DNA from: Bacillus sp. (in: firmicutes)
Lineage (GTDB): Bacteria; Bacillota; Bacilli; Bacillales; JACDOC01
Direction of reading: 5' to 3'
Length of the DNA: 64,000 nucleotides
NCBI GenBank assembly: GCA_017656295.1
Contig: JACDOC010000008.1
Location: 1-64,000, forward strand
This document shows, one piece after another, positions 1 to 64,000 of the stretch. The first letter of the stretch is position 1. Every line of letters begins with the position of its first letter. The notes beneath the pieces were generated by a model. It was not told the origin of the DNA. It saw only the letters and a list, made by a program, of their open reading frames with translations, and searched no databases. Both the position numbers and the translations under genes were made by a program.

Positions 1-201
1 AGAGAGTACCCTAAAATAGTGAATCCGCTTTCATTGTTAGGGAGAAAAAAACTGCCCACAAATACTTGACTCAATCAACAATACAATTTTAAGTGAAAAT
101 TGGAATAGTTTATGAGAAAATAAGATTAGAATAAATGGGACAAAATAACTACTTATGTGGGTTTTTCGCCACGACTGTTATCGTATAAGGTGGGGGGAAG
201 A

Positions 202-3051
202 ATGAAAAAGAAAAGGATCAGGCTCATACCGTTTCTCATTTGTGTATTGTTCATCGGTTGTTATTCCACAAGTAAGGTTCACTCGACTACACAACCACCT
301 GGAGTTCACTTTACGATTCAACCTTCCTCTAATGAAATCGTTCTTCCTGAAGATGGAGTGGCTGAAGGAAGGCTTGATATCCAAATTCAACCGGTCGGTA
401 TGGCAACGAATGAACAACGAAAGCCTATTGAACTGATTTTTGTTCATGATACGTCAGGTTCGATGGCATACAAGTTTCATGGGGTGAGAAAAGATAAAAG
501 CGCGAAATATGCCTTAGCGGAAGCACTTGAATATTTTGAGAAAAATAGAATCGAAGACGATCAGTTTTGGTTTGTTCCTTTTAACAGTGAGATTACAAAC
601 AATAAAAGTGTAAAGATACGTCCGAATCCGAACACGAAAGATCATCCAAATGATTTGCATTTAATTAGTCTTGTGCTAAAGCATTTGGATGATGTTAGTT
701 ACGGAGGAACAAACTATTCGCTAGCATTACACACTGCCTTAAATTTGTTTGAACCTTACTCTGAAAAAAGCAAATACATTATTTTTCTAACTGATGGAGA
801 GCCGACAACGCTATATCGTGAAGAAGAAGTGAGTTATGAAAAACGGATTGGATATGGAAACAATAAGAGATATGAGTGGGTTACTGAAACCACAATAGTA
901 GAGTATTACCTTTATGCAGATAACACGGCTTCTCGGTGGGATCCAATACGTGAATGGAAATGGCTGGATTTCAATGAGACAAAACAAATCATTGAACAAG
1001 AAGCGAAAAACACCGCTAAAAAACTAGCCCAACATAATGTTACCATGTATAGTATTGCCTTTGCTGAAGAAGGGGATGTAAACTATCAATTACTAGAAGA
1101 GATGTCAAATGAAACGGGTGGCTATGCGATTTCAGCGAATCCAGAAAGTTTGTCTTCCTTGTTTAAGGAAATTTCCAATCAATTTGACTCTCCATCTATT
1201 AGCGGGGAGGTAACGATTCCACTTGCTGAGTTACAACATCAAGGCGCTTCATTGAAAGAAGTAAATGGGGCATATATCGATGAAAGAGGCGTTGTTCATG
1301 TTCCGTTTACATTTAACTTTCCTGTGAACGGTTCACCCCTCCCATCGTTGAAACAAATTTCTTTACCGCTTCAGTTTACACAAGTCGGAGACTTTACGTT
1401 TGAAGGTATACATTTAGTTTACACAGACTTGGAAGGAAAACGAGTGGTCGTTGATCATCCACCAGTAACGATTTCAGTAAAAAAAGAGGTGGCACCAACG
1501 TTTCATAGTTTTGTAGAAGTACGAAAAAACTCGAGCTATGCTCCTGACCAATTAATAAAGTTTGGAACAAGTCATTCTGATACGAACTCGTTCAAAATTC
1601 GGTATACATTGGAACCGGAAGGAGTAATTAGTAAGAGAATGACGGGTGAGCTTACGAACATCCAAATCGTTCAGCCGCTTCCACAGGGAATGGTTTTAAA
1701 AGAGGATAAGCTAATAGTTTTAAAAGGAAACGAAATATTACATCAAGCTGAAGTAGTCTTATCAGAGAATAATGGAGAGAAGCAACTAGTCATCACCATT
1801 CCACACCCAATTACATATGAAAACGGCGCATTTTCCGTCGATGAACTTGTATTTGAGGTTGTATTGCATGTCGATTATGCGATGAGTTATGTGACGTTAC
1901 CACGAGCAACATTAACCTATCATGACAGTCGCTTCGGTTATTCTTCATTACATTTAAACACGACTAATCAACAAATTAGTATGAAAATTCGATTAGATGA
2001 GTTTGCCAGCTCTGTATTTTACGTAGGAGATCATTTAGGAAATGTTCGCAAAGTAGACGGATTTGAAGGATTGATTTTAGCTGAAGGTAAACGGGTGACT
2101 AAGCCGGTGAAAGGGTTAAAATTTTCACAAGGGGGAGTCGGTTTAGAAGTCATTTACTTCGATGATTCGGTTGACCAATGGCGATTTGTACATGATTTTG
2201 ATATTTTTGATTCATCGACGAGCGAACCGATTAATGAAAACGGATGGGTAGATGGCGATGCATACTTTAAATTAACCGAAGAAGTGGCTGGTGACGATAC
2301 TTCCTATATGTTCCGAATCATTGCTGATAACGGTTTGATTGATTGGACAGAATTGCAACCAGAGGATATTATCTCTATACCTAAATCATTCTATGGAACG
2401 ATTCAAGTGTCTGTAAAAGCGTCTAGTGGATTTGTATTAGGTGGAGAGAAAACAGTCACAAAAACGATTCGTAAGTCGAAAATTCAATCAATAGAAGTGC
2501 AACCGAACCCGATTGAACTGGATGTGGGGACATCGGTGGAGCTTCATATTCAAACTTCTCCATACGAAGCTAAATGGAACGATTTAAATATTCATGTAGT
2601 TAACTCAGATATTGCAATATATCAAAATGAAAATGGTCGTATTGTTGGCTTATCAGAAGGAGAAACCACATTGATTGTTTCTTCAAAAGAAAGAGAAGAC
2701 ATTCAAATAATGGTTCCCATTTATGTGAAGGACCCTATAATCCCTTTAGAGTCAGTTCAATTTAAAAAAGGCAAGTATACGCTGAAAAAAGGTAACAAAA
2801 TGAACTTGACAGGAGAACTAAAATGGTCACCATCAAATTCAACGAATAAACAGATTACAAACGTCATTACTTCACCGGCAATAATAAACGTATACCAAGA
2901 TGGAGAGCATTGGTTTGTCGAAGGAGTAGATATAGGGTACGCGACCGTAACAGTCGAAACAAAAGAAGGTCTACAAGCGTCGGCCCTATTTGAAGTGATT
3001 CCACACGATTCAAGTGGGGGTAACGATTCATCTACCGAAGGAAAATGGTAA
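202..3051 (+). CDS. VWA-domain surface lipoprotein with Ig-like C-terminus (pilus-linked)
   Basis: Predicted 949-residue exported protein. The chosen ATG follows a GGTGGGGGG ribosome site; an ATG 45 bases upstream lacks one. Residues 1-20 are a basic, hydrophobic signal ending in FIGC, a plausible lipobox (Cys20). A von Willebrand A domain spans about 75-340 with a complete MIDAS: DTSGS at 83-87, Thr170 and Asp198 in TDGE. Two bacterial Ig-like (Big_2-type) modules lie at about 762-838 and 848-930. VWA proteins with an intact MIDAS usually bind ligands or other surface proteins. It converges on three minor prepilin genes, so I infer a pilus-tip or surface adhesin comparable in role, not sequence, to PilY1. 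The exact function is unproven; it could also be a general surface adhesin unrelated to the pilus. Confidence 0.85.
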   Translation: MKKKRIRLIPFLICVLFIGCYSTSKVHSTTQPPGVHFTIQPSSNEIVLPEDGVAEGRLDIQIQPVGMATNEQRKPIELIFVHDTSGSMAYKFHGVRKDKSAKYALAEALEYFEKNRIEDDQFWFVPFNSEITNNKSVKIRPNPNTKDHPNDLHLISLVLKHLDDVSYGGTNYSLALHTALNLFEPYSEKSKYIIFLTDGEPTTLYREEEVSYEKRIGYGNNKRYEWVTETTIVEYYLYADNTASRWDPIREWKWLDFNETKQIIEQEAKNTAKKLAQHNVTMYSIAFAEEGDVNYQLLEEMSNETGGYAISANPESLSSLFKEISNQFDSPSISGEVTIPLAELQHQGASLKEVNGAYIDERGVVHVPFTFNFPVNGSPLPSLKQISLPLQFTQVGDFTFEGIHLVYTDLEGKRVVVDHPPVTISVKKEVAPTFHSFVEVRKNSSYAPDQLIKFGTSHSDTNSFKIRYTLEPEGVISKRMTGELTNIQIVQPLPQGMVLKEDKLIVLKGNEILHQAEVVLSENNGEKQLVITIPHPITYENGAFSVDELVFEVVLHVDYAMSYVTLPRATLTYHDSRFGYSSLHLNTTNQQISMKIRLDEFASSVFYVGDHLGNVRKVDGFEGLILAEGKRVTKPVKGLKFSQGGVGLEVIYFDDSVDQWRFVHDFDIFDSSTSEPINENGWVDGDAYFKLTEEVAGDDTSYMFRIIADNGLIDWTELQPEDIISIPKSFYGTIQVSVKASSGFVLGGEKTVTKTIRKSKIQSIEVQPNPIELDVGTSVELHIQTSPYEAKWNDLNIHVVNSDIAIYQNENGRIVGLSEGETTLIVSSKEREDIQIMVPIYVKDPIIPLESVQFKKGKYTLKKGNKMNLTGELKWSPSNSTNKQITNVITSPAIINVYQDGEHWFVEGVDIGYATVTVETKEGLQASALFEVIPHDSSGGNDSSTEGKW

Positions 3052-3054
3052 GGA

Positions 3055-3090
3055 AAAAGGCTAATGCCGAGATGCAGGCATTAGCCTTTT
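3055..3090. terminator. Bidirectional terminator between VWA gene and minor prepilin cluster
   Basis: A perfect 14-bp stem (AAAAGGCTAATGCC at 3055-3068 with its complement at 3077-3090) surrounds an 8-base loop. It sits between two convergent stop codons and the arms give A and T tracts usable on both strands. Confidence 0.85.
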
Positions 3091-3091
3091 A

Positions 3092-4969
3092 TTATTCGAT
3101 AAAAACTTCATCTGCGAATAAACTTACATGCTTCACTTGTGGTAAGGCATCAATTCGTTGTAACAACACATCTTTGTTATAAATCACATTAAACCGAGAT
3201 AAGCGGTTATTTTGCTGACTAATGGTCATCGTTTGAACATTAGTGATATCGTCCACTTCTCCTCTAACGGCATTAATTTCTAAAACATTTTTCGCAAACA
3301 AGCCACCGTGAATGTAAAATAATGAACCAACCCCATATAATTCGGCTTTATTCTCTGTATAAAAGAACGCTTTAAGCGGTTTAATCTGGTCATCTAACGG
3401 TATACCATCATACAACTCTGGTTCCTGGCTATTTTGAAAGTTAGTAAATTCATTAATACGGGTAATTGTAAGTTTATCTTTTGAAAGTAAGATTAATTGT
3501 TTTTCTTGGTTGTTAGAGCCTAAAATATTGACATTTGAAATTTGTGTCTCACCATTCACGTACATAACTGAATCGACGATCATTTGGTCATTTTCTTGGG
3601 ATGGATCGTTTGCGTCTCCTTTGATTTCTAAATTTCCAAAAGTGACTAACGTTCCATTGACACGAATATCTCCATTTAATGGACGGAAGGCAATTTCATC
3701 GCTTGCAAAAAGGTTTCCTTCAATCGTTAAATTGTTTCTACTTTCGATATGAATTTGGCCAGAAGAAACGATGTTTCCGAATATATTGAGTTTACCACCT
3801 TCGTTAATGAAATGAACATTACCTGTAGAGATAATATTAGAAAAGTTAATTGGTCCATTACCGATCACCCATACATCTCCATCTACTATTAAATCATCAA
3901 ATGTCAAAACGCTTTCTATAGTTGAGGAAATGTATAAATCACCAGGGACTTTCAATGGACCTGCGACATCTCTATTGATAAGAAAAAATTGATCGGTCGG
4001 TTCTTCTAGTCCAAAAATATCGGCGACAGAACTCCACGAAAGACCTTCCAGTCCAAACTGTTGTTCAATTGCTGTTTGTAACGAAGATGTTATTTCATCG
4101 GTAATAGAAAAGGTAATACCGACATCTTCCAACATTTTTTCACCTTGTTGTTTAATCGTTTCATCAAACTGTATAGGAACAAAACGGCTTTCGTGTTTGA
4201 TCTTAGGCATTTGTTGTTGATAAAATTGGTCTTTCGTTAACGATTGGAATACATCAATCGAATTCGTATAAATATCACCATACACCGATGGGAAAGGGGT
4301 GCTTACTTCTTTTTTCATTCCATTGGTCAAATAGTAGTACGCATCCTCTTGAATCGTTAGTTTAGGAGAGTAAATGTTTCCGACAATATGAGGGGAGCCA
4401 TTTAAATAAAGCTCATTGTTCGTCCCTACCGCATATTTTAAAAAGCTAGGAATGGGAGATAAAAAAAGTCGTTTTCGAATCGTTTTTTTTACATTTCCTT
4501 CATGGTTATTCGGATTTTTAGTGACTAGGACGAGCTCGTACACTTTAGTAAAATCTGAATCAATATGAAATGTGGAACGAGCGTTTAAATTTTCTTCCCC
4601 ACATGCTGATGGTGGTTCTTCTCCGACGTACGTAGCAGTTTCTCCGCTTAAATCGATTACATACATACACTCCATAAATGATTTCTCTTGACTAGCCGTC
4701 TCGATAAAATTCTTTATCCATTCGCTTATCTGAGTCGAAAAGGCATTTGCTTGGATCAAGGAAATATCGATTTGATCTAATTGAATAGATAAGTTAGTGA
4801 CAAATTCATCCACCGCTTTCATCGCATCAAAAGTTACCGATATTTCACTTTCCCGAAGTTCGGTTCGTTTCGCTCCACCAATGGTAGAGGCGATGATCGA
4901 CATTCCGATCACTGTAAAAACAAGGGTCGTCACTAATACATTTATGAGCGTATTTCCACGTTCATTCAA
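3092..4969 (-). CDS. Large PilX/GspK-like minor prepilin
   Basis: 625 residues. The N-terminus MNERG followed by a 20-residue hydrophobic helix fits a class III prepilin signal cut after Gly5, but position +5 of the mature protein is Asn rather than the almost universal Glu. Among pseudopilins, GspK/PilX-type tip subunits are the ones known to lack Glu5. The C-terminal half (about 280-530) is a run of short beta repeats with alternating hydrophobic residues and G/N turns (GNIVSSG, GNLFASD, GTLVTFG), which suggests a beta-helix of bactofilin type; that is inference. The ATG follows a stop codon and has only a weak AGGA ribosome site 8 bases away. It is the last gene of a three-gene minus-strand cluster, 18 bases after the PilW-like gene. 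Probable tip or initiation subunit. Confidence 0.75.
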   Translation of the reverse strand: MNERGNTLINVLVTTLVFTVIGMSIIASTIGGAKRTELRESEISVTFDAMKAVDEFVTNLSIQLDQIDISLIQANAFSTQISEWIKNFIETASQEKSFMECMYVIDLSGETATYVGEEPPSACGEENLNARSTFHIDSDFTKVYELVLVTKNPNNHEGNVKKTIRKRLFLSPIPSFLKYAVGTNNELYLNGSPHIVGNIYSPKLTIQEDAYYYLTNGMKKEVSTPFPSVYGDIYTNSIDVFQSLTKDQFYQQQMPKIKHESRFVPIQFDETIKQQGEKMLEDVGITFSITDEITSSLQTAIEQQFGLEGLSWSSVADIFGLEEPTDQFFLINRDVAGPLKVPGDLYISSTIESVLTFDDLIVDGDVWVIGNGPINFSNIISTGNVHFINEGGKLNIFGNIVSSGQIHIESRNNLTIEGNLFASDEIAFRPLNGDIRVNGTLVTFGNLEIKGDANDPSQENDQMIVDSVMYVNGETQISNVNILGSNNQEKQLILLSKDKLTITRINEFTNFQNSQEPELYDGIPLDDQIKPLKAFFYTENKAELYGVGSLFYIHGGLFAKNVLEINAVRGEVDDITNVQTMTISQQNNRLSRFNVIYNKDVLLQRIDALPQVKHVSLFADEVFIE

Positions 4970-4987
4970 GGGATCCTATCCTCCTTT

Positions 4988-5593
4988 CTAAAAGCCGAAC
5001 TGACTTTCAAGTGTTAAATCATCTTCCGTTTTTGGGTGTCTTACTTCAAAATGAAGTTTAATAATGCCGCTTGTGCACCCGTTTTGTTCTTGTTCGGAGC
5101 AGATTAACCCAATCGATGAATTCGTAAAATCAGAGACAGTCGTTAACTCATGATGATTGATATTAAACACTTTTTTATTGCCATCAGAGGAAGTCGTTAA
5201 CACGATCTTTTCACTTTCAGGAGTTCCCTTTTCAGAAGTTGTTATATCATAAAACTTACTATTTTCTTTTTCGTACTTTTGGACACTCGTTTCTTGGTCA
5301 TTAATAATTTCTAAACAAGTATCTCCCTCTTGACATAATTGGACACGATCAAAGGGAACGGAGTAGAGCGTATTCATAATCATAGTGGATACGTAGTCAG
5401 CGTCTTCGCGCATTTGAGAATCATAGTTTATTTTTTCGTACACTTTATACCCCATCACAAATATCCCGTAAGTGGCGGGGAGTAAAATCATCATAATCGT
5501 GATCGTCAATAACAACTCCAGAAGGGTCATTCCATGATTATCGGATATCTTCGCTTTGAATCGTTCCGTCCACATCTGTATGAAATTCATTTC
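4988..5593 (-). CDS. PilW/GspJ-like minor prepilin
   Basis: 201 residues from the chosen ATG, which has GGTGGGA about 6 bases upstream; the reading frame stays open further upstream but that part overlaps the preceding gene deeply and has no prepilin features. A 22-residue basic leader ends in HG followed by MTLLELLLTITIMMILL, so Glu is at +5 as in a canonical type IV prepilin. The remainder is a mixed globular domain with two cysteine pairs (CQEGDTC and CSEQEQNGC), possibly disulfides once exported. The start lies inside the end of the upstream prepilin gene (56-bp overlap), which suggests translational coupling. Length and domain style fit PilW/GspJ/ComGF-type minor subunits; the exact class is inferred. 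Confidence 0.75.
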   Translation of the reverse strand, partial: EMNFIQMWTERFKAKISDNHGMTLLELLLTITIMMILLPATYGIFVMGYKVYEKINYDSQMREDADYVSTMIMNTLYSVPFDRVQLCQEGDTCLEIINDQETSVQKYEKENSKFYDITTSEKGTPESEKIVLTTSSDGNKKVFNINHHELTTVSDFTNSSIGLICSEQEQNGCTSGIIKLHFEVRHPKTEDDLTLESQFGF

Positions 5594-6044
5594 CATTAAT
5601 TTCCCACCGCACTTCCACTGTAATCGGGATAAAATAATTGACATTTTCTTCCGGATCTGCTTTTTCTGAATAGACGAAAACTTCATAAGGTAAATTATTA
5701 ATCGTGATCGGTTGACAAAAAGCTGGAATCGTTTCATTTGGGCGAAAATATTTGTACGAATCATTGCAAACGACGACTCGTAAGTATTGGTTTTCAGGTT
5801 TGACCTCTCCCGTATTTACTCCTTCGAATTCGTTCCGCATCGCAATAAAGCTTTGCTTTTCCATATACATTAAAACGTTACGAGCCACATTCACTCCGAC
5901 CGTTTTTTTCTGATTAAGATTCGTAAAATGGTAGCCTTGGATAAAAAATTTTAAGAAGGACAAAAGAATGATAGATAAAATCGTTACCGAGGCTAAAAGC
6001 TCTAATAACGTCATTCCATCTTGATTGATGATAGATTTTTTCAT
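5538..6044 (-). CDS. PilV/GspI-like minor prepilin
   Basis: 168 residues. The leader MKKSIINQDG is cut before MTLLELLASVTILSIILL, with Glu at +5, the standard N-methylated type IV pilin N-terminus. The ATG used has GAAGGGA just upstream; an earlier in-frame ATG would add 13 residues outside the leader. Two cysteines (CNDSYK and FCQP) may form a disulfide. It is the first gene of the minus-strand minor prepilin cluster and is processed, presumably, by the prepilin peptidase at about 14.0 kb. Size fits PilV/GspI/ComGE-type subunits; orthology is inferred from order and length only. Confidence 0.75.
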   Translation of the reverse strand: MKKSIINQDGMTLLELLASVTILSIILLSFLKFFIQGYHFTNLNQKKTVGVNVARNVLMYMEKQSFIAMRNEFEGVNTGEVKPENQYLRVVVCNDSYKYFRPNETIPAFCQPITINNLPYEVFVYSEKADPEENVNYFIPITVEVRWEINGNEFHTDVDGTIQSEDIR

Positions 6045-6155
6045 TTCATCCCTTCTTTCAAAATATGTAACTTTATTATACAATATTTAGTAGTCAAAAT
6101 ATGGCACCTTTTGTCTATTTTTAGGACTTTTGTTTGAACGGATGGGAGTGAGTAA
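6045..6155. promoter_or_regulatory. Divergent promoter region of the pilus locus
   Basis: This is the only gap between the minus-strand minor prepilins and the plus-strand pilus operon. The sequence ATTATACAAT (6075-6084) gives TATAAT on the minus strand (6080-6075) and TACAAT on the plus strand (6079-6084), so the two -10 elements would overlap. Neither has a convincing -35 hexamer at 17 bp, so an activator or another sigma factor may be needed. Prediction only. Confidence 0.3.
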
Positions 6156-7550
6156 ATGGGTCAATTTATTGGGATAGGCATTTCGCTGATCGTTTTAGTC
6201 ATTATTTTATTTGTATTACCTTTACCGTTTTCTAATAAAGGAAAATCAATTATTGCTAGCGTTTCTTGTATAATCGCTCTTCTAGGTATATTTGCCCAAT
6301 CCGTTTATGGGCCATGGCAAATACTCCTCTTCCTTTCAATGTTGGCTTTATTATCGTCGTATTTTTTAGTGAAAAGGTACTCCCCTCTTTTATTTGCTCA
6401 CGGTTCAAGTAGTACAGAAGAAGACATATGGGAGACCGGTGAAGAAGTTTTGGACGTCGAAAAAAATGAACGTAAGGACCAAAATGAAATAGACGGAATG
6501 ACATCTACATCTGAATTTGAAACGAATCATGTTGAAGAAAAAGCGGGGTCATCCAGTACGGATTTAAACGATACCTTTGACCACGAATCGAATGTGTTGA
6601 TTAAAAAAGAGGATGTCATGGACGTTTTAAAAGTGCAATTAGAGGACGAAAGTGATACTCAAACATCAACAAATATGGAAGAATGGTTGGTCCGTGAAGA
6701 AAACAATGGGATTGAGCCGATTGAAAAAAAGGAAGTTGAAGAACAAGTTGATGATGTTGTAAGCCGTGTGGAACAATGGATTGCTGAGGAGAATGACGAT
6801 GTCATTGAACCATTAGGTGAAGATGAACTTTTCAGCGAACAAGACAATGATTTTAGCGATGTCGAAAAATGGATTGCTGAAGAGAATGAATCAATCATTG
6901 ATAGGATTTATGAAAATGAACAGCTTGATGAAAATCAATTTGACGTGCTCGAACTAGAAAGAACTGAGGACATTGAAGAATTGACGGATTCATTCGGAAT
7001 GCCAAATAACCAACTTGAAGAGGATATACAAAAGCAAAAATTAGATGAATCCTCAGAACAGCAAGATGTTGAGCTGATAGAAGATTCTATCGAACGTAAT
7101 CACGAAATGCCAGAGTGGTTGTCTGATGAATCAACATCGAGTGAAAACGATGGAGAAGAAGAGCTTAGTTTACAAGAAACACCGAAAGATGAAATCAAAC
7201 AAAACTACGAAACTATTAAAAATAAAAACGTAGAAGAGGTACGTTTGGAGGACGAACAAAACAGTAGCACCGCTCTTCAAAAAGAGTTGTTACATACAAT
7301 GGTCGAACAATTAATTTTATCCAAAAACTTTGTATCTCCAATCGAATACGAACAATTGATTCGCCATCATTTACATCCTTCGTTACACGACCATGAATAT
7401 TTTCTTTTTGCTCAACTATTAATGGAGCATTATGTAGAAACAGATAATAAACAAGCATTAAAATCATTTATTCAATCGATTGAAAACCGATATGAAGCGT
7501 ATCCGTTACTGATGAAACAATTGCAAATGATAAAACAACTAACTGAATGA
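6156..7550 (+). CDS. Membrane protein with acidic tandem repeats, pilus operon gene 1
   Basis: 464 residues, family not recognised. Three hydrophobic segments at about 3-22, 32-50 and 54-72 anchor it in the membrane. The rest is a long, strongly acidic, probably disordered cytoplasmic region with three imperfect repeats of about 27 residues beginning MEEWLVREEN (174), VEQWIAEEN (205) and VEKWIAEEN (236), and a shorter related MPEWLSDES near 320. A helical C-terminal domain (about 370-464) looks like TPR-type packing. GGGAGTGAG precedes the ATG. It opens the plus-strand operon that continues into pilB, so a pilus assembly or regulatory role is inferred. The repeats could be docking motifs for a partner such as an ATPase. 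Confidence 0.7.
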   Translation: MGQFIGIGISLIVLVIILFVLPLPFSNKGKSIIASVSCIIALLGIFAQSVYGPWQILLFLSMLALLSSYFLVKRYSPLLFAHGSSSTEEDIWETGEEVLDVEKNERKDQNEIDGMTSTSEFETNHVEEKAGSSSTDLNDTFDHESNVLIKKEDVMDVLKVQLEDESDTQTSTNMEEWLVREENNGIEPIEKKEVEEQVDDVVSRVEQWIAEENDDVIEPLGEDELFSEQDNDFSDVEKWIAEENESIIDRIYENEQLDENQFDVLELERTEDIEELTDSFGMPNNQLEEDIQKQKLDESSEQQDVELIEDSIERNHEMPEWLSDESTSSENDGEEELSLQETPKDEIKQNYETIKNKNVEEVRLEDEQNSSTALQKELLHTMVEQLILSKNFVSPIEYEQLIRHHLHPSLHDHEYFLFAQLLMEHYVETDNKQALKSFIQSIENRYEAYPLLMKQLQMIKQLTE

Positions 7551-7576
7551 CAATAAGATAGGTGTGGTGAAGTAGG

Positions 7577-8305
7577 ATGAAGAAAAGTGTGGAAATCAAA
7601 GGATTACCGATTATTTGTCTTTCTGATGGAACTGAATTAGGAAAGGTGAAGTCACTTATTGTGAATCCAGAAAAAGGATCGGTTGATTTTTTAACAGTTG
7701 AACACCAAGATTGGCAAGTCAGTGTCAAAGCGATCCCTTTTAAAAAAGTGATTGGAATTGGAGAATATGCCGTAACGGTGGAAAATGAAAGTGCCATTAT
7801 AGATTTGAATGAAATTCCGATTGCGAACAACCTAGTGAATAAAAATATTCGCGTCATTGATACGAAAGTGATGACCCGAAAAGGACAACTTCTCGGACAA
7901 GTAACTGAGTTTTTTGTCAATGACGAAACAGGTGAAATTATTGGATTAGATATGAAATGGGGAGAACGAGAGGCTATTTTACCTGCTTCCTTCGTTTCTA
8001 CATATGGAAAAGATATCATCATCGTTTCTGAAGAAGCCTCCCAACATGCTGTTGATTCAGCTGACCAGTTAGTTCAAGTGGACGAAGAATCCATTGGTAA
8101 GTTACAAGACCTAAATCCATTAGAAGACATTCGTAAAAAACAAGTTGAGTTATTAATAGGAAAAGAGGTAGCGAAAGACCTTTATGATGCCAATGGCCAA
8201 CTGTTAATTTCCAAAGGGTCCGTTCTAACGAAAGAACAAATAGAGCAGGCACAAGCAGCTGGACCAGTAGTGATGGTCGAGCTCACAATGAATATTAAAG
8301 AATAA
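7577..8305 (+). CDS. Double PRC-barrel protein in pilus operon
   Basis: 242 residues without signal peptide or membrane segment, so cytoplasmic. Two PRC-barrel-like beta domains lie at about 1-75 (GLPIICLSDGTELGKVKSLI) and 85-155 (VMTRKGQLLGQVTEFFVNDE). A C-terminal segment (about 195-235) has the pattern of a short beta module often joined to signalling proteins (ANGQLLISKGSVLT). PRC-barrels occur in RimM and in photosynthetic reaction centre H subunits, where they bind protein or ligand; no enzyme motif is visible. It lies 26 bp after the acidic-repeat protein and 21 bp before the VanW-like gene, evidently in the same operon. Role in pilus function is inferred from position. Confidence 0.7.
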   Translation: MKKSVEIKGLPIICLSDGTELGKVKSLIVNPEKGSVDFLTVEHQDWQVSVKAIPFKKVIGIGEYAVTVENESAIIDLNEIPIANNLVNKNIRVIDTKVMTRKGQLLGQVTEFFVNDETGEIIGLDMKWGEREAILPASFVSTYGKDIIIVSEEASQHAVDSADQLVQVDEESIGKLQDLNPLEDIRKKQVELLIGKEVAKDLYDANGQLLISKGSVLTKEQIEQAQAAGPVVMVELTMNIKE

Positions 8306-8326
8306 CATTAAGGAGGCGCTGTTAGG

Positions 8327-9553
8327 GTGCATGCAAGACCCTTTTTATTCACTTTACTTTCTATCGTGATCTGTACCTTCTATTTTTACGCTGCTTCCCG
8401 GATTAGCGCCTTTTTTTTCTCAGAAGATGGTGAAGTGTTTGCTGAAAACACATACATCGCTACAGTGGATGTGTCGGGGAAAACGAAAAACGAAGCCATC
8501 CTTCTATTACGGCGATCGTGGGAGGAAAGAGAGATTCATATTGAATTATCTTGGTCGGATGAACAAGTAGAAATTGATGGAAAATTTTTTTTTGACCTCA
8601 ACGTTGAAGAATCGGTTAATCGTTCACAAAGTGGTGAACTTAATTCCCCTATTATAAACGTAAACAGTAAAGAGTTAGCAGACAAGATAGTTGAAAATTT
8701 CTTATCAATTAAGAAAGAAAACATTGATTTAGCCAAACTAACGTCTTTTCTTAAAGAGTGGGCTTCTAATTGGAAAAACCATACCGTAAATGTTGATCTT
8801 ACTAATTTTCAATTGGAAGATCAAAACATCACGGTGCTTAACGAAGTGTTAGCTCCATCCTCTTTCACTACGAAAGGTTTGCAACAACTAGTTGAAGAAC
8901 ATCCGACCATAGAAATAAAAGAACATCAAATTTTTTCCCTATTAAATTGGATCGAAAAAGAACGAATTTCCTATCTTTCTGACAATGATTTAAGTGTACT
9001 AGGAACGTATTTGTATGAATTAATTCTCCCGACCAATTTTCAAATCATTGAACGGAATCGTCACCAACAGTTACCTGAATATGCCAAAATTGGTTATGAC
9101 GTATACGTAAAAGGAAAAGATCAGTATGATTTTTCCTTTTTAAATGGAAATAATGTGGCTTATTCTATTGAATGGTCGATGGTTCAAGGGAACCTATATT
9201 TAGTGCTAACTGGATATCCTTTTTCTCATAAATATGAGATCAAAGTAAAAGATTATCAGACGTTTACCCCAAAGACGATTGTTCGTTATCATCCTTTTGT
9301 TGAAGACAACAAAGTGAAAGTAATCGAAAAAGGAAAAAACGGTGAATACGCGAAAGTCGTAAGACAAACGTATACTTCAAAAGGGGAATTACTTACCGAA
9401 GAAACGATATCGGAAGATTATTATCCACCGATTCATCGGGTCGAGCTTCATCCGATTGACGGTGAAACCACTTCTATGACGAGTGAGAGCGAACAAAACG
9501 ACAAAAACGAGCTAGAATCGGTCTACGATAATGGGGAAACCATTATTAAATAA
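8327..9553 (+). CDS. VanW/G5-like exported protein, pilus operon gene 3
   Basis: 408 residues from a GTG with AGGAGG 10 bases upstream; a nearby ATG is out of frame. One N-terminal hydrophobic helix (about 6-30) is a signal or anchor. The region about 35-85 resembles the peptidoglycan-binding-like module before VanW domains (YIATVDVSGKTKNEA). The central part (about 235-300) has weak VanW character (EYAKIGYDVYVKG), and the C-terminus (about 305-385) reads as a G5-like beta domain. VanW/G5 proteins act at the cell wall, so this could help a pilus cross or anchor in peptidoglycan, a job the secretin and PilP do in diderms. That role is inference. It ends 19 bp before pilB. Confidence 0.65.
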   Translation: MHARPFLFTLLSIVICTFYFYAASRISAFFFSEDGEVFAENTYIATVDVSGKTKNEAILLLRRSWEEREIHIELSWSDEQVEIDGKFFFDLNVEESVNRSQSGELNSPIINVNSKELADKIVENFLSIKKENIDLAKLTSFLKEWASNWKNHTVNVDLTNFQLEDQNITVLNEVLAPSSFTTKGLQQLVEEHPTIEIKEHQIFSLLNWIEKERISYLSDNDLSVLGTYLYELILPTNFQIIERNRHQQLPEYAKIGYDVYVKGKDQYDFSFLNGNNVAYSIEWSMVQGNLYLVLTGYPFSHKYEIKVKDYQTFTPKTIVRYHPFVEDNKVKVIEKGKNGEYAKVVRQTYTSKGELLTEETISEDYYPPIHRVELHPIDGETTSMTSESEQNDKNELESVYDNGETIIK

Positions 9554-9572
9554 CCATAAACGGGGGATTCAT

Positions 9573-11234
9573 ATGGTTACAACACGGAAACGTTTAGGGG
9601 ATTTACTCGTTGAATCCGGTTTAATTACAAAGGAACAGCTTGAAGCAACATTAAAAGAAAAAAGCCCTAATCAAAAATTAGGGGATGCTTTATTACAGCG
9701 CGGGCACATTACAGAACAACAATTAATTGAAGTGTTGGAGTTTCAATTAGGCATTCCCCATGTGAGTTTATACCGATATCCGTTTGATACGAAGCTATTT
9801 AACCTCATTCCCAAAGAAACAGCGAAACGCCATTTAATGATTCCTTTAAAAAAGGAAGAAGACAAATTATTTGTCGCCATGGCCGATCCGATGGACTTTT
9901 ATGCCATCGAAGATTTGCGTTTATCAACAGGTTTTCAAATTCAACCAGCGATTGCTACAAAAGATGATATCCTCCGTACCATTAATAAATATTACGATGT
10001 AGATGATGTGTTTGACGACATTCCTGATGCGTCGAAGGAAGGAGAAGGAATTGAAGAAGAAGCGATCGTAGACCAAGATTCTCCGGTCGTTCGCCTCGTG
10101 AACCAATTATTGTCGAATGCGATTGCTCAAAAAGCCAGTGACATTCATATCGATCCCCAAGAATCGAAAGTGGTCATTCGCTATCGAATCGATGGCATTT
10201 TACGAACAGAGCGTACTCTGCCGAAACATATGCAAAGCATGTTAGTTGCCCGTATAAAAATTATGGCCAATATGGATATTACGGAATTTCGGATTCCTCA
10301 AGATGGGCGCATTAAAACAAACATTGAATTTCGCCCGGTGGACTTACGTGTTTCCACTTTGCCAACGGTATTCGGCGAAAAAGTGGTGATGCGGATTCTT
10401 GATTTAAGCAGTGCCTTAAACGATATTGAACAACTTGGTTTCAATTCACTCAATTTAAAACGATTTAAAACGTTAATCGAAAAACCAACCGGAATTATTT
10501 TAATTACTGGACCAACAGGTTCTGGTAAATCATCGACGTTATATGCCGCGTTAAATTATTTAAACGATGAAGAGGTAAACATCATTACTATTGAAGATCC
10601 TGTCGAATACCAATTAGAAGGGGTCAACCAAATACAAGTCAATCCGAACGTCGGGTTAACGTTTGCGAAAGGATTACGTGCCATTTTACGTCAAGACCCA
10701 AATATTATCATGGTCGGAGAAATTCGGGATAAAGAAACCGTTGAAGTCGCGATTCGTGCGTCGCTGACAGGTCATTTAGTGTTAAGTACGATCCATACGA
10801 ATGACACCATTAGCACCATTACCCGATTAATCGATATGGGTGTTGAGCCGTTTCTCGTCGCAACGTCCATTAGTGGAATCATCGCCCAACGTTTAGTTAG
10901 AAAAGTTTGTCGTGACTGTGCCGAAGTCCATCCTCCTTCCAAACGGGAAAAAGAAATGTTTGCACGGCGAGGAATTTCCATTTCGAAGATCGTCCGTGGA
11001 AAAGGCTGTGCTTCGTGTAATATGACTGGGTATAAGGGACGAATTGCCATCCATGAAGTACTAATGGTCAATGAAGAAATGAAAAAACTCATTATGAACG
11101 GTGAACCATTATCTAAACTTCGCGAAATTGCCATTAAAAACAAAACGATTTTCTTAATAGATGATGGGTTATTAAAAGTGAAGCAAGGTTTGACCACGAC
11201 AGAAGAAGTATTGCGTGTAGCTGTTATAGAGTAG
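9573..11234 (+). CDS. pilB: Type IV pilus assembly ATPase PilB
   Basis: 553 residues, the usual length for PilB/GspE extension ATPases, which hexamerise at the membrane base and power pilus polymerisation. An MshEN-type N-domain (about 1-150) precedes the RecA-like core. Walker A GPTGSGKSS is at 313-321, with ITIEDPVEY (Asp box) and NIIMVGEIRD (Walker B) following. The tetracysteine zinc motif typical of PilB/GspE is present as C446-x2-C449 and C479-x2-C482. The ATG chosen has GGGGG nearby; the frame is open further upstream but that part overlaps the previous gene. First of the core machinery genes, 8 bp before pilT. Confidence 0.97.
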   Translation: MVTTRKRLGDLLVESGLITKEQLEATLKEKSPNQKLGDALLQRGHITEQQLIEVLEFQLGIPHVSLYRYPFDTKLFNLIPKETAKRHLMIPLKKEEDKLFVAMADPMDFYAIEDLRLSTGFQIQPAIATKDDILRTINKYYDVDDVFDDIPDASKEGEGIEEEAIVDQDSPVVRLVNQLLSNAIAQKASDIHIDPQESKVVIRYRIDGILRTERTLPKHMQSMLVARIKIMANMDITEFRIPQDGRIKTNIEFRPVDLRVSTLPTVFGEKVVMRILDLSSALNDIEQLGFNSLNLKRFKTLIEKPTGIILITGPTGSGKSSTLYAALNYLNDEEVNIITIEDPVEYQLEGVNQIQVNPNVGLTFAKGLRAILRQDPNIIMVGEIRDKETVEVAIRASLTGHLVLSTIHTNDTISTITRLIDMGVEPFLVATSISGIIAQRLVRKVCRDCAEVHPPSKREKEMFARRGISISKIVRGKGCASCNMTGYKGRIAIHEVLMVNEEMKKLIMNGEPLSKLREIAIKNKTIFLIDDGLLKVKQGLTTTEEVLRVAVIE

Positions 11235-11242
11235 GTGAGCGT

Positions 11243-12286
11243 ATGAAAGATAAAATTGATTATTTACTTCGTTCAGCGTTTGAATTACAAGCATCCGACA
11301 TCCATTTAACAGTCGGTTCGGCTCCTGTATTACGAATTCACGGGGAGTTAAAAAGGTACGGACGAACAGTGTTGACGCCGGCTGATACAGAAGGAATGGC
11401 TAAAGCGATCATTCCTGAGCATTTGTGGGAGACGTTTAAAGAGGAAGGAGAATTAGACTTTTCGTACGGTATTCCTGGAGTATCACGCTTTCGTGTGAAT
11501 GTGTTTCACCAGCGCTCCTGTGTTTCCATGGCCATTCGAGTCGTGCCAACGACGATTCCTTCCATTGACGAGTTAAAATTACCACATGTAATTAAACGAA
11601 TCGCCGAATATCCCCAAGGGCTTGTTCTCGTAACTGGACCGACCGGAAGCGGAAAATCAACAACCTTAGCAGCGATGATTGATTATATGAATCAAACGAT
11701 GAAAAAGCATATTATCACATTAGAAGACCCGATCGAATATTTACACAAACATGGGAATTGTATTATTGATCAACGAGAAGTCGGCTTTGATACGAAAAAT
11801 TTTGCCAACGGTTTAAGAAGTGCCCTGCGTCAAGACCCAGATGTGATTCTCGTTGGCGAAATGCGCGATTTAGAGACGATTCAAACAGCTATTACTGCAG
11901 CGGAAACGGGGCATTTAGTTTTAGGTACGCTCCATACGTCAAGCGCACCGTCGACGATTGACCGTATTATTGACGTGTTCCCACCACAGCAACAGTCGCA
12001 AATTCGAATCCAACTGGCTTCTGTTTTAAAAGCCATTATTTCGCAACGATTATTTCCAACGACAGATAAAAAGGGAAGACGAGCAGCGGTCGAAGTTTTA
12101 ATTAATTCATCGGCCATTGCCAACTTAATTCGCTCGGAAAAAATTCATCAAATTAAAAACATTATGCAGTCGTCCAAAGCGCAAGGAATGCAATTGATGG
12201 AAGGGCATATTCGGGAGCTATATCAGTCCGGAGTCATTTCAAAAGAAGACGCTTTACCATTTTTACAGGAGGCTAACGGGTCGTAA
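11243..12286 (+). CDS. pilT: Pilus retraction ATPase PilT
   Basis: 347 residues, matching PilT, which depolymerises pili and drives twitching motility. Walker A GPTGSGKST begins at 132, followed by IITLEDPIEY, DPDVILVGEMRD and histidine-box residues. The C-terminal AIANLIRSEKIHQI fits the AIRNLIRE motif required for PilT retraction, and the zinc cysteines of PilB are absent. Its stop codon overlaps the pilC start (TAATG), so both are translationally coupled. Presence of both extension and retraction ATPases implies dynamic pili rather than a static competence pseudopilus. Confidence 0.97.
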   Translation: MKDKIDYLLRSAFELQASDIHLTVGSAPVLRIHGELKRYGRTVLTPADTEGMAKAIIPEHLWETFKEEGELDFSYGIPGVSRFRVNVFHQRSCVSMAIRVVPTTIPSIDELKLPHVIKRIAEYPQGLVLVTGPTGSGKSTTLAAMIDYMNQTMKKHIITLEDPIEYLHKHGNCIIDQREVGFDTKNFANGLRSALRQDPDVILVGEMRDLETIQTAITAAETGHLVLGTLHTSSAPSTIDRIIDVFPPQQQSQIRIQLASVLKAIISQRLFPTTDKKGRRAAVEVLINSSAIANLIRSEKIHQIKNIMQSSKAQGMQLMEGHIRELYQSGVISKEDALPFLQEANGS

Positions 12287-13497
12287 TGCCAAGGTATCAA
12301 TATGAAGGAAGAGATCCACGTGGGAAGAAAAAAGGCGTCATCGTCGCCTCGTCGAAACGGGATGCGTTATTAAAGTTAAGAGAGCAACAAATTCGCGTTA
12401 CCGAAATAGCGGAAGTTCCAGAAAATATTTGGACGAAGGAAATTGTGATTGGGAGTCCGGTAAAACTCCAACATTTCGTCATCTTTTTGCGACAATTTTC
12501 TACTTTGCTGCGCGCAGGGGTAACCGTCGTTGAGGCGACAAACATTTTAGCCGCTCAAACAGAAAGTAAAGCGCTAAAAAAAGCTTTGCTTGAAATGGAG
12601 CAAGACGTTCGACAAGGACATCCGTTGTCCGAAGCGTGTGCGAAGCAAAAACGGATTTTTGAACCGTTATTTATTAACATGGTTAAGGCTGGAGAAATGT
12701 CTGGTAACCTCGATGATACGCTGGAGCGACTCGGGAACCATTACGAAAAGCAATATCAGATGCGACAAAAAGTGCAATCAGCACTCGCTTATCCCATTAT
12801 CGTCGGAACGCTAGCGATCGGTGTCGTCCTCTTTCTTCTCGTTGCGGTTGTTCCCACGTTTGTCTCCATGTTTGAAGATTTTGGCGGGGAATTACCGGCC
12901 ATTACGAAATTTGTTCTAAAGTCCAGTGAAATAATGCAAACATATTGGTACTTGGTACTACTTACGGTTGGAGTTATTACCATTGTTTTTGCTGTTTTAA
13001 AAAAGTTTGATCGAACGAGAAGGTATCTAGATTATGTCTTGCTGCGCATTCCTGTGTTTGGTGGGATGTTACAAAAAGCAGCGATTGCCCGAATGACTCG
13101 AACGTTAAGCTCGCTTGTCACAAGTTCGGTTCCCATTTTACAAGCGTTAACGATGGTTGAAAAAGTGGTCGGAAACGAAGTCATCGCCAAAGTCATTCGT
13201 GATGCACGAAAATCGTTAGAACAAGGAAGTTCATTAACCGTTCCGTTGAAACGCCACTGGGTGTTCCCGCCACTCGTCACACATATGATTGCGATTGGTG
13301 AAGAAACGGGATCGCTCGATTTAATGCTCGATAAAGTGGCCGACTTTTATGAAAAAGAAGTAGAAAATACGGCCGAACGGTTAAAATCGTTGATTGAGCC
13401 ATTGATGATTGTGCTGTTAGCTGGACTTGTCGGGATAATCGTGACTGCTATCATAGTCCCAATGTTTGAAATGTTTAATCAAATACAATATTATTGA
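12286..13497 (+). CDS. pilC: Type IV pilus inner-membrane platform protein PilC
   Basis: 403 residues with the duplicated GspF/PilC/ComGB domain (about 65-190 and 268-390), each ending in hydrophobic segments near 167-192, 217-235 and 371-393. PilC links the cytoplasmic ATPases to the growing pilin helix in the membrane. Motifs such as FLRQFSTLLRAGV and MIAIGEETGSLDLML are typical. The start ATG overlaps the pilT stop. A longer intergenic gap (89 bp) follows before the major pilin, where transcription may be boosted separately. Confidence 0.96.
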   Translation: MPRYQYEGRDPRGKKKGVIVASSKRDALLKLREQQIRVTEIAEVPENIWTKEIVIGSPVKLQHFVIFLRQFSTLLRAGVTVVEATNILAAQTESKALKKALLEMEQDVRQGHPLSEACAKQKRIFEPLFINMVKAGEMSGNLDDTLERLGNHYEKQYQMRQKVQSALAYPIIVGTLAIGVVLFLLVAVVPTFVSMFEDFGGELPAITKFVLKSSEIMQTYWYLVLLTVGVITIVFAVLKKFDRTRRYLDYVLLRIPVFGGMLQKAAIARMTRTLSSLVTSSVPILQALTMVEKVVGNEVIAKVIRDARKSLEQGSSLTVPLKRHWVFPPLVTHMIAIGEETGSLDLMLDKVADFYEKEVENTAERLKSLIEPLMIVLLAGLVGIIVTAIIVPMFEMFNQIQYY

Positions 13498-13501
13498 AAA
13501 T

Positions 13502-13544
13502 TTGACAAAAATTACCCCACTGAAAATAGATTGTACGGTATAAT
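13502..13544 (+). promoter_or_regulatory. Possible promoter upstream of the major pilin
   Basis: The gap between pilC and the pilin contains TTGACA (13502-13507) and a perfect TATAAT (13539-13544), but they are 31 bp apart, too far for one sigma-A promoter. Either the TATAAT works with a poor -35 or a different factor is used. An extra promoter here would make sense because the major pilin is needed in excess. Confidence 0.35.
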
Positions 13545-13586
13545 GACTTTAGACTCATAAATATATAGTCGAATAGGAGGAAATGA

Positions 13587-13994
13587 ATGATGATGAGTCA
13601 ATTGAAAAAACGTTTAAAAGAGCAGCGAGGATTGACCTTAGTAGAACTTTTAGCTGTTATCGTTATTTTAGGGATTATTTCCGCGATTGCCGTGCCGAGT
13701 ATTGGTGGGCTTATTAACAAGACGAAAGATGATGCGAAAGTTGCCGAAGCGATTCAAATTATTAATGCGGCAAAGTTGTATGTTGCTTCCGAAGATCCTG
13801 GGGATAAAACATTAAAATACTCTGATTTACAAAATTACTTAGAAAATGTACATGATGATGGTTTTGAAGTGGTAGTAGATCAAGACGAAACCACTGGGAA
13901 ATATAGCTACACAATAAAGAATCATAATGCTGTAACTATAGTTAATGGCAGTAGTGCTAAGGAAGCAACTGAAGAGGATCTTCACAATTATTAA
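13587..13994 (+). CDS. pilA: Major type IV pilin
   Basis: 135 residues. Leader MMMSQLKKRLKEQRG ends at Gly15, followed by LTLVELLAVIVILGIISAIA with Glu at +5: a textbook type IVa N-terminal helix. The soluble part is short (about 90 residues) with no cysteines, so there is no disulfide-bonded D-region. AGGAGG lies 6 bases before the first of three successive ATGs; the second (9 bases) is equally possible. It is followed directly by the prepilin peptidase. Major versus minor status is inferred from its strong ribosome site and its position between pilC and pilD. Confidence 0.9.
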   Translation: MMMSQLKKRLKEQRGLTLVELLAVIVILGIISAIAVPSIGGLINKTKDDAKVAEAIQIINAAKLYVASEDPGDKTLKYSDLQNYLENVHDDGFEVVVDQDETTGKYSYTIKNHNAVTIVNGSSAKEATEEDLHNY

Positions 13995-14008
13995 TCGTTA
14001 GAAAAGCA

Positions 14009-14749
14009 ATGAAAATTATATTATTTCTTTACGGCCTCATATTTGGTTCGTTTTTTAACGTCGTTGGGTTACGGGTACCGATGAAGCAGTCGATCGTTCG
14101 ACCTAGGTCGGCGTGCCCGCATTGTCAGCACGTGTTGACGCCGATGGAGCTGATACCTGTTTTGTCATATGTCATTCAAGGGGGAAAATGTCGTTTTTGT
14201 CGCGAACGGATTTCCCCCCTTTATCCATTCATTGAAATGCTAACAGGTTGTTTGTTCGTTTTTGCGTATCTCTATCATGGAATTTCGTTTCAGTTGTTGA
14301 TTAGTTTATCAATAATCTCGCTACTGATTATTATTACGGTGTCTGATATTCGTTATATGATGATTCCTGACCGAATACTCCTCTTTTTTTTGGGATTGTT
14401 TCTTCTTGAGAGAATTTTAATCCCGTTACATCCTTGGTGGGATAGTCTTTTTGGTGCAGTCGTTGGCTTCGGCTTACTTTTATTCATCAGCATCGTGAGC
14501 AAAGGTGGAATGGGTGGCGGTGATATTAAGCTATTTGGGGTGTTAGGCCTTCTTTTAGGAACAAAACTCATTTTGCTAACCTTCTTTTTAGCCACCCTCG
14601 TCGGAACAGTTGGTGGAGTGATAGGACTGGCCGTCGGAAAAGTGAAGAAGAAACAACCGATGCCGTTTGGTCCATTTATCGGGATAGGTGCCCTTATTAG
14701 CTATTTTTATGGACAGGACATTTTACAATGGTATTTTTCATTCTATTAA
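14009..14749 (+). CDS. pilD: Prepilin peptidase/N-methyltransferase PilD (ComC-type)
   Basis: 246 residues, polytopic membrane aspartic protease that cleaves prepilin leaders after Gly and methylates the new N-terminus. The cytoplasmic zinc motif is C36-x2-C39 and C61-x2-C64. The two catalytic aspartates fit Asp113 in VSDIRYMMIPD and Asp172 in GMGGGDIKL. About seven hydrophobic segments follow the cytoplasmic loop. The ATG has only a weak upstream site, so translation may be coupled to the preceding pilin gene 14 bp away. In B. subtilis comC occupies the corresponding place just before spoIIB, so this gene may also serve competence pseudopilins. Confidence 0.96.
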   Translation: MKIILFLYGLIFGSFFNVVGLRVPMKQSIVRPRSACPHCQHVLTPMELIPVLSYVIQGGKCRFCRERISPLYPFIEMLTGCLFVFAYLYHGISFQLLISLSIISLLIIITVSDIRYMMIPDRILLFFLGLFLLERILIPLHPWWDSLFGAVVGFGLLLFISIVSKGGMGGGDIKLFGVLGLLLGTKLILLTFFLATLVGTVGGVIGLAVGKVKKKQPMPFGPFIGIGALISYFYGQDILQWYFSFY

Positions 14750-14775
14750 TTTTTTGTTAGAAGGGGCAAAGAAGT

Positions 14776-15729
14776 ATGAAGCTACCGTGGTTTTCTCAAG
14801 GTAGGAAAGTGATCAATATCGTGTTTACTGATTATGCACTTAGGGTGGTCGAAGCAAAAACGACTCCCCCATTTGCGGTTACTCGGTGGACGGAACGAGA
14901 GCTTCCGCCAGAAACGATTAAAGGGGGCATCATTTATGATTCGCAAACACTATTATTTATATTAGAAGAAATAGTGGCCGATTGGGGTCTTAAACATCGT
15001 CCTGTCCAATTTTTAGTACCCGATCAATACGCCATCGTCCGTCGACTTTCGATTCCGAAAGATGTAAAAGAAGATGAATTACATAGCTATATTTTTTTAG
15101 AGATCGGCACCAGTATTCATTTGCCATTTGAAAATCCAGCTTTCGATGTTATTCCATTAGGGGAAAAAGAGAAAAAACAAGAAGCATTGCTTTTTGCTTC
15201 TCGTGAAGATATTGTGGCTTCGTATGCCAATCTCTTGGAGGAAGCCAAATTGAAGCCACTTACCGCTGATATGTCCATTTTAGCCCTTTACCGCTTGTTT
15301 TTATATTCAAAGGTAATCGATGGAAACGGACATTATATGATGTTACAGCTTGATCGTCATTTGTTAACCGTTTCCATTTTTCACGGTTATCAACCGGTGT
15401 TTATGCGACCCATTCCGGTTGAATGGAATCAGGTGGAAGAAAAAGAGGTTAATCATTGGAGTTTGCCTCTGGAAGATTTATATAATGAAATTGAGCGGGT
15501 CATCAACTTTTACCGTTATTCCCTCTTTCATGGGGATGTGGATATTACGTGCTTTTTACTAAGCGGCGACTACCCTGTATTAGATGTATTTGGAGAAGCG
15601 TTAAAAGAACGCTGGGGAAAAGAAGTGTTTAAAGTTCCTGAACAACATTTCATGGACCGCGACAACGAGCCGATACCTTCATCTATGGAACTTGCGATTG
15701 GGTTAGCATTAAAAGAGGTGCTAAAATGA
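14776..15729 (+). CDS. pilM: Pilus assembly actin-like protein PilM
   Basis: 317 residues, matching cytoplasmic actin-fold PilM proteins that bind the N-terminal tail of PilN and connect the alignment subcomplex with the ATPases. Characteristic stretches are VNI-like beta strands at the N-terminus (INIVFTDYALRVVEAK), the DMSILALYRLF segment near 170, and the C-terminal ELAIGLALKEV. GAAGGGG precedes the ATG. The last codon overlaps the pilN start (ATGA), forming the expected pilM-pilN-pilO set. Confidence 0.9.
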   Translation: MKLPWFSQGRKVINIVFTDYALRVVEAKTTPPFAVTRWTERELPPETIKGGIIYDSQTLLFILEEIVADWGLKHRPVQFLVPDQYAIVRRLSIPKDVKEDELHSYIFLEIGTSIHLPFENPAFDVIPLGEKEKKQEALLFASREDIVASYANLLEEAKLKPLTADMSILALYRLFLYSKVIDGNGHYMMLQLDRHLLTVSIFHGYQPVFMRPIPVEWNQVEEKEVNHWSLPLEDLYNEIERVINFYRYSLFHGDVDITCFLLSGDYPVLDVFGEALKERWGKEVFKVPEQHFMDRDNEPIPSSMELAIGLALKEVLK

Positions 15730-16331
15730 TTATTGATATTAATCTACTACCGAGAAAAGAAGATAGGCATCGTGCACCTAAATATATATTAATTATTATC
15801 ATCGCCCTTACGCTTATTACAGGAGGAATATATTGGTTTCAACTTCATATTGTTTTTCAAAAAATAGAGACGTTGGAGCAAATGGTTAATCAAACGAGAC
15901 AAATTCGTGAAACAGAGGAACAAAAATCATTATCATATACCTCCAATAAAGCGTATCAACAATTAGAACAGGCGGTTACTTGGGCCTCTCAATATCCTAT
16001 CCAAGCGGTTCCAATCATGAAAGAACTTATTTCTATTTTGCCTGAGCGCGGTTTTTTCCGTCATTTTAAATGGATGGAACAGCAAACGATTGAATTGTCC
16101 ATTCAGTTCGATTCCCAGCGGGATGCAGCCTATTACTTTACTTCATTAACAAAAATAGAATGGATTAGTGACGTCCAGCTTCGATCCATCGAAACAGAAC
16201 CAGTCGTAGCGGATGATGCTGAAAATAACGAGAATGAAGACGTATTACCACGCTATATCGCCCTATATGAAATCAAATTAAATAAACAACTGGTTAAAGA
16301 GCACTTTGAGCAGGAAGGAGGATCGTCATAG
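15726..16331 (+). CDS. pilN: Pilus alignment protein PilN
   Basis: 201 residues, single-pass membrane protein. The N-terminal motif IDINLLPRKEDR is the conserved PilN segment that binds PilM, followed by one transmembrane helix (about 20-42) and a coiled-coil/ferredoxin-like extracytoplasmic domain. The start overlaps pilM by four bases and the stop abuts pilO directly. It partners PilO in the membrane alignment complex. Confidence 0.9.
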   Translation: MIIDINLLPRKEDRHRAPKYILIIIIALTLITGGIYWFQLHIVFQKIETLEQMVNQTRQIRETEEQKSLSYTSNKAYQQLEQAVTWASQYPIQAVPIMKELISILPERGFFRHFKWMEQQTIELSIQFDSQRDAAYYFTSLTKIEWISDVQLRSIETEPVVADDAENNENEDVLPRYIALYEIKLNKQLVKEHFEQEGGSS

Positions 16332-17051
16332 ATGAAGTCATTTACTCGTAAAGAATGGACCATTCTCCTTCTGGTGACTTTATGCTGTTTTTTGGCACTT
16401 ATCGCAATTCATCTGTTGATTTATCAACCAAACGTTCATACGCTTAAAAAAATCGAAAACGAATTACAAACGGAACAACAACTGTTAGCTGTGATTAGTA
16501 AAAAAACCGAGAACATGGAACAACAAACGATAATGAGTTCGATTGGATTACAACAACAATTGCCGGTAAAGCCATTAACCGATCAGTTGTTGCTGGACAT
16601 AGAAATGGCCGAAATGCTATCGGGAGTTTCAATTGAACAAATTTCACAAATGGAAGCACAAGAACAAATAGATCCATCGCTTAACATGGCCAAGCAGGGG
16701 GAAGCGACAAGTTCTGAACAATCGATTGACAATGGATTCGTTCCAACCGGTATCGAACGAATGAGTTATCAACTTCGCGTCAAGGCAGACGATTATTTTG
16801 AAATGGAATCGTTTTTATCCAAAATAGAAGAATTACAACGCATTACCGAAATTAAGGAGCTCGTATTTGAAGGTCCGAAAGAAGTGACATCGATTATGGA
16901 AACACAGGAAGATTTCATATTTGAAGTCGTCGTGACAACGTATTACTACCCAACCTTAACAGAATTACTCGATGAAGTACCAAGACTTCAAGTCCCTGCT
17001 TCAACTAACAAACAAGATCCGTTTCCATTCTTTTCGGACGGTGATTCATAA
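16332..17051 (+). CDS. pilO: Pilus alignment protein PilO
   Basis: 239 residues. One N-terminal transmembrane helix (about 10-30) is followed by a coiled coil (about 35-60) and a ferredoxin-like extracytoplasmic domain containing ERMSYQLRVKADDYFEMESF, as in PilO, the heterodimer partner of PilN. The ATG directly follows the pilN TAG and the stop overlaps the next pilin start by one base. No pilP or pilQ gene follows, which fits a cell without an outer membrane. Confidence 0.88.
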   Translation: MKSFTRKEWTILLLVTLCCFLALIAIHLLIYQPNVHTLKKIENELQTEQQLLAVISKKTENMEQQTIMSSIGLQQQLPVKPLTDQLLLDIEMAEMLSGVSIEQISQMEAQEQIDPSLNMAKQGEATSSEQSIDNGFVPTGIERMSYQLRVKADDYFEMESFLSKIEELQRITEIKELVFEGPKEVTSIMETQEDFIFEVVVTTYYYPTLTELLDEVPRLQVPASTNKQDPFPFFSDGDS

Positions 17052-17497
17052 TGGTTAAACTATCTCGAGACAATCGTGGTGTGACATTAGTAGAGTTATT
17101 GGTTGTTGTCGTTATTTTAAGTATTATTGCTACCGTGTCCGTAATAGCGATTGGGAACATCATCCAAACCCAACGTGACAAAGCCTTTGTAGGAAATGCC
17201 TATATGTTAGTAGAAGCTGCTCGCCTTTATCTAACAGAACAACAAATTCAAGGACAATCCGTTGGTAGAATACCTTATCAATTATTAGTAGAAAGAGATT
17301 GGATGGAAGAATTAATAGATCCATATACATCTACAAAACTTAACCATCAAGAAAATCATTCCTATGTTTCAGTCAAAGATGGAACGGTTGAAGGTGTCTG
17401 TTTAAAAGGACACACTAAAAATTTATGCTTTTTTGACGGTAGCGTTCAACCGATTCCATTGAAAGCTTTATCGGTTGAATTAATCCGCGAAAATTGA
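17051..17497 (+). CDS. Second operon type IV pilin-like protein
   Basis: 148 residues. Leader MVKLSRDNRG precedes VTLVELLVVVVILSIIATV with Glu at +5, so it is a canonical prepilin substrate. The globular part has two cysteines (VCLKG and LCFFD) near the C-terminus that can form the disulfide loop seen in many type IV pilins. It starts one base inside the pilO stop and ends the operon before a terminator. It could be an alternative major pilin or a minor subunit. Confidence 0.85.
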   Translation: MVKLSRDNRGVTLVELLVVVVILSIIATVSVIAIGNIIQTQRDKAFVGNAYMLVEAARLYLTEQQIQGQSVGRIPYQLLVERDWMEELIDPYTSTKLNHQENHSYVSVKDGTVEGVCLKGHTKNLCFFDGSVQPIPLKALSVELIREN

Positions 17498-17511
17498 CGA
17501 TAACTTTCTAG

Positions 17512-17542
17512 ACAAGACGACAAAAGTCTTGTTCTTTTTTTT
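17512..17542 (+). terminator. Terminator of the pilus operon
   Basis: A 7-bp stem ACAAGAC (17512-17518) with GTCTTGT (17526-17532) around a 7-base loop, followed by a run of T residues interrupted by one C. Confidence 0.75.
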
Positions 17543-17587
17543 ATTCCATATGGTAGCATGGAACAAAAAGGCAGGAGGTGTCTCCGC

Positions 17588-18511
17588 TTGGACAAGCCGG
17601 AAGATAAAAAACATCGAATTACGGTAAAAATAAACGGGAAAGAACGCCATTTTCAAGAAGGTGTCATTGTTCACCGCTGGGACGAAGGAATGGAAGAGCA
17701 AGCTAGCACGGACGAAGCTGTGCTTGTAGACGAAAATGAAGAAAAGCCAGTAGTGAGTTCATCATATAAAAGCTTATGGAACCGTAAAAAAGGTTTTGGA
17801 CCATTTCGTGGAAGAGATATTTTGAAATGGTGGACAACCATTGTATCAGCCTTAGTAACAGGGGGAGTATTTGGGCTCATCATGTTAAATTTTTTTTCGA
17901 GCGACGAACCCGTATCTCAAAAGGTAACAAAAACTACCCCCACAGTAAATAAAGAAAATCAAACGTACCAACTACCTACCGTTTCCGTTAGTGTTATTCA
18001 ATTAGGAGCCTTTCAGCAAGAAGAGGCGGCCCTGCAATTCGAACAATCATTGAAACAAAACGGCTTACCGACAAAAATTGTTCACGATGGGAACCAGTAT
18101 TTTATTTTTGCTGGCATGACGAAGGAGTTGACTACGGCTAAACAATTAGCAGCCACATTAAAAGAAAAAGGGATTGACGCTTATGCAAAAAAATGGACGT
18201 TAACGGGAAAAACAATAGAGCTTACACCTTCGGAAGAAAACGCCCTCCTTATGTTGAATGAATCGTTCCAGGTCCTTTTGCAACAAATGGATCAATACGT
18301 GTCAAGTAGTTCCCTCGATCATACGGCATTGGAGAAGGAATATATTAACATTCAATCGTTGAAAGAAAAGGAGTTTTCTCCTCAATTAAAGGAGTATGTT
18401 AGAATCATAGATCAAACCTTTCAACAATTGCTCTCATTAGGAGAAGGGAAAAATGATATACAATGGTGGAAGACACAAGCGACGCTCTTATCGATGTTTT
18501 CTATCTATTAA
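17588..18511 (+). CDS. spoIIB: Sporulation protein SpoIIB (SPOR-domain)
   Basis: 307 residues from a TTG that has AGGAGGTG 9 bases upstream; an ATG 30 bases earlier lies before that site and is unlikely. A cytoplasmic N-terminus (KHRITVKINGKERHF) is followed by one transmembrane helix (about 81-101) and an extracytoplasmic SPOR domain (about 130-205: VIQLGAFQQEEAA), which binds denuded septal peptidoglycan. In B. subtilis SpoIIB sits between comC and maf and helps engulfment and septal peptidoglycan dissolution; the position here is identical. Sequence is fast-evolving in this family, so assignment rests on SPOR domain plus order. Confidence 0.85.
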   Translation: MDKPEDKKHRITVKINGKERHFQEGVIVHRWDEGMEEQASTDEAVLVDENEEKPVVSSSYKSLWNRKKGFGPFRGRDILKWWTTIVSALVTGGVFGLIMLNFFSSDEPVSQKVTKTTPTVNKENQTYQLPTVSVSVIQLGAFQQEEAALQFEQSLKQNGLPTKIVHDGNQYFIFAGMTKELTTAKQLAATLKEKGIDAYAKKWTLTGKTIELTPSEENALLMLNESFQVLLQQMDQYVSSSSLDHTALEKEYINIQSLKEKEFSPQLKEYVRIIDQTFQQLLSLGEGKNDIQWWKTQATLLSMFSIY

Positions 18512-18525
18512 TCGATATATATTTT

Positions 18526-18562
18526 CCGGGAAATCAAAATTCGACAAATCCCGGGCTTTTTA
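18526..18562 (+). terminator. Probable terminator after spoIIB
   Basis: CCGGGA (18526-18531) pairs with TCCCGG (18549-18554) around a 17-base loop and is followed by GCTTTTTATT. The loop is longer than usual. Confidence 0.5.
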
Positions 18563-18634
18563 TTGTCCGGAAAAAAAGAATTTGGTACGATTATACTGTA
18601 TCTCCCTCGATAACAGAAAGGAAGTGTAGGTTTT

Positions 18635-19204
18635 ATGCCAAACCTCATCTTAGCCTCAAGTTCCCCGAGAAGAAAGGAACTCCTACAACAAATTCGCTTA
18701 CCTTTTCACATTCACCCTAGTACTGTTAGTGAAGAAGTAAAAGCTGACCTTCCGCCAAAAGAGTTAGTCGCTGAATTGGCCATACGTAAAGCGAAAGACG
18801 TTGCTAATAAATATCCTCACGACGTCGTCTTAGGTGCTGATACCGTTGTCGTATTAAATGGAAAGATATTAGGGAAACCTGTCGATCGTGAAAATGCTCG
18901 AAACATGTTGCAAGCGTTATCAGGAAACACACATGAAGTATTAACTGGGGTAGCTATCGTATATAACGAAACGGTTCATCATTTTGTCGAAAAGACGGAG
19001 GTAACTTTTTGGGAGCTGTCTGCTGAAGAAATCGAACAATATTTGAATAGTGGTGAACCGTTTGATAAAGCGGGAGCGTACGGTATTCAAGGTCTTGGTG
19101 CAACATTTGTAAAACGAATTGACGGAGATTATTTTTCAGTAGTCGGTTTACCAATCTCAAAGGTACATCGTGTGTTAAAGCGTTTGTCAGTAGAGTTTTC
19201 GTAA
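18635..19204 (+). CDS. maf: Nucleoside triphosphate pyrophosphatase Maf
   Basis: 189 residues. Maf hydrolyses non-canonical or pyrimidine nucleoside triphosphates and is linked to septum inhibition in B. subtilis. The family signature LILASSSPRRKELL lies at 3-16, with the catalytic GADTVVVLNGKILGKP near 65-80 and FDKAGAYGIQG near 150. Length matches the family. The ATG follows AAGGAAGTG. It leads the maf-radC-mre-min group. Confidence 0.95.
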   Translation: MPNLILASSSPRRKELLQQIRLPFHIHPSTVSEEVKADLPPKELVAELAIRKAKDVANKYPHDVVLGADTVVVLNGKILGKPVDRENARNMLQALSGNTHEVLTGVAIVYNETVHHFVEKTEVTFWELSAEEIEQYLNSGEPFDKAGAYGIQGLGATFVKRIDGDYFSVVGLPISKVHRVLKRLSVEFS

Positions 19205-19217
19205 GCTCCTAAAAAGT

Positions 19218-19236
19218 TCCTCCTAAAAAAGGAGGA
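19218..19236 (+). promoter_or_regulatory. Hairpin that sequesters the radC Shine-Dalgarno
   Basis: TCCTCC (19218-19223), a 7-base loop and GGAGGA (19231-19236) form a 6-bp perfect hairpin whose right arm is the radC ribosome site. This could lower radC translation initiation. Seen in sequence; function is inferred. Confidence 0.45.
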
Positions 19237-19242
19237 TAAATA

Positions 19243-19929
19243 TTGATTAATAGCATGATGCTACGTGATGTGCCACAAAATGACCGTCCGAGGGAGAGGT
19301 TTATTCAAAACGGACCGCAAAGTGTTTCCAATCAAGAATTATTAGCGATATTGCTTGGGACAGGAACGAAAGAAGAATCTGTTTTACAATTGGCTAATCG
19401 TCTTCTTGTTTATTTTGAAGGTTTACGTATGTTAAAAGATACTTCGTTAGAAGAGTTGATGGCGGTCAAAGGAATTGGAAAGGCTAAAGCGGTTCAATTG
19501 TTAGCCTCCGTTGAGTTGGGCAGGCGCATCCATAACTTGACGTTTGAAGACAGGTACGTCATTCGGTCCCCTGAAGACGGGGCTAAATATGTCATGGAAG
19601 AGCTACGCTTTTTATCCCAAGAACATTTCGTCTGTTTATATTTAAATACGAAAAATCAAGTAATGCATAAACAGACCGTCTTTATCGGGAGTTTAAATGC
19701 ATCGATTGTTCATCCCCGCGAAGTTTTTAAAGAAGCCCTTCGCCGATCTGCTGCTTCTCTAATTTGTGTACACAACCATCCTTCGGGTGATCCAACGCCA
19801 AGTCGTGAAGATATTGAAGTGACGAGACGATTAGTGGAATGCGGACAGATGTTAGGAATTGAAGTACTCGATCACTTAATCATTGGCGAAAAGAAATATG
19901 TTAGCTTAAAAGAAAAAGGATATTTATAA
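19243..19929 (+). CDS. radC: RadC family JAB-domain protein
   Basis: 228 residues starting at TTG, 7 bases after GGAGG; the next ATG is too far away. An N-terminal helix-hairpin-helix-like region (about 35-90, MAVKGIGKAKAVQLLA) precedes the JAB/MPN metalloprotease-like domain (about 105-228) with the HNHPSGDPTPSREDIEVT motif carrying the HxHx(7)D zinc ligands. The biochemical role of RadC in bacteria remains uncertain despite its name. Position between maf and mreB is as in B. subtilis. Confidence 0.95.
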   Translation: MINSMMLRDVPQNDRPRERFIQNGPQSVSNQELLAILLGTGTKEESVLQLANRLLVYFEGLRMLKDTSLEELMAVKGIGKAKAVQLLASVELGRRIHNLTFEDRYVIRSPEDGAKYVMEELRFLSQEHFVCLYLNTKNQVMHKQTVFIGSLNASIVHPREVFKEALRRSAASLICVHNHPSGDPTPSREDIEVTRRLVECGQMLGIEVLDHLIIGEKKYVSLKEKGYL

Positions 19930-20090
19930 CAGATAGGTTTCCACTCTATGAAATTCATTGACGTTCGGCTATAATATTGGTTATGATTTTTTCGTCAAAG
20001 AATTATTTTGCTACTAATTTTCTTACTTTAAACGTAGGTTTGGTATAAAGACTATATTAAGGATTCTGTATCAGAAAGGGAGATACACGC

Positions 20091-21113
20091 ATGTTTGGAT
20101 TTGGAACAAAAGACCTTGGAATAGATTTAGGAACGGCGAATACGCTCGTTTACGTGAAAGGAAAAGGAATTGTATTACGCGAGCCATCGGTTGTAGCACT
20201 ACAAAAAGATACGAAACAAATTGTGGCTGTAGGAAATGACGCGAAAAATATGATTGGTCGGACACCAGGAAATGTCGTCGCCACTCGACCAATGAAGGAT
20301 GGGGTCATTGCTGACTATGATACAACGGCAACCATGATGAAGTATTTCATTAATCAAGCAATGAAAAATCAAGGACTATTCTCTCGAAAACCGTATGTGA
20401 TGGTGTGTGTTCCATCAGGGATAACAGCTGTCGAAAAACGAGCTGTTATTGATGCTACTCGTTCCGCTGGTGCACGAGACGCGTATACGATTGAAGAACC
20501 ATTTGCAGCAGCGATCGGTGCAAATCTTCCTGTTTGGGAACCAACCGGAAGCATGGTTGTGGATATTGGTGGAGGAACAACAGAAGTCGCAATTATATCG
20601 CTAGGTGGTATCGTGACGAGCCAATCGATTCGCGTAGCTGGTGATGAAATGGACGACGCGATTATTCAATATATTCGCAAGACATACAATTTAATGATTG
20701 GTGATCGAACAGCCGAGCAAATTAAAGTGGAAATTGGTTCAGCAGCAAACCCAGAAGGAATTGGACCAATGGAAATTCGAGGACGCGACCTGCTCACAGG
20801 ACTTCCAAAAACGATTGAAATAACCGCTGAAGAGATTGCCGCTGCACTTCATGATACCGTTTATGCAATTGTTGAAGCCGTAAAAGGTACGCTTGAAAAA
20901 ACTCCTCCAGAGCTCGCAGCTGATATTATGGATCGTGGAATTGTTTTAACCGGTGGAGGAGCGCTGTTAAGAAACTTAGACAAAGTGATTAGCGAAGAAA
21001 CGAAAATGCCTGTATTAATTGCCGAAGACCCGCTAGATTGCGTTGCTATAGGAACAGGAAAAGCATTAGATAATATTCATATGTTTAAAAATAAAGCAAA
21101 AGAATCTCGTTAA
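20091..21113 (+). CDS. mreB: Rod-shape actin homologue MreB
   Basis: 340 residues, near-standard MreB. ATP-binding phosphate-1 motif [10 protein letters not shown] (near 10-20), phosphate-2 [18 protein letters not shown] and adenosine motif [15 protein letters not shown] are all present. MreB filaments direct lateral cell-wall synthesis. AAAGGGAG precedes the ATG. It begins the mreBCD-minCD cluster; no clear sigma-A promoter could be picked in the 160-bp gap upstream. Confidence 0.98.
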
Positions 21114-21136
21114 GATAACAAACTGGGGTGTACATC

Positions 21137-22012
21137 ATGCCACTATTTTTTCGAAATAAACGTCTGATTGTATTGTTAGTAAGTATCATTGTGCTTGTGG
21201 CATTGATTGGGTTTTCCCTTAGGGAACGCGGAAGCCTAACATGGCCGGAAAAGTTCGCCAACGACATGATTGGAATAGGCCAAGTAGTAATTGCTAAGCC
21301 CGCTCATTATATTGCGGGCTTCTTTGAAACTTTAGAAGAAATCAAAAATACATATGAAGAAAACGAGAAGTTAAAAATTCGGTTAGAAGAATTGGCGAAA
21401 TTAGAAACACTTGTCAGTGAATTAACAAAAGAGAATGAAGAATTACGGGAAATTATAGGGATGAAGGAAAGCCTTCGAGATTATGAAGTGATTCACGGAA
21501 CAGTAATTGCCAGTAATCCAGACCAATGGAATAAATATATAAAAATTAATAAAGGAGAAGTAGACGGCGTTAAAAAAGATATGGCGGTCATCACTTCGAA
21601 AGGATTAATTGGGAAAGTAAGAAGCACCAACAAGTTTACTTCCACCATTGAATTATTGAGTATGAACAATTCGAAAAGCCGTATTTCTGCTCTTATTCAA
21701 GGAAAAGAAAATGTTTACGGATTAATTGAAGGGTATGATGAAGAGTCAGAGATGTTGCTCATGAAACGAATACCATTTGATGTCGAAATTAAAGAAGGAC
21801 AAAAGGTAGTGACATCTGGACTCGGTGGCGTGTTTCCAAGATTGCTTCCAATTGGGGAAGTAGCAAAAGTTGAACCAGATCAATACGGGTTAAACCAAAC
21901 GGCGTACGTCAAACCAGCAGCAGACCTAAACGATATCGTCTATGTAATGGTCGTCAAACGAAGTATAACCGAAGTACAATTAGAGGATGAAAGTGAGGAT
22001 CAAGCTGAATGA
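21137..22012 (+). CDS. mreC: Rod shape-determining protein MreC
   Basis: 291 residues from ATG with GGGGTG 6 bases upstream; a GTG nine bases earlier lies inside that site. One N-terminal transmembrane helix (about 9-27) is followed by a coiled coil (about 60-105) and two beta-barrel domains facing outside (GTVIASNPDQWNKYIKIN). MreC links MreB and MreD to the wall synthases. Its stop overlaps mreD by four bases (ATGA). Confidence 0.96.
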   Translation: MPLFFRNKRLIVLLVSIIVLVALIGFSLRERGSLTWPEKFANDMIGIGQVVIAKPAHYIAGFFETLEEIKNTYEENEKLKIRLEELAKLETLVSELTKENEELREIIGMKESLRDYEVIHGTVIASNPDQWNKYIKINKGEVDGVKKDMAVITSKGLIGKVRSTNKFTSTIELLSMNNSKSRISALIQGKENVYGLIEGYDEESEMLLMKRIPFDVEIKEGQKVVTSGLGGVFPRLLPIGEVAKVEPDQYGLNQTAYVKPAADLNDIVYVMVVKRSITEVQLEDESEDQAE

Positions 22013-22527
22013 GACGCTTTATCCTTACACTCATCGTCGCTTTGTCTTTTGTTTTTGAAAGTATTTTTGTGATGCATTTTCCACCAACTATATTCGGAAA
22101 AGAATGGATCATCATACCCCATTTCACCTTAGTTATCTTAATGACTATCGTCATATATGATCATCGTCGCAGTGCGCTTCTTTTATCATTTGTATTCGGC
22201 TTATTCTACGATATGTATTACACGGAAATCATTGGTGTTTACTTAGCTTTGTTCCCTTTTATAGTTTATGGGACATCGAAGTTGATGATTGTGCTTCAGT
22301 CAAACGTGCTGGTTGTAACGTTACTTATATTATTTGGTAACGTTTTCCTAGAATTTATTGTCTACCAATTCCATCTGCTTATCCAGACGACAACCATTTC
22401 TTTTGACCAATTTGTCCAACTTCGATTGTGGCCAACACTATTCGTAAACACCGTTTTCTTTTTACTTGTCGTGTTCCCATTAAGGAAACAGCTGCTTCGC
22501 TGGAAAAATGAACGTTCAGAAGAATAA
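22009..22527 (+). CDS. mreD: Rod shape-determining membrane protein MreD
   Basis: 172 residues, almost entirely hydrophobic with five or six predicted transmembrane helices and the typical FGLFYDMYYTEIIGVYL segment in the middle. It completes the elongasome set with MreB and MreC. The start codon overlaps the mreC stop, so translation is coupled. Confidence 0.94.
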   Translation: MRRFILTLIVALSFVFESIFVMHFPPTIFGKEWIIIPHFTLVILMTIVIYDHRRSALLLSFVFGLFYDMYYTEIIGVYLALFPFIVYGTSKLMIVLQSNVLVVTLLILFGNVFLEFIVYQFHLLIQTTTISFDQFVQLRLWPTLFVNTVFFLLVVFPLRKQLLRWKNERSEE

Positions 22528-22615
22528 CGATTTTCACTCACGAAAAAATGATAAAAAAGAGGAAAATGGTGGTTCATTGTCGAATTATTGTTTAACTGAG
22601 GTGAAATGACACGCC

Positions 22616-23296
22616 ATGAAGAAAAAGCAAAATGTACTTATAAAAGGAACAAAAGATGGTTTAACTTTATTTTTAAATGATCAGTGTTCCTATGAAGAAT
22701 TGAAAAAAGAATTAGACGAAAAATTAACAGCCCAATATATCAATCAAGACGACTATCCATTAATTACCGTGCGAATTGATGTTGGCAATCGGTTTTTAAC
22801 CGATGAACAAATAGAAGAAATCAAGCAGTTAGTTCGACATAAAAAAAATTTAGTGGTTGATGATATTGTTTCCAATGTGATGACAAAACAAGAAGTTCAG
22901 AGAATACTAGACGAGCAAGAAATTACTTCTGTAGTCGGGATTGTTCGTTCTGGACAAGTTTTAGAAGTCCCAGGTGATTTGTTGCTAATTGGCGACGTCA
23001 ACCCAGGCGGTACGGTAGTGGCCGGTGGAAATATTTATATTTTGGGAGCATTAAAAGGCATTGCTCACGCCGGATGCTCTGGTAACGATGAGGCGGTCAT
23101 TGCAGCTTCTGTCATGAAGCCATCCCAGCTCCGCATTAATCATTGCTTAAACCGAGCACCAGACCAATACGACGAAAATGAATCACATGAAATGGAATGT
23201 GCATATATAGACGATTCTTATCAAATTGTCATTGATCGTATAAAAGTGTTAAAGCAGCTTCGACCGAATATTACAAAGCTTAAAGGAGGATTTTGA
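22616..23296 (+). CDS. minC: Septum-site inhibitor MinC
   Basis: 226 residues. The N-terminal FtsZ-inhibiting domain (about 1-100, NVLIKGTKDGLTLFL) precedes the C-terminal beta-helix dimer domain (about 115-226, VVAGGNIYILGALKGIAHAG) that binds MinD. MinC prevents polar division. The ATG is supported by homology to the B. subtilis start; its AGGTGA site is somewhat distant. The minC stop lies 2 bases before the minD GTG. Confidence 0.97.
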   Translation: MKKKQNVLIKGTKDGLTLFLNDQCSYEELKKELDEKLTAQYINQDDYPLITVRIDVGNRFLTDEQIEEIKQLVRHKKNLVVDDIVSNVMTKQEVQRILDEQEITSVVGIVRSGQVLEVPGDLLLIGDVNPGGTVVAGGNIYILGALKGIAHAGCSGNDEAVIAASVMKPSQLRINHCLNRAPDQYDENESHEMECAYIDDSYQIVIDRIKVLKQLRPNITKLKGGF

Positions 23297-23298
23297 AC

Positions 23299-24099
23299 GT
23301 GGGTGAGGCAATCGTCATTACTTCCGGAAAGGGTGGCGTAGGGAAAACGACAACATCTGCAAATGTTGGAACGGCCCTCGCCCTACAAGGGAAAAAAGTT
23401 TGTTTAGTCGATACTGATATTGGACTAAGAAACTTAGACGTTGTTATGGGGCTGGAAAACCGAATTATTTATGACCTCGTTGACGTCGTCAATGGACGTT
23501 GTAAAATGCACCAAGCACTAGTGAAAGATAAACGGTTTGATGACCAATTATACCTTTTACCAGCCGCTCAAACAAGTGACAAATCAGCTATTCAGCCGGA
23601 GCAAATGAAAGAACTAGTTGAGCAGCTCAAGCACGATTTTGATTATGTAATTATTGATTGTCCGGCCGGAATTGAACAAGGCTACAAAAACGCGGTCGCT
23701 GGCGCGGATAAAGCTATCGTTGTAACAACGCCTGAAATTTCCGCTGTTCGCGATGCAGATCGCATTATCGGTTTATTGGAGCAAGAAGACATTGAACCAC
23801 CAAAATTGATCATTAACCGAATTCGCAGTCAAATGATGAAAAACGGTGATATGCTCGATATTGATGAGATAACGACCCATTTGTCGATCGAATTAATTGG
23901 TATTGTTGTCGATGATGAGGAAGTAATTAAATCTTCTAATCAAGGAGAACCAGTCGTATTAAATCCAAATAACAAGGCATCAATTGCCTATCGAAACATT
24001 GCCCGCCGTATCCTCGGTGAATCGATTCCGTTACAGCCACTAGAAGATGAAAAAGGTGGTATGTTTTCGAAAATTAAAAAACTGTTTGGCGTAAGATAA
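23299..24099 (+). CDS. minD: Septum-site ATPase MinD
   Basis: 266 residues. The deviant Walker A is GKGGVGKTT near the N-terminus, and the C-terminal amphipathic membrane-targeting helix is FSKIKKLFGVR. MinD recruits MinC to the membrane. GTG is chosen because AAAGGAGGA is 8 bases upstream and the protein then begins MGEAIVITSGKGG as in B. subtilis; a TTG six bases earlier is too close to that site. Last gene of the mre-min cluster, followed by a terminator. Confidence 0.98.
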   Translation: MGEAIVITSGKGGVGKTTTSANVGTALALQGKKVCLVDTDIGLRNLDVVMGLENRIIYDLVDVVNGRCKMHQALVKDKRFDDQLYLLPAAQTSDKSAIQPEQMKELVEQLKHDFDYVIIDCPAGIEQGYKNAVAGADKAIVVTTPEISAVRDADRIIGLLEQEDIEPPKLIINRIRSQMMKNGDMLDIDEITTHLSIELIGIVVDDEEVIKSSNQGEPVVLNPNNKASIAYRNIARRILGESIPLQPLEDEKGGMFSKIKKLFGVR

Positions 24100-24108
24100 A
24101 TGATTTGT

Positions 24109-24145
24109 AGACTTGAAGTGTTTTTCACTTTGAGTCTCTTTTTTT
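24109..24145 (+). terminator. Terminator after minD
   Basis: A 12-bp stem with two G-U pairs (24109-24120 with 24126-24137) and a TTTTT loop, followed by CTTTTTTTT. Confidence 0.85.
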
Positions 24146-24147
24146 AT

Positions 24148-24332
24148 GGCTTTGTTAAATGATACTATTGATATTTATCCATTTCGCTTGTGGCGGACGC
24201 TTTCCGCGGGCAAGCCGCAAGATGCTTCCCTCGCTACGCTCAAGTATGGGTCTTGCCTGGTTTCTTGTCCCCGCTGGAGTCGCCGCCGTGTGAACAACTT
24301 ACTAAAAATCAACAATAAAATATAACCCAGCC
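24148..24332 (+). mobile_element. MITE-like palindromic repeat, copy A
   Basis: About 185 bp, without coding capacity, beginning GGCTTTGTTAAATGAT and ending in the inverted counterpart ATATAACCCAGCC; the outer 30 bp are imperfect terminal inverted repeats. The G+C-rich core (GCTTGTGGCGGACGC... GGAGTCGCCGCC) is itself a large imperfect palindrome. Flanks TTTTTTAT (24140-24147) and TTTTTCAT (24333-24340) match at 7 of 8 bases, consistent with an 8-bp target duplication inside the minD terminator T-tract. Two further copies are at 27748 (inverted) and 39251. The remaining 24341-24520 shows only A+T-rich sequence. Confidence 0.75.
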
Positions 24333-24520
24333 TTTTTCATAAATCACGATAAAGTTACTTTATATTTGTTTGTTTAAACAAAATAAATACTTGTTCAATG
24401 CTTGTAATTAATGGATTTTTTGGTCATTCATGCAAAATTGAGGAGCTGTTTACGAAAAATCTAAACTATTTGTAATAAAGTTACCAATGAAGTTCGGATG
24501 AACATTCATCATCTCCCTTG

Positions 24521-24549
24521 TCATATCTTTTTCGGACAAGACATACATT
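24521..24549 (+). promoter_or_regulatory. Sigma-E promoter of spoIVFA-spoIVFB
   Basis: TCATATC (24521-24527), a 14-bp spacer and CATACATT (24542-24549) fit the mother-cell sigma-E consensus (KMATATT-N14-CATACAnT). It is 27 bp before the spoIVFA start; spoIVF is a known sigma-E operon in B. subtilis. Confidence 0.7.
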
Positions 24550-24575
24550 GGTACAAATTGATAAAGGAGCATGAT

Positions 24576-25328
24576 GTGCGTATGGGGAATCGGCGAGATG
24601 AAATCCGAAAAAGAATTGAAAAAAGAAGGAAAAGTCGTCAACCTCCAACCTATTGGTCTGCGATGGATGAAGAGCGATTCGGAATGGATTCATATCCATC
24701 ATTTGAAGTATCAGGAGATGATGATCATCCGTTGTTTAACAAAGAAGTGCTGATGTTTAAAATTCTCTGCTCTGCCTTGCTCACTTTAGCTGTAGCCATT
24801 ATTTTTAAAAACACCTCCCCGTCCTTAGAAAATACAAGAGCACTCATTCAAGAAGCAATGAGTCAAGAATTTCAATTTGCGTCAATTGCCAACTGGTACG
24901 AAAATACGTTTGATCAACCGCTAGCCTTGTTCCCAACGAAGTCAGGAAATAAAAGTAACTTTACAGCAACACCTGATTATGCGGTTCCAGCTTCGGGAAA
25001 AGTGAAAGAAAGCTTTGATGAAACCGGACAAGGCGTGATGATCGAAACAGAGGCTGGGGCGGATATTGAAGCGATTAACGATGGACTTGTTGTTTTTGCT
25101 GGGAAAAAAGAAGGATTGGGTAACACGGTGATTATTCAGCATGTGGACCGTACGGAGTCGTGGTATGGACATTTACAAACAATTGATGTCACCCTTTATC
25201 AACCGGTTAGTAGCGGAGAAAAAATAGGAACGGCCCAAGTGACGAACGAGCAGGCCGGACAATTTTATTTTGCGATTAAAAAAGATAATCATTTCATTGA
25301 TCCAATACAGGTGATCTCCTTTGAATAA
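24576..25328 (+). CDS. spoIVFA: SpoIVFA, regulator of the SpoIVFB protease
   Basis: 250 residues. GTG is chosen because AAAGGAG is 6 bases upstream; an ATG two codons later is also possible. The N-terminus (MGNRRDEIRKRIEKRRK after MR) matches B. subtilis SpoIVFA. One transmembrane helix (about 70-88) is followed by an intermembrane LytM/M23-like domain (about 130-250) with YGHL but without the full set of zinc ligands, so it is probably non-catalytic. SpoIVFA holds SpoIVFB and BofA together in the outer forespore membrane and is cut to release sigma-K processing. Its end overlaps the spoIVFB start by 8 bp. Confidence 0.93.
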   Translation: MRMGNRRDEIRKRIEKRRKSRQPPTYWSAMDEERFGMDSYPSFEVSGDDDHPLFNKEVLMFKILCSALLTLAVAIIFKNTSPSLENTRALIQEAMSQEFQFASIANWYENTFDQPLALFPTKSGNKSNFTATPDYAVPASGKVKESFDETGQGVMIETEAGADIEAINDGLVVFAGKKEGLGNTVIIQHVDRTESWYGHLQTIDVTLYQPVSSGEKIGTAQVTNEQAGQFYFAIKKDNHFIDPIQVISFE

Positions 25329-26187
25329 ATGGGTCTCTATCGGAAAAAAACTATCGATTCATCCTTTATTTTGGCTTGTCATGTGTTTGGCAATTGTTAC
25401 TGGACATTTTATTTCATTGCTTATTTTATTTATCATTGTGTTTGTTCATGAACTCGGACACGCCTTTGCCGCACTCTTTTTTTCTTGGAGAATAAAAAAA
25501 ATCTCGTTATTACCTTTTGGTGGAGTAGCTGAAGTAGATGAACATGGCAATCGCAGCGAGCTAGAAGAATTCATTCTCATTATTGCTGGTCCGCTGCAGC
25601 ACGTTTGGATGCTTGCTGCTGGTTTTATATTGTTTCGGTTAGGTTGGATGTCACCATACCTGTACAGTGAATGGATGACGTTTAACTATATGGTTCTATT
25701 TTTTAACTTACTTCCGATTTGGCCGCTTGATGGGGGAAAATTACTGTTATTAGGCCTATCAAGATTTTTATCGTTCCAGCAAGCGTATCAAGCCATTTTA
25801 GCATGGTCACTAGTCAGTTTGCTTATATTTCATAGTTGTATGCTTTGGCTATCCCCATATCATTTAAACTTATGGATTATTTTTAGTTTTCTATATTTTT
25901 CTATATGGATGGAATGGAAAAAGAGACATTATACGTTTATGAGGTTTTTAATGGACCGTTATTATGGAAAAGCGTCGACAATCAAAAAATTAAAAACAAT
26001 TTATGTCCAAGCTGACGAAAAATTATTTTCCGTATTGGAAAAATTTCAAAGAGGATACAAACATCCGATTGTTGTTGTAAAAAACGGAAAAGAAATAGGA
26101 TCGCTAGACGAAAATGAAGTACTCCATGCTTTTTTTTCGTACAACATGTTTTCAGCACGAATCGATGAGCTTTTATATGCGTATTGA
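25321..26187 (+). CDS. spoIVFB: SpoIVFB, intramembrane metalloprotease for pro-sigma-K
   Basis: 288 residues from TTG, giving MNKW as in B. subtilis. Zinc motif H43-E44-L-G-H47 and the third ligand Asp137 in PIWPLDGG are intact. About six transmembrane segments are followed by a C-terminal CBS domain (about 215-288) that senses nucleotides. This site-2 protease removes the pro-sequence of sigma-K in the mother cell. The start overlaps the spoIVFA stop, with GGTGATC upstream, indicating coupling. Confidence 0.97.
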   Translation: MNKWVSIGKKLSIHPLFWLVMCLAIVTGHFISLLILFIIVFVHELGHAFAALFFSWRIKKISLLPFGGVAEVDEHGNRSELEEFILIIAGPLQHVWMLAAGFILFRLGWMSPYLYSEWMTFNYMVLFFNLLPIWPLDGGKLLLLGLSRFLSFQQAYQAILAWSLVSLLIFHSCMLWLSPYHLNLWIIFSFLYFSIWMEWKKRHYTFMRFLMDRYYGKASTIKKLKTIYVQADEKLFSVLEKFQRGYKHPIVVVKNGKEIGSLDENEVLHAFFSYNMFSARIDELLYAY

Positions 26188-26206
26188 AAACGTGTATACT
26201 TAAAGA

Positions 26207-26236
26207 AAAAGGTCTGTATAAAGACCTTTTCTTATT
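26207..26236 (+). terminator. Terminator after spoIVFB
   Basis: AAAAGGTCT (26207-26215) pairs with AGACCTTTT (26222-26230) around a 6-base loop, then CTTATTTTC. It separates the sporulation operon from rng. Confidence 0.65.
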
Positions 26237-26264
26237 TTCGAGATACATAAAAGGAGAATGCCGT

Positions 26265-27746
26265 TTGGTCGAATTGATAGTTAACGCCTTACAAAGAGAA
26301 AAGCGCTATGCCATTTTACATGATGGGGTACTGTCACGGCTCCAACTATCACCTGTAACCAATTCAACCTTAGTTGGAAATATATTTTATGGGAAAGTAG
26401 TTTCCATTGAAAAGGGCTTAAATGCCGCCTTTGTTGACATTGGAATAGGAAAAAACGGGTATTTGCATCGTGATCAACTCCCTTCTTACCTACTTTCTCC
26501 TCTCGATGAATCCACCAAAAAAGAAAAGCTTATTCATCATTGGGTTCGGGAAGGAGAAAAAATCGTCGTCCAAGTAAAAAAAGACGGAACAGAACTAAAA
26601 GGGCCGTTTTTAACTGGACTGATTGAATGGGGAGGACAGTACCTCATCTATTTACCGTTTGCCCGACGCATTCATTTATCGAAAAAAATCACCGATGAAC
26701 AAACTCGGTATCAGTTAGAAAGTTTTGTGAGGAAGCTACTAAAAGATGATGAAGGGGTTATTATACGTACACAATGTGCCAATGCAACGACAAATGAGAT
26801 TGAGCAGGAATTAATCACATTACGAACCGCTTTTTCCAACATGATATCCCGTTTGTCAAGTCTAAAACCACCTGCCCTTTTATATGAACACGATGAATGG
26901 CTCACCCAGTTAAAAAATGAAATCTTGACAGGAGAAGGAGGGACCATTCTCGTTGATGAATTTTCCCTCTACCAGCAAATAAAAACATGGCTTAAGCAAA
27001 CACCAAAATGGTCGATTTACCGGTATCAAGGAAACGAAAATATTTTTTCTGCTTATCAAGTAGAAGGGCAGTTGGATAAATTACGTCAACCAAAAGTGTG
27101 GTTGCCGAATGGCTCCTTTATCGTGATTGAACAAACCGAAGCAATGACGGTCATCGATGTCAATACAGGAAAGTTTACGGGGAAAAATAGCCTGGAAGAC
27201 ACGGTTGTTGAGACGAATCGATTAGCAGCGGTTGAAATTGCTAGACAGCTCAGGTTAAGGGATATAAGCGGTATTATCATCGTCGATTTTATCGATATGA
27301 AATCGGATGTGGATCGAAATATTGTTCTTACAGCACTGCAAAATGAAATTAAGCAGGACACAAAACGCGTTCATGTAATCGGATTTACGGAATTAGGATT
27401 ACTCCAATTAACACGTAAAAAAACAAGAAATTCGTGGTTAACCGAGACAACAGAGACATGTCCGATTTGTGATGGTAGGGGGAGAGTCGTATCCGCAGAA
27501 TCGTTAGCATTTCGATTAGAAAGGGAGCTATGGGAATTAAAAAATGGGGAGTATGAAGCGGTCATTGTTGAATTAACTCCTGATGTAAAACAATTTTTTA
27601 TTGGGGAAAAGGGGGAGCACCATAAGCAGCTAGAAGAAACGTTATTTGTTCGTATACATATGAAAGAAATCAACAATGCCTATCCTTTCTATCGTATCTC
27701 ATTTGTTGGACAACAACGTGATGCCGAGCGAATTCTTTTAACATAA
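26265..27746 (+). CDS. rng: Ribonuclease G/E family protein
   Basis: 493 residues from TTG with AAGGAG 8 bases upstream; longer versions would run through the preceding terminator. An S1 RNA-binding domain (about 25-110, VGNIFYGKVVSIEKGLNAAFVDIG) precedes the RNase E/G catalytic core with DVNTGKFTGK and IIIVDFIDM, carrying the metal-binding aspartates, and the CPICDGRG zinc-link. Endonuclease acting in RNA processing and turnover. B. subtilis lacks this gene, but many other Bacillaceae carry it at this place. A MITE-like repeat begins one base after its stop codon. Confidence 0.95.
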   Translation: MVELIVNALQREKRYAILHDGVLSRLQLSPVTNSTLVGNIFYGKVVSIEKGLNAAFVDIGIGKNGYLHRDQLPSYLLSPLDESTKKEKLIHHWVREGEKIVVQVKKDGTELKGPFLTGLIEWGGQYLIYLPFARRIHLSKKITDEQTRYQLESFVRKLLKDDEGVIIRTQCANATTNEIEQELITLRTAFSNMISRLSSLKPPALLYEHDEWLTQLKNEILTGEGGTILVDEFSLYQQIKTWLKQTPKWSIYRYQGNENIFSAYQVEGQLDKLRQPKVWLPNGSFIVIEQTEAMTVIDVNTGKFTGKNSLEDTVVETNRLAAVEIARQLRLRDISGIIIVDFIDMKSDVDRNIVLTALQNEIKQDTKRVHVIGFTELGLLQLTRKKTRNSWLTETTETCPICDGRGRVVSAESLAFRLERELWELKNGEYEAVIVELTPDVKQFFIGEKGEHHKQLEETLFVRIHMKEINNAYPFYRISFVGQQRDAERILLT

Positions 27747-27747
27747 A

Positions 27748-27922
27748 GGCTATGTTATATGTCATTGTTGATTTTTAGTAAGTTATTTACATGAAGCGAA
27801 AGGCGGCGACTCCAGCGGGAACAAGAAGCCGCAAGACCCTTACTTGGGCTTGCGGCTTGCCCGCAGAAAGCGTCCGCCACAAGCGATATGTATGAATATC
27901 AACAGTATCGTTTAACAGAACC
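27748..27922 (-). mobile_element. MITE-like palindromic repeat, copy B
   Basis: About 175 bp, same family as the elements at 24148 and 39251 but inverted. Its ends (GGCTATGTTATATGTC and the complement of CGTTTAACAGAACC) are imperfect inverted repeats. A perfect 8-bp direct repeat AACATAAA flanks it (27740-27747 and 27923-27930), good evidence for transposition. The left copy overlaps the last codons and stop of rng, and the right one is 11 bp from the rplU -35 box. With the L21 leader it accounts for the 340-bp gap between rng and rplU. Confidence 0.8.
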
Positions 27923-27940
27923 AACATAAAAAGAAATAAG

Positions 27941-27970
27941 TTGACAGTAATTAAGTGAATATGTTAGGAT
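27941..27970 (+). promoter_or_regulatory. Sigma-A promoter of rplU operon
   Basis: TTGACA (27941-27946), 18-bp spacer, TAGGAT (27965-27970) preceded by TGT, an extended -10. It drives the L21 leader and rplU-prp-rpmA. Confidence 0.7.
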
Positions 27971-27984
27971 TTTTATTGTTATTG

Positions 27985-28083
27985 TTTGTAGCAGCACCCA
28001 TGCTACAACCGCACAACACCAGGTTTTAAAGCATTGCATTAGCAATCACCTGAGTTTGGCGAGTCTTAGTCTAAGGAGGTGCG
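27985..28083 (+). ncRNA. Ribosomal protein L21 leader RNA
   Basis: The segment fits the Firmicutes L21 leader: a first hairpin TGTAGCA...TGCTACA (27987-28007), then conserved GCACAACACCAGG and the pairing CAGGT...ACCTG, ending at the AGGAGGTGC ribosome site of rplU. Leaders of this class are thought to let L21 repress its own operon. Family recognised from memory; a covariance search would confirm it. Confidence 0.75.
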
Positions 28084-28087
28084 AAAC

Positions 28088-28396
28088 ATGTACGCAATTA
28101 TTGAAACTGGCGGAAAACAAATCAAAGTAGAAGAAGGTCAAACAATCTACGTTGAGAAGTTAAACGTTGCAGAGGGTGAAACAGTAACGTTTGACAAAGT
28201 TCTTTTCGTTGGCGGTGAGTCTGTAAAAGTAGGTAACCCTGTAGTTGAAGGTGCTACTGTTACAGCGAAAGTTGAAAAACACGGCCGTCAAAAGAAAATC
28301 GTTGTATTCAAATACAAACCGAAAAAGAACTACCGTCGTAAACAAGGTCATCGTCAACCTTACACAAAAGTTGTGATTGAAAAAATCAACGCGTAA
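28088..28396 (+). CDS. rplU: 50S ribosomal protein L21
   Basis: 102 residues beginning [18 protein letters not shown], the universal L21 N-terminus, with [15 protein letters not shown] near the C-terminus that contacts 23S rRNA. The ATG has AGGAGGTG upstream; a GTG nine bases earlier is inside the ribosome site and unlikely. First gene of rplU-prp-rpmA. Confidence 0.99.
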
Positions 28397-28407
28397 GGCG
28401 ACGAACG

Positions 28408-28740
28408 ATGATACGGGTAGCTATTCAACAAACTTCAGATGGCAAAATCATGTCCTTTACCATGAAAGGACATGCGAACTTCGCGGAACACGGTCAAGAT
28501 ATTGTTTGTGCTGGTGCTTCAGCCGTATCATTCGGAACAATTAATGCGATTCTTCAATTAACGAAGATTAAGCCACGCATTGATCAAAGTTCTGATGGTG
28601 GATATCTTCGATTTACGGTTCCAGAGCAATTGCCAAAAGACGTAGAAGAAAAAGTTCAATTGTTATTGCAAGGAATGGTCATTTCCTTGCAAACAATTGA
28701 ACGTGATTACGGAAAATATATACACATTACCTTCAGCTAG
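28408..28740 (+). CDS. prp: Ribosomal-processing cysteine protease Prp (YsxB)
   Basis: 110 residues. Catalytic His22 (GHANFAEHG) and Cys34 (DIVCAGAS) of the Prp family are conserved. Prp removes the N-terminal extension of L27 before ribosome assembly in Firmicutes; the neighbouring rpmA indeed encodes that extension. It lies between rplU and rpmA as in all related genomes, with a 12-bp upstream gap. Confidence 0.96.
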   Translation: MIRVAIQQTSDGKIMSFTMKGHANFAEHGQDIVCAGASAVSFGTINAILQLTKIKPRIDQSSDGGYLRFTVPEQLPKDVEEKVQLLLQGMVISLQTIERDYGKYIHITFS

Positions 28741-29043
<303 letters not shown>

Positions 29044-29047
29044 GACG

Positions 29048-29094
29048 ATAAGAAAACTCTAACCGTTAGTGGTTAGAGTTTTCTTATTTTTATT
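29048..29094 (+). terminator. Terminator of rplU-prp-rpmA
   Basis: A perfect 17-bp stem (29048-29064 with 29071-29087) with a 6-base loop, followed by TTTTATTT. Confidence 0.92.
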
Positions 29095-29125
29095 TCATAA
29101 ATAATAGAACGATTCTTCTCTTTTT

Positions 29126-29134
29126 TGTTATACT
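29126..29134 (+). promoter_or_regulatory. Extended -10 promoter upstream of spo0B
   Basis: TGTTATACT is an extended -10 (TGn plus TATACT); no good -35 is seen. It lies 51 bp before the spo0B start, just past the rpmA terminator. Confidence 0.45.
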
Positions 29135-29184
29135 TACAAGAAGAAGATGAATCTTTATTTTGTCAATAAAATAGGAGTATGAAC

Positions 29185-29718
29185 ATGGATAAAAAATGGA
29201 CGATTGTGGAAGTTTTGCGCCATGCAAGACATGATTGGTTAAATCAGCTCCAATTAATTCAGGGGTATATTACGTTAAATAAATTGGATCGGGTAAAAGA
29301 ACTGATTAACGAGATTGTAGCTCGAGCCCAGGAAGATTCGAAACTATCCAATTTACAACTTCCGCGCGTAGCTGAGCGGTTAATTACGCACAATTGGGAG
29401 CCTCATGCATTCCAAATTTCGTACGAAATACATGCGAAAGCAAATGAAATTTCTATTTCAGATGAGTGGCTCGATCAATGGATTGATGCTTTTTTTCAAA
29501 TGCTCGACTGCGAACTATCGAAAGATGTCGAAAACATACTCCACCTCACCTTACATACATTTAAAGAAGCCATTACGTTTTCCTTTCGCTTAACAGGTCG
29601 TATGGAGGAGCCACATCGAATTAAAACGTGGTTAGAAGAGAATGCGAAAGGTCACATTAAACATATAGAAATTTTTCATGTAGACACACAATTGCTATCG
29701 TTTAAGTTATGTTTATAA
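29185..29718 (+). CDS. spo0B: Sporulation phosphotransferase Spo0B
   Basis: 177 residues. Spo0B passes phosphate from Spo0F to Spo0A in the phosphorelay. The phosphorylated histidine fits His16 in the LRHARHDWLNQLQLIQGY helix, which forms the dimeric four-helix bundle; a degenerate kinase-like C-domain follows. The second ATG is used because AGGAG is 7 bases from it and only 1 from the first. It precedes obg, as in B. subtilis where the two are cotranscribed. Confidence 0.96.
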   Translation: MDKKWTIVEVLRHARHDWLNQLQLIQGYITLNKLDRVKELINEIVARAQEDSKLSNLQLPRVAERLITHNWEPHAFQISYEIHAKANEISISDEWLDQWIDAFFQMLDCELSKDVENILHLTLHTFKEAITFSFRLTGRMEEPHRIKTWLEENAKGHIKHIEIFHVDTQLLSFKLCL

Positions 29719-29731
29719 CATTCGTCCGTAA

Positions 29732-31051
<1,320 letters not shown>

Positions 31052-31063
31052 GAGGCATCAAAG

Positions 31064-31534
31064 ATGGGGGAAATTCCATTGAATAAAAAGGATCAAGGAC
31101 TAAAGTTTTATCTAGTCAGGGAAGATGTTCTTCCAGAAGCGATGAAAAAAACACTTGAAGCTAAAGAATTAATTGAACGAAAAAAAGTTTCATCCATATG
31201 GGATGCGGTTAAAAAGGTGGATTTAAGTCGCAGTGCCTTTTATAAATATCGCGATACGGTTTTTCCGTTTCACACGATTGTGAAGGAAAAAATTATTACC
31301 CTCTTTTTTCATTTAGAAGACCGTTCAGGAACGTTATCACAGTTATTAAGTGTGGTTGCATCACATCACTGTAACGTGTTAACCATTCACCAAACGATTC
31401 CATTACAAGGTCGAGCAAATGTAACGTTATCATTAAATGTTACTGACATGTCCATTACGTTAGATGAGTTACTTGATCAACTTCGGCAGTTAGAATTTGT
31501 GGAAAAGGTCGAGGTGCTCGGCTCAGGTGCATAG
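31064..31534 (+). CDS. pheB: ACT-domain protein PheB
   Basis: 156 residues. An N-terminal helical region ([20 protein letters not shown]) with an [10 protein letters not shown] segment precedes a C-terminal ACT domain (about 80-152, [20 protein letters not shown]), a fold that typically binds amino acids. In Bacillus it lies directly before pheA and is annotated as a chorismate mutase/regulatory ACT protein, though no mutase active site is evident. ATG is preceded by GAGG; a TTG 15 bases downstream is an alternative. Confidence 0.93.
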
Positions 31535-31560
31535 GTCGACAGCTCGACCTTTTCTTTTTA
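31533..31560 (+). terminator. Terminator overlapping the pheB stop
   Basis: AGGTCGA (31533-31539), loop CAGC, TCGACCT (31544-31550), then TTTCTTTTTA. It separates pheB from pheA. Confidence 0.65.
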
Positions 31561-31562
31561 TC

Positions 31563-31597
31563 ACTAACCATCAGCGGGGGACCTCTACTGATAGAAG
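31563..31597. repeat. Short dispersed hairpin repeat, copy 1
   Basis: ACTAACCATCAGCGGGGGA followed by CTACTGATAGAAG; the ATCAG and CTGAT arms can pair. A longer copy with the same outer sequence lies at 57087-57127. Function unknown. Confidence 0.5.
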
Positions 31598-31657
31598 CTA
31601 TACTTAATAATAAAAGAAATTTTTTATAGAGATGGATGTAAACAAAGGGGGAGCATA

Positions 31658-32506
31658 ATGAAGGTAGGCTATTTAGGTCCGAATGCAAGCTTCACGCATT
31701 TAGCTGTAAAGCGAGCATTTACAAATGTTCAATTGAATCCATATATGACGATTCCAGAATGTATCGAAGCCGCTTCCGCAAAAGAGGTAGATATAGCGGT
31801 TGTTCCGTTAGAGAATGCACTTGAGGGATCAGTGAATTTAACTATCGATTATTTAGTACAAGAGACAGACTTAAAAATTATCGCAGAATTGATTTTGCCA
31901 ATACGCCAACATTTAATGATGCATGCTCAGTATGCAGCTGAAGAGGAGATACGTCCCGAAAAAGTTTTATCGCATAGTCATGCCATTGCCCAATGTCACA
32001 AATTTTTACACCAACAACTAAAAGGTGTTCCTGTCGAGTATACTTCTTCAACAAGCGCAGCTGCTAAATGGATTAGCGAGCATCCCGAGAAAAAGTACGC
32101 AGCGATTGGAAATGAACTAGCAGCAAAAGAGTACGACTTAACCATTCTCAAAAAAGATATTCACGATTACAAACATAATCATACACGTTTTATCGTCGTC
32201 TCTCGAGAAAATTTCCGCTGTATTTCCCAGTCTACGAAACAAGTGAAAACGACGGTGATGGTGATGCTACCGTCCGATTATGCAGGAGCGTTACATCAAG
32301 TTCTTTCTGCTTTTTCGTGGCGGAAGTTGAACTTAACTAAAATCGAATCCCGTCCGATGAAAACGGGATTAGGCAATTATTATTTTATTATCGATATTGA
32401 AAAAGAATGGGATGATGTATTGTTACCGGGAGCGGTAGCGGAAATGGAAGCGCTTGGTTGTCAAGTAAAGGTGTTAGGGAGCTACCCTTCCTATTCGTTT
32501 ACATAA
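31658..32506 (+). CDS. pheA: Prephenate dehydratase
   Basis: 282 residues; converts prephenate to phenylpyruvate in phenylalanine synthesis. Periplasmic-binding-like catalytic lobes (MKVGYLGPNASFTHLAV at the start, the TRF motif in HNHTRFIVVS near 173) are followed by a C-terminal ACT domain (about 193-275) with the ESRPMK sequence that binds phenylalanine for feedback inhibition. AAAGGGGGAG precedes the ATG. The stop codon begins the palindrome it once shared with niaR. Confidence 0.97.
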   Translation: MKVGYLGPNASFTHLAVKRAFTNVQLNPYMTIPECIEAASAKEVDIAVVPLENALEGSVNLTIDYLVQETDLKIIAELILPIRQHLMMHAQYAAEEEIRPEKVLSHSHAIAQCHKFLHQQLKGVPVEYTSSTSAAAKWISEHPEKKYAAIGNELAAKEYDLTILKKDIHDYKHNHTRFIVVSRENFRCISQSTKQVKTTVMVMLPSDYAGALHQVLSAFSWRKLNLTKIESRPMKTGLGNYYFIIDIEKEWDDVLLPGAVAEMEALGCQVKVLGSYPSYSFT

Positions 32507-32605
32507 TAAAACAACCCACTCTTTTGATAAAGGGTTCAGTTTAGAGGTGCAAACAAGTAAAAAACAAGCATTAACGCATTGGAATTCACAAGTGAACTCC
32601 AATGT

Positions 32606-32636
32606 AAATCGTCTATTTTATATGGACGATTTTTTA
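32606..32636 (+). terminator. Terminator-like hairpin at left end of cassette
   Basis: AAATCGTC (32606-32613) pairs with GACGATTT (32625-32632) around an 11-base loop, followed by TTT. It may stop transcription coming from pheA. Confidence 0.5.
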
Positions 32637-32665
32637 GGTTAATTGGATTTTTATGTTAATATTAA

Positions 32666-32693
32666 TTGTGAATTTATTTTTAGAAAATACAAT
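32666..32693 (+). promoter_or_regulatory. Promoter of the cassette Nudix gene
   Basis: TTGTGA (32666-32671), 16-bp spacer, TACAAT (32688-32693): a plausible sigma-A promoter 25 bp before the start codon. Confidence 0.55.
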
Positions 32694-32717
32694 CAATTAA
32701 ATGAGGGGATGAAAGAA

Positions 32718-33221
32718 ATGGCTATGTCAGACTACTATAAAAAATTAAGAGATAAACTTGGTGCAGATTTGATTTTTATGCCTTGTGTAGCAGGAATAGT
32801 TCGGAATGATTCGGGGGAAATATTATTTCAGAACAAAGGTAACGGAGAAAAGTGGAGTCTGCCTGCTGGGGCGATAGAACTTGGAGAAGCTCCTGCTGAA
32901 GCCGTGGTTCGGGAAGTTTGGGAAGAGACAGGCTTATATGTTACTCCAAAGAAACTATTAGGAGTATTCGGAGGAAAAGACTTTCGTTATCAATATCCAA
33001 ACGGTCATAAAGTTGAATATAATGTGTTTCTGTTTGAATGTGAAGTTCAAAGTGGAGAACTAAACCCGATAGACGATGAAACTTTTGAATTAAGATATTT
33101 CAACTTAAATGAAATGCCTGAACTTGCATTACCATATCCTAAATCAGTTTTCGAGTCGCCTTCTGAGGAAGTATTATTCCAGTGGAATGATGAATGGTTA
33201 AATAAACTAAAAAAGTCCTAA
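32718..33221 (+). CDS. Nudix hydrolase (cassette passenger)
   Basis: 167 residues. The 23-residue Nudix box is complete from Gly51 to Leu73, with REVWEETGL containing the metal-binding glutamates, so it should hydrolyse a nucleoside diphosphate linked to another group; substrate unknown. The start ATG has GAGGGG 9 bases upstream; two other in-frame ATGs are poorly spaced. No signal peptide. Unlike its neighbours it is absent from this place in the B. subtilis order and lies between inverted repeats with its own promoter and terminator, so it was acquired. Some Nudix enzymes detoxify nucleotides or modified antibiotics; that is only a possibility here. Confidence 0.9.
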   Translation: MAMSDYYKKLRDKLGADLIFMPCVAGIVRNDSGEILFQNKGNGEKWSLPAGAIELGEAPAEAVVREVWEETGLYVTPKKLLGVFGGKDFRYQYPNGHKVEYNVFLFECEVQSGELNPIDDETFELRYFNLNEMPELALPYPKSVFESPSEEVLFQWNDEWLNKLKKS

Positions 33222-33258
33222 TTAGTTAATCTTTTTTTTGAAATTTCCAATACAAGTC

Positions 33259-33291
33259 AAAAGGAGCTTAGAATTAAGCTCCTTTTTTGTG
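33259..33291 (+). terminator. Terminator of the cassette Nudix gene
   Basis: AAAAGGAGCTTA (33259-33270), loop GAAT, TAAGCTCCTTTT (33275-33286), then TT: a perfect 12-bp stem. Confidence 0.85.
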
Positions 33292-33409
33292 TGATTTATT
33301 ACGTGATTTATGGTGTGGCATAGATGCGAAATGGATTGATATTTAGATTGATAATTATCATTTTGCACCTCAAAAGTGAACCCGTTACTCTTTTGAGTGG
33401 GTTGTTTTA

Positions 33410-33961
33410 TTACTCTTGTTCTTCTACAATCATTAGAAATCCAGCTTTCTCAAGCGCCTTTTCCGCTTCCAATAAATATTGTTCGTTCGGTGCGGAAATA
33501 GTGTGCAAATGTACTCCATCAGTTAATTCTGAAAGAAAAGAGGCATTGGTTGACCGTATTCGTTCCATAAACATTTGTACTTCTTTCCGGTTAGACACCA
33601 TCACCGAGGCGGTAAGATCACCATATACTGGATGTTCGATTTTGACATCTTTGACGGTCACCCCATGATCAACAAGTAAATTAAGCTCTTCTTCCGTTCG
33701 TTCCGGTGGATGATAACAGGCGATCGTTTTTGTTGCTTCTTTTTGTCCATTGACGGGATGTAAGTATAAATATCCTTGACTGGTAGCGATAATAGGTTGA
33801 TTTCGTGCCTTTAATAACGTAATATCGCCTACGATCACTTGGCGACTTACATTCGCTTTTTTCGCTAATTCCGCACCAGTAATGGGTTGTTGACTATTTT
33901 TTAACATATTTAGTAATAAGTTTCGACGCTCTTCGCCTAATAACTTCTTCTGTTCTTTCAT
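33410..33961 (-). CDS. niaR: NAD synthesis repressor NiaR (YrxA)
   Basis: 183 residues. An N-terminal winged-helix DNA-binding domain (about 5-60, GAELAKKANVSRQVIVGDI) precedes a C-terminal 3H domain with conserved histidines (CYHPPERT, EHPVYGDLT, DGVHLHT), the nicotinate-binding module. NiaR represses NAD biosynthesis and salvage genes when nicotinic acid is present. The second of two adjacent ATGs is better spaced from GGGGAG. It lies downstream of nifS on the same strand and next to its likely targets. Confidence 0.96.
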   Translation of the reverse strand: MKEQKKLLGEERRNLLLNMLKNSQQPITGAELAKKANVSRQVIVGDITLLKARNQPIIATSQGYLYLHPVNGQKEATKTIACYHPPERTEEELNLLVDHGVTVKDVKIEHPVYGDLTASVMVSNRKEVQMFMERIRSTNASFLSELTDGVHLHTISAPNEQYLLEAEKALEKAGFLMIVEEQE

Positions 33962-34036
33962 CATGACTCCCCTCGAACAAAATTCGTCATAATTGCATTG
34001 TACCATATTTCTAAAGGTTAACGTAAAGATGCATCA

Positions 34037-35158
34037 TCAGTGACAAATATGATGTAAAAAAGAAGCAAAATCAATCATGTCTTGTTCGGTAGTCGTTTTT
34101 CCTACAGATAGGCGAATAAATTGTTTCGCCTGTTCCTCAGAAATCCCCATCGATGTTAACGTTTTGGATGGTTGCTGCATACCAATTTGACACGCCGACC
34201 CCGTTGAAATCGCAAATTGATGACGATTCGCTTCTAACATGACATAACTGCCTTCCATTCCATCAATTATACAGCCTATCACATGGGGGAGCTGTTTTAC
34301 CGCATCATGGTGTTGAATAATCCGAATGGATGGGGAGGTAAGCTTGTTCAAAAACAATTTTCGTAAGCGTGCACCTAACGCATAATACGCTTGTTGATTC
34401 GACTCGGCTTTCTTAGCGGCATATACAAACGCAGCGATACTAGGAAGATCAACCGTTCCACCACGTAAACGGTTATCTGAAGGTGTTTGGGCAAATAGTG
34501 AGTGGATGTACAAATTTGGGCGAATGTACAAGGCTCCTACCCCTTTTGGTCCGTATATTTTATGGCTAGAAATACTTAGACTATCAACGTTCGAAACGAT
34601 AGAGGATAGCGGTAATTTACCAAACGATTGGACACAGTCAACGTGCAACCAAATATCGTGTGGAGCCAATATTTTTTTTAGCTCGTCGATCGGTTGGACA
34701 ACTCCGGTTTCCCCATTCACATGATGGGTTGCTACTAAAAAAGTTGACGGTCTAATTTCGTTTTCTAATTGTTTCAGATCGATTTCCCCTGTGGATGTTA
34801 AAGAAAGCTCTGTTATTTCCACCCCGAGACGTTCGAGAAGAGGAAACGTCGAGCGAATCGACGAATGTTCTCCTTTTGTCGTAATCATATGATTTTTTCC
34901 ATCTTTAATACTCCAAGCAAATGTAAATAAAGCGAGTTGGTTCGCTTCGGTTCCACCAGTTGTAAAATGAATCCCTTCTTTCGGTACATTAAGAATATTG
35001 GCCAACGTCAGGCGACAGTTTTCTAGTAATTGGGCGGCCTTACTCCCAATATCATGAAGGCTATGCGTATTCCCATAAAACGATTGGGCTACTTCCATGT
35101 ATACTTGTAAAGCTTCCTTATCGATTGGCGTTGTTGCAGCAAAATCTAAATATCTCAT
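34037..35158 (-). CDS. nifS: Cysteine desulfurase NifS, NAD-linked
   Basis: 373 residues, a class V PLP enzyme. The Schiff-base lysine fits Lys200 in SISSHKIYGPKG and the sulfur-carrying cysteine Cys323 in STGSACQIG. In B. subtilis this NifS supplies sulfur for the iron-sulfur cluster of NadA and is divergent from nadB, as here. AAGGGA lies 7-8 bases before the ATG; an upstream ATG would extend it without homology support. Probably cotranscribed with niaR. Confidence 0.95.
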   Translation of the reverse strand: MRYLDFAATTPIDKEALQVYMEVAQSFYGNTHSLHDIGSKAAQLLENCRLTLANILNVPKEGIHFTTGGTEANQLALFTFAWSIKDGKNHMITTKGEHSSIRSTFPLLERLGVEITELSLTSTGEIDLKQLENEIRPSTFLVATHHVNGETGVVQPIDELKKILAPHDIWLHVDCVQSFGKLPLSSIVSNVDSLSISSHKIYGPKGVGALYIRPNLYIHSLFAQTPSDNRLRGGTVDLPSIAAFVYAAKKAESNQQAYYALGARLRKLFLNKLTSPSIRIIQHHDAVKQLPHVIGCIIDGMEGSYVMLEANRHQFAISTGSACQIGMQQPSKTLTSMGISEEQAKQFIRLSVGKTTTEQDMIDFASFLHHICH

Positions 35159-35252
35159 GTTAAATCCCTTCTTCATGTAACATAAAAATTTTTCCTTTTT
35201 CAATCTTCTGAAGAAAAACTCTTGTCATTAGTTTAAATATATGTAAATATAA

Positions 35253-35264
35253 GTGTCAAGACAC
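35253..35264. promoter_or_regulatory. Probable NiaR operator between nifS and nadB
   Basis: GTGTCAAGACAC is a perfect inverted repeat in the divergent nifS/nadB control region, overlapping a TATAAG -10-like box (35248-35253). It resembles the operator type known for NiaR in Bacillales. Binding would repress nadB, and perhaps nifS. Confidence 0.55.
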
Positions 35265-35287
35265 CTGTTGAATCAGGAGGACTTTTT

Positions 35288-36874
35288 ATGATGAAATGTG
35301 ACGTGTTAATTGTAGGTAGTGGCATTGCTGCTTTACAGTTAGCCAAACACTTAATGAGGGACTATCATGTGAGGATAATCACAAAGTCATTAAAAACACA
35401 TAGTAATTCTTATCTAGCCCAAGGGGGAATTGCAGCACCTCTTGCACCGGATGATTCGATAATACTACACGTTCAAGATACGTTAAACGCAGGGAGATTT
35501 ACTCAACACGAAGATTCAGTTTATTCGTTTATTAAGGAAGGAAAAAATGCTATCGAACAGTTGATTGCAGAAGGTGCGCCATTTGATACAGATCCAAAAG
35601 GCCAGCTTCTTTTAGGGATGGAAGGGGCTCACCAATCGAGACGAATCGTCCATTGTGGTGGGGATCAAACAGGGAAACAGATCATTGATTTTCTTCTTCA
35701 ACAAGTGTTTCCTTATGTAGAATGGCTAGAAAACGAATTTGTTTATGACTTAATCGTGGATGAGACGACCCATCGGTGTATTGGCGTTAAGTCCATTTCT
35801 CACGATGGAACAATCCAAAAGATGTATGCGGAACATGTCGTGTTTGCGACCGGTGGTGTTGGAGGCATATACGAGTTTTCATCGAACGACCCAACAGTAG
35901 TCGGGGATGGATTAGCCATCGCTTACCGACATGGTGTCGCCGTTGCTGATGTCGAATTTATCCAATTTCACCCTACGTTATTTTATAAAGATGGTAAAGC
36001 AAAAGGATTAATTTCTGAAGCCGTTCGAGGAGAAGGAGCGAGACTTGTCAATGACTGCGGCTACTATTTTATGGAAGGAATACACCCGTTAAAAGAATTA
36101 GCGCCGAGACATGTCGTTGCCCAAGCGATTTTTGATGAGATGCGTAAAGGAAGAAACGTGTATTTAGACATATCACGCGTGTCTTATTTTGAGCAAAAGT
36201 TTCCGACCATTAGTCAGTTTTGTGAAAAGCAAGGTATTTCCATTAGCAGCGGAAAGATTCCTGTTGCCCCGGGTTGTCACTTTATTATGGGAGGGATTGT
36301 GACAGATTCGGTTGGTCGGACCACACTGCCTCATTTTTATGCCATCGGGGAAGTAGCTTTTAGTGGCGTTCATGGGGCCAACCGGCTTGCAAGTAACTCT
36401 TTATTAGAGGGGCTTGTCTTTGGGCGTCGTTTAGCCTCTTGGATAAAAAGTGATAGGAGCTCCCTTTCCGCCACGCCAAACACAGAAAAAAACTGGCCAA
36501 CTGCCGAACTAAAGCCATCGTTCCCGATAAAGGATGAAATTCGAAAACTTAACATGGAACGGGTAGGTATCGTCCGTCATCAACAAGCATTGAACGAGCA
36601 TGTACGGTGGCTTGAACAATTTCACCTTTCGTACTGGTTAACTCATTCGTTAGATCAGATGGAAAAGGAAGACATTCAAACGTTATTTATGCTGGTGACG
36701 AGTTATTTAATCTCTCAAGGAGCGATAAAGAGAAGAGAAAGTCGCGGAGGTCATTTTCGTTCAGATTTCCCGTTAGAAGATGAACGTTGGCGCCAAAAAA
36801 CGATTATGCAACAAATGAACGATTACGGTTGGGGGAAACAGCATGAATGTATTGAAATTGAAGCATATGCTTGA
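35288..36874 (+). CDS. nadB: L-aspartate oxidase
   Basis: 528 residues, flavoprotein oxidising L-aspartate to iminoaspartate, the first step of de novo NAD synthesis. FAD-binding motif VLIVGSGIAALQLA is at the N-terminus; SYLAQGGIAA, HPTLFY and the C-terminal RESRGGHFRSDFP are family signatures. AGGAGG is 7 bases before the ATG. It overlaps nadC by 32 bp. Confidence 0.97.
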   Translation: MMKCDVLIVGSGIAALQLAKHLMRDYHVRIITKSLKTHSNSYLAQGGIAAPLAPDDSIILHVQDTLNAGRFTQHEDSVYSFIKEGKNAIEQLIAEGAPFDTDPKGQLLLGMEGAHQSRRIVHCGGDQTGKQIIDFLLQQVFPYVEWLENEFVYDLIVDETTHRCIGVKSISHDGTIQKMYAEHVVFATGGVGGIYEFSSNDPTVVGDGLAIAYRHGVAVADVEFIQFHPTLFYKDGKAKGLISEAVRGEGARLVNDCGYYFMEGIHPLKELAPRHVVAQAIFDEMRKGRNVYLDISRVSYFEQKFPTISQFCEKQGISISSGKIPVAPGCHFIMGGIVTDSVGRTTLPHFYAIGEVAFSGVHGANRLASNSLLEGLVFGRRLASWIKSDRSSLSATPNTEKNWPTAELKPSFPIKDEIRKLNMERVGIVRHQQALNEHVRWLEQFHLSYWLTHSLDQMEKEDIQTLFMLVTSYLISQGAIKRRESRGGHFRSDFPLEDERWRQKTIMQQMNDYGWGKQHECIEIEAYA

Positions 36875-37676
36875 ACTATTTTTTATTGAAGATATTGGTG
36901 ATACTGATGTGACGAGCGATTTCATTTTTCGAGAATCCGAAAAAGATGAACTGTACTTTGTTGCAAAAGAAGCAGGTATTTTTTGTGGTAAGGACATTTT
37001 GGAAGTGGGATTTCGTGTGTTAGATGACTCCATTGAAGTGACCACATTTAAAAGCGATGGAGACATCGTGAAACCGTTTGACACGATTGCGGTTGCACGA
37101 GGTCAGGTCGCTACCTTGTTGAAAGGGGAACGGGTGATTTTAAATCTTCTTCAACGACTCAGTGGCATCGCGACTATGACAAAAAAAGCCGTCGAATTAA
37201 CCGCTCATACCGGTGTCATCATTACTGATACCCGAAAAACAACACCGGGGCTAAGGATGTTGGAGAAGTATGCTGTTAGATGTGGGGGTGGCAAAAATCA
37301 TCGGAACAGCTTAGATGATGCCATCATGATTAAAGACAACCATATCGCTTATGCTGGTTCGATTACCGAAGCGGTGAACCGGGTGAAAAAAAAGGCCGGT
37401 CATACGCTAAAAATTGAAGTGGAAGTAGAAACAAAAGAAATGATGGAAGAAGCGATTGCAGCCGGTGTCGATATCATCATGTTTGATAATTGTTCACCAC
37501 AGACGTTACGCGAATGGCTACCGTTCGTTCCGAAATCCATCTTAACCGAAGCTTCTGGTGGCATTCATTTAGAAAATGTTCGTGAATATGCCGAAACCGG
37601 TATTGATGTGTTGTCTCTTGGGTGCTTAACCCATTCGGTAAAAGCACTGGACATAAGTGCAAAAGTTTTTAAATAA
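36843..37676 (+). CDS. nadC: Nicotinate-nucleotide pyrophosphorylase (carboxylating)
   Basis: 277 residues; converts quinolinate and PRPP to nicotinate mononucleotide. Family motifs LLQRLSGIAT, DTRKTTPGLR, YAVRCGGGKNHR and VEVEVET are present, covering the substrate-binding arginines and lysine. The ATG lies inside the nadB 3' end with GGGGGAAA upstream, so the two are coupled. Followed 18 bp later by nadA. Confidence 0.97.
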   Translation: MNVLKLKHMLELFFIEDIGDTDVTSDFIFRESEKDELYFVAKEAGIFCGKDILEVGFRVLDDSIEVTTFKSDGDIVKPFDTIAVARGQVATLLKGERVILNLLQRLSGIATMTKKAVELTAHTGVIITDTRKTTPGLRMLEKYAVRCGGGKNHRNSLDDAIMIKDNHIAYAGSITEAVNRVKKKAGHTLKIEVEVETKEMMEEAIAAGVDIIMFDNCSPQTLREWLPFVPKSILTEASGGIHLENVREYAETGIDVLSLGCLTHSVKALDISAKVFK

Positions 37677-37694
37677 AGGATGGAGGGGTTTTGA

Positions 37695-38801
37695 ATGAGT
37701 TTCCTGCAAGCAATTCAGTCATCTCAACAAACCATTCCTGAAACGTATCGACAATTGACGCGTGAAGAAATGGAACAACGAGTTTTTGAAATAAAGCGAG
37801 AACTAGGTACGTCCTTATTTATTCCCGGTCATCATTATCAAAAAGACGAAGTCATTCAATTTGCAGATGCTACGGGGGATTCGTTGAAATTAGCGCAACT
37901 GTCAGCTGAAAATAAAGAAGCGAAGCACATCGTTTTTTGTGGGGTTCATTTTATGGCAGAAACGGCCGATATTTTAACAAATAACGAACAGTTGGTTTAT
38001 CTACCAGATATGCGGGCAGGTTGTTCTATGGCAGATATGGCTAACATTTATCAGACGAACAGGGCTTGGGTAAAGCTTCAAGAAATGTTTGGTGATACGA
38101 TTCTTCCATTAACGTATGTGAATTCAACTGCGGAAATTAAGGCGTTTGTCGGGAAAAACGGTGGAGCTACGGTGACGTCGTCGAATGCGAAAAAAATGCT
38201 CAAATGGGCATTTACGCAAAAAGAACGCATTTTGTTTTTACCTGACCAACACTTAGGGAGAAATACAGCCTGTGACTTAGGAGTTCCACTAGATGAGATG
38301 GCTGTGTGGGATCCGATTCAAGAAGAGCTAATCTTTGCAGGCGACATCGCTTCTGTAAAAGTGATTTTATGGAAAGGGCATTGCTCGGTTCATGAGAATT
38401 TTACCGTACAAAATGTTTATCAAGTGAGACGACAGTATCCGGAGATGAAAATTATTGTTCATCCAGAATGTCGCCGAGAAGTGGTGGAACTTGCCGATGA
38501 AAATGGATCTACGAATTATATTATTGAAACGATTGCCAAAGCACCAAAAGGTTCTTCCTGGGCCATCGGTACGGAAATGAATTTGGTGAATCGATTAATT
38601 CAGCAACATCAAGATAAACATATTATTTCCTTAAATCCGCATATGTGCCCATGCTTAACGATGAACCGAATCGATTTACCTCATTTATTATGGTCTCTCG
38701 AAAGCATTGTAGAAGGGCAGCCAGTCAATCGTATTCAAGTTCACGAACAAACCGCTAATGACGCTCGACTGGCTCTTGAACGGATGTTGCAACGTTCGTA
38801 A
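37695..38801 (+). CDS. nadA: Quinolinate synthase
   Basis: 368 residues, the same length as in B. subtilis. It condenses iminoaspartate with dihydroxyacetone phosphate using an oxygen-sensitive 4Fe-4S cluster. Cluster ligands fit Cys110 (RAGCS), Cys230 (GHCSV) and Cys320 (MCPC). The cluster is probably built with help from the neighbouring NifS. Last gene of nadBCA; a GGATGGAGGGG ribosome site precedes the ATG. Confidence 0.97.
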
Positions 38802-38823
38802 AAAAATGGAATATAACTAAAAG

Positions 38824-38916
38824 AGGCTGTCCCATAAGTGTCTGACACTCACGCGACGATTGCAATATAGTAGAATGTTTGCATGGTGGGGGAAATTTAG
38901 GCGTTAGGGACAGCCT
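38824..38916. repeat. Inverted-repeat element after nadA (IS relic or terminator)
   Basis: AGGCTGTCCC (38824-38833) and GGGACAGCCT (38907-38916) bracket about 73 bp that includes the palindrome AGTGTCTGACACT (38837-38849). The right arm runs into TTTTA. GGCTGTCCC-type ends occur in several IS families, so this may be a small IS-derived remnant; it could also act as the nadA terminator. No coding sequence inside. Confidence 0.5.
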
Positions 38917-39066
38917 TTTATCGTTAAAAAAGTTTAAATTAGCTATAGTGTTAAAATATGATATAAGTGTGATTCACGTTTAGATTGGTTCTTCCGGAGA
39001 ATAAGACACGTCTAAATAATTTCAAGTTATGCTGGGAATAAATATACTAAAAAGGAATGATCACAA

Positions 39067-39240
39067 TTGTTGAAAAAGGAAATGAAAAATATTGAGCCAA
39101 CTATTGCACCTGGAATTGATGACGATGAAGAACTTGGGCAAGAGGCAACAAAAGAGGAGATTGCTCGAGGTGATTACACAGAAGTGACAACATTATCTTA
39201 TGATGAAGTTGATCCATCATTGAGGGTGTCAAAAAAGTGA
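39067..39240 (+). CDS. Small hypothetical acidic protein
   Basis: 57 residues from TTG with AAAGGA about 10 bases upstream; a downstream ATG (39082) has poor spacing. The product is hydrophilic and acidic (GIDDDEELGQEATKEE, TTLSYDEVDPSLRVSKK), without signal peptide or membrane segment. The smooth codon pattern and ribosome site suggest a real gene, but I recognise no family. It stands alone between the nadA relic and a MITE-like repeat 10 bp downstream. Confidence 0.55.
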   Translation: MLKKEMKNIEPTIAPGIDDDEELGQEATKEEIARGDYTEVTTLSYDEVDPSLRVSKK

Positions 39241-39250
39241 TTTTTTTAAA

Positions 39251-39445
39251 GGATATGTTAAATGATTCTGTTGATATTTATACATTACGCTTGTGGCGGA
39301 CGCTTTCCGCGGGCAAGCCGCAAGCCGCTTCCCTCGCTACGCTCAAGTAAGAGTCTTGCGGCTTCTTGTTCCCGCTGGAGTCGCCGCCTTTCGCTTCCAT
39401 GTGAATAAACTTTTTAAATATCAACCATGACATATAACATAGCCC
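39251..39445 (+). mobile_element. MITE-like palindromic repeat, copy C
   Basis: About 195 bp, same orientation and strongly similar sequence to the copy at 24148; begins GGATATGTTAAATGATTCTG and ends ACATATAACATAGCCC. A perfect 8-bp direct repeat TTTTTAAA flanks it (39243-39250 and 39446-39453). The core holds nested inverted repeats (AAGCCGCAAG with CTTGCGGCTT; GGCGGAC with GTCGCCGCC). No coding capacity. Confidence 0.8.
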
Positions 39446-39456
39446 TTTTTAAAAGT

Positions 39457-39840
39457 TTATAGTGGTCGGATTGCCGTTCCATTGTAACCATTGTGCTCCT
39501 CTTTCTTCTGCTCAGCATCGAATTGAGTGGAAAATTTTTAGCGACTCCTTTGTTTCTATATACTGGTACACAAATAAATCATGAAAGCGACAAATTTTTT
39601 TCCCGATTCTTAAATGGGGCCCATAGTCTTGTACCCATTCATATCGGACATGGTTACCTCATAAATAGCAACCTGGAGAAAGTGTTGTTTGTTGTTAATC
39701 ACCAAGATAAACCGTGGTTGGGCCTCTTTTTATCGTCAGTTCCCTTTCTGGCTGGAAGGAGTGACCCCAATAGCTTTCCAATCTTTTTCCCCTTGTCTAA
39801 TGTACTATACTTCCATATTTTCCCTCTATCATCTTATGAT
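39457..39840 (-). pseudogene. Possible decayed gene between repeat C and safA
   Basis: On the minus strand one frame reads like protein over about 125 codons (QGEKDWKAIGVTPSSQKGN, then KEAQPRFILVINNKQHFLQV, AIYEVTMSDMNGYKTMGPI, AEQKKEEHNGYNGTAIRPL) but is interrupted by about seven stop codons, several one substitution from Gln or Trp codons. The plus-strand open frame over the same bases has no ribosome site and looks like its shadow. No family recognised. The rest of 39446-39979 is A+T rich, with a sigma-E box before safA. Confidence 0.35.
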
Positions 39841-39940
39841 CAATAACTGGTTGGTAAGGCCTTTTTTTCTTCACGAATCATAATTTCCTAAAAAAACGCA
39901 TAAGTTTTGATGAAGATTATTAGCAAATGGCCTATTTTTT

Positions 39941-39948
39941 CATACAAT
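39941..39948 (+). promoter_or_regulatory. Sigma-E -10 element of safA
   Basis: CATACAAT matches the sigma-E -10 consensus exactly; a weak GCAAAT lies 12 bp upstream as -35. It is 31 bp before the safA start. safA is sigma-E dependent in B. subtilis. Confidence 0.55.
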
Positions 39949-39979
39949 ATATGGACTTATGTCTTAGGAGGGAAAAAGA

Positions 39980-41101
39980 GTGAAAATTCATATTGTCCAA
40001 AAAGGGGATACTCTTTGGAAAATCGCCAAAAAATATGGCGTTAATTTTGAAGAGTTAAAAAAAATGAATACCCAATTGTCGAACCCCGATATGATTATGC
40101 CAGGTATGAAAATTAAAGTTCCAACAACTGGAGGTACGGTCAAAAAAGAAACAAAAATTAATTATGCCCCAAAAAAAGAAGTACCGATCCCACCACATCC
40201 ATACGCAGACATGAAACCTCCCGCTCCAAAAGAAGTACCTAAGAAAGAGGTACCGATGAAGCCATACATCCCGAAAATGCCTCAACCAGTTGTCCCAGAA
40301 ATCGATATTAACAATTATTACATGATGAATATGGCAAATATGCAAGTACAGCAAGCACAACAAATTCCTCCAACACCACCAAAACTTATTCCGGTGAAAG
40401 AGGAAGTAAAACCTGAGGTACCACCGAAGGAAATGCCTAAAGTGCCATATATTCCACCAATGTATTGTTATCCGTACCCACACTGCGTTCCAGTAACTCC
40501 CGTGATGCCAGGAGCAGGCTTTCATTATCCGATGCATGGTGTAGGAGCTCCGATGCCACAACCAGGAATGCCGATGTATCCAATGAATCAAATGATGCCA
40601 GCAGATGGCCAAATGATGCAACAAATGGGGAATTACGATGATGATGAATCGTCTCCATATGGAATGATGCCAATGTACGATGGGCAACAAGGTTTTGCTC
40701 AAACATCATCAGAAATGCCAATAGATGGAATGATGCCGCAAATGGGATATCCAATGATGCCTTATTACCCAACACCAAGTCCTTGTTATCCAGTTTCTCC
40801 TATGATGCCAGGAGCAGGCTATCCAATGTATGGTGTAGGAGCGCCAATGCCACAAGTGCAAGAGCCACAAATGTATCCAATGAGTCAAATGATGCCAACA
40901 AGAAGTGCTTCGCAACCAACTGCCCCTCAAGATCACGAAGCACAAGAGGATTCACCAGTCTATGGTAACCCATATGGGCAGCCGTATCCTTATGGCTATG
41001 GATATGGTCAACCAATGATGGGCGGCTATCCAATGTATGGAATGGGATATCAACAACCGTTTGGAATGCCGCGTAGCGATGAGGAAAGTAATGATTTTTA
41101 G
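39980..41101 (+). CDS. safA: Spore morphogenetic LysM protein SafA
   Basis: 373 residues from GTG with GGAGGG 7 bases upstream. One LysM domain (about 2-47, IHIVQKGDTLWKIAKKYG) binds spore cortex peptidoglycan; the rest is low-complexity, rich in Met, Pro, Tyr and Gln. Two related blocks (about 172-225 and 272-312) share VMPGAG or MMPGAG, GVGAPMPQ and MYPM motifs, a tandem internal duplication. B. subtilis SafA, encoded after nadA, organises the inner spore coat. Low-complexity parts evolve quickly, so identity rests on LysM, length and order. Confidence 0.9.
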   Translation: MKIHIVQKGDTLWKIAKKYGVNFEELKKMNTQLSNPDMIMPGMKIKVPTTGGTVKKETKINYAPKKEVPIPPHPYADMKPPAPKEVPKKEVPMKPYIPKMPQPVVPEIDINNYYMMNMANMQVQQAQQIPPTPPKLIPVKEEVKPEVPPKEMPKVPYIPPMYCYPYPHCVPVTPVMPGAGFHYPMHGVGAPMPQPGMPMYPMNQMMPADGQMMQQMGNYDDDESSPYGMMPMYDGQQGFAQTSSEMPIDGMMPQMGYPMMPYYPTPSPCYPVSPMMPGAGYPMYGVGAPMPQVQEPQMYPMSQMMPTRSASQPTAPQDHEAQEDSPVYGNPYGQPYPYGYGYGQPMMGGYPMYGMGYQQPFGMPRSDEESNDF

Positions 41102-42062
41102 TACTGTTGTAAGGGGAGACGAACTACAAGCTCGTCTCCTTCTTTTTTTAAAGAACAAAGTGTTTCTCCCCATAGATACATTAACGTTTGTAAAAGAAGG
41201 CGTCTGGATAGCGACTGGAAAAGAAACATGGTTGATTAAATTATTTTCGTCGAAAAAAAAATTAGAACGTCAAATCGAGTTTACGAAAAGATTATTTGAT
41301 TTACAGTTTCGAGAAACGTATACGTTCCATCCCCTCCATCAATATCAACTTCTGCCGTTTGATGGGAAATACGTGGGGGTTATGAGTTATTTAGGCGATA
41401 AAAAACAAGAGGGAACTTATTCATCACCGTGTTTTCGTCAGCAAGTGCTCAGTTTATTAAAGAAATTTCATGAAACCACCTTTTACCTAGTGCCAGAATT
41501 TCAATCGCAACTTCCATTTTTTCACCAATTGGAAAAATGGAAGGAAAGATATACGGAATTTAAAATGTGGTTACCGCTCATACAGCAGTGGGTTCCGTCA
41601 GACTTTTTGTATTTGTATCAACAATGGGCGGAATACGCGCTAGAGTATATGGAAGATCATGAAGATTTTTTTGTCCAAAAACCATGGTCGATTATCCACG
41701 GGGATGTAGCCCATCACAATTTTTTGTTGACCGAAAATCATTTATATATGATCGATTTTGATTTAATAGCGATTGCACCAAGTGTGATTGATTATTTGCA
41801 ATTTTGTCATAGAATAATACCAAATATACATGGAAATTGGGATGAATTACATGGTCACAAAGGGATATCAAGCTTCCTAAATCAAGAACCCTTTAAGGTA
41901 GCACTTTTATATCCAACTGATATTTTTCGTGAGTGGAATCGTTTTTTCAAAAAAGGCTATACCTATCAACAACGTATGTTTTCCTCATTGATTTATATGA
42001 CAATTCGATCCTTTCCTTGGAGATTTCAATTGAATCAACACCTTTTAAATATGATAAAATAA
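41091..42062 (+). CDS. ysxE: Spore coat kinase-like protein YsxE
   Basis: 323 residues from the ATG at 41091, which has GAGGAAAG upstream and overlaps safA by 11 bp. The fold is an aminoglycoside-phosphotransferase-like (CotS/YsxE) protein: IIHGDVAHHNFLL carries the catalytic HGDxxxxN and YMIDFDLI the metal-binding Asp. In B. subtilis such proteins are spore coat components. A terminator-like hairpin falls within the first codons, so a later start such as GTG 41160 cannot be excluded, although that would trim the N-terminus. Confidence 0.85.
   Translation: MIFSTVVRGDELQARLLLFLKNKVFLPIDTLTFVKEGVWIATGKETWLIKLFSSKKKLERQIEFTKRLFDLQFRETYTFHPLHQYQLLPFDGKYVGVMSYLGDKKQEGTYSSPCFRQQVLSLLKKFHETTFYLVPEFQSQLPFFHQLEKWKERYTEFKMWLPLIQQWVPSDFLYLYQQWAEYALEYMEDHEDFFVQKPWSIIHGDVAHHNFLLTENHLYMIDFDLIAIAPSVIDYLQFCHRIIPNIHGNWDELHGHKGISSFLNQEPFKVALLYPTDIFREWNRFFKKGYTYQQRMFSSLIYMTIRSFPWRFQLNQHLLNMIK
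41113..41149 (+). terminator. Terminator-like hairpin at the safA/ysxE junction
   Basis: GGGGAGACGA (41113-41122) pairs with TCGTCTCCTT (41132-41141) using two G-U pairs, followed by C and seven T. It lies after the safA stop but inside the predicted ysxE N-terminal codons. Confidence 0.6.
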
Positions 42063-42096
42063 AGTGGACGAAACTATTGGAAAGGAAGTATTGGTG

Positions 42097-42837
42097 ATGC
42101 AAGAAAAAATTGACCAACTGATTAAGTGGTTACGGGAAAAAGTGAAAGAAGCGAACGCTGACGGCTTAATTGTTGGTATTAGTGGTGGAATCGATTCCGC
42201 TGTGGTCGCTCATTTAATAAAACGGGCTTTCCCAGAAAATTCTCTAGGACTTATTATGCCGTGTAAAAGCAATCCGAAAGACAAAGAAGACGCGTTAAAA
42301 GTCGTTGAAAGTTGTGGAATTGACTATCACATTATCGACTTAACCGAAACACACCAAATACTATTTAGTAAAATTGAACAACAGCTAAAAGCAAAAAATG
42401 AGTGGAACGAAGAACGTGCTCGTTTAGGAGATGCGAATACACGTGCTCGCCTGCGTATGACTACATTATATGCGGTCGCGAATAACTACAATTACTTAGT
42501 TACGGGAACAGACAATGCAGCGGAATGGCATACGGGATATTTTACGAAGTATGGTGATGGCGGTGTTGATTTAGTTCCACTCGTTCATTTTATGAAATCA
42601 GAGGTAAGGGAATTAGCGAAACTGTTAGGAGTACCGAATGAAATAATTACAAAAGCTCCAAGTGCTGGTCTTTGGGAAGGACAAACCGATGAAAGTGAAA
42701 TGGGAACGACGTATGAAATGATTGATAAATACTTAAAAGGAGAAGAAATTCCAGAGAAAGATCGTGAAATTATTGACCGACTGCATAAACGTTCAGAGCA
42801 CAAACGCCAACTTGCAGCTGCTCCTCCGAAATTTTAA
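42097..42837 (+). CDS. nadE: NH3-dependent NAD synthetase
   Basis: 246 residues; amidates nicotinate adenine dinucleotide in the last NAD step. The PP-loop is GISGGIDSAVV near residue 30, and GTDNAAEW plus the C-terminal HKRxxP-like HKRQLAAAPP are family hallmarks. No glutaminase domain, so ammonia is the nitrogen donor. The ATG is preceded by AAAGGAAG; an in-frame GTG upstream lacks a site. B. subtilis nadE lies elsewhere, so its presence next to safA/ysxE is a local difference. Confidence 0.95.
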   Translation: MQEKIDQLIKWLREKVKEANADGLIVGISGGIDSAVVAHLIKRAFPENSLGLIMPCKSNPKDKEDALKVVESCGIDYHIIDLTETHQILFSKIEQQLKAKNEWNEERARLGDANTRARLRMTTLYAVANNYNYLVTGTDNAAEWHTGYFTKYGDGGVDLVPLVHFMKSEVRELAKLLGVPNEIITKAPSAGLWEGQTDESEMGTTYEMIDKYLKGEEIPEKDREIIDRLHKRSEHKRQLAAAPPKF

Positions 42838-42875
42838 CCCAATTATTGCTCGAATGGTTCTTGTACATTTCACGT

Positions 42876-42918
42876 AAAATAAGCTTGAGCTAAGTATTTA
42901 GCTCAAGCTTATTTTATT
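42876..42918 (+). terminator. Terminator after nadE
   Basis: An 18-bp perfect stem (42876-42893 with 42898-42915) with loop GTAT; the right arm ends in TTATTTTATT. Confidence 0.9.
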
Positions 42919-42930
42919 GGGGGTTTTCAC

Positions 42931-43665
42931 GTGCGAAAAAGCTTGCTTCTAATTCCCATAACATGTTTGTTCATGGGGAGTATGGCTGCATGTAACACAC
43001 AAGATGAAGAAGCTGCACCAAAACGGTACGAAGATACGTACGAACCGTTAGGCTTCTTTTCAAACGAAGGCCATGCAAATGAGCGGAATGAACGTAACGA
43101 CGGTCCACTAACCGAATGGATGGACCATTCGTTTGGAGCGGAAGGTCAAGCCATTCAAGAGCATAAGAGAAAATATTTGAGCCAAAAAGACGAATATGGA
43201 AACCCAAAAAATCCGTCGAAGCCACTAGCTAATTATGATAAAAGCTTTTTTGAACGCGACATTCGCTTTCCACGCGGGGATGCTAATTATCATGGACACT
43301 TAGATGATCAAAGCCATCGCCCGCGCTCGTCGTACTACAATGCGTATGAAGGAGAACTGTCCGAACAAATTGCCGATGTGACCGCATCGGTTCCCAATGT
43401 GGAGGATGTCCGAGCCGTTGCCTATGGTACCGATATATTAATTGCGGTTGATTTAGCGGATGAATCCAAACAATCAACGACATTGGCTACCATTCGTCAA
43501 AAAGTCACTCCTTATTTACATGGGCGCACGGTGACGGTTGTGACAGACGAAGGGACTTTTAGTCGAGTACGTAATATTGACAATGACCTCCGAGATGGTG
43601 GACCGCGGGAAGCGATTAATTTTGATTTACAAGATTTACTCGATTGGGTTAAACGAAATGAATAA
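42931..43665 (+). CDS. YhcN/YlaJ-family sporulation lipoprotein
   Basis: 244 residues from GTG with GGGGG upstream. The signal ends with lipobox SMAAC (Cys20). A disordered, charged middle (about 30-140) precedes the Spore_YhcN_YlaJ domain (about 145-243: IADVTASVPNVEDVRAVAYG, HGRTVTVVTDEGTFSRV). Family members are lipoproteins of spore membranes that affect germination. It starts right after the nadE terminator and is closed by its own hairpin. Confidence 0.88.
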   Translation: MRKSLLLIPITCLFMGSMAACNTQDEEAAPKRYEDTYEPLGFFSNEGHANERNERNDGPLTEWMDHSFGAEGQAIQEHKRKYLSQKDEYGNPKNPSKPLANYDKSFFERDIRFPRGDANYHGHLDDQSHRPRSSYYNAYEGELSEQIADVTASVPNVEDVRAVAYGTDILIAVDLADESKQSTTLATIRQKVTPYLHGRTVTVVTDEGTFSRVRNIDNDLRDGGPREAINFDLQDLLDWVKRNE

Positions 43666-43668
43666 ACG

Positions 43669-43700
43669 TTCCCATCCTGCTTTTGCGGGATGGGAATTCT
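43669..43700 (+). terminator. Hairpin terminator after the YhcN-like gene
   Basis: TTCCCATCCTGC (43669-43680), loop TTTT, GCGGGATGGGAA (43685-43696) with one G-U pair; the T-tract is poor. Confidence 0.5.
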
Positions 43701-43719
43701 TACTATTGATGAAAAGGAG

Positions 43720-43748
43720 TTGTTACCTATAATGAAACCATTTATGAT
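43720..43748 (+). promoter_or_regulatory. Sigma-A promoter of yebC
   Basis: TTGTTA (43720-43725), 17-bp spacer, TATGAT (43743-43748), 39 bp before the start codon. Confidence 0.6.
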
Positions 43749-43787
43749 ATAGTAAGGTAGACAAGTTTGATGAGAGGGGAAGTTAGA

Positions 43788-44516
43788 ATGGCTGGACATT
43801 CTAAGTGGAAAAACATTCAACGACGCAAAAATGCACAAGATGCAAAACGCGGTAAAATATTTCAAAAGTTAGCAAAAGAACTATATGTTGCGGCTAAACA
43901 AGGTGGGGGTGACCCAGAGTCTAACCCAGCATTACGACTTGTCATTGAAAAAGCAAAAGCGGCGAACATGCCGAACGATAACATTACACGGGCGATTAAT
44001 AAAGCAACTGGGAACCAAGCGGCTGAAAATTATGAAGAGATTACATATGAAGGATATGGACCAGGTGGAGTGGCCGTTATGGTGACATGTTTGACGGATA
44101 ATAAAAACCGTACCGCCTCTAACGTTCGTCTAGCCTTCTCTAAAAATGGTGGAAACCTTGGTGAAACTGGATGCGTTTCTTATTTATTTGATCGAAAAGG
44201 GTATTTAGTGATTGAACGGGAAGGACTAGAAGTCGACGAAGATGACATGCTACTACAAGTCATTGAAGCTGGAGCGGAAGAGATGGAGTCTAGTGAAGAA
44301 GTATTTGAAATTTATACCGATCCAGAAAGTTTCATGGACGTAAAAACAACGTTAGAAAATAGCGGTTTTTCGTTTGCTACTGCTGAAATTACGATGATTC
44401 CGCAAACATATACGTCATTAAATGAAGAACAAGAGGCGAAAATGGAAAAATTGCTGGATATGCTTGAAGATGACGATGATGTTCAAGATATTTACCATAA
44501 CTATCAACAACAATAA
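43788..44516 (+). CDS. yebC: YebC/PmpR family protein (YrbC)
   Basis: 242 residues starting [20 protein letters not shown], the conserved start of the family, with GAGGGGAAG upstream. Members are described as transcriptional regulators or, more recently, as factors relieving ribosome stalling at proline runs; which applies here is not visible. [15 protein letters not shown]-like and [10 protein letters not shown] segments are present. Position before bofC matches B. subtilis yrbC. Confidence 0.96.
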
Positions 44517-44520
44517 TTGA

Positions 44521-44555
44521 AACGGTAGCCATTTAGTGCTACCGTTATTTTTTTT
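44521..44555 (+). terminator. Terminator after yebC
   Basis: AACGGTAGC (44521-44529), 8-base loop, GCTACCGTT (44538-44546), then ATTTTTTTT. Confidence 0.85.
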
Positions 44556-44700
44556 GCCAAAAGACTTCAGGGCCTTCGCATCAAATTAAAAAAATCGTCT
44601 AGTTTGGATTAATTTGTATTCATTGGGACAAAATAAAGTTAGCAGCTTACACTCTTCATTCACCAATCATTCATATGAGGAAGAAAATGAGGTGACCTCT

Positions 44701-45234
44701 ATGTTAGGACGAATAATCATCTTCATCTGTACGCTTACATTGGCGATATCTATCTTTTTGTTTACATCGACGAAAGAAGCGAAAGACTATGAGGCAAAGA
44801 CAGATGAAGGGATCCATGTCGCTACCCCATTACAAGTCAAAGTTATATTGCAACGCGAATATTTAGATGGGGAAATGAGTCACGAAACGGTGAATGAAAC
44901 GATTTGGGCGATGGAAGATTTTTGGGCAAAATACGACCACTGGCAGCTTGTTGATATGGATGAGAACATAGTCATCTTTAAGCAACAAGTAGAAGATATT
45001 TCTCCGTTATTAAAAGCGAACGGATATTTTGGAGTGTCGAAAGATGGAACCTTGGCGATATTTAATGGAAAAACGAATCCTTCAACGATTATTCAATCAT
45101 TTTTTCAAATTGATTTAAGCAAATTGGAAAGTAAAAAACGGGAAGAATTAATGAATGGAATTCCGGTACGAACAAAAGAGCGCTACTTTGAATTGATTGA
45201 AACATTTAAGTCATATTCTCTCCCTCAACAATGA
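44701..45234 (+). CDS. bofC: Intercompartmental checkpoint protein BofC
   Basis: 177 residues. The ATG with AGGTGA upstream gives one N-terminal membrane or signal segment (about 4-22), then the BofC domains (LQVKVILQREYLDGEMS; DISPLLKANGYFGVSKDG; IQSFFQIDLSKLES) which align clearly with B. subtilis BofC. BofC acts in the forespore intermembrane space to hold back SpoIVB signalling and so the SpoIVFB/sigma-K checkpoint encoded in this same window. An upstream extension of the frame has no ribosome site. Confidence 0.93.
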   Translation: MLGRIIIFICTLTLAISIFLFTSTKEAKDYEAKTDEGIHVATPLQVKVILQREYLDGEMSHETVNETIWAMEDFWAKYDHWQLVDMDENIVIFKQQVEDISPLLKANGYFGVSKDGTLAIFNGKTNPSTIIQSFFQIDLSKLESKKREELMNGIPVRTKERYFELIETFKSYSLPQQ

Positions 45235-45261
45235 AAGGACAGGCCGATACTGTCCTTTTTC
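45234..45261 (+). terminator. Terminator after bofC
   Basis: AAAGGACAG (45234-45242), 7-base loop, CTGTCCTTT (45250-45258), then TT and C; the stem touches the stop codon. Confidence 0.8.
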
Positions 45262-45416
45262 TTGTGGTAACGGTTGTTTTTTAGAGAAGAACAGAAGATA
45301 ATATAAGAACAGATGTTTTTATGTTTAGCTTTTCTGTACGCGTTCGGTAGACATTCCGTTTATAATCGAAGCAGATTTATGATAGAATGAAGCATGGTAA
45401 AGAGGAGAGAAGACGG

Positions 45417-46025
45417 TTGTACGAACATATTAAAGGAATTGTCGATTATATAGGTCCAGAATACGTTGTTGTAGAAAACAACGGAATTGGGTATCAACTC
45501 TTCACGCCCAATCCGTACCAATTTTCCAAATACGAAGGACAAGAAGTGAAAGTATATACATATCAATACGTTCGGGAAGATCTTATTCATCTTTATGGGT
45601 TTTTATCACGTGAAGAAAAGTTGATGTTTTTAAAACTTTTAAATGTCTCAGGGATTGGGCCGAAAGGGGCCCTCGCTATTTTAGCTTCAGGGGAACCAGC
45701 TCAAGTCATTCAAGCCATTGAAGAGGAAGATGAAGCCTTTTTAACGAAATTTCCTGGTGTAGGGAAAAAGACGGCACGGCAAATGATATTAGACTTGAAA
45801 GGGAAACTAGCGGAAGTTGTTCCTGATTTTGTACCAAACTTGTTTAATGTAGAAAAGCTCGATCAAAAGAAGCAAGAGCAAGCCGAACTGGAAGAAGCCC
45901 TGTTAGCGTTAAAAGCGCTAGGCTATTCAGAAAAAGAAATTAAAAAGATTACACCAACATTGCAGCAAGAATCGTTATCTACGGATGAATTTATTAAAAA
46001 AGCGTTGCAATTACTTTTAAAGTAA
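45417..46025 (+). CDS. ruvA: Holliday junction DNA-binding protein RuvA
   Basis: 202 residues from TTG, with AGGAG 9 bases upstream; homologues start at this point, so the ATG 30 bases earlier is rejected. OB-fold domain (about 1-65), helix-hairpin-helix pair ([16 protein letters not shown] and [13 protein letters not shown]) and a C-terminal domain (about 150-202) that binds RuvB. RuvA tetramers hold the four-way junction. Confidence 0.97.
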
Positions 46026-46038
46026 AGGGGGGATCGGA

Positions 46039-47043
46039 ATGGACGAGCGCCTTGTCTCGACGGAAGCGGAAGCGATGGAGCAAAGGTTTGAACAAAGCTT
46101 ACGCCCTCAAAGGTTAGCACAATATATCGGCCAAGATAAAGTAAAGTCCAATTTAGAAGTATTTATTGAAGCGGCAAAAATGCGAAAAGAAACGCTCGAT
46201 CATGTGTTACTTTACGGTCCACCAGGACTTGGAAAAACCACTTTAGCTACCGTCATTGCGAATGAAATGGGCGTCAACATTAAAACCACGTCCGGTCCAG
46301 CCATTGAGCGCCCTGGTGATTTAGCAGCCATTTTAACATCGTTAGAGCCAGGGGATGTGCTTTTTATTGATGAAATCCATCGTCTGCATCGCTCCATAGA
46401 AGAAGTACTTTATCCCGCGATGGAAGATTTTTGTTTAGATATTGTAATCGGAAAAGGCCCAAGTGCCCGCTCGGTACGCCTTGACCTTCCTCCGTTTACG
46501 TTAATTGGGGCGACGACTCGCGCTGGTGCTCTTTCAGCGCCATTGCGTGACCGATTTGGAGTGTTGAGTCGGTTAGAATATTATACGGTGGAACAACTAA
46601 CCCAAATTGTCGAGCGCACTTCCGATATCCTCGGGGCAGACATTGAAAGGCAAGGAGCGGAAGAGATTGCTCGGCGTTCACGTGGGACACCACGGATTGC
46701 GAACCGTTTGTTACGTCGCGTCCGTGATTACGCTCAAGTTCGTGGAGATGGAAAAATTACACTTGCTTTAGCGAACGAAGCACTCACCTTATTACAAGTC
46801 GATCGACTTGGACTTGACCACATTGATCATAAGTTGTTAAAGGGAATTATTGAAAAGTTTCGTGGCGGCCCGGTTGGTCTAGAAACGATTGCCGCTACGA
46901 TTGGAGAGGAAGCCCATACGATTGAGGACGTGTACGAACCATACTTACTTCAAATTGGCTTTTTGCAACGCACCCCTCGTGGGCGGATGGTGACAGAACA
47001 AGTGTACCGTCATTTTCAAATGGAGGTGCCAAATGAACGATGA
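46039..47043 (+). CDS. ruvB: Holliday junction helicase RuvB
   Basis: 334 residues, AAA+ motor that drives branch migration with RuvA. Walker [10 protein letters not shown] at 60-68, Walker B FIDEIHR near 113, sensor [18 protein letters not shown] and a C-terminal winged helix. AAAGGGGGG precedes the ATG. It overlaps the next small gene by four bases. Confidence 0.98.
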
Positions 47044-47243
47044 ATGTTCCAAAAATGCTCATGTTTATCGGTGTATTGATATTTGTCATCGGTTTTTTAG
47101 CCCAGTTTATTAAAATTGGCAAATTACCAGGGGACATTTTAATAAAAAAAGGAAATACGACGTTTTATTTTCCCATTATGACGTCCATCTTGTTAAGTGT
47201 ATTATTATCTCTCGTGTTCTATTTTCTAGGAAAGTTCAAATAA
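47040..47243 (+). CDS. DUF2905 small membrane protein
   Basis: 67 residues with two transmembrane helices (about 5-22 and 44-64) separated by the conserved motif [22 protein letters not shown] of which GKLPGDI is the DUF2905 hallmark. The family commonly follows ruvB in Bacillaceae; function unknown. ATG overlaps the ruvB stop, so expression is coupled. Confidence 0.88.
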
Positions 47244-47265
47244 CTTTTACGTAAGGGTGACAGCA

Positions 47266-49457
<2,192 letters not shown>

Positions 49458-49485
49458 ATTAACCATGAAAGGAGGGAAAAGAAAG

Positions 49486-49755
49486 ATGGAATTGATATAC
49501 CAATTACTTCCGTTTTTACTAATGATTGCGATCTTTTACTTCCTCTTAATTCGTCCGCAACAAAAACGACAACGGGCGATTCAAGATATGCAAAACAATT
49601 TGCAAAAAGGAGATAAGATCGTTACAATCGGTGGTTTACATGGAATCATTGATTCGTTAGACGAAGATAAAATCGTCATTAAATGTGGCGATGGAAGCCG
49701 TCTTACATACGATCGCTCCGCCGTGCGCGAAGTGATTGAATCTGCTAATAAATAA
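49486..49755 (+). CDS. yajC: Sec translocon accessory protein YajC
   Basis: 89 residues with one N-terminal transmembrane helix (about 4-22), the family motif FLLIRPQQKRQRAIQ and a small beta domain (GDKIVTIGGLHGII). YajC associates with SecDF, encoded 5 kb downstream. AAAGGAGGG is 9 bases before the ATG. A terminator follows at once. Confidence 0.96.
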   Translation: MELIYQLLPFLLMIAIFYFLLIRPQQKRQRAIQDMQNNLQKGDKIVTIGGLHGIIDSLDEDKIVIKCGDGSRLTYDRSAVREVIESANK

Positions 49756-49757
49756 TA

Positions 49758-49799
49758 AAAAAGGAGAACTGCTTTTAAAGAAAGCTAGTTCTCCTTTTT
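49758..49799 (+). terminator. Terminator after yajC
   Basis: AAAAAGGAGAACT (49758-49770) and AGTTCTCCTTTTT (49787-49799) form a 13-bp stem, with an inner GCTTT/AAAGC extension. Confidence 0.88.
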
Positions 49800-49803
49800 C
49801 ATT

Positions 49804-49960
49804 GCGCGCGCCCAGCAAAGCTGTTCTGCTAGTTGGTGCAAGTCCAACCCGAGTAAGTGCCAAGACGCTCGGTAGCTGACAGGCAACTGGAGGAGAAATC
49901 CAGGCCAGCGCCCTGTGACAAAGTAACTCTCTAGAAGAGTGCAAGTGAAATAACAGCAAG
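49804..49960 (+). mobile_element. Group II intron 5' remnant
   Basis: The stretch GCGCGCCCAGCAAAGCTG, then GTTGGTGCAAGTCCAAC, CGAGTAAGTGCCAAGACGCT, GCTGACAGGCAACTGG, GTGACAAAGTAAC and GTGCAAGTGAAATAACAGC reads like domain I of a bacterial group II intron. Only about 160 bp remain; no reverse transcriptase or domain V follows. It begins four bases after the yajC terminator, and class C introns are known to insert behind terminators. Recognised from memory; a covariance search is needed. Confidence 0.55.
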
Positions 49961-50012
49961 AGTTATCCACAGTTATTTTAGGGTAGAGCCTTTCTTTTAG
50001 AGGTATCTTCTA

Positions 50013-50378
50013 TTATGAGGCTTCTCTATGAGATCCCCCAATGAGATTAACACCAAGGATGCCACCCATCATGGCGACTAACACGTAGCACGTATGATAG
50101 ATCCATTGTTGAACTGTAAATAACGTATCGTGTCCTAAATATTGGTATAAGAAAATGATGAGTGTATATCCCCCGCCTGTCAATCCGCCAATAAGCCACC
50201 CTTTTTCTTTCGCTTTTCCTCCAGAAATAAACCCACCGATAAATAAGCCGATAAAAGAAACAATTGTAATGAACAATTGAAATGACTGTTCTTGTAGGGA
50301 GCTAAATCGGAGGACGATTGATAAAATCAAGCTTAATATCATCGCAATTACAAAAATCGTAACAAGGCCATAAATCAC
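50013..50378 (-). CDS. yrzE: TIGR04086-family membrane protein (YrzE-like)
   Basis: 121 residues from the only ordinary start (GTG), four transmembrane helices and the conserved loop GGFISGGKAKEKGWLIGGLTGG. Function unknown. The GTG has no ribosome site, while GGAGG at 50418-50414 is 8 bases before an ATC codon (50405) that would add nine residues resembling homologues (KPKKYGGAV). The true start may therefore be ATC. It is alone on the minus strand between yajC and a transporter. Confidence 0.85.
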   Translation of the reverse strand: MIYGLVTIFVIAMILSLILSIVLRFSSLQEQSFQLFITIVSFIGLFIGGFISGGKAKEKGWLIGGLTGGGYTLIIFLYQYLGHDTLFTVQQWIYHTCYVLVAMMGGILGVNLIGGSHREAS

Positions 50379-50546
50379 GGCACCACCATATTTTTTTGGT
50401 TTGATAAGAATTCCCTCCCCCTAAAAGTTATAAACAATTTCTCCTCTAGTACATGCATATGTTTGTCATAGATAAATAGAATAGAAATTTTTTTTGTACA
50501 AGTTTCATACAATGATATGAACCCATCGGTAAGGGGGGAGTGTTAC

Positions 50547-51836
50547 ATGGTACCAATTGTTGTACTTTGTATTTTTATCATTAGTTATATTTTGTTAATT
50601 ACGGAAACATGGGACCGGATGCTAGTTGCGGGCGCTGGAGGGGTCGCCATGCTGATTGTTGGTGCCTTTACCATCCATGATGCCCTATTTACGTATATAG
50701 ATTGGAAAACGATTGCTTTGTTATTTGCCATGATGTTAATTGTATCGATTACGAGCCAAACTGGATTTTTTGAATATATAGCTATTCGGTTAGCCCAAAT
50801 GGTTCGTGGAGATGGTATTTTGCTTCTTATTCTCTTTTTTTTACTATCTGCTGTCGGTTCAGCTTTTTTGGCCAATGTAACGGTTGCAATGTTGATTGTA
50901 CCGATTTTATTTACCTTAACACGGTTGTTACAATTGCCACCGACTCCTTATATGATTGCTACCATTTTAAGCTGTAATATTGGAGGGACAGCCACCCTTA
51001 TTGGAGATCCCCCAAATATGATGATTGGGCAGACGGTCCAGCATTTAACGTTTAATGCGTTTTTGCAAAATTTACTCCCTGTCGTTCTTCTCATCATGTT
51101 TATCACAATTCTGTTGATTGCTGTTTTATATCGTGAACAACTGTATGTAAAAAGAGAGAAGCAGCTATTATTGGCTGGAATCCGTGCAGCTAACTATTTA
51201 AAAAAGGAGAAAGGACTTTATCCGTCCATAATTGTTCTTAGTATGGTCATGCTCGGATTTATGTTGTACCCTCTTCTCCATTTAGATGTAACCACCGTGG
51301 CCTTAGCGGGGGCAGTATTGTTATTATTATTGCTTCAACGCGTGTATCAACCGGAAGAAGTATTAAAACAAGTCGAATGGGGAACGATCTTTTTCTTTAT
51401 CGGGCTCTTTTTAATCGTAGGGGGATTGGAAGAAGCGGGATTTATCGATGAATTAGCCCGAAGTATCATTCGGATAACCGAAGGGGACATGGTGAAGACG
51501 TCTTTATTTATTTTGTGGAGTACAGGGATATTATCGGCATTTATTGATAATATTCCGTTTGTCGCTGCTATGATTCCGGTGTTACAAGAATTTCAAGAAA
51601 TCGGTATTATGCATATGGATCCTCTTTGGTGGTCGTTAGCCCTCGGTGCATGTTTAGGTGGTAATGGAACGTTACTCGGATCATCGTCTAATCTCGTCAT
51701 AGCTGGTCTTGCTGCTAGAGAGCAAGCCCCGGTTTCTTTTCGAGAATATTTATGGATTGGGATGCCAATTATGTTTCTTTCCTTAATTATTTCCACCATC
51801 TATGTCTATGTTCGCTATCTTCTTCCTTTTATGTAA
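50547..51836 (+). CDS. ArsB/NhaD-type ion transporter
   Basis: 429 residues with about 11-12 transmembrane helices and the duplicated ion-transporter (IT) superfamily fold. Motifs [20 protein letters not shown] and [21 protein letters not shown] mark the two repeats and are typical of ArsB/NhaD/SLC13-like permeases. Substrate (arsenite, sodium or an anion) cannot be read from sequence. The ATG follows GGGGGAG; an upstream ATG lacks support. No arsenic regulator or arsC is nearby. B. subtilis has no such gene here. Confidence 0.88.
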
Positions 51837-51898
51837 CGCATGGATTTTACGTTCTCATCCATACTAAACATAAACAAATTGGAAGGAGTTTAACCAAG

Positions 51899-52552
51899 GT
51901 GGAAGAATTAAGCATAATCATCCTACGAACAGCTTTGTTATATGTTCTTATTTTAATTATTTTCCGAGTTATGGGGAAAAGAGAAATTGGCGAACTAAGT
52001 TTACTCGACTTAGTTGTTTTTATCATGATAGCTGAAATCGCGGTATTAGGTATTGAAGATCCGAAAGATCCGTTTATTCATACGGCAGGGCCCATGCTTT
52101 TATTAATGTTGATTCAACTGGTTAGCGCATGGCTTTCCTTGAAAAGTCAAAAAGTCCGTTCCTTTGTAGAAGGAAGACCGACGATCATTATCAATCAAGG
52201 GCGGATTGATGAAAAGGCGATGAAATCACAACGGTATAACTTTGATGACCTGTTGGTACAACTTCGTGAAAAAGATATCAATAATATTGCAGATGTAGAA
52301 TATGCGATATTAGAACCTTCTGGAAGGCTATCCGTCTTTAAAAAAAGAAAAAATAGTATAAAAGAAAATACCTTTACACTTCCGCTTATTTTAGATGGGA
52401 AAATTCAACAAGAAAATTTATCGAAAATCAATCAAACCATTCATTGGTTAAAAGAGGAATTAAAGAAAAAGGGTTACGAAAACATTGAAGATATATCATT
52501 TTGTAGTTATCAAAATGGTGAATTTTACATTGATGAAAAAGACCCTCGTTAA
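51899..52552 (+). CDS. DUF421/YetF-family membrane protein (YrbG-like)
   Basis: 217 residues from GTG with GGAAGGAG 10 bases upstream; the frame continues upstream into the transporter but without a site. Three N-terminal transmembrane helices contain [21 protein letters not shown], the DUF421 signature, and the C-terminal soluble domain (about 85-217) has [17 protein letters not shown]. YetF-type proteins are membrane-associated; some sit in spore membranes and influence germination. Position before spoVB matches B. subtilis yrbG. Confidence 0.9.
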
Positions 52553-52569
52553 ATACGAGGGTCTTTTTC
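52535..52569. terminator. Bidirectional terminator between DUF421 gene and spoVB
   Basis: A 15-bp stem (52535-52549 with 52555-52569) with a 5-base loop spans the DUF421 stop codon; A and T tracts at the ends suit both converging genes. Confidence 0.85.
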
Positions 52570-52579
52570 TATCCAATTT

Positions 52580-54124
52580 TTATTTTAACCAAGTGCGTAA
52601 AAACGGAATGCGTTGTAAGTCTTCTTTTCGTAACAAACGTAGAGCAAATAGCAAAAGGCAGTAAAAAATGGTGGTTAATGTTACGGAACTTAGGAGGTTT
52701 CCGATTAGGTTGACCATTGATAAGTGGTTAATGAGCCATTTTCCAACTAAACTACTGGCCACAACAATCAAGATAAATTTTACATAATCAGAAACGACAA
52801 TGGTCATAGGGACGACTTTTAACACCGTTACAAAATGTAACAAAGTTACAAGAACAAAGCCAGTAATAATACCAAGGGCTGCACCATGTATACCAAACAT
52901 CGGTTGGGAAGCTAGAATGAAAATTGTACCAATCTTGACAATGGCCCCTATAAAGCTATTAATCATTCCTGCTTTTGCTAAGTTCAGGGCTTGTAAAACG
53001 GCTTGCAATGGCCCTTGATAATAATAAAAGATGAAGAACGGAGCCATAAGTTGTAGTAAGGCAACACCACTTGTAGAATTATACATCAATTTCATAATTG
53101 GTGTTGCAAACGTATACAAGACTACGACTGCTATCCCCCCTGTAAGAAGGGCAAATCGTAATGCTTGTTGAACACGATGCTCGACCGTTTGATAATGTTT
53201 TTGGGCGTACGCTTCGCTAATGGCCGGGACAAGACTCGTCGAGAGTGAATACGTAATAAAAGAAGGTAGCATCAACAGCGGAAGAGCGTAACCTGTTAAC
53301 ACTCCGTATTGTTTGGTTGCTTCTGTAGCAAGTACACCAGCAATCGCTAGGCTATGAACGACAACAATTGGTTCGAAAAACCAAGAAATCGACCCAATAA
53401 GTCGGCTTCCTGTAGCTGGTAAAGCGATGCTCATTAGTTCAAAAAATGTATGTTTCCCTTTGAGAAAATATTGGAAAAATTGACGGCGTAACCGAAATTT
53501 TTTCCGAAGTTTAAACATCGTTACCAAATAGATAAGTGAAGCAAGTTCACCGATGATCGATGCGAGCATCGCTCCCGCCGCTGCGTATTCAATTCCAAGC
53601 GGTAAAAAGGCTTTCGTTAAAACAGCAATTAATGTAATACGAACAAGTTGTTCTAAAATTTGTGAAATAGCCGCAGGTTTCATGTTTTGGCGGCCCTGAA
53701 AATAACCACGAATGACAGATGAGACAGCAATAATGGGAATGATTGGCGAGATGGCCGCTAAAGGGTAGTACGTCCGCGGATCTGTATAAAGTGTTTCGGC
53801 TAAAAATGGTGCTAGTAAGATGAGGCCTGGTGTAAATAAAAGCGACAGAGTTAACGTCGTTGCCAACGAGACGACTAAAATTTTTTTCACTTTGCGATAA
53901 TCGTGTTGTGCAAGGGCTTCGGCGACAAATTTTGAGATGGCCACCGGAAGTCCTAACTGGGTAATCGTGATGACTAAAATAAGGGTTGGAAAGGTCATCA
54001 TAAAGAGACCGACCCCTTCTTCACCGATAAATCGGGCCACTATTATTCGATTTATAAACCCTAAAATTCTAGTAATTAGACCTGCCGCCATAAGGATGAT
54101 CGTACCTTTTAGGAATTTAGACAT
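52580..54124 (-). CDS. spoVB: Stage V sporulation protein B (MurJ-like flippase)
   Basis: 514 residues, about 14 transmembrane helices, MATE/MVF (polysaccharide biosynthesis) superfamily. N-terminus FLKGTIILMAAGLITRILGF with IRGYFQGRQNMKP matches SpoVB, required for spore cortex and probably flipping peptidoglycan precursor across the outer forespore membrane. It runs opposite to the neighbours, converging on the DUF421 gene. GGGAG lies close to the ATG. Confidence 0.95.
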   Translation of the reverse strand: MSKFLKGTIILMAAGLITRILGFINRIIVARFIGEEGVGLFMMTFPTLILVITITQLGLPVAISKFVAEALAQHDYRKVKKILVVSLATTLTLSLLFTPGLILLAPFLAETLYTDPRTYYPLAAISPIIPIIAVSSVIRGYFQGRQNMKPAAISQILEQLVRITLIAVLTKAFLPLGIEYAAAGAMLASIIGELASLIYLVTMFKLRKKFRLRRQFFQYFLKGKHTFFELMSIALPATGSRLIGSISWFFEPIVVVHSLAIAGVLATEATKQYGVLTGYALPLLMLPSFITYSLSTSLVPAISEAYAQKHYQTVEHRVQQALRFALLTGGIAVVVLYTFATPIMKLMYNSTSGVALLQLMAPFFIFYYYQGPLQAVLQALNLAKAGMINSFIGAIVKIGTIFILASQPMFGIHGAALGIITGFVLVTLLHFVTVLKVVPMTIVVSDYVKFILIVVASSLVGKWLINHLSMVNLIGNLLSSVTLTTIFYCLLLFALRLLRKEDLQRIPFLRTWLK

Positions 54125-54299
54125 ACGACTCCCTGCCTTCTCAAAAATGGAAAATTCATATACAATGATATATATGCATGAAGTAGGACAAAGAATGACA
54201 AGCGACCTTATTTCTATATTGCACTATTTAGTGTACCGTCGTTTAAATGGAGTTTTCTTTATTTTCAAAAAAATAATTTGTGAAGACAGGGGAGATGTT

Positions 54300-54617
54300 A
54301 TGCAAGGTCATCCTTATGAGAAATATTTTGAACAGTTAAAGCCTGCACTTCTTAGTAAAGTCGAGGAGTTTGAAGTTCTTGGTTATGATGATGTAACGAC
54401 CGATCAACTGTGGACGTATTTGTTAAGAAAAAAATGGAAAAATGTGAAGGAAGAAAAAAAATTATTTCAATTAGTGAATGATATATTGTCTATTAAACCG
54501 ACCGAATACATGACGTTTGCCACCGTAGAAGCGTACCGATCTCCGAATTGGTTCGTCGATTTAGATGAAGAAGAGTTGCGAGAGTTGTTACGCTCAAAGC
54601 CTAGGGGCAAAATTTGA
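54300..54617 (+). CDS. comN: Post-transcriptional regulator ComN (YrzD)
   Basis: 105 residues, soluble and helical, matching the Bacillus ComN family (YEKYFEQLKPALLSKVEEF; DQLWTYLLRKKWKNV). In B. subtilis ComN controls comE mRNA post-transcriptionally and localises to poles. GGGGAG precedes the ATG. It ends within the secDF -35 box. Confidence 0.87.
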   Translation: MQGHPYEKYFEQLKPALLSKVEEFEVLGYDDVTTDQLWTYLLRKKWKNVKEEKKLFQLVNDILSIKPTEYMTFATVEAYRSPNWFVDLDEEELRELLRSKPRGKI

Positions 54618-54642
54618 CAGCTTTCATTATCTACTCCATAAT
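54614..54642 (+). promoter_or_regulatory. Sigma-A promoter of secDF
   Basis: TTGACA (54614-54619), 17-bp spacer, CATAAT (54637-54642). The -35 overlaps the comN stop codon; the secDF start is 58 bp downstream. Confidence 0.75.
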
Positions 54643-54699
54643 GTAAATGGAAAATTAGGCAGCTTGTTGTGGTACATAACTAAGGAGGAACTTAGCATA

Positions 54700-56967
54700 A
54701 TGGTAAAACGAAGTCGCATTGTGGCGTTCTTTCTCATTCTTCTTTTATTAGCAAGCGGAATGGGAATGACAACGTCCAACATCTTGAACAATATGAAACT
54801 AGGCCTAGATTTGCAAGGTGGATTTGAAGTTCTTTACGAAGTCTACCCAATAAAAGAGGGGCAAAAAATTGATAAAGATACCATTACAAATACCATTCAA
54901 ACGTTAGATAAACGGATTAATGTACTTGGTGTAAGCGAACCGATTATCGAACCAGAAGGTGATAATCGGATTCGAATCCAGCTTGCGGGTGTGGAAGATC
55001 AAAACGAAGCGAGAGAATTGTTAGCTACCCAAGCTAATTTAACGTTTCGTGATGTAAATGATAACTTGATGTTAGACGGTTCCGATTTAAAAGAAGGTGG
55101 AGCGAAACAATCGTTCACGGAAACCGGTCAACCTAACGTCGTTGTTCAATTAAAAGATGCTAATAAGTTTAAAGAAGTCACACAAAAAATTTCAAGCATG
55201 CCATATCCAGACAATCGTCTTGTTATTTGGATGGATTTTAAAGAAGGGGTTGACTCGTTCCGCGAAGAAGAAGGAAAAGCCAATCCGAAATTCGTTTCCG
55301 CACCGTTTGTTGAGCAAACGTTTAACACAACAGAAGTTACCATTCAAGGGAGCTTTACAGTAGAAGAAGCGCAAAACCTTGCAGCGATTTTAAATGCAGG
55401 TGCACTTCCTGTAGAACTAAAAGAAATTTACTCCACTTCCGTTGGTGCAAAATTTGGTGAAAAAGCGCTTGAGACAACGGTATTTGCCGGTATAATCGGT
55501 ATTTTAGCAGTGTATTTATTTATGATTTTTTATTATCGTTTTCCTGGAGTTATCGCTACAATCACATTGTCCATATACATTTATTTAATTTTGTTAATAT
55601 TCGATTGGATGAATGCGGTGTTAACCCTTCCTGGAATTGCAGCTCTTATTTTAGGGGTCGGAATGGCTGTTGACGCCAACATCATTACGTATGAGCGAAT
55701 TCGTGAAGAAATTAAAGTTGGAAAACCGATTCGTTCAGCATTTGAAGCTGGTAACAAACAGTCATTTATGACGATTTTGGATGCGAATGTGACCACCATT
55801 TTAGCTGGTATTGTTCTTTTCATTTATGGAACGAGCTCTGTTAAAGGGTTTGCGACGATGCTCATTGTCAGTATTTTAACAAGCTTTTTAACAGCTGTTT
55901 TCGGTTCACGTTTCTTATTAGGATTATGGGTAAAGAGCCGTTTCTTAAAGGACAAGCCACATTGGTTTGGCGTGAAACGCTCCGATATTCACGACTTAGC
56001 GGAGAACATGGATACACTTGATTTACCAACCAAATTTGACCGGTTCGACTTTGTGGCGAAGCGTAAAATGTTCTTTATTATTTCTTCCTTGCTCATTGCA
56101 GCAGGAATCGCTGTGATAGGAATTTTCCGTTTAAATTTAGGAATTGATTTTGCAAGCGGATCACGAGTCGAATTAACAAGTGATTCCCCATTAACGATGG
56201 AAGAAGTGTCAAAAGAACTAGAGGAGGTTGGTTTTGCCTCTGATAATATCATTTTATATGGAGACCAAAACGAAACCGCCGTCGTTCGTTACAAAACGGT
56301 ATTGCAAAAAGATGAAATAAGTAAAATAAAATCACATTTTAAGGACAAATACGGTATCGAACCAAATGTAAGTACCGTTTCTCCAATCGTTGGTAAAGAG
56401 TTAGCGAAAAACGCACTTAAAGCATTAGCCATCGCCTCCATTGGTATTATTCTCTATGTCACGCTTCGATTTGAGTGGTCGATGGCCTTAGCCGCTATTG
56501 TGGCGCTATTACACGATGCTTTCTTTATTATCGCATTCTTCAGCTTAACGCGTTTAGAGGTAGATGTCCCATTCATTGCTGCCGTGTTAACCATCGTCGG
56601 CTATTCCATTAACGATACGATCGTTACGTTTGACCGAATTCGCGAAAATATGCGTCGTAAAAAACGCTTTAAATCGAACGAGGATATTGCTGAAGTGGTG
56701 AATCGCAGCTTGCGACAAACGATGTCTCGTTCCATTAATACGGTGTTAACAGTTATCCTAACAGTAATTGCTTTACTGTTATTTGGAAGTAATTCAATTC
56801 AAAACTTCTCTATTGCATTACTCGTAGGTTTAATTTCAGGTACGTATTCGTCCCTATTTATTGCTGCCCAACTCTGGTATGTTTTAAAAAGTAAAGAACT
56901 AAAGAAAAAAGGGACAATTAAAACGTACAAAGAAAAGCGTACATGGACAGATGAACCACAAGTATAA
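54700..56967 (+). CDS. secDF: Fused protein-export subunit SecDF
   Basis: 755 residues; SecD and SecF are joined as in B. subtilis, giving 12 transmembrane helices. The SecD half has LDLQGG at 36-41 and GVGMAVDANIITYERIREE; the SecF half starts near 445, with NLGIDFASGSRVEL near 477 and VGYSINDTIVTFDRIRENMR. SecDF uses the proton gradient to assist late translocation. AAGGAGG is 11 bases before the ATG. Works with YajC from this window. Confidence 0.97.
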   Translation: MVKRSRIVAFFLILLLLASGMGMTTSNILNNMKLGLDLQGGFEVLYEVYPIKEGQKIDKDTITNTIQTLDKRINVLGVSEPIIEPEGDNRIRIQLAGVEDQNEARELLATQANLTFRDVNDNLMLDGSDLKEGGAKQSFTETGQPNVVVQLKDANKFKEVTQKISSMPYPDNRLVIWMDFKEGVDSFREEEGKANPKFVSAPFVEQTFNTTEVTIQGSFTVEEAQNLAAILNAGALPVELKEIYSTSVGAKFGEKALETTVFAGIIGILAVYLFMIFYYRFPGVIATITLSIYIYLILLIFDWMNAVLTLPGIAALILGVGMAVDANIITYERIREEIKVGKPIRSAFEAGNKQSFMTILDANVTTILAGIVLFIYGTSSVKGFATMLIVSILTSFLTAVFGSRFLLGLWVKSRFLKDKPHWFGVKRSDIHDLAENMDTLDLPTKFDRFDFVAKRKMFFIISSLLIAAGIAVIGIFRLNLGIDFASGSRVELTSDSPLTMEEVSKELEEVGFASDNIILYGDQNETAVVRYKTVLQKDEISKIKSHFKDKYGIEPNVSTVSPIVGKELAKNALKALAIASIGIILYVTLRFEWSMALAAIVALLHDAFFIIAFFSLTRLEVDVPFIAAVLTIVGYSINDTIVTFDRIRENMRRKKRFKSNEDIAEVVNRSLRQTMSRSINTVLTVILTVIALLLFGSNSIQNFSIALLVGLISGTYSSLFIAAQLWYVLKSKELKKKGTIKTYKEKRTWTDEPQV

Positions 56968-56968
56968 C

Positions 56969-56998
56969 AAAATCGGGGGATGGCCCCGATTTTATTTT
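56969..56998 (+). terminator. Terminator after secDF
   Basis: AAAATCGGGG (56969-56978), loop GATGG, CCCCGATTTT (56984-56993), then ATTTT. Confidence 0.85.
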
Positions 56999-57086
56999 TA
57001 TCCCACCTTAACGGGATTAAGATCCCACAATGAAACAAAAGAAGATTGGATGGGGATCAACTGCCCGTAAAGGTCCGATAAGTTGA

Positions 57087-57127
57087 ACTAACCATCAGTG
57101 GGGGATTAAGCCCCCTACTGATAGGAG
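57087..57127. repeat. Short dispersed hairpin repeat, copy 2
   Basis: ACTAACCATCAGTGGGGG pairs through loop ATTAAG with CCCCCTACTGATAGG, giving a stem of 5 plus 6 bp with one bulge. Outer arms match the copy at 31563-31597. It lies in the gap between secDF and the cation transporter; function unknown. Confidence 0.55.
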
Positions 57128-57249
57128 TTTTACTTTATCTGAGCGAAGAAGATTCCTATATTTATTTTCTTTGGAAAAGAACATAGGCATTTCTCGTCAA
57201 ATCGGGTACACTACAGGTGAGGAAGTGGGAATGGAAAGGAGTCTAAAAA

Positions 57250-58146
57250 GTGTCAACAGAAGAGCGTTTCAAAAAAGCAGAGCAGGCAGCCATGATTGGC
57301 GTTATCGGCAATATCGTCCTAGCTGTGTTAAAATGGCTGGCTGGTTGGTACGGTAATAGTAAAGCATTGATGGCTGACGCGATCCATTCCGCTTCGGATG
57401 TAGCTGGTTCATTAGCTGTATGGATTGGACTAAAAGCAGCTAAGCAACCTCCTGATGAAGATCATCCATACGGACATGGAAAAGCAGAATCGATTGCGGC
57501 GATTATTGTAGCCGTTCTATTATTCCTTGTCGGTATCGAAATTGGTATTTCGTCCATTGAATTGTTTTTTCACCCGTTGGAAGCGCCGACAACTATTGCA
57601 ATCGTCGTCGTTATAGTTTCCATTTTAGTCAAAGAAGGAATGTTTCAATATAAATATCGTTTAGGAAAAATGCTTAATAGTGATGCGTTAATTGTGAACG
57701 CATACGAACATCGTTCTGACGTGCTATCTTCGTTAGCTGCCTTGATTGGTATTTCCTTATCCATGCTAGGGGGATACTTTCATATCGAATGGCTTGTATA
57801 TGCGGATCCGGTAGCAGGAGTTGTTGTAGCTATTTTTATTATGAAAATGGCGTGGAAGCTTGGATACGATTCCATTCATAACACGATGGATCACGTCCTT
57901 CATGAAGAAGAAGCAATGGAGTTGCGAAGAATTGCTGCATCCGTTCCTGAAGTAAAAAAAGTGGATGAACTGCATGCTCGTGAACATGGTCACTATGTCA
58001 TTATTGATTTGAAAATATCGGTTGATCCAAATATGACCGTAGAAGAAGGGCATCGCGTTGGGAAGAAAGTTAAAAAGGAATTGCTAAAAGTCCCTCATGT
58101 CCATGATGTCTTAGTACATATTAACCCGTTTAATCCTGATGACTAA
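57250..58146 (+). CDS. Cation diffusion facilitator transporter
   Basis: 298 residues from GTG, AAAGGAG 8 bases upstream. Six transmembrane helices with the CDF metal-site signatures (MADAIHSASDVAGS in helix 2, NAYEHRSDVLSS in helix 5) and a C-terminal cytoplasmic ferredoxin-like domain (about 210-298) with VKKVDELHAREHGHYVIID. It exports divalent metals such as Zn, Fe or Mn by proton exchange; the metal is not determined. No metal-responsive regulator adjoins. Confidence 0.93.
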   Translation: MSTEERFKKAEQAAMIGVIGNIVLAVLKWLAGWYGNSKALMADAIHSASDVAGSLAVWIGLKAAKQPPDEDHPYGHGKAESIAAIIVAVLLFLVGIEIGISSIELFFHPLEAPTTIAIVVVIVSILVKEGMFQYKYRLGKMLNSDALIVNAYEHRSDVLSSLAALIGISLSMLGGYFHIEWLVYADPVAGVVVAIFIMKMAWKLGYDSIHNTMDHVLHEEEAMELRRIAASVPEVKKVDELHAREHGHYVIIDLKISVDPNMTVEEGHRVGKKVKKELLKVPHVHDVLVHINPFNPDD

Positions 58147-58181
58147 GAGGGATGCTAATAGGTAAATCGTTCATTATTGAG

Positions 58182-58213
58182 AAAGCGTAGTCGATGAACA
58201 CTACGCTTTTTTT
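58182..58213 (+). terminator. Terminator after the cation transporter
   Basis: AAAGCGTAGT (58182-58191), 8-base loop, ACTACGCTTT (58200-58209), then TTTT. Confidence 0.85.
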
Positions 58214-58288
58214 CGTACTTTCAGAAAGAAGATAGTTCCTAGCATGATAAACAAACGATGGCTTAATAGTTGAACGTACGACATTTCA

Positions 58289-58317
58289 TTGAAACAACGT
58301 AATCACTCCTGTATAAT
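58289..58317 (+). promoter_or_regulatory. Sigma-A promoter of recJ
   Basis: TTGAAA (58289-58294), 17-bp spacer, perfect TATAAT (58312-58317), 23 bp before the recJ ATG. Confidence 0.8.
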
Positions 58318-58340
58318 AAGATAGGCTGAGGGGTGAACGT

Positions 58341-60704
58341 ATGTTAAAGTCAAAAACCCGTTGGATTGTTCGGCATTCTAACGAAAGTACTGCCAAAAAA
58401 TTGGCGAACGAATTAAATATATCGGAAATATTAGCATCCTTACTTTTGAATAGAGGAATTACCGACCGTGACGAAGCACGGCGCTTTTTATTTGACGAAG
58501 GGGAGTCCTTTCACGACCCTTTTTTGTTCCCCGATATGAAAAAAGCTGTTGAACGTATTCAACAAGCTATACATCTGCAAGAAAAAATACTCGTTTATGG
58601 GGACTATGATGCGGATGGTGTCAGTAGTACGGTCATAATGATGACGGTTTTACGGGATTTAGGTGCCAATGTGGAATATTATATTCCCGACCGATTCACT
58701 GAGGGATACGGTCCAAATGAACAAGCTTTTCGTCTGGCCGCTGAACAAGGTGTTAAATTAATTATTACCGTAGACACCGGCATTGCAGCTGTTAACGAAA
58801 TTCGGCTAGCTAATGAGCTTGGAATGGATGTGATCTTAACGGATCATCACGAACCGGGGCCTGTTCTTCCAGATGCTTTGGCTATCATCCACCCGAAAAT
58901 TCCTAACTGCCCGTACCCCTTTTCCGATTTGGCTGGTGTAGGAGTTGCTTTTAAATTAGCGCATGCGTTGTATGGAGAAGTTCCTACACACTTACTTGAC
59001 ATTGCTGTCATCGGGACGATTGCTGATTTAGTTCCCTTACATGGAGAAAATCGTTCCATTGCCAAAGAAGGAATTAAGCGTCTGAAGCTATCGACTCGCC
59101 CTGGTATACAAGCATTATTGAAAGTGGCTAAAGTCAATCAATCGTCTTTGGATGAAGAAACGATCGGTTTCGTCATTGGTCCTCGCATTAATGCGGCAGG
59201 TCGTCTCGATCATGCCAATATTGCTGTCGAACTTTTATTATGTACTGATGATAATATCGCATATGAACAGGCTAAAGTAATCGATGAATTAAATAAAGAA
59301 CGTCAAGGTATTGTCAATGAAATAACAAAGGAAGCAGTTCAAATGGTGGAAGAAATGTTTCCACCAGAAGAAAACGATGTGTTAGTGATCGGAAAAGAAA
59401 ATTGGAATGCGGGAGTTATTGGTATTGTTGCTTCTCGATTAGTAGAAAAATTTTATCGCCCAGTCATTGTCCTCAGCTACGATCGGGAAACAAACTTAGC
59501 GAAGGGATCGGCCCGAAGTATTATCGGTTTTGATTTGTTTCAAAACTTGTCTGCCTGTCGAGATCTTCTCCCTCATTTCGGGGGACACCCGATGGCAGCT
59601 GGAATGACTTTGGCGATTGAAGATGTGGACAAGCTTCGAATGCGTTTAAATGAGTTGGCGAAAGAACAGTTGACAGAAAAAGACTTTATCCCATTAACGG
59701 AGGTTGACGCTGAAATTCGTTTAGATTCCGTTTCCCTCCAAACGATTGAAGAGCTCTTATTACTAGCCCCATTTGGTATCGAAAACCCGAAGCCGAAAGT
59801 TTTAATTAAAGATGTTTCACTTGATACGATCCGAAAAATTGGGGCCGATCAATCCCATTTAAAAGTCGTTCTTTCTTATAATCAACATACATTAGATGGT
59901 GTTGGTTTTGGTTTTGGAGAATTGGCGGATCATATATCACCGTTAGCAAAAGTTTCTGTCATCGGGGAATTGTCCATTAACGAATGGAATCAAATTCGGA
60001 AACCACAAATGATGTTGCATGATTTATGCGTCAACGAGTGGCAATTGTTTGATGTCCGTGGAATCAACATGGATCAATGGAAACCAAAAATACCAGCCGA
60101 TGAACATGTAGTTATCCTATTTCGTGAAGAATCGTCGACTTTTACTTCCAAATACTCAGACCTCAATATAAAGGTAATCTTAACAGAAGAAGATGCGAAG
60201 AGGATGAACATTACAGGAAAAGCTGTAGTTTTATTCGACTTACCGACGTCTCCTACCGTGTTAGAGGCTTTACTTCAGGGGAAATCCCCTCATCGGATAT
60301 ACGCCCATTTTTTCCAAAAAGATTCCCAATATTTTCGAACTATACCTACACGAGAGCATTTTAAGTGGTATTATGCGTTTTTAGCGAAAAAAGGTGGGTT
60401 CGACTTAAAAAGGTATGGAGATGAATTAGCCAAATATCGTGGTTGGTCAAAAGAAACAATTGATTTCATGTCACAGGTGTTTTTTGAACTCGATTTTGTT
60501 ACAATAAAGGATGGATTTATTTCATTAAATCCTATTAAAGTAAAAAGGGATTTATCAGAATCTAAAACGTATCAACAATTGCTAACAATGTTTCAATTAG
60601 AACAAGATTTACTTTATTCATCTTACCGAGATTTGAAGCGATGGTTTGACAAACGTATTGAATCGTCGGTGAAAAATGAGGAGGAAATCGAAGCATGGAT
60701 TTAA
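58341..60704 (+). CDS. recJ: Single-stranded-DNA-specific exonuclease RecJ
   Basis: 787 residues; 5'-3' exonuclease of recombination and repair. DHH phosphoesterase motifs: [12 protein letters not shown] near 85-97, [15 protein letters not shown] near 170, and GGHPMAAGM for DHHA1 near 415. The C-terminal extension (about 550-787) is the Bacillus-type RecJ C domain. GAGGGGTGA precedes the ATG. The end overlaps apt by 10 bp. Confidence 0.97.
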
Positions 60705-61210
60705 AGCAATATGTAACCATTGTACCTGATTGGCCAAAGCCAGGAATAAAATTTAAAGATATTACTACATTAATGGATAAAGGCGATGCCTTTAAATATG
60801 CAACAGATCAAATCGTAGAATACGCCCGTGAAAAACAAGTTGATATTGTTGTAGGACCAGAAGCACGTGGGTTTATTATTGGCTGCCCAGTAGCGTATGC
60901 ATTAGGAGTCGGCTTTGCCCCTGTCCGCAAAGAAGGGAAATTACCGCGTGAAACCATTAAAGTTGATTATGGTCTTGAATACGGAAAAGACGTACTTACA
61001 ATTCATAAAGATGCGATTAAACCTGGCCAACGTGTATTAATTACTGACGACTTATTAGCAACTGGGGGAACGATTGAAGCAACGATTAAACTAGTCGAAC
61101 AGCTAGGTGGAATTGTTGCTGGAATCGCCTTTTTAATTGAATTAAAATATTTAGAAGGACGCAAAAAATTAGAAGGATACGATATTCTTACTTTAATGCA
61201 ATACGATTAA
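60695..61210 (+). CDS. apt: Adenine phosphoribosyltransferase
   Basis: 171 residues; converts adenine and PRPP to AMP. The PRPP-binding loop is [13 protein letters not shown] near 118-130 and [11 protein letters not shown] near the N-terminus is typical. GAGGAGG in the recJ end serves as ribosome site. Its stop is part of the following terminator stem. Between recJ and relA as in B. subtilis. Confidence 0.98.
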
Positions 61211-61248
61211 AGAAATATCGGGGGTGAGTCCCCCGATATTTCTTTAAT
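61208..61248 (+). terminator. Terminator after apt
   Basis: A 17-bp stem (61208-61224 with 61230-61246) with loop TGAGT, including the apt stop codon; it ends in TTTCTTTA. Confidence 0.85.
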
Positions 61249-61373
61249 TTCACTAGAAATTTATAAGACAAAAGGCTTAACCACTTTACATCTTCCTATT
61301 TTTTTTCGATAATAGTAACAATCATAATATTTTCGAGAGATTAGGTTGGATACCATTCAAAAAAGGTGATTAC

Positions 61374-63569
61374 ATGGCGAACGATCAAGTTTTAACCGCC
61401 GAACAGGTCATAAATCGAACAAAGGAATATTTGAATGATGAACATGTGCAAATGGTAAAAAAAGCATATCAATTTGCATATGAGGCTCATAAAGATCAAT
61501 ACCGAAAATCTGGAGAACCTTACATTATTCATCCCGTTCAAGTAGCAGGAATATTGGCTGATTTACAAATGGATCCAGCGACTGTCGCAGCTGGTTTCTT
61601 ACACGATGTAGTCGAAGATACAGACGTCACATTAGAACAGCTGAAGGAAGAATTTAACGAAGAAGTAGCGATGCTTGTTGATGGGGTAACGAAGCTTGGA
61701 AAAATAAAATATAAATCCCATGAAGAACAACAGGCAGAAAACCATCGGAAAATGTTTGTCGCCATGGCTCAAGATATTCGAGTCATTTTAATTAAGCTAG
61801 CCGATCGCCTTCATAATATGCGAACGTTAAAACATTTACCGAACGAAAAACAGCGGAGAATTTCGAACGAAACGTTAGAAATTTTTGCTCCGCTCGCTCA
61901 TCGTCTAGGAATCTCAAAAATAAAGTGGGAATTAGAAGATACATCGCTTCGTTATTTAAATCCGCAACAATATTATCGTATTGTTAATTTAATGAAGAAA
62001 AAACGTGCGGAACGAGAGCAATATTTAGAAGAAGTCATAGCCGAAATGCGTCAACGACTAAACGAAGTGTCCATCAAAGCAGAAATTTCAGGTCGACCGA
62101 AGCACATTTATAGCATTTATCGGAAAATGGCTCTTCAAAATAAACAATTTAACGAAATTTATGATTTATTAGCGGTACGTATTATCGTGGATAGTATAAA
62201 AGACTGCTATGCTGTCCTCGGCATAATTCACACGTGTTGGAAACCGATGCCAGGTCGCTTTAAAGATTATATTGCTATGCCGAAGCCTAATATGTATCAA
62301 TCGCTTCATACGACGGTTATCGGACCAAAAGGGGAACCATTAGAAGTTCAAATTCGAACTTTTGACATGCACCGTGTAGCTGAGTACGGGGTGGCTGCCC
62401 ACTGGGCGTATAAAGAAGGAAAACGAGTCGATGACCGAGCTTCGTTTGAGAAAAAATTGACGTGGTTCCGCGAAATTTTAGAGTTCCAAAATGAAACTGC
62501 TAATGCAGAAGAATTTATGGAGTCATTAAAAATTGACTTGTTCTCCGACATGGTGTTTGTGTTTACGCCAAAAGGAGATGTGATTGAACTTCCTTCAGGG
62601 TCGGTTCCCATTGATTTTGCTTATCGGATTCATTCAGAAATCGGGAATAAAACAATTGGTGCGAAAGTAAATGGAAAGATGGTTCCTCTTGATTATCGAT
62701 TAAAAACAGGGGATATCGTCGAAATTTTAACTTCCAAACACTCGTATGGGCCTAGTCAAGACTGGTTGAAGCTTGCGCAAACATCCCAGGCGAAAAATAA
62801 AATTAAGCAGTTTTTCAAGAAACAACGAAAAGAAGAAAACATTGAAAAAGGTCGCGAGTTAGTGGAAAAAGAAATCCGAAATATGGATTTTGATGTGAAA
62901 GATGTCCTCACTCAAGAGAATGTCAAACGAGTGGCTGAAAAATTTAATTTCTCAAATGAAGAGGATATGTACGCAGCAGTCGGTTATAACGGGATTACTG
63001 CTGCCCAAATTGCTAATCGTTTGACGGAGAAATTACGGAAGAAAAAAGAACAAGAAGAAGTTTCTCTAACAGATAAAGTGACTGAATTAAAAACGTTCCC
63101 TTCTTCCTCAAAAAAGAGAGATACAGGGGTTCGAGTAAAAGGGATCGATAATTTATTAATCCGATTATCGAGATGTTGTAATCCAGTACCAGGAGATGAA
63201 ATCGTCGGATTCATTACAAAAGGTCGGGGAGTATCGGTTCACAGGACCGATTGTCCAAACATGTTAACGGAAGTCGCTCAACAACGGTTAATACCAGTCG
63301 AATGGGAAACCGGTGCCGCAAACCGGAAAGAATACAATGTGGATATTGAAATTTCTGGTTTCGATCGACGCGGATTGCTAAACGAAGTATTGCAAGCCGT
63401 CAACGAAACAAAAACGAATATTTCTGCTGTTACAGGTCGCTCGGATCGCAATAAAATGGCAACAATTATTATGACTATTGCCATTCATAACGTGAGCCAT
63501 TTGCATAAAGTTGTAGAGCGAATTAAACAAATTCCTGATATTTATGCGGTAAGAAGAATTATGAATTAA
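61374..63569 (+). CDS. relA: Bifunctional (p)ppGpp synthetase/hydrolase Rel
   Basis: 731 residues. HD hydrolase domain (about 30-190) with His53, His77-Asp78 and Glu81-Asp82 intact, so degradation should work; synthetase domain (about 230-345: [30 protein letters not shown]); TGS (about 390-450); helical and zinc-finger region with [12 protein letters not shown] and HRTDCPN; C-terminal ACT (about 655-731). Central stringent-response enzyme of Firmicutes. AAAAGGTGA precedes the ATG. Followed after 11 bp by dtd. Confidence 0.98.
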
Positions 63570-63580
63570 GGAGTCGAACA

Positions 63581-64000
63581 ATGAGAGTAGTTTTGCAACG
63601 GAGTAAAGAAGCACATGTAAAAGTAGACGGAGAAATTGTTGGACAAATCAAATGTGGTTTTGTGCTCCTTGTTGGCATCACACATGACGATACGGAAGAA
63701 GATGCGAAATATTTAGCCGAAAAAATCGTTCATCTTCGCGTATTTGAAGATGAAAATGGGAAATTAAATAAGTCGCTACTTGATGTTGGTGGACAAATCT
63801 TGTCTGTTTCTCAATTTACGTTGTATGGGGATTGCCGAAAAGGGCGACGACCGAATTTTATGGAAGCCGCTAAGCCGGATGTAGCGAAACCTTTATATGA
63901 ACGGTTTAACGACATGCTAAAAGAGTTAGGGGTTCATGTAGAAACAGGCGTGTTCGGGGCGATGATGGAAGTTCAATTAACCAATGATGGTCCGGTGACA
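63581..64000 (+). CDS. dtd: D-aminoacyl-tRNA deacylase, cut by window end
   Basis: 140 codons are visible of a protein usually about 147 residues; the 3' end lies beyond the window. Dtd removes D-amino acids (and glycine) mischarged on tRNA. Start [17 protein letters not shown], the SQFTLYGD active-site motif near 78-85 and the cross-subunit NDGPVT at the C-terminus are all present. AAGGAG is upstream of the ATG, 11 bp after relA. Confidence 0.96.

Follow-up and report, generated by a model that had tools for sequence, protein, structure and literature searches.

The window analysed here is a 64,000-nucleotide stretch of a Bacillus sp. contig (JACDOC010000008.1, positions 1 to 64,000, forward strand). 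In it, the pheA gene ends at position 32506 and niaR, which lies on the minus strand and was called by its HTH_11 and 3H domains, ends at 33410. Inspection of the sequence between the two revealed an 860-bp unit (32528–33387) in which a Nudix hydrolase gene is the sole gene. The ends of the unit (32528–32553 and 33362–33387) are 26-bp inverted repeats that match at 23 of 26 positions, and they are flanked by perfect copies of a 9-bp direct repeat, CTCTTTTGA (32519–32527 and 33388–33396). Excising 32528–33396 in silico leaves a 40-nt site, TAATAAAACAACCCACTC-TTTT-GAGTGGGTTGTTTTATTA, in which the rejoined flanks form an exact 18-bp stem with a TTTT loop; from the positions at which pheA and niaR end, the stop codons of both genes lie in the outer ends of this stem. 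A preliminary description of the locus had reported the repeats and reconstructed the original site in this way, and both claims are borne out. It had also portrayed the unit as self-contained, with promoter, Nudix gene and terminator. The gene (a match to PF00293 with an E value of 6.8e-22) and the terminator are present, the latter on both strands (plus-strand 32606–32632 and minus-strand 33286–33259 in a terminator scan), but the promoter is a putative one, the unit having five promoter-like matches where shuffling predicts 3.9. The features of the locus are listed below, with L227 denoting a Metabacillus locus that carries a complete relative of the unit.

32504–32521, left arm of the split bidirectional terminator of pheA and niaR, beginning with the pheA stop codon
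32519–32527, target-site duplication, left copy (9 bp, CTCTTTTGA)
32528–32553, plus strand, left terminal inverted repeat (TAAAGGGTTCAGTTTAGAGGTGCAAA)
32576–32604, remains of the left subterminal hairpin, recognised by comparison with L227, where a T tract, deleted in the window, follows the hairpin
32604–32605, deletion junction, from which about 2.36 kb (L227 2185–4541, the small ORF and transposase) has gone
32606–32632, plus strand, intrinsic terminator, located 3' of the transposase gene in L227 and facing pheA transcription in the window
32718–33221, plus strand, Nudix hydrolase gene (167 aa), a passenger under purifying selection
33259–33286, terminator hairpin 3' of the Nudix gene, scored on the minus strand, the direction in which niaR is read
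33362–33387, minus strand, terminal inverted repeat on the right (TAACGGGTTCACTTTTGAGGTGCAAA when read inwards), with no difference from the corresponding end of the Metabacillus element
33388–33396, target-site duplication, right copy (9 bp)
33395–33412, right arm of the interrupted terminator, containing the niaR stop codon

The closest solved structure to the window Nudix protein is PDB 3smd. Compared with three relatives outside its genus, the gene has dN/dS values of 0.08–0.12, indicating that it is under selection, and it may be kept for some benefit to the host. Its nearest relative (94% identical) is found on an uncultured Metabacillus contig (L038). A further copy, with 92% protein identity (L039 1951–2500), lies directly behind a degenerate left end and has no right end; this is apparently an independent, differently shortened copy. 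In around 20 related loci, pheA and niaR are adjacent and convergent, many with one intact hairpin in the gap, and none showed the Nudix gene between them. Since these loci are uninterrupted and lack the Nudix gene, the insertion at pheA/niaR is the derived state. An uninterrupted terminator is what the preliminary description had proposed to look for in close relatives, and its central claim, that a passenger cassette without a transposase has entered the loop of a terminator shared by pheA and niaR, is supported.

When extended, the Metabacillus contig proved to carry a complete 3.2-kb element (L227 2108–5313) with, in order, an ORF of ~85 amino acids, a 649 amino acid transposase gene and the 94% identical Nudix gene, which is therefore a passenger of a complete element as well as of the transposase-less copy in the window. 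The ends of this element are TAACGGGTTCAGTTTAAAGGTGCAAA and TAACGGGTTCACTTTTGAGGTGCAAA and its target duplication is CCTTTTTCG. The right end of the window unit is identical to TAACGGGTTCACTTTTGAGGTGCAAA and the left end has three mismatches to this family end. A transposase-bearing relative, which the preliminary description had proposed to seek, is thus at hand, with the same ends and the same passenger; its remark that the ends match no nameable family is overturned, as they belong to a Tn7491-like family that includes the L227 element and the dfrG element described below. The window cassette aligns to the L227 element over its left 83 bp (85.5% identity) and its right ~800 bp (89.5%), and the ~2.36 kb between (L227 2185–4541), which holds both genes of the transposase operon, is missing from the window copy. 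The terminator at 32606–32632 is the former transposase terminator, retained by the deletion. The L227 element itself lies within a T-box leader terminator (RF00230, L227 1889–2104) upstream of what reads as a tyrS gene, and its insertion may alter tRNA-controlled tyrS expression.

Among 300 sampled genomes of the class, 13 contain the end motif. Transposase homologues 43–57% identical to that of L227 are found at six further loci (L195, L217, L218, L219, L221 and L222, the last with a degenerate gene). Five of these (L195, L217, L218, L221 and L222) have TAA-type ends with 9-bp duplications, whilst the duplication at L219 is 10 bp in length. The small ORF 5' of the transposase is likewise conserved and shows no consistent Pfam match. 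For the transposase, no curated model passes its cut-off, its profile found no match among PDB sequences and an AlphaFold prediction from three sequences reached a pLDDT of 35. The transposase family lies outside the curated models searched and carries varied single-gene cargo. Judged by eye, apparent passengers of autonomous elements include a hydrolase-like protein (L195 2173–2823), an aldo/keto-reductase-like protein (L219 1913–2935), a PadR-like regulator with a membrane protein (L218 5182–6352) and a lipoprotein (L221 2375–2995).

The L227 transposase is ~52% identical to the 650 amino acid transposase of Tn7491, the dfrG trimethoprim-resistance transposon that, according to the source cited in the registering paper, was first seen inside Tn6198 (Bertsch 2013, cited in PMC10763498). 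Tn7491 has been registered with an end and a 9-bp duplication that agree with those read here (PMC10763498). Like the L227 element, it has a small ORF, homologous to that of L227, ahead of the transposase and one passenger after it; like the window copy, it has ends of 26–27 bp beginning TAA, a 9-bp duplication and insertions in terminator loops. It differs from the window copy, which has no transposase, in that its passenger is dfrG, convergent with the transposase, and its ends differ from the window right end at 7 of 26 positions. The dfrG element, a transposon of enterococcal, staphylococcal and listerial plasmids, is 3276 bp long with ends TAAGTAGTTCAGTTTTGGAGTACAAA. Its transposase homologue is found on more than 90 gram-positive plasmids and 89 plasmid records contain most of the element. 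Many of the 89 do so at 100% identity, pointing to recent spread.

Other members of the family are short and non-autonomous. Two MITE-like elements of 596 bp (L119 2435–3030 and L121 2970–3565) occupy different sites in one genome, are 98.2% identical and each have their own target duplication; no family transposase was detectable in that genome. Further copies of the same MITE were noted there (L118 and L120). The cargo of short elements L122 and L198 consists of lipoprotein-like genes, that of L198 also being present, at 31% identity, on a transposase-bearing contig (L228), and the cargo of L192 is three small ORFs. The same ends therefore recur with different contents, which the preliminary description had proposed to look for, and each of its three checks thus had a positive outcome. 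An 89-bp mini-element (L199 5160–5248) comprises little beyond the two ends; it lies in a terminator-like hairpin and its 9-bp duplication is near-perfect. Many elements in the family carry a terminator-like hairpin 60–105 bp inside the left end.

To place the window insertion, in the loop of the pheA/niaR intrinsic terminator, in the context of the family, empty sites were rebuilt for 31 distinct insertions chosen by their ends or transposase, independently of the site. Fourteen of the 31 are distinct dfrG plasmid insertions (L202–L204, L230–L244), hand-picked from the match list and hence not a random sample. Each site was examined on both strands for a terminator, defined by a stem of at least 7 bp with three G–C pairs, a T tract and a loop centre within 2.5 bp. 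This definition fits 25 of the 31 sites, whereas among 38,527 control positions within those loci it fits 0.9%. Outside the dfrG set 14 of 17 sites pass (P ~1e-26) and within it 11 of 14 (P ~1e-20), with P values that treat the sites as independent although the dfrG sites L234, L235 and L242 resemble versions of one terminator. A hairpin test that admits G–T pairs on one strand only is passed by 21 of 31. In 23 of the 31 sites (~3 expected), no more than 2 bp separate the centres of loop and duplication; they usually coincide exactly, and in most sites the offset is 0.5 bp or less. Six of the 31 sites fail the terminator test. At the dfrG sites L202 and L203 no hairpin is convincing, L121 adjoins a hairpin and the L122 site is an imperfect long hairpin. 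The loop insertion of the window copy is a family habit and no coincidence. In the open literature searched, we found no statement of terminator targeting by Tn7491; it is the targeting of terminator loops that is new here, the ends and 9-bp duplication of Tn7491 having been described already.

Two rival accounts of these observations can be weighed against this. Short inverted repeats are common and the window repeats could in principle be palindromic by chance, with an ordinary gene between them, but in other genomes exactly these ends recur together with transposase genes and duplications, and a reversed-control version of the end motif gave no match among the genomes listed (300 of the class sampled). 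The recurrence of the ends and the silence of the control argue that the window repeats are not due to chance, and we regard such an origin as wholly implausible. The site bias might instead reflect survivorship, with insertion at random and only harmless events persisting. An element that bears its own terminators should indeed do little harm in a terminator, yet harmlessness would not centre the duplication on the loop so closely, and the set contains almost no harmless intergenic sites that lack a hairpin; we consider this reading improbable.

With its family ends, its 9-bp duplication and its site in a terminator loop, and with neither transposase nor small ORF, the window unit is a non-autonomous Tn7491-like derivative. 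How it came to be so is more evenly balanced. A complete element may have inserted at pheA/niaR and then lost its transposase genes in place, to which we give an even chance: the difference from L227 is one internal deletion, cleanly bounded, whose junction shows slight homology (TTCAATG/TTCAAG), the ends and duplication being intact, although no full-length copy was seen at this site in the relatives compared, which come from the same order only. Alternatively, the transposase may have been lost elsewhere and the cassette moved into the terminator in trans, as in mobile insertion cassettes, known from the B. cereus group among others; it is to those of the B. cereus group that the preliminary description had likened the unit. 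The likeness holds insofar as a passenger lies between transposon ends without a transposase, but the transposase family is a different one, the B. cereus analogy is mechanistic only and loss in place is equally possible. That transposase-less members of the family do move is shown indirectly by the two 596-bp elements, other short members have intact duplications and the duplication in the window is perfect. Set against this, no second cassette copy was found in the window's genome or in the plasmid collection searched, no second pair of ends was found in that genome, nor was a family transposase by a search that detects it in other genomes, and an internal deletion in place would look identical. 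Arrival in trans is thus a serious contender, to which we assign somewhat less than an even chance. With no transposase in the window's genome, the cassette would be stationary unless one arrives.

Taking the evidence as a whole, we are confident in explaining the window unit as a non-autonomous Tn7491-like transposon from a family that leaves 9-bp duplications in the loops of intrinsic terminators. By inference, the 649 amino acid protein and its ~85 amino acid partner would bind the 26-bp ends and join them to a target cut with a 9-bp stagger whose centre is the loop of the terminator hairpin. The cue would be the geometry of the hairpin and not its sequence; the sites have the former in common but not the latter, which makes structure the likely signal. 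Candidate cues are an extruded cruciform, or a hairpin or paused polymerase during transcription. Terminators within the element ends may then take over from the one that is split. Because the elements bring their own terminators, the cost to neighbouring genes should be small, and in the window the presence of terminators on both strands means that the split pheA/niaR terminator can be functionally replaced. We think it reasonably probable that Tn7491-like transposases pick their targets by the geometry of intrinsic-terminator hairpins, cutting symmetrically around the loop, and that this structure-guided safe-site strategy is common to the dfrG transposon and its passenger-carrying relatives. 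This suggests how the widespread dfrG could enter many plasmids without visible damage, since every replicon has terminators and the element supplies its own, and it makes the family a direct test case for a transposase guided by the structure of DNA or RNA and not by its sequence.

Insertion into terminator hairpins has a precedent in IS1272/TnSha1 (IS1182 family), where the passenger is fabI, but there the target is not duplicated and a blunt cut deletes part of the stem (PMC4923244). The window unit differs in having a 9-bp duplication and a whole stem, implying that its terminator targeting is mechanistically unlike that of IS1272. Two other families were considered as relatives of the transposase or its source. 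Seven of nine members show a weak zinc ribbon and HTH match to IS1/IS1595 (best E 1.4e-6). IS1 makes 9-bp duplications. Membership of IS1 was nevertheless rejected, the members shown scoring 20–22 bits against a cut-off of 100, with a transposase of 649 amino acids, and a profile comparison with E. coli InsB giving no match. ISLre2 (UPF0236, PF06782), suggested as a transposase source by its 9-bp duplications, was likewise set aside, as no family ends were found in the UPF0236 loci examined (L129–L158). Distant homologues of the transposase, at 24–27% identity, occur on Pseudomonas and Acidovorax plasmids (L245 and L246).
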